11,547 bases of DNA from Hydrogenophaga sp. GTDB taxonomy: Bacteria > Pseudomonadota > Gammaproteobacteria > Burkholderiales > Burkholderiaceae_C. The translations under genes were made by a program, and so were the position numbers. The DNA lies in NCBI GenBank assembly GCA_030684755.1, contig JAUXXN010000192.1, forward strand, positions 1 to 11,547, in the 5' to 3' direction. Below are positions 1 through 11,547 of this stretch, one piece after another. Below the pieces are notes generated by a model. The model saw only the letters and a program-made list of their open reading frames with translations. It was not told where the DNA came from and searched no databases. Every line of letters starts with the position of its first letter. The first letter of the stretch is position 1.

Positions 1-1
1 G

Positions 2-712
2 TTCGAAGTGCCGTTTGCTGGCGCTTACCTGGCGCTGGCCGCTGTTGCTTTGCTGGCGATGGTATTCATGGCGTTCCTGCAGTTTCCGCCGCTGCCACCC
101 AAAAAGGCCAACGCAGACCCGGGGCGCCCACTGTCGGTCATCATGCGCCAGCCCATTTTCATCGTGGCCACGGCTGGGGCGGCGCTGGGCTATGGCGTGA
201 TGAACCTGCTGATGGCGGCCACACCGCTGGCCATGCAGGTGTGTGGTTTTGAGTTTGACGATGCCGCGTTGGTGCTCGAATGGCATGTGATCGGCATGTT
301 TGCGCCGGGCTTCTTCACTGGGCACCTGATCAAACGCTTTGGGGTGCTGACCATCATGGGCGTGGGCGTGGTGCTCAACATCGCCTGCATCGCGATCGCG
401 CTCTCGGGTGTGGATCTGCACCAGTTCCTGATTGCGCTGTTTTTGCTGGGTGTGGGCTGGAATTTTTTGTTCACCGGCAGCACCACACTGTCGCTTCAAG
501 CCTACAGGCCTGAGGAAAAATAACGCGCACAGGCTGCCCTCAACTTTTTTGTTTTTTCCACCATGGCCCTCACCTCATTTGCCTCTGGCGCCCTCGTCAC
601 CACCCAGGGCTGGCAGTGGCTGAACGTGGGTTCGCTGGTGCCCGTAGCCCTCACGGGCGTGGCCCTGGTGTGGCTTGCGTGGCTGCGGCGTCAAGCCCAC
701 AATGCGGGCTGA
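2..712 (+). pseudogene. MFS transporter, 3' part, interrupted by an in-frame TAA
   Basis: This is the C-terminal part of a major facilitator superfamily permease of the inner membrane; the 5' end lies outside the window and the substrate cannot be read. The frame entering at base 2 encodes about six hydrophobic helices, including a glycine-rich helix around bases 170-240 (ATAGAALGYGVMNLL) and an HLIKRFG loop near 325-345. After YRPEEK the frame meets TAA at 521-523. The same frame then continues without shift as RAQAALNFFVF and two more membrane helices, to TGA at 710-712. That is the usual ending of this family, so I treat the TAA as a nonsense change inside one gene. A lysine, glutamine, glutamate, serine or leucine codon would be one substitution away. 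It could be a true pseudogene, a sequencing or assembly error, or a readthrough site. The protein without the tail would lack its last two helices. Confidence 0.72.
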
Positions 713-790
713 TCCGGGGCAAACCGCCACACCGGCCTGGGCTCAACCCGCCAGCACGGCGCGGCGCCCACTTCACACAAGGAATACGAC

Positions 791-1288
791 ATGAGTTTGA
801 TGAACTCTTTGATGGGTGCAGCCACCCAGGCAGCCATGGGTTCGCTGCAAGGCAATCAAGCATCTGACGGCTCGGGCGCAGCGGGTGGACTGAACACCCA
901 AATGATCATCGGCCTCGTGGGCGGACTGATCAACAACGCTGGCGGCCTTCAAGGCATTTTGACCAAATTGCAGCAGGGCGGCTTGGGTGAGGCGGCCCAA
1001 TCGTGGATTGGCACCGGAGCCAACCAAGCGGTGTCGGCCGACCAGTTGGGTGGCGCACTGGGTCCAGACCTGATGGGCACGCTGGCCCAGCAACTGGGCG
1101 GCAACACACAGCAAGCCGCTGGCACGCTGGCCAACCTGCTGCCCGGCCTGATCGATCAACTCACGCCGCAGGGTCGGTTGCCTGCCGACAACGGCATGGG
1201 CGCGCTCGGTGCATTGTTGGGCGGCAACGGTGGTAACGAGACAAACAACTTGGTTGGCATGCTCGGCGGCTTTCTGCAAAAGCGCTGA
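791..1288 (+). CDS. YidB family protein (DUF937)
   Basis: This is a 165-residue protein of the YidB/DUF937 family, whose molecular function is not established. The N-terminus (MSLMNSLMGAATQAAMGS) is followed by a glycine/alanine-rich hydrophobic stretch at about residues 37-55. Then comes the family core: LQGILTKLQQGGLGEAAQSWIGTG (about 54-77), a NQAVSADQLGGALG segment, a helix rich in Gln, and LLPGLIDQLTPQGRLP near 116-131. The end is a Gly-rich LGALLGGNGG tract and LGGFLQKR. A good Shine-Dalgarno sequence, AAGGA at about 779-783, sits 7 bases before the ATG. It stands alone: the interrupted MFS gene ends 78 bp upstream and the next gene converges on it. No signal peptide or enzyme motif is visible. 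Confidence 0.88.
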   Translation: MSLMNSLMGAATQAAMGSLQGNQASDGSGAAGGLNTQMIIGLVGGLINNAGGLQGILTKLQQGGLGEAAQSWIGTGANQAVSADQLGGALGPDLMGTLAQQLGGNTQQAAGTLANLLPGLIDQLTPQGRLPADNGMGALGALLGGNGGNETNNLVGMLGGFLQKR

Positions 1289-1362
1289 AAGGGGTCGGCT
1301 GGGGTTGAAATCAGCGCAAGACCGGTGCTCTGGTGCTTTGGCGCGCGGATCAACGCTTTCGC

Positions 1363-2208
1363 TCAAGTGGGCGAGCGCAGGCGCAACCAGGCCTTCAGCG
1401 TGCCGTAAACAGCCAAAGGGTCTTGCTCATTGAAAATCTCGTGGTACAGCCCGTCAAAGCAGCGGCTGGTGACTTGACCACTTGGGGCCATGGCGGCGAA
1501 CGCGCGGCTGCCCTCGGCATTCACCAAATGGTCGGCACCGGCGTACAGGAGCAGGGTGGGCACAGGCCAGCACGGCGCGGCAGCCACCACCTGCGGACCA
1601 TGGCTGTCAATGAAATGCGCCAGCCGCGCTGATATGCGGTCGTGAACCAACCGGTCTTTTTTATAGGCGGCCACCACCGTGGGGTCGCGTGATATTTTGC
1701 TGGCGTCTAGCCCGTTTCCCAGGGTCAGGTTGGGTGCCCAGCGGTGAAGCCAGCGGATGAGTTTTTTCTGCCAAGGCCCTATGCCTGCGTCCAGCGCGGG
1801 CGACGACAGCACCAGCCCATCCACAGCCACCCGGTTGCGCAGCACAAAGGCCGACGCCACCAAGCCGCCCATGCTGTGGCCCAACAAAAAGAGTGGACAA
1901 GCCCAAGGCTGGGCTAGGCGGCGGCGGGTGTCTTCCACCACTTCTTCCAAGTCGTCCAGCAAAGCGGTGTCCGATGGGATCACACCCCGGGCACCGCCCG
2001 ACTCGCCGTGACCACGCTGGTCGTAAGCGCGCACGCAATAACCCCACGTATTCAAACGCTGCGCCAGCAAGTCGTATCGCCAAGCGTGTTCGCCCAGACC
2101 GTGGACCACCAGCACCACCGCACGCGGACGCTGGGGCAAGGGCCAGTCGTACACAGCCAAGCCCAAGCCGTCGGCCAGTGTGAAAGGAGCCTGGGTGGTT
2201 TCGTGCAT
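1363..2208 (-). CDS. alpha/beta hydrolase, monoacylglycerol lipase / lysophospholipase type
   Basis: This 281-residue serine hydrolase resembles the monoacylglycerol lipase/PldB group (Hydrolase_4). The oxyanion-side motif VVHGLGEHAWRYD is at 34-46 and a DQRGHGESGG strand-turn at 63-72. The nucleophile elbow GHSMGG is at 110-115 with Ser112. The acid is Asp226 in YAGADHLV and the base His256 in LYHEIFNE, so the full Ser-Asp-His triad is present in the expected order. No signal peptide is seen, so it is probably cytoplasmic. It likely hydrolyses mono- or lysolipid esters; the exact substrate cannot be told. It starts 45 bp after the M20 peptidase stop on the same strand, so the two may be co-transcribed, although no clear Shine-Dalgarno precedes its ATG. 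It converges with the YidB gene across 74 bp in which I see no convincing terminator. Confidence 0.9.
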   Translation of the reverse strand: MHETTQAPFTLADGLGLAVYDWPLPQRPRAVVLVVHGLGEHAWRYDLLAQRLNTWGYCVRAYDQRGHGESGGARGVIPSDTALLDDLEEVVEDTRRRLAQPWACPLFLLGHSMGGLVASAFVLRNRVAVDGLVLSSPALDAGIGPWQKKLIRWLHRWAPNLTLGNGLDASKISRDPTVVAAYKKDRLVHDRISARLAHFIDSHGPQVVAAAPCWPVPTLLLYAGADHLVNAEGSRAFAAMAPSGQVTSRCFDGLYHEIFNEQDPLAVYGTLKAWLRLRSPT

Positions 2209-2253
2209 AGTTCAAACGGCAAAATGGGTACTTGTGACCAGCTCAGCAGACGC

Positions 2254-3753
2254 TCAAGGCATGCGGCCCATCACCTGGGCCACCGAGGCGGTGAGGCGCT
2301 GGGCGTAGTCGAGGTGCAGAAACTCGTTGGGGCCGTGGGCGTTGCTTTTGGGGCCGAGCACGCCGCACACCATCATCTGCGCCTTGGGGAAGCCTTGGCT
2401 GAGCATGTTCATGAGCGGGATGGTGCCGCCCTGGCCAATGGTGCCGCAGCCTGCGCCAAAGTGCGCTTGTGAGGCGTCTTGCAGCGCCGCCTCAAACCAA
2501 GGCGCGGTGGTCGGTGCGTTCCAGCCACTGGCGGCTCCTTCGCCCTCAAACGTCACTTTGGCTTGGTAGGGCGCGTTGTCTTCCAGCAAAGCTTTGAGCT
2601 GCTGCACTGCTTGCGGCGCATCTACCAAAGGTGGCAGGCGCAGGCTGAGCTTGAAGGCGGTGTAGGGCCGCAGCACGTTGCCGGCGTTGCGCAGTTCGGG
2701 GAAACCGTCGGCCCCGGTTACGCTGAGCGTGGGCCGCCAGGTGCGGTTGAGCAGGGCTTGCACCGGGTCGGTGGTGGTGGGTAAGGTGTGCAGGCTGGCA
2801 CCGCCGCAGTCGTGGTGCGCCCACGGAAAGCGCTTGAACAGTTCGTCGCCCAAAATGGCGGCCGTGGCCTGGGCTTGGGCCAACCGCTCGGCGGGCACCT
2901 CGCAATGAAAACTGGCGGGCAGCAAGCGCCCGGTGGCGCTGTCTTCCAACCGGTCGAGCACCTGGCGCATGATGCGAAAACTCGACGGCACCAGGCCCGA
3001 CGCATCGCCCGAGTGGATGCCCTCGGTCAAAACCTCTACCTTCAGCACACCGCTGGCCATGCCGCGCAGGCTGGTGGTGAGCCACAACTGGTCGTAGTTG
3101 CCCGCACCGCTGTCGAGACAAATCACCAGGCCCACATCGCCCAGGCGGGCGCGCAGCGCGTCCACATACGGGAGCAGGTCGCCCGAGCCGCTTTCTTCGC
3201 AGGTTTCGATTAACCCAACGATACGTGGGTGTGCCACGCCTTGGGCTTTCAGGGCTTGAATGGCGGCGATGCTGGCGTAAACCGCATAACCGTCGTCGGC
3301 GCCGCCCCGGCCATAGAGCTTGCCGTCCACGATTTTGGGCGTCCAGGGGCCGAGGTCGCTGCGCCAGCCAGTGAACTCGGGCTGTTTGTCCAAGTGGCCA
3401 TACATCAGCACAGTTTGGCCGGATGCGGGTGCGGGCGTCCCGTCTTGGCCTGCGCTGGCGGGGACTTCAAAAAACAGCACCGGCGTGCGCGGCTGGCCGT
3501 GGGCGTTGTTGAGCCGCACCACCTCCAGCGTGAGACCCGGCACGTTCTGGAACTGCACCCAGTCGGCCGCACTGTGCAACACCCGGTCCAGCAGACCGTG
3601 GACAGCCCAGTCGGCATCGAACGCGGGCGACTTGGCGGGCACTTCGATGTAGCGTTGCAACTCGGGCACGACGCGCTCAGACCAAGCCGCGTTCACATAG
3701 CTTTTCAGCGAGGTGGGCTCCAGCGGCAACGGATGAGGCAAGCGGGCGTTCAT
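2254..3753 (-). CDS. M20 family metallopeptidase (dipeptidase)
   Basis: This is a 499-residue zinc peptidase of the M20 family, the carnosinase/CNDP-like dipeptidase group. The co-catalytic metal ligands are readable: His120 and Asp122 in YGHLDKQPE, bridging Asp153 in GRGGADDGY, the general base and ligand pair Glu186-Glu187 in ETCEESGSGD, Asp214 in CLDSGAGN, and a late His in NAHGPNEF near residue 475. A lid/dimerisation domain occupies the middle. There is no signal peptide; it presumably cleaves dipeptides or N-acyl amino acids in the cytoplasm. I chose the ATG at 3753 because GGAG lies 9-10 bases before it and the protein then starts like its relatives. The open frame extends 15 codons further up, to 3798, but that stretch (MPCAAAAVGPPETPA) has no ribosome binding site. 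The alpha/beta hydrolase follows 45 bp downstream. Confidence 0.92.
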   Translation of the reverse strand: MNARLPHPLPLEPTSLKSYVNAAWSERVVPELQRYIEVPAKSPAFDADWAVHGLLDRVLHSAADWVQFQNVPGLTLEVVRLNNAHGQPRTPVLFFEVPASAGQDGTPAPASGQTVLMYGHLDKQPEFTGWRSDLGPWTPKIVDGKLYGRGGADDGYAVYASIAAIQALKAQGVAHPRIVGLIETCEESGSGDLLPYVDALRARLGDVGLVICLDSGAGNYDQLWLTTSLRGMASGVLKVEVLTEGIHSGDASGLVPSSFRIMRQVLDRLEDSATGRLLPASFHCEVPAERLAQAQATAAILGDELFKRFPWAHHDCGGASLHTLPTTTDPVQALLNRTWRPTLSVTGADGFPELRNAGNVLRPYTAFKLSLRLPPLVDAPQAVQQLKALLEDNAPYQAKVTFEGEGAASGWNAPTTAPWFEAALQDASQAHFGAGCGTIGQGGTIPLMNMLSQGFPKAQMMVCGVLGPKSNAHGPNEFLHLDYAQRLTASVAQVMGRMP

Positions 3754-4035
3754 GGCAGGGGTCTCCGGGGGGCCAACCGCAGCGGCAGCACAGGGCACCC
3801 ATCGCCCACCGCGTCAAGGTTTTAGCCAAGTTTTAAAAGCTGTACCCAGTATAGGCAGGATGCACATCTGAGCGCCAGGGGGATACACCAGTTGATGCGC
3901 CATGCGGCGTATAAAAATTTGGGAAAACGAAGACGTTCGCAATTTCGCCTCTCGTTCAAAGCGTGACGGCGGCAAGGACTGGAACGCGTCACACAGGTGT
4001 CGGCACCGATCGTTCATCTCTGTTAGCTTGCGGAC
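3754..4035. other. divergent intergenic region between the M20 peptidase and the transglutaminase-like gene
   Basis: This 282-bp gap between divergent genes must hold both promoters. It is richer in A+T than the flanks at about 3820-3960. A TATACT box on the - strand (3848-3853) could be the -10 of the peptidase, and a TATAAA stretch lies at 3910-3915 on the + strand. Neither has a convincing -35 partner, so I do not call a promoter. No RNA gene or repeat was seen. Confidence 0.4.
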
Positions 4036-4728
4036 ATGAACCCAACAATGCCCCTGGATTCCGTGGCCTTTCTGGCCAGCACCGATGCCATCAACAGCGA
4101 CCATCCCAGTGTGGTGGCGTTTGCCCGGACCCACGCCACCGGCGCTACAGCGCAAGAGCAAGCGGTATCGATCTACCGCGCCGTGCGCGACCAGCTGCGC
4201 TACGACCCCTACCGCATCGATCTGTCGGCCCATGGCATGAAGGCCAGCACGGCCTTGCAGCAAGGCCATGGCTGGTGCGTACCCAAAGCGGTGGTGCTGG
4301 CGGCGGTGGCGCGGGCAGCGGGCATTCCGGCTCGGCTGGGCTTTGCCGATGTGCGCAACCACCTGTCCACCCAGCGGCTGCGCGACACCATGAAAACCGA
4401 TGTGTTTGCCTGGCACGGCTACACCGAGCTGTGGCTGGACGGCGCTTGGCGCAAGGCCACGCCGGCCTTCAACGTGGAGCTGTGCGACAAGTTTGGTCTG
4501 CTGCCACTGGAGTTTGACGGCGTGCACGACTCGCTGTACCACCCGTTTGACCGCGCGGGTCAGCGGCACATGGAATACGTGGCCGAACGCGGTCATTTTG
4601 ACGACCTGCCGTTGGCGCAGATTGCGGCCACGTTTGCCGAGCTCTACCCCGGCCTGCTGTCGGGAACAGCACCGGCCGGTGACTTTGCAGCGGATGCCGC
4701 GCGCGAGTCAGGCCGCGTTTCAGCTTGA
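4036..4728 (+). CDS. transglutaminase-like (papain-fold) family protein
   Basis: This 230-residue protein has a transglutaminase-like core. YRAVRDQLRYDPYRID (about 47-62) is the usual lead-in helix. GHGWCVPKAVVLAAVARAAGIPARLGFADV follows with the nucleophile Cys81, and AWHGYTELWLDGAW carries His127. Where classical members show a third-residue Asp (WVPVDPT-like), this one reads WRKATPAFN, so the Asp position by simple alignment is Thr142. I recall the same KATPAFN pattern in related proteins, so this is probably a subfamily trait. The C-terminal part (LEFDGVHDSLYHPFD, then FDDLPLAQI) is also typical of that subfamily. Whether it is a peptidase, an amidase or a cross-linker is unknown. An in-frame TAG at 4024-4026 makes 4036 the earliest possible start; no good Shine-Dalgarno precedes it. 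Its last 9 bases overlap the end of metW on the other strand. Confidence 0.87.
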   Translation: MNPTMPLDSVAFLASTDAINSDHPSVVAFARTHATGATAQEQAVSIYRAVRDQLRYDPYRIDLSAHGMKASTALQQGHGWCVPKAVVLAAVARAAGIPARLGFADVRNHLSTQRLRDTMKTDVFAWHGYTELWLDGAWRKATPAFNVELCDKFGLLPLEFDGVHDSLYHPFDRAGQRHMEYVAERGHFDDLPLAQIAATFAELYPGLLSGTAPAGDFAADAARESGRVSA

Positions 4729-5307
4729 AAAGCGAAACACCGCCGTGCTGGCAAGCAGGTTGGGCAGGCTGCGCACTTCGCGGCCTTCGTGCAGACCAAA
4801 GCTGTCTTCAATGGTGAGGCCGTTGCGCCGCGCCAGCACCTCAAAGTCGCGGTAGGTGCCCACGCGGATGTAGGGCGTGTCGTACCACTGGTAAGGCAGG
4901 CGTTTGGTCACCGGCATGTGGCCCTGCAACACGGCCAGGCGGTTGGGCCAGTGGGCAAAATTGGGGAACGCCACGATGCCGATGCGCCCCACGCGGGCGG
5001 TTTCCAGCAGCATGGTCTGGGCGTTGCGCAGGTGTTGCAGGGTGTCGATTTGCAGCACCACGTCGAAGGCGTCGTCGCCAAACATGGTGAGCCCGCCTTC
5101 CAGGTTGAGCTGCAACACGTTGACGCCGCGCTTGATGCAGGCGAGCACTTTGGCGTCATCAATTTCCACGCCGTAGCCGGTGCAGGCACGGGTGGTCTGC
5201 AGGTGGGCCAGCAAAGCGCCGTCGCCGCACCCGAGGTCGAGCACGCGGGAGCCTGGCGGCACCAGGCGGGCAATGGATTCCATCATGCTGGGTTCGGCCA
5301 TGGTCAT
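4720..5307 (-). CDS. metW: methionine biosynthesis protein MetW
   Basis: This 195-residue MetW has a class I methyltransferase-like fold. The SAM-binding type motif [16 protein letters not shown] is at about 20-35. The acidic end of strand 2, GVEIDD, is near 45-50, and [11 protein letters not shown] near 83-93. The MetW signature [35 protein letters not shown] occupies about 114-148. MetW is known as the partner of MetX, reported to support its activity, rather than as a proven methyltransferase. The gene follows metX with an ATGA overlap (metX stop TGA 5304-5306 inside the ATG 5305-5307), which implies translational coupling. A strong GGAGG lies only 3 bases before the first ATG but 9 bases before a second in-frame ATG at 5301. 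Translation may therefore really start at 5301 (193 residues). Regulation is shared with metX through the leader riboswitch. Confidence 0.94.
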
Positions 5308-6479
5308 TTTCCTCCCACGCTGGCGTGCACGGTGTGCGCAAAGTAGGCGCGTACGGCCTGGTGGTAGCGCGGGTCGTCGAGCAAAAAGGCGTCGTGCCCA
5401 TGGGGCGCGTCAATTTCGGCGTAGGTCACATCGCGGCCGTTTTCCAGCAGCGCCTTGACGATTTCGCGGCTGCGCTCGGGTGAAAAACGCCAGTCGGTGG
5501 TGAAGCTGATGAGCAAAAATTTGGCCCGGGCGCGGGCCAGCGCGGTGCTGAGCGAGCCGCCGTGCTCGCGCGCGGGGTCGAAGTAGTCCAGCGCGCGGGT
5601 GATCAGCAGGTAGGTGTTGGCGTCAAAGTACTCGCTGAACTTGTCGCCTTGGTAGCGCAAGTAGCTCTCAATCTGGAACTCAACGTCTTGGGTGCTGTAG
5701 CGGTAGGCAAGCTCGGCCACAGCGACAGGATCTTCACCATCGACCGCCCGCAGCTTTCGGCCAAATTTTTCGTTCATCACGTCGTCGCTCAGGTACGTGA
5801 TGTGCCCAATCATGCGTGCGATGCGCAGGCCGCGTCTGGGCAGGGTGCCCTCGCGCAGGTAGTGGCCGCAGCAGAAGTCGGGGTCGGTCACGATGGCGCG
5901 GCGCGCCACCTCGTTGAACGCGATGTTTTCGGCCGTGAGGTTGGGCGCGCTGGCCACCACCACGGCGTGGCGCACGCGCTCGGGGTATTGCAGCGTCCAG
6001 CTCAGTGTCTGCATGCCGCCCAGGCTGCCACCCATCACGGCGGCCAAGGTTTGAATGCCCATCACATCGAGCAGCCGGGCCTGCGCGTTAACCCAATCTT
6101 CCACCGTGACCACCGGAAAGTCCGCGCCCCAGGGTTGGCCCGTGGCCGGGTTGTTGTGGGTGGGCCCGGTGGAGCCAAAGCAGGAGCCCAGGTTGTTGAC
6201 GCCGATGACGAAATAGCTGTCGGTGTCCAGCGGCTTGCCTGGGCCAATCATGTTGTGCCACCAGCCTTCGCTGCGCGCCACTGGCTGGCCTTGCGCGTCG
6301 GCGTGGACGCCGGCCACATGGTGCGAAGCGTTGAGCGCGTGGCACACCAGCACCGCGTTGGAGCCCTCGGCGTTGAGCGTGCCGTAGGTTTCCACCACCA
6401 ATTCATAGGCGGGCAGCACGGCTCCACTGCGCAGTGGCAGTGGTTGGTCAAATCGGAACGTTTGGGGCGTGACGATCAC
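5304..6479 (-). CDS. metX: homoserine O-acyltransferase MetX (acetyl- or succinyltransferase)
   Basis: This 391-residue alpha/beta-hydrolase-fold acyltransferase performs the first committed step of methionine synthesis, acylating homoserine on its hydroxyl. The nucleophile elbow is MGGSLGGMQ with Ser152. The acid is Asp329 in [10 protein letters not shown] and the base His362 in PHGHDAFL. Other family blocks are [13 protein letters not shown] (45-57), [15 protein letters not shown] (73-87), [13 protein letters not shown] (95-107) and the SVAS-equivalent VVASAPN. Length is normal. Many proteobacterial MetX enzymes paired with MetW use succinyl-CoA rather than acetyl-CoA; I cannot decide this from the sequence. 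The start is a GTG at 6477-6479, supported by GGGGA seven bases upstream (6487-6491). It is first in the metX-metW operon and is preceded by a SAM-II-like aptamer and an intrinsic terminator, so it is probably repressed by S-adenosylmethionine. Confidence 0.95.
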
Positions 6480-6505
6480 TGGGCATTCCCCGCTGAGCAG
6501 GGTCC

Positions 6506-6559
6506 AAAAAACAAAAACCCGGCGCCGCCAACAACACGTGTTTCAAAGGCGAGGCCGGG
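6506..6559 (-). terminator. intrinsic terminator in the metX leader (expression platform)
   Basis: Read on the - strand, the arm at 6559-6548 (CCCGGCCTCGCC) pairs with 6529-6518 (GGCGGCGCCGGG). This gives a 12-position stem with one C-C mismatch and one wobble and an 18-base loop that contains the palindrome AACACGTGTT. It is followed at once by TTTTTGTTTTTT (6517-6506). On the + strand there is no U-tract, so it works only toward metX. It ends about 27 bases before the metX start codon and 15 bases before its Shine-Dalgarno. Because it lies between the aptamer and the gene, it is best read as the off-state hairpin of the riboswitch rather than the end of another gene. Confidence 0.82.
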
Positions 6560-6562
6560 AAT

Positions 6563-6616
6563 CCCCCCTTTAGCGGGATTTCTAAAGCGCCCGCAATCTG
6601 GATCAAATCGGCGCTG
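6563..6616 (-). promoter_or_regulatory. SAM-II (SAM-alpha) riboswitch aptamer upstream of metX
   Basis: On the - strand the stem AGCGCC (6615-6610) / GGCGCT (6591-6586) encloses a loop beginning GATTTGATCC and ending ATTGCG. It is followed by a short A-containing segment (TTTAGAAATCC) and then GCTAAAGGGG (6574-6565). The order matches what I recall of the SAM-II consensus: GCGC, GAUUUAACC, AUUGCA, GCGC, a joining strand with AAA, and GCUAAAAAGG. SAM-II is a compact pseudoknot in which the 3' purine-rich strand pairs back into the first loop and binds S-adenosylmethionine; it commonly sits before metX or metA. The gene downstream here is metX, and a terminator follows. Deviations: GATTTGA instead of GAUUUAA, and ATTGCG instead of AUUGCA. 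Covariance-model scoring was not possible. Confidence 0.82.
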
Positions 6617-6621
6617 GGGCG

Positions 6622-6627
6622 AGTATA
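6622..6627 (-). promoter_or_regulatory. candidate -10 box of the metXW promoter
   Basis: TATACT on the - strand would place transcription start at about 6614-6616, exactly at the 5' edge of the aptamer stem, as is common for SAM-II. No good -35 box lies at 16-18 bases. A perfect TTGACA at 6657-6662 is 29 bases away, too far for the same promoter. The call rests mainly on its position. Confidence 0.4.
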
Positions 6628-6955
6628 AATTGAAGCGCCGCTGTGCGGGCTTTCCATGTCAAAACGGTGTGACTTTGGTCGGGCTGCTGCCGTTGATGAA
6701 GCTTGGTCAGCGGGCAATCGGACGCCGCTTTTGTAAATCTACAGGTGATAGGTGTTGTTATTGTGCATCGTGCACGCTCGCCTGAGCCAACGCCTCAAAA
6801 ATAGTCACTGGCCTTGTGGCATTGCGCGCATAATGCCTTCCGCGAGTGTCTGAAACACCCGCTTGACAAGTGATCGGTTGGTTTCGCGTGCTACAGGTTT
6901 GTTTGCTAACGGGGCACCATCGCTATTTTTCTCAGTGTTATTAGGAGTCCCAACC
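6628..6955 (+). other. upstream region of the RRM gene, with its ribosome binding site
   Basis: About 330 bp without a credible gene. It must hold the promoter of the RNA-binding protein and the upstream half of the metX promoter. AGGAG at 6943-6947, eight bases before the ATG at 6956, is a strong ribosome binding site that decides the start. Possible + strand promoter pieces are CATAAT at 6829-6834 and TTGACA at 6863-6868, but neither has a fitting partner. A small inverted repeat GTGCA-TCG-TGCAC lies at 6763-6775. The message probably has a fairly long 5' untranslated part, as is usual for cold-responsive RRM genes, but this is inference. Confidence 0.4.
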
Positions 6956-7387
6956 ATGGGCAACAAACTGTACGTGGGCAACCTGCCCTACACCGTCCGC
7001 GACGAAGACCTGCAGCAAGCTTTCAGCGCTTACGGCTCGGTCAACAGCGCCAAAGTCATGATGGAACGTGACACCGGCCGCTCCAAAGGTTTCGGCTGTG
7101 TCGAAATGGGCAGCGATTCAGAAGCGCAAGCTGCTGTTGAAGGCATGAACGGTCAATCGCTGGGCGGTCGCAGCCTGGTGGTGAACGAAGCCCGCCCCAT
7201 GGAAGCTCGTCCTCCCCGCACCGGCGGCTTCGGCGGCCCACGTGGTGGTGGCGGTGGTTTTGGCGGTGGCGGTGACCGTTCCGGCGGCGGTGGTTATGGC
7301 GGCGGCGGCGGTGACGGTGGTTTCCGCAGCCCCTACGGTGGCGGTGGCCGCCGTGATGGCGGTGGCGGTGGCCGCGGTGGTTACTGA
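6956..7387 (+). CDS. RRM-domain RNA-binding protein with glycine-rich tail
   Basis: This is a 143-residue protein with a single N-terminal RNA recognition motif (about 3-80) and a C-terminal low-complexity tail (about 90-143) of Gly with scattered Arg, Phe, Tyr and Asp, ending in RGGY. RNP2 is LYVGNL (5-10). RNP1 is KGFGCVEM (44-51), where the central aromatic, usually Phe and normally stacking on an RNA base, is Cys48. The remaining core (NSAKVMMERDTGRSKGFG, AVEGMNGQSLGGRSLVVNEARP) is standard. Such proteins bind single-stranded RNA; the cyanobacterial relatives are cold-induced and act in RNA handling. The role in this host is unknown. A longer reading from an upstream GTG at 6863 is possible, but the strong AGGAG before 6956 and the family's usual start MGNKLYVGNL exclude it. 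The gene stands alone and ends at a two-hairpin terminator. Confidence 0.93.
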   Translation: MGNKLYVGNLPYTVRDEDLQQAFSAYGSVNSAKVMMERDTGRSKGFGCVEMGSDSEAQAAVEGMNGQSLGGRSLVVNEARPMEARPPRTGGFGGPRGGGGGFGGGGDRSGGGGYGGGGGDGGFRSPYGGGGRRDGGGGGRGGY

Positions 7388-7404
7388 TCGCTCAGCTCAG
7401 CCTC

Positions 7405-7432
7405 ACTGAACCGGCTCCCGCAGCCGGTCAGT
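7405..7432 (+). other. first 3' hairpin of the RRM transcript
   Basis: CCGGCT (7411-7416) and AGCCGG (7422-7427) form a 6-bp stem with loop CCCGC. It is extended by ACTG (7405-7408) / CAGT (7429-7432), with an A-T pair and one bulged A. It has no U-tract, so it is not a terminator by itself. It lies 17 bases after the stop codon and 3 bases before the terminator hairpin, so it may stabilise the mRNA 3' end. Confidence 0.5.
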
Positions 7433-7435
7433 TCA

Positions 7436-7466
7436 TGAAAAAGCCCCTCACTGAGGGGCTTTTTCA
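7436..7466. terminator. bidirectional intrinsic terminator
   Basis: TGAAAAAGCCCCTCA, a central C and TGAGGGGCTTTTTCA make a perfect inverted repeat. The practical stem is AAAAAGCCCC / GGGGCTTTTT with a short loop. The T-tract on the + strand ends the RRM transcript; the mirror T-tract on the - strand can end the fccAB transcript, whose last stop is 167 bp away. Confidence 0.9.
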
Positions 7467-7574
7467 TGGCAACTACGCTGTCGGATTTGACCTTTATCTG
7501 CAATACGGCAGCAGTCCTTCCTCTCTACCCAAGCTGCGTTTGTAGTGCTGTCAACAATGGCGTGTAGCCTGTGT

Positions 7575-7632
7575 GCATATTCAACATTCCCAGTTGCGTC
7601 TGCTGAAGTAGACGGTTTTAGGGGGAATATGC
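7575..7632 (-). other. nested inverted repeats just downstream of fccB
   Basis: GCATATTC (7575-7582) is matched by GAATATGC (7625-7632). Inside lies CGTCTGCTGAAGTAGACG (7597-7614), an 8-pair stem with one G-T wobble and a two-base loop. The outer arm touches the fccB stop codon. There is no U-tract in either useful position, so it is not a plain terminator. It could protect the fccB mRNA 3' end or be a protein site. The rest of 7467-7574 holds nothing I can identify. Confidence 0.4.
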
Positions 7633-8895
7633 TTAACCCAATGTATCGTTCATGATGTTGGTAGCCCAAGCCATGGCATAGAGGCCTTCCACGGTATTGG
7701 GCTGGGCAGAAACCCCACCCGCACCAGGTGCGGGCACCATGATCTTTTTGCTGGCATCGTAGCGGTACACGGCAGCTACGTGAATCACCTCGTTTTGCGA
7801 TACAAAACTGTAGCAAGTGTTGGCAATGATGGGCTCCGTGGGTACGCTCATGCCCATCGACTGTGCCGCTATGGCGCCGGCACAGACCTTGGCTTCTTGG
7901 TTGGCCATGTGACCAGACTTGGGCATGCCCGGAGAGCCTGCAATGGAGTCACCCAATACATACACGCCCTTGGCCACAACCGATTCGTAGCTCAAAAAGT
8001 CGACACCACACCATTGATTGCCCACATTGGTGAGGCCACTGCTTCGGGCAATAGCACCCGCTCTTTGAGGTGGTATCACGTTAATCACGTGGGCTTTTAC
8101 TTTGCCCTGTATGTCGAACTCAAGGATGCCTGTTTGGGTATCCACACCTTTGAGGTCTGCATTGGGAACGTACTCGATGCGCCCGCTGTAGCGGCTTTTC
8201 CAGACGGATTCAAACAGGCCTTTTTTAGCCTGAATCTCGGGATTGGCGTCGAACACCATCAGCTTGGCTTTGGTTTTGCTGGTCTGGAGATAATGCGCAA
8301 TCAAGCTGGCCCGCTCGTAAGGCCCGGGTGGACAGCGGTACGGCACTTTGGGAATGGTTATGGCCACGACCCCGTCGTCGGGCATGGCCTGCAGCATGCT
8401 GCGCAACTGTTGGGTCTGCTCACCAGCTTTCCAGGCATGTGGTACTCGCGCTTGCTGGGCTTGGGTTCCCATGCCCTCTATGCCGTCGTATACGTAATCC
8501 ACACCGGGAGCGACGATCAATCGATCGTAGGGTAAGCGTTCTGCTCCGGCGCGCACTTCCCGCGCTGCCAAATCAATCCCTTCGGCCCGTGCGCGGACCC
8601 AGCGCAAACCGTTGTTGGTCACAAAACGGCTGTAAGGGCGGGTGATGTCGCGCAAGTGCAGACCGCCGTGAATAACGCGGTTGCTCATGGGGCACATGAT
8701 GAATTCGCTGGCTGGTTCGACCAAGGTCACCTGCAAAGCGGGATTGAACTGGCGCAGATAACGGGCAGCGGTTGCACCACCGAAGCCCCCACCAATGATG
8801 ACCACCCGCTCGCCAGTTTTGGCAGCAAGATGGGGGGCTGCGATGGCCGCAGCGCTCGCCAATCCGGCCTTGAGCAAAACACGTCTTTGAATCAT
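7633..8895 (-). CDS. fccB: flavocytochrome c sulfide dehydrogenase, flavoprotein subunit (FccB/SoxF type)
   Basis: This is a 420-residue FAD protein that oxidises sulfide, passing electrons to a cytochrome c partner in the periplasm. The N-terminus MIQRRVLLKAGLASAAAIAAPHLAA is a twin-arginine (Tat) type signal. The dinucleotide fold VVIIGGGFGGATAARYL is at 31-47. Cys68 in FIMCPMSN fits the cysteine covalently bound to FAD in Allochromatium FccB. Cys188 in YRCPPGPYE and Cys361 in ANTCYSF fit the redox-active disulfide; the offset from the mature Allochromatium numbering (42, 161, 337) is a steady 24-27, as expected for a signal peptide. GVYVLGDSIAGSPGMPKSGHMANQ (310-333) is the second FAD segment. 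The last 65 residues match the FCSD flavin-binding C-terminal domain. It begins 7 bp after the cytochrome gene. The G+C content is lower than in neighbouring genes. SoxF is a near-identical alternative name. Confidence 0.92.
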   Translation of the reverse strand: MIQRRVLLKAGLASAAAIAAPHLAAKTGERVVIIGGGFGGATAARYLRQFNPALQVTLVEPASEFIMCPMSNRVIHGGLHLRDITRPYSRFVTNNGLRWVRARAEGIDLAAREVRAGAERLPYDRLIVAPGVDYVYDGIEGMGTQAQQARVPHAWKAGEQTQQLRSMLQAMPDDGVVAITIPKVPYRCPPGPYERASLIAHYLQTSKTKAKLMVFDANPEIQAKKGLFESVWKSRYSGRIEYVPNADLKGVDTQTGILEFDIQGKVKAHVINVIPPQRAGAIARSSGLTNVGNQWCGVDFLSYESVVAKGVYVLGDSIAGSPGMPKSGHMANQEAKVCAGAIAAQSMGMSVPTEPIIANTCYSFVSQNEVIHVAAVYRYDASKKIMVPAPGAGGVSAQPNTVEGLYAMAWATNIMNDTLG

Positions 8896-8902
8896 GGTTG
8901 AC

Positions 8903-9265
8903 TCACTTCAGGCTGGAAAGATAATCCGCGATGCGGGTGAGTTCATCGTCGCTGTAGCCCTTGACATGATGGTGCATGATGGTGGCCTGCAATTTGCCGC
9001 TTTTGTAACCCAGGAGCTTGCCCAATAAGTCTTGAGCAGGGCGTCCGCCAATGGTCAAGCCTGTACCTTCGGCCCGCCCATCAGGGCCATGACACGCCAT
9101 GCAACTCGCAGCCCAAAGCTTGACCTGGAACGCAGCGGGGTCCGGTTTCGGCGTTTGCGCCAAAGCACCCAATGGGCAGGCGGCAACTATGGCCAGCACG
9201 GTGATGCGTTTGGTTTTTTCTACCAACACCCGGGGATCCATCCAACGCTGGTGAATTGCGGACAT
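8903..9265 (-). CDS. fccA: monohaem c-type cytochrome, electron acceptor of FccB (FccA/SoxE-like)
   Basis: This is a 120-residue exported cytochrome c. A basic n-region and hydrophobic core (KTKRITVLAIVAACPLGALAQ, about 17-37) form a Sec-type signal peptide. The haem site is CMACH (55-59). The probable sixth ligand is Met97 in LQATIMHHHVKGY, which matches the ATIMHQIAKGY pattern of class I cytochromes. The terminal helix is DDELTRIADYLSSL. It has one haem, unlike the dihaem FccA of Allochromatium, but small monohaem partners are known for other FccB/SoxF proteins. It lies 7 bp before fccB in one operon, so it should accept electrons from sulfide and feed the respiratory chain. The start at 9265 has only a weak AAAG-type ribosome site; ATG at 9241 would also leave the signal peptide intact. 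Confidence 0.88.
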   Translation of the reverse strand: MSAIHQRWMDPRVLVEKTKRITVLAIVAACPLGALAQTPKPDPAAFQVKLWAASCMACHGPDGRAEGTGLTIGGRPAQDLLGKLLGYKSGKLQATIMHHHVKGYSDDELTRIADYLSSLK

Positions 9266-9273
9266 ATCTACTT

Positions 9274-9289
9274 TAAATAAGCATATTTA
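9274..9289. promoter_or_regulatory. candidate operator: perfect AT-rich inverted repeat before fccA
   Basis: TAAATA-AGCA-TATTTA is a perfect 6+6 dyad with a 4-base spacer, 8 bp from the fccA start codon. It sits just downstream of the proposed -10 box, over the expected transcription start, where a repressor would block transcription. The AT-rich dyad resembles operators of ArsR-family regulators, some of which (BigR/SqrR type) sense sulfur species. No regulator gene is in the window, so this link is inference. Confidence 0.5.
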
Positions 9290-9298
9290 GATGTATGA

Positions 9299-9326
9299 AT
9301 TCTGTAGAAATGAGTCTTCTTGTCAA
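9299..9326 (-). promoter_or_regulatory. candidate sigma-70 promoter of fccAB
   Basis: On the - strand a consensus -35 TTGACA (9326-9321) is followed, after 16 bases, by CAGAAT (9304-9299, four of six matches to TATAAT). The start of transcription would be at about 9290-9293, inside or next to the inverted repeat. The region is strikingly AT-rich. Confidence 0.5.
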
Positions 9327-9393
9327 GCTCACAGCAACGATTTTTTTAGCAATTCAAATCGATAGACAGCCAAGCGCTTGGAGATGCTGTGCC

Positions 9394-9696
9394 TCAAAAT
9401 TTCTCGGGCCTGATGACATCAACGCTGGAGAAAAACAAAGTCAGGCTGTAGTGCGGGGCATAAGTGGCAAGCACGTGGCGCGCGATGGCATCGGCCACCT
9501 CGGCGGTGCAAATCAGCTTCATCTCGATGCTGCGGTCGGCCTCCCACAGGGCTTCGCGTGTGCTCAGGCGGCTGCCACCGCGCACATCGTGCACGGTGTG
9601 GCCCTGTGCGCCCAGGCGTTGGCTGTCGGCGACCAACCGTTTTTCAATGGCGGCTTCGGTGATGATGACCAGCAGGGTTCGGGTGTGTTTTTCCAT
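9394..9696 (-). CDS. sbtB: PII-like regulatory protein SbtB
   Basis: This 100-residue PII-superfamily protein has the ferredoxin-like order: strand TRTLLVIITE, helix AAIEKRLVADSQRLGAQ, strand HTVHDVRGGSR leading into the T-loop, strand SIEMKLICT, helix AEVADAIARHVLATYAPHYS, and strand LTLFFSSVDVIRPEKF. The HTVHDVRGGSR segment matches the start of the SbtB T-loop. SbtB proteins bind adenine nucleotides (including cAMP in cyanobacteria) and bind the transporter SbtA to tune bicarbonate uptake. The T-loop Tyr of GlnB/GlnK is not visible, so it should not be a uridylylated nitrogen sensor. The redox loop CGPxGC at the C-terminus of some cyanobacterial SbtB is missing. The gene lies 16 bp after sbtA on the same strand, the context that makes the assignment safe. 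Confidence 0.86.
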   Translation of the reverse strand: MEKHTRTLLVIITEAAIEKRLVADSQRLGAQGHTVHDVRGGSRLSTREALWEADRSIEMKLICTAEVADAIARHVLATYAPHYSLTLFFSSVDVIRPEKF

Positions 9697-9712
9697 GGTG
9701 GGAGGGGGCCTC

Positions 9713-10675
9713 TTAGGCGAACAGGTGTTGCAGCCAGCGCGCCATCATCAGATACAGCGGCACACCCAGCACGATGTTGAACGGAAATGTGAGGCCCAGC
9801 GCGGCGGTGATGGACAGGGCCGCGTTGGCCTCGGGCACGGCCATGCGCATGGCCGTGGGCGCAGCAATATAGCTGGCACTGGCTGCCAGTGTGGCCATGA
9901 TGGCGACACCGCCGGTGCTCAGGCCCAACATGATGCCGGTGAGTGCGCCCAAAACCGCCAACAGTGGCGGCGCGATGAGCGCGAAACCAATGATGCGCAA
10001 GCCGTAGCGGCGCAAATCACCCAGGCGCCCGCCTGCCACCAGACCAAGTTCCAGCAGAAACAACGCCAATACGCCCTTGAACGGGGCCATGAATACAGGG
10101 GCAATGGGCGCGGTGCCCGCTTCGCCCATGACAGTGCCAATGAGCAAACCGCCAGCCAGCAGCAGCACCGATTTGCCAAAAAACACGTCGTGTCCTAACT
10201 CGGCCCAGTTGATGGTCGGCTTGCTGGCCCCGGGGACAGCGGGTGCGCCCAAGCGGGCCAGCAAAATACCGGCCACGATGCCGGGCGCTTCCATGATGGC
10301 CACCCACAGCGCCGCGTGGGCTTCGGTCTCAATCCCTTGCGCAGCCAAATAAGCACTGGCCACAGCGAATGTGACCACGCTGACCGAACCATAGTGCGCA
10401 GCCATGGATGCGGCGTCCACCCGGTTCAAGCCGAGTGCCCGCAACACCGGCGTGAGCACAAAAGGAATGGCAAAACCCAGCGCCATGCAGGCCAGCATTT
10501 GGGGCAGCAGGTCCAGCATGGGCTGCTTGCTCAGCTCAATGCCGCCTTTGAGGCCAATGGCCAGCAGCAGGTAAATGGAAAGAGTCTCGTAAAGGGCTTC
10601 GGGCAAGCGCAAGTCGCTTTTGACCAGCTTAGCGAACACGCCGAGCAGAAAGAACAGCACCACCACATCGATCAT
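9713..10675 (-). CDS. sbtA: sodium-dependent bicarbonate transporter SbtA family permease
   Basis: This 320-residue inner-membrane protein of the SbtA/DUF897 family has about ten helices in two inverted halves. Recognisable blocks are IYLLLAIGLKGGIELSK (34-50), AAHYGSVSVVTFAVASAYL (92-110), VAIMEAPGIVAGILLARLG (125-143), the second-half counterpart ALFLLELGLVAGGRLGDL (204-221) and ASASYIAAPTAMRMAVPEAN (265-284). The cytoplasmic middle linker (about 144-160) is short. SbtA imports bicarbonate with sodium in cyanobacteria; homologues in Proteobacteria are less studied, so the substrate is inferred. The frame opens at a GTG at 10684, but I prefer ATG 10675 (MIDVVVLFF), which has GGGGTGGG about six bases upstream. 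It is followed by sbtB, and its ATG overlaps the stop of the small upstream frame. Confidence 0.9.
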   Translation of the reverse strand: MIDVVVLFFLLGVFAKLVKSDLRLPEALYETLSIYLLLAIGLKGGIELSKQPMLDLLPQMLACMALGFAIPFVLTPVLRALGLNRVDAASMAAHYGSVSVVTFAVASAYLAAQGIETEAHAALWVAIMEAPGIVAGILLARLGAPAVPGASKPTINWAELGHDVFFGKSVLLLAGGLLIGTVMGEAGTAPIAPVFMAPFKGVLALFLLELGLVAGGRLGDLRRYGLRIIGFALIAPPLLAVLGALTGIMLGLSTGGVAIMATLAASASYIAAPTAMRMAVPEANAALSITAALGLTFPFNIVLGVPLYLMMARWLQHLFA

Positions 10676-10809
10676 GGCGCCCACCCCGCAAAGCGCGTTA
10701 CAGCGGCAAGCGCCGTTGAGCAGGGATCAGAAGGAACCGCATGGCCGGGAGCGGGAGTGTTTGGCGGCAGTGGCCCGACGGAAGGCGTGGGTTTGAAATG
10801 AGCCATCAT
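10672..10809 (-). CDS. possible 45-residue small protein between the SDR gene and sbtA
   Basis: A 45-codon frame (MMAHFKPTPSVGPLPPNTPA, then GHAVPSDPCSTALAAV and TRFAGWAP) fills the whole gap between two genes of the same strand. Its ATG at 10809-10807 overlaps the SDR stop, and its TGA at 10674-10672 overlaps the sbtA ATG; both junctions are ATGA. The product would be Pro/Ala-rich with one Cys, no signal peptide and no membrane helix; I do not recognise it. Against a real gene: there is no Shine-Dalgarno, and third codon positions are only about 58% G/C by my count. It could act only as a coupling device or be chance. Confidence 0.38.
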   Translation of the reverse strand: MMAHFKPTPSVGPLPPNTPAPGHAVPSDPCSTALAAVTRFAGWAP

Positions 10810-11547
10810 GGGTTTCGGGTCGTGTTGGTTTCTGATGGGTTTTGCCGGTGCTTGCGCGGGCGTCCCGACAACAGGCGGTCGAACAATGGGTTGGGCAGCA
10901 AGCGCAGTAGCTTGGCCACGACGCCCATTTGCCATGGAATCACTTGGTAACTGGTGCGCGCTTGGATCGCATCGAAGGCGCGGTCTGCAAAGGCTTCGGC
11001 GCTCATCAAAAACGGCATGTTGTAGCGGTTTTTCTGAGTCAGCGGCGTGTCCACATAGCCTGGCAGCAGCGTGACCACCGCCACACCGCTGCCACGAAGT
11101 TCGCCACGCAGGCTTTCGCAGTAGGCCACCACCGCCGCCTTGCTGGCGCAATAAGCGCCGTGCCCAGGCAGCCCGCGGATGGCGGCCACGCTGGCAATGC
11201 CCACCAGCGCGCCACTGCCCCGCGCGGTCATGGCGGTCACAAAGGGGTGAAAGGTGGCGGCCAGACCGGTGTTGTTGATGGCGAAGGTGCGGGCCTTGAC
11301 GTGGATGTCGTCAGGCTCGGCGGTGTCCATGCCAATGCTCACGCCGGCGTTGGCAATGACCACGTCGGGTACCCCCTGTGCGGCCAGGCAGGCACGACCC
11401 ACGGCAACGATGCTGTTCACATCGGCCACATCGGCGCCGTAAACGCGGCAGCGCTCGCGGCCCAAGCCCTGGGCATCGGCCCAGTCCTGCATGTCGGCGG
11501 TGCGCCGGGCCACCAACGCCAGCCGGTAGCCAGCACGGGCGAAGCGC
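10806..11547 (-). CDS. short-chain dehydrogenase/reductase, N-terminus outside the window
   Basis: This is a classical SDR oxidoreductase with its first 20 or so residues (including the TGxxxGxG cofactor motif) beyond the right edge. The visible part enters as RFARAGYRLALVARR, the end of helix 1 and strand 2; the double Arg after the strand favours NADP(H). Then come GADVAD, the NAG motif in VVIANAGVS, Asn in FAINNTG, catalytic Ser in VGIASVAA (codon 11190-11192), and Tyr and Lys in AYCASK (Tyr codon 11151-11153), followed by LLPGYVDTPLT. The catalytic tetrad is complete. The C-terminus (about 20 residues after LFDRLLSG) is polar and basic. Substrate unknown. It is the first gene seen of a possible operon with sbtA and sbtB, but a functional link is not obvious. 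Confidence 0.9.
   Translation of the reverse strand, partial: RFARAGYRLALVARRTADMQDWADAQGLGRERCRVYGADVADVNSIVAVGRACLAAQGVPDVVIANAGVSIGMDTAEPDDIHVKARTFAINNTGLAATFHPFVTAMTARGSGALVGIASVAAIRGLPGHGAYCASKAAVVAYCESLRGELRGSGVAVVTLLPGYVDTPLTQKNRYNMPFLMSAEAFADRAFDAIQARTSYQVIPWQMGVVAKLLRLLPNPLFDRLLSGRPRKHRQNPSETNTTRNP

What the first reader, a model, noticed from the sequence alone, without database searches (positions are those of the whole stretch)
6506..6627. SAM-II riboswitch plus terminator controlling metX-metW in a betaproteobacterium
Seen directly: from a TATACT box, the - strand gives the AGCGCC/GGCGCT stem, GATTTGATCC and ATTGCG loop pieces, then GCTAAAGGGG, all in SAM-II order, followed by a 12-position GC-rich hairpin with a T-tract just before the metX Shine-Dalgarno. 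From known biology: SAM-II aptamers precede metX/metA, mostly in alphaproteobacteria; a Comamonadaceae-type copy with a transcription terminator is less familiar. The leader also allows other helices: CTTTAG/CTAAAG, AATCCC/GGGATT, and CCCGCT or ATTCCC with the AGCGGGGAAT around the ribosome site. A second, translational level of control is therefore possible. The antiterminator pairing is not unambiguous to me.
Basis: partly seen in the sequence, partly recalled or inferred. Interest (0 to 1): 0.7.

Follow-up and report, generated by a model that had tools for sequence, protein, structure and literature searches.

The report
SAM-II riboswitch with terminator before metX
The stretch before the methionine gene metX is a SAM-sensing RNA switch of a known class (SAM-II) joined to a transcription stop signal; the type is known, but comparing relatives suggests which RNA strand flips the switch and probably explains an older report of an orphan RNA element in related bacteria.

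Summary
Window 6552-6624 (-) matches Rfam SAM-II (RF00521) at 35.8 bits (E 1.2e-6), 0.2 bits under the family cut-off; 22 same-genus genomes reach the cut-off. P1 and P2a covary; a strong hairpin and U-tract follow; the operon is metX-metW. SAM-II with terminators in beta-proteobacteria is in print (PMC2258182): a new member of a known kind. Added here: (1) the orphan 'metXZ' element of PMC4239095 is, by anatomy, genes and taxa, very probably SAM-II; (2) over 141 leaders the SAM-binding strand GCUAAAG is on average strongly complementary to the terminator's ascending arm, so it is the likely antiterminator strand; (3) leader-RBS pairing is not conserved. Against a clean story: the window copy has the weakest predicted antiterminator of 30 same-genus leaders. 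In passing: a divergent SAM-II-like leader precedes metK in the same genome.

The parts
6622..6627 (-). -10 box TATACT of the probable metX promoter (no good -35)
   Evidence: 28 of 30 same-genus leaders analysed; no sigma-70 pair found
6610..6615 (-). P1 5' strand AGCGCC
   Evidence: P1 paired in 98.1% of cells, 3 of 6 pairs with changes on both sides
6604..6609 (-). GATTTG of L1 (third strand of the P2 triplex in SAM-II, recalled); its last G covaries with the purine two bases before TTGC
   Evidence: 130 of 134 distinct L1 strings are G-G or A-A
6600..6602 (-). P2a 5' strand TCC, pairs with GGG 6564-6566 (one G-U)
6593..6596 (-). P2b 5' strand TTGC, pairs with GC(T)AA 6570-6574
   Evidence: never varies, so no covariation information
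6586..6591 (-). P1 3' strand GGCGCT
6563..6574 (-). GCTAAAGGGGGG: P2 3' strand (SAM bound) and candidate antiterminator strand (SAM free)
6552..6624 (-). Rfam SAM_alpha (RF00521) match, 35.8 bits (cut-off 36)
6560..6580 (-). hairpin AATCCC(6580-6575)/GGGATT(6565-6560), peculiar to the window copy among the same-genus copies listed, with GCTAAAGG of the P2 strand in its loop
6544..6554 (-). CCTCGCCTTTG: partner of the candidate antiterminator strand, in the terminator's 5' arm and loop
   Evidence: -11.2 kcal/mol duplex
6518..6559 (-). intrinsic terminator hairpin, -21.5 kcal/mol
6506..6517 (-). U-tract TTTTTGTTTTTT
6488..6502 (-). small GC hairpin between U-tract and start codon; overlaps the probable Shine-Dalgarno GGGGA (6487-6491)
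   Evidence: similar small hairpins in many same-genus leaders, mean z only -0.84
5304..6479 (-). metX, homoserine O-succinyltransferase (GTG start)
   Evidence: NF047916 638.2 bits, cut-off 560
4720..5307 (-). metW, overlaps metX by 4 bases
   Evidence: TIGR02081 227 bits, cut-off 189.5

Best explanation
A SAM-II riboswitch that turns metX-metW off by premature transcription termination. Transcription starts near P1 (inferred). When SAM is scarce, the strand GCUAAAGGGG is free of P2 and pairs with the ascending arm and loop of the terminator as it emerges, so RNA polymerase reads through (supported by comparison of relatives, not shown by experiment). When SAM is plentiful it locks P1 and the P2 pseudoknot (recalled SAM-II structure and biochemistry), which takes that strand away; the terminator then forms and transcription stops in the U-tract (inferred). 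Homoserine acylation, and hence methionine and SAM synthesis, would fall. In this particular copy the antiterminator is predicted to be weak, so it may lean more towards OFF than its relatives.
For: RF00521 35.8 bits, E 1.2e-6; 22 same-genus genomes over the cut-off. Alignment A1 (53 aptamers): 93.5% of cells paired against 87.8% in shuffles (0 of 500 as high) and at most 56.8% in slid versions; 5 pairs with double changes (3 of 500 shuffles as high). G-G/A-A purine covariation in 130 of 134 distinct L1 strings, of the kind PMC2258182 predicted for SAM-II (passages read; mapping mine). Terminator of dG<=-11 starting within 45 nt in 141 of 182 aptamers and in 74 of 84 leaders with a MetX homologue. 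GCTAAAGNNNNN against the terminator 5' arm+loop: -9.12 against -6.88 kcal/mol (sd 0.24) in dinucleotide shuffles, 0 of 60, in 71 representatives; P1, L1 and TTGCGGGCGC segments show no such excess. All 7 bases of GCTAAAG can pair in 37 of 141 own terminators against 3 of 379 other terminators on the same contigs. Prefix folding: 118 of 141 leaders have at least 4 expected antiterminator pairs before the descending arm emerges. In S. meliloti the metZ SAM-II leader was predicted to terminate on SAM binding, and its short RNA RZ rises under high-SAM conditions (PMC9373788, abstract and passages read).
Against: Score is 0.2 bits below the Rfam cut-off. The window copy is the lowest of 30 same-genus leaders for antiterminator pairs (0.2 expected; 0.4 with the prefix): AAUCCC pairs with GGGAUU, which does not block the terminator; the antiterminator is 1.2 kcal/mol above the minimum. 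The own-against-swapped test is modest in representatives (245 of 5000 swaps as good); among the 26 of 71 representatives with at least 6 of 7 pairs, bases +1 and +2 covary (14 and 49 of 2000) but +3 pairs less often than permuted (2000 of 2000). The overlapping segment AAATNNNGCTAA also has a signal with both arms (63 and 101 of 5000 swaps; 18 and 0 of 60 shuffles). Total L1/P2-strand duplex energy did not beat swaps (1929 of 5000), although specific P2a columns did. I saw no ligand-binding or termination data for this genus.
Confidence: 0.8

Rival explanations
1. The aptamer is SAM-II, but in this copy the switch is degraded or re-tuned: the hairpin AAUCCC/GGGAUU holds the P2 strand, no antiterminator forms, and the terminator acts more or less constitutively.
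For:: lowest of 30 leaders; giving the window leader the relatives' base at AAAT[G]CC brings the predicted antiterminator to 7.8 pairs at prefix 87 (3.9 at prefix 91); the relatives' GGGGAG and CGGTCTC together give 8.8 at both; GGGGAG alone 4.2 and 1.3. G016 carries a decayed metX aptamer (L242), so loss happens in the genus.
Against: Aptamer core fully intact; antiterminator duplex still -11.2 kcal/mol and only 1.2 kcal/mol above the minimum in a static model without pseudoknots or kinetics.
Confidence: 0.2
2. A distinct beta-proteobacterial metX/metZ leader class with another ligand (the orphan 'metXZ' element read as its own class).
For: PMC4239095 described it as novel and found SAM_alpha only in Rhizobiales and Rhodobacterales (passages and one section read); the window copy lies under the Rfam cut-off.
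Against: The anatomy that paper gives (regions 1-4 and 2-6 form a pseudoknot, then a terminator) is that of SAM-II P1 and P2; same genes and taxa: MetX homologues in the window's order, a MetZ homologue after Novimethylophilus (L033, Methylophilales recalled) and Nitrosospira (L044) aptamers. The core is that of SAM-II and 24 of 60 relatives pass the RF00521 cut-off. PMC1273637 lists Bbr (Bordetella bronchiseptica) among the organisms of its SAM-II figure (legend).
Confidence: 0.04
3. A second, translational level: leader sequences (CCCGCT, ATTCCC) sequester the AGCGGGGAAT ribosome site.
For: Complementarity exists in the window sequence; a small hairpin overlaps GGGGA.
Against: In 28 distinct same-genus leaders (29 usable of 32 given) the leader-RBS duplexes are weaker than shuffles (60 of 60) and no better than swaps (269 and 967 of 2000). 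The terminator lies between the partners.
Confidence: 0.07

Closest known systems
SAM-II (SAM_alpha, RF00521) riboswitch with intrinsic terminator, as in S. meliloti metZ (PMC9373788) and A. tumefaciens metA (PMC1273637)
   Same: P1, P2 pseudoknot, GATTTG/TTGC/GCTAAAG core, promoter just upstream, terminator downstream, methionine gene target
   Different: Scores much lower with RF00521: listed matches of 25.5 to 52.5 bits in the window's order (capped list) against up to 88.2 in genomes of the same phylum but other classes
'metXZ' RNA element of beta-proteobacteria (Leyn 2014, PMC4239095)
   Same: Six conserved regions, pseudoknot 1-4/2-6, terminator, metXW or metZ downstream, reported in 10 of 11 Comamonadaceae in its Table 1
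   Different: The paper did not link it to SAM-II and speculated on regions 3 and 4 as antiterminator; the data here point to the last conserved strand (GCTAAAG, which I take to be region 6). The identity is my inference: the alignment (figure, supplement) was not readable here
SAM-V and tandem SAM-II/SAM-V (PMC6061858, PMC9481103)
   Same: Nearly identical pseudoknot core and SAM contacts for SAM-II and SAM-V (passages read)
   Different: SAM-V is translational; this element has one aptamer and a terminator

Membership tests
SAM-II (RF00521) | Covariance score significant against chance | tested here: met
   35.8 bits, E 1.2e-6; E 2.8e-6 genome-wide
SAM-II (RF00521) | Rfam gathering score of 36 bits (an inclusion rule for annotation, not a structural feature) | tested here: not met
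   35.8 bits; 22 same-genus genomes do reach it
SAM-II (RF00521) | P1 stem with covariation | tested here: met
   98.1% of cells paired, 3 of 6 pairs with double changes in A1
SAM-II (RF00521) | P2 pseudoknot between L1 and the 3' strand | tested here: met
   P2a: 2 of 3 pairs with double changes, 75.5% of cells paired; P2b invariant; column pair -5/+3 z 6.6, -4/+2 z 4.3, of 15 scanned; total duplex energy no better than swaps
SAM-II (RF00521) | Homopurine G-G/A-A covariation between L1 positions (predicted in PMC2258182) | tested here: met
   130 of 134 distinct L1 strings; the mapping onto the paper's positions is mine
SAM-II (RF00521) | Upstream of methionine/SAM genes | tested here: met
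   metX-metW here; within 1.8 kb after 142 of 182 aptamers a MetX, MetZ/Y, MetH, MetK or MetN-like homologue (tblastn, E<=1e-8; some MetZ/Y-like hits are distant or only about 33% identical), 2 MFDC, 38 none of the references
SAM-II (RF00521) | Binds SAM and discriminates against SAH | not testable with these tools
   needs in-line probing or calorimetry
transcription-terminating riboswitch | Intrinsic terminator between aptamer and gene | tested here: met
   -21.5 kcal/mol hairpin plus U-tract
transcription-terminating riboswitch | Antiterminator that excludes both P2 and the terminator | tested here: inconclusive
   supported in relatives, weak in the window copy

The most novel reading that the evidence does not exclude
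Bacteria of this genus run a two-RNA SAM circuit: a transcriptional SAM-II switch at metX-metW whose ligand-contacting strand doubles as the antiterminator, and a divergent GAGUU-type SAM-II derivative, missed at Rfam's cut-off and acting at the ribosome site, in front of metK, a gene for which PMC4239095 looked for a regulator in beta-proteobacteria without success. The window's metX copy may moreover be a natural re-tuned variant in which a local hairpin competes with P2.
Probability: 0.6. Interest if true: 0.55.

Novelty: new member of a known kind. Interest (0 to 1): 0.4.

Why it matters
It ties an orphan RNA element (metXZ) to a known ligand class, names the strand that most likely does the switching, and shows that annotation at the RF00521 cut-off misses many copies: in the same 250 genomes of the window's order, 47 have a match over the cut-off and 117 at E<=1e-3, against 191 with a clade-trained model (any match, metK-type and tandem copies included, E-values rough). 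A specialist would find this useful rather than startling; the metK leader is the more surprising lead.

Tried and rejected
Translational control by leader-RBS pairing: tested and not supported. P1 or the TTGCGGGCGC strand as antiterminator (near the guess in PMC4239095): no excess complementarity, in 5 of 6 comparisons weaker than nearly all shuffles. Alternative pairing of GATTT with AAATC (regions 1+2 with 5 of that paper): not scored separately; P1 kept at least 4 expected pairs in 106 of 141 prefix folds. Post-terminator hairpin: mean z only -0.84, 10 of 28 at z<=-1, so no claim. Sign of the metK switch: static folding gave no answer (Shine-Dalgarno less free when locked in 4 of 21; mean free 0.11, locked 0.17). 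Clade-trained model R1 contains the window among its 53 sequences, so its 74.4 bits is not independent evidence. Rows dropped: 9 duplicate aptamers (191 to 182); aptamers without a terminator of dG<=-11 starting within 45 nt (182 to 141); near-identical leaders (141 to 71); one search used 30 of 32 and 28 distinct of 32 same-genus leaders. The pattern used for L031-L150 fixes GGGCGC, so those loci were left out of the P1 covariation count; A1 holds 53 of the 73 distinct aptamers listed.

Full report
What is there. On the - strand of the window, between a TATACT box (6627-6622) and metX (GTG 6479), lie in order P1 (AGCGCC/GGCGCT), GATTTG, TCC, TTGC, the strand GCTAAAGGGGGG, a hairpin of -21.5 kcal/mol and TTTTTGTTTTTT. 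The two genes are metX (homoserine O-succinyltransferase MetX model NF047916, 638.2 bits) and metW (TIGR02081, 227 bits), overlapping by four bases. The genome is an incomplete assembly (82.6% complete, 689 contigs). The genus is probably Hydrogenophaga, hence order Burkholderiales (inference): a same-genus contig (G014:C41, 22107 bases) has the length of a record titled Hydrogenophaga sp. (L076), and L076's aptamer does not appear in the list of distinct aptamers, that is, it duplicates an earlier one.

Is it SAM-II? Rfam at the curated cut-off reports nothing in the window. With a looser threshold RF00521 matches 6552-6624 at 35.8 bits, E 1.2e-6, cut-off 36; it is the only RF00521 match in the genome at E<=1e-3. 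42 of 60 relatives have a match at E<=1e-3; 24 of 60 are over the cut-off, 22 of them same-genus genomes. In an alignment of 53 aptamers found with RF00521 (A1), the SAM-II pairs I named are standard in 93.5% of cells (87.8% in shuffles, 0 of 500 as high; at most 56.8% in slid versions), with 5 double-changed pairs (3 of 500 shuffles as high). Of 15 column pairs scanned for P2a, -5/+3 covaries (104 of 145 paired against 77.2 expected, z 6.6) and so does -4/+2 (z 4.3). The last base of GATTT[GA] or GAGTT[GA] and the purine two bases before TTGC are G-G or A-A in 130 of 134 distinct L1 strings, the kind of purine pair that PMC2258182 predicted from SAM-II alignments (passages read; the mapping is mine). 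A less friendly test, total duplex energy of L1 with the 3' strand, did not exceed swaps (1929 of 5000).

How common. In 250 genomes of the window's order RF00521 finds 117 at E<=1e-3 but only 47 over the cut-off; a model trained on A1 finds a match in 191 of 250 (its E-values are rough, weak ones may be chance, and matches are not all metX leaders). Genomes of other classes in the phylum sample score up to 88.2 bits with RF00521. Of 20 places that I fetched from the R1 list (3 of them known from RF00521), 13 contain a MetX, MetZ or MetH homologue. Two beta-proteobacterial studies name the SAH riboswitch and, in what I read, no SAM-II: PMC7011215 (Herbaspirillum; its Rfam table was among the passages) and PMC4603805 (Burkholderia; passages only). 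This fits, but does not prove, that the cut-off hides these copies.

Link to an orphan element. PMC4239095 (one section and passages read) reports SAM_alpha only in Rhizobiales and Rhodobacterales, and a 'novel' metXZ element in beta-proteobacteria: six conserved regions, pseudoknot 1-4 and 2-6, a terminator, before metXW or, in three Methylophilales, a Nitrosospira and a Thiobacillus, metZ. The loci here show that architecture, and within 1.8 kb after the aptamer a MetX homologue comes first in 84 of 182 and a MetZ/Y-like one in 42, the latter including a Novimethylophilus (L033) and a Nitrosospira (L044) record. I conclude that metXZ is very probably SAM-II. [quoted passage not shown] The listings of my searches and the passages read show no paper that equates metXZ with SAM-II; most subscription papers are not in the library.

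How it switches. I took every aptamer's best terminator (141 of 182 qualify) and asked which leader segment is complementary to which terminator part. In 71 representatives, GCTAAAGNNNNN against the ascending arm and loop gives -9.12 kcal/mol, against -6.88 (sd 0.24) for dinucleotide shuffles (0 of 60) and -8.82 (sd 0.18) for terminators swapped between leaders (245 of 5000 as good). P1 5', L1, TTGCGGGCGC and P1 3' segments show nothing of the kind; the overlapping AAATNNNGCTAA has a weaker signal with both arms (63 and 101 of 5000 swaps; 18 and 0 of 60 shuffles). As an outside control, all seven bases of GCTAAAG can pair in 37 of 141 own terminators against 3 of 379 unrelated terminators on the same contigs; at least six in 70 of 141 against 58 of 379. 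Among the 26 of 71 representatives with at least six pairs, the next two bases covary with their partners (14 and 49 of 2000 permutations as good), the third does not (2000 of 2000). Folding each leader only up to the point where the descending arm starts to appear, 118 of 141 have at least four expected antiterminator pairs, median 8.8. So in most relatives examined one strand can be in P2 (with SAM) or in the antiterminator (without SAM), not both. PMC4239095 speculated on regions 3 and 4 for that part; the present data favour the last conserved strand. [quoted passage not shown]

The window copy is the exception. Its expected antiterminator pairs are 0.2, lowest of 30 same-genus leaders (32 given, 2 without a recognisable U-tract; next lowest 2.3). 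It reads AAUCCC where the other same-genus copies listed read AAUGCC, AAUACC or AAGUACC, which lets it pair with GGGAUU, and it has lost the GAGA/UCUC pairing of many relatives; the antiterminator is 1.2 kcal/mol above the minimum, and relatives' bases bring it back in silico to differing extents. The static model ignores pseudoknots and kinetics, so I read this as a possibly leaky or re-tuned copy, not as proof of loss. A decayed metX aptamer does occur in the genus (G016, L242).

Translational control is not supported: leader-RBS complementarity is below shuffles in 28 distinct same-genus leaders.

A second RNA in the same genome. The clade-trained model finds G000:C500:4173-4234 (-), 44.3 bits, just before metK. 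The same leader precedes metK in 19 of the 20 same-genus genomes (G001-G019; G020 had no match) and in G021 (L187). It keeps P1, TTGC and GCTAAAG and the A-A/G-G rule, but reads GAGTTA or GAGTTG in 20 of the 21 leaders aligned (L187 has GATTTG). Rfam: RF00521 was reported for it only in G021 and G006, below the cut-off, and the window genome's copy (L202) matches none of 4227 families at E<=0.5. By eye no U-tract terminator is present; instead a stretch after the aptamer can pair with the ribosome site, and this pairing covaries: -11.43 kcal/mol against -9.61 swapped (0 of 5000) and -7.34 shuffled (0 of 100) in 20 distinct leaders, one of them from another family (L252). Which way it switches I could not tell. 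PMC4239095 says that metK (with metY and metNIQ) had no known methionine regulator in beta-proteobacteria and that attempts to find one failed (passage); my one search on metK with SAM-II and Betaproteobacteria (15 papers) listed none whose title or abstract start describes this leader, and passages on metK in PMC2864571 and PMC9481103 concern other RNAs.

Verdict. Very probably a genuine SAM-II riboswitch with terminator; a new member of a known kind, with a clearer switching model than I found in print and a more novel neighbour at metK.

Noticed in passing
L202 (G000:C500:4173-4234 -); L187, L223-L241: Divergent SAM-II-like leader (GAGTTA/GAGTTG in 20 of 21) before metK in the window's own genome and 20 other same-genus genomes, with an anti-Shine-Dalgarno that covaries with the Shine-Dalgarno; RF00521 was reported for it only in two genomes, below the cut-off.
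   Followed up: partly
L048, L082, L070, L128, L148, L153, L156, L197, L209, L220: Tandem SAM-II copies, some first copies followed by a terminator, the second copy with GATTTA in all ten; tandem SAM-II is known (44 examples, passage of PMC9481103). In L070 and L197 the next gene is a small unnamed protein starting MFDC.
   Followed up: partly
L242 (G016:C2): Decayed metX aptamer (GATAGG and GCTAACG in place of GATTTG and GCTAAAG) in a 2.2 Mb genome of the same genus: a natural loss.
   Followed up: no
L004, L011: metX leaders of the genus whose terminator hairpin is no longer followed by a run of three or more T.
   Followed up: no
window 6488-6502 (-): Small GC-rich hairpin between the U-tract and the start codon, with counterparts of changed sequence in many same-genus leaders; only weakly better than shuffles.
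   Followed up: partly
L200 (G000:C75:4048-4170 -): SAH riboswitch (RF01057, 46.8 bits, over its cut-off) elsewhere in the same genome.
   Followed up: no
L036, L040, L104, L122: SAM-II-type aptamers before a MetN-like transporter ATPase gene; L036, L040 and L104 are titled Thalassospira, L122's title was not shown.
   Followed up: no
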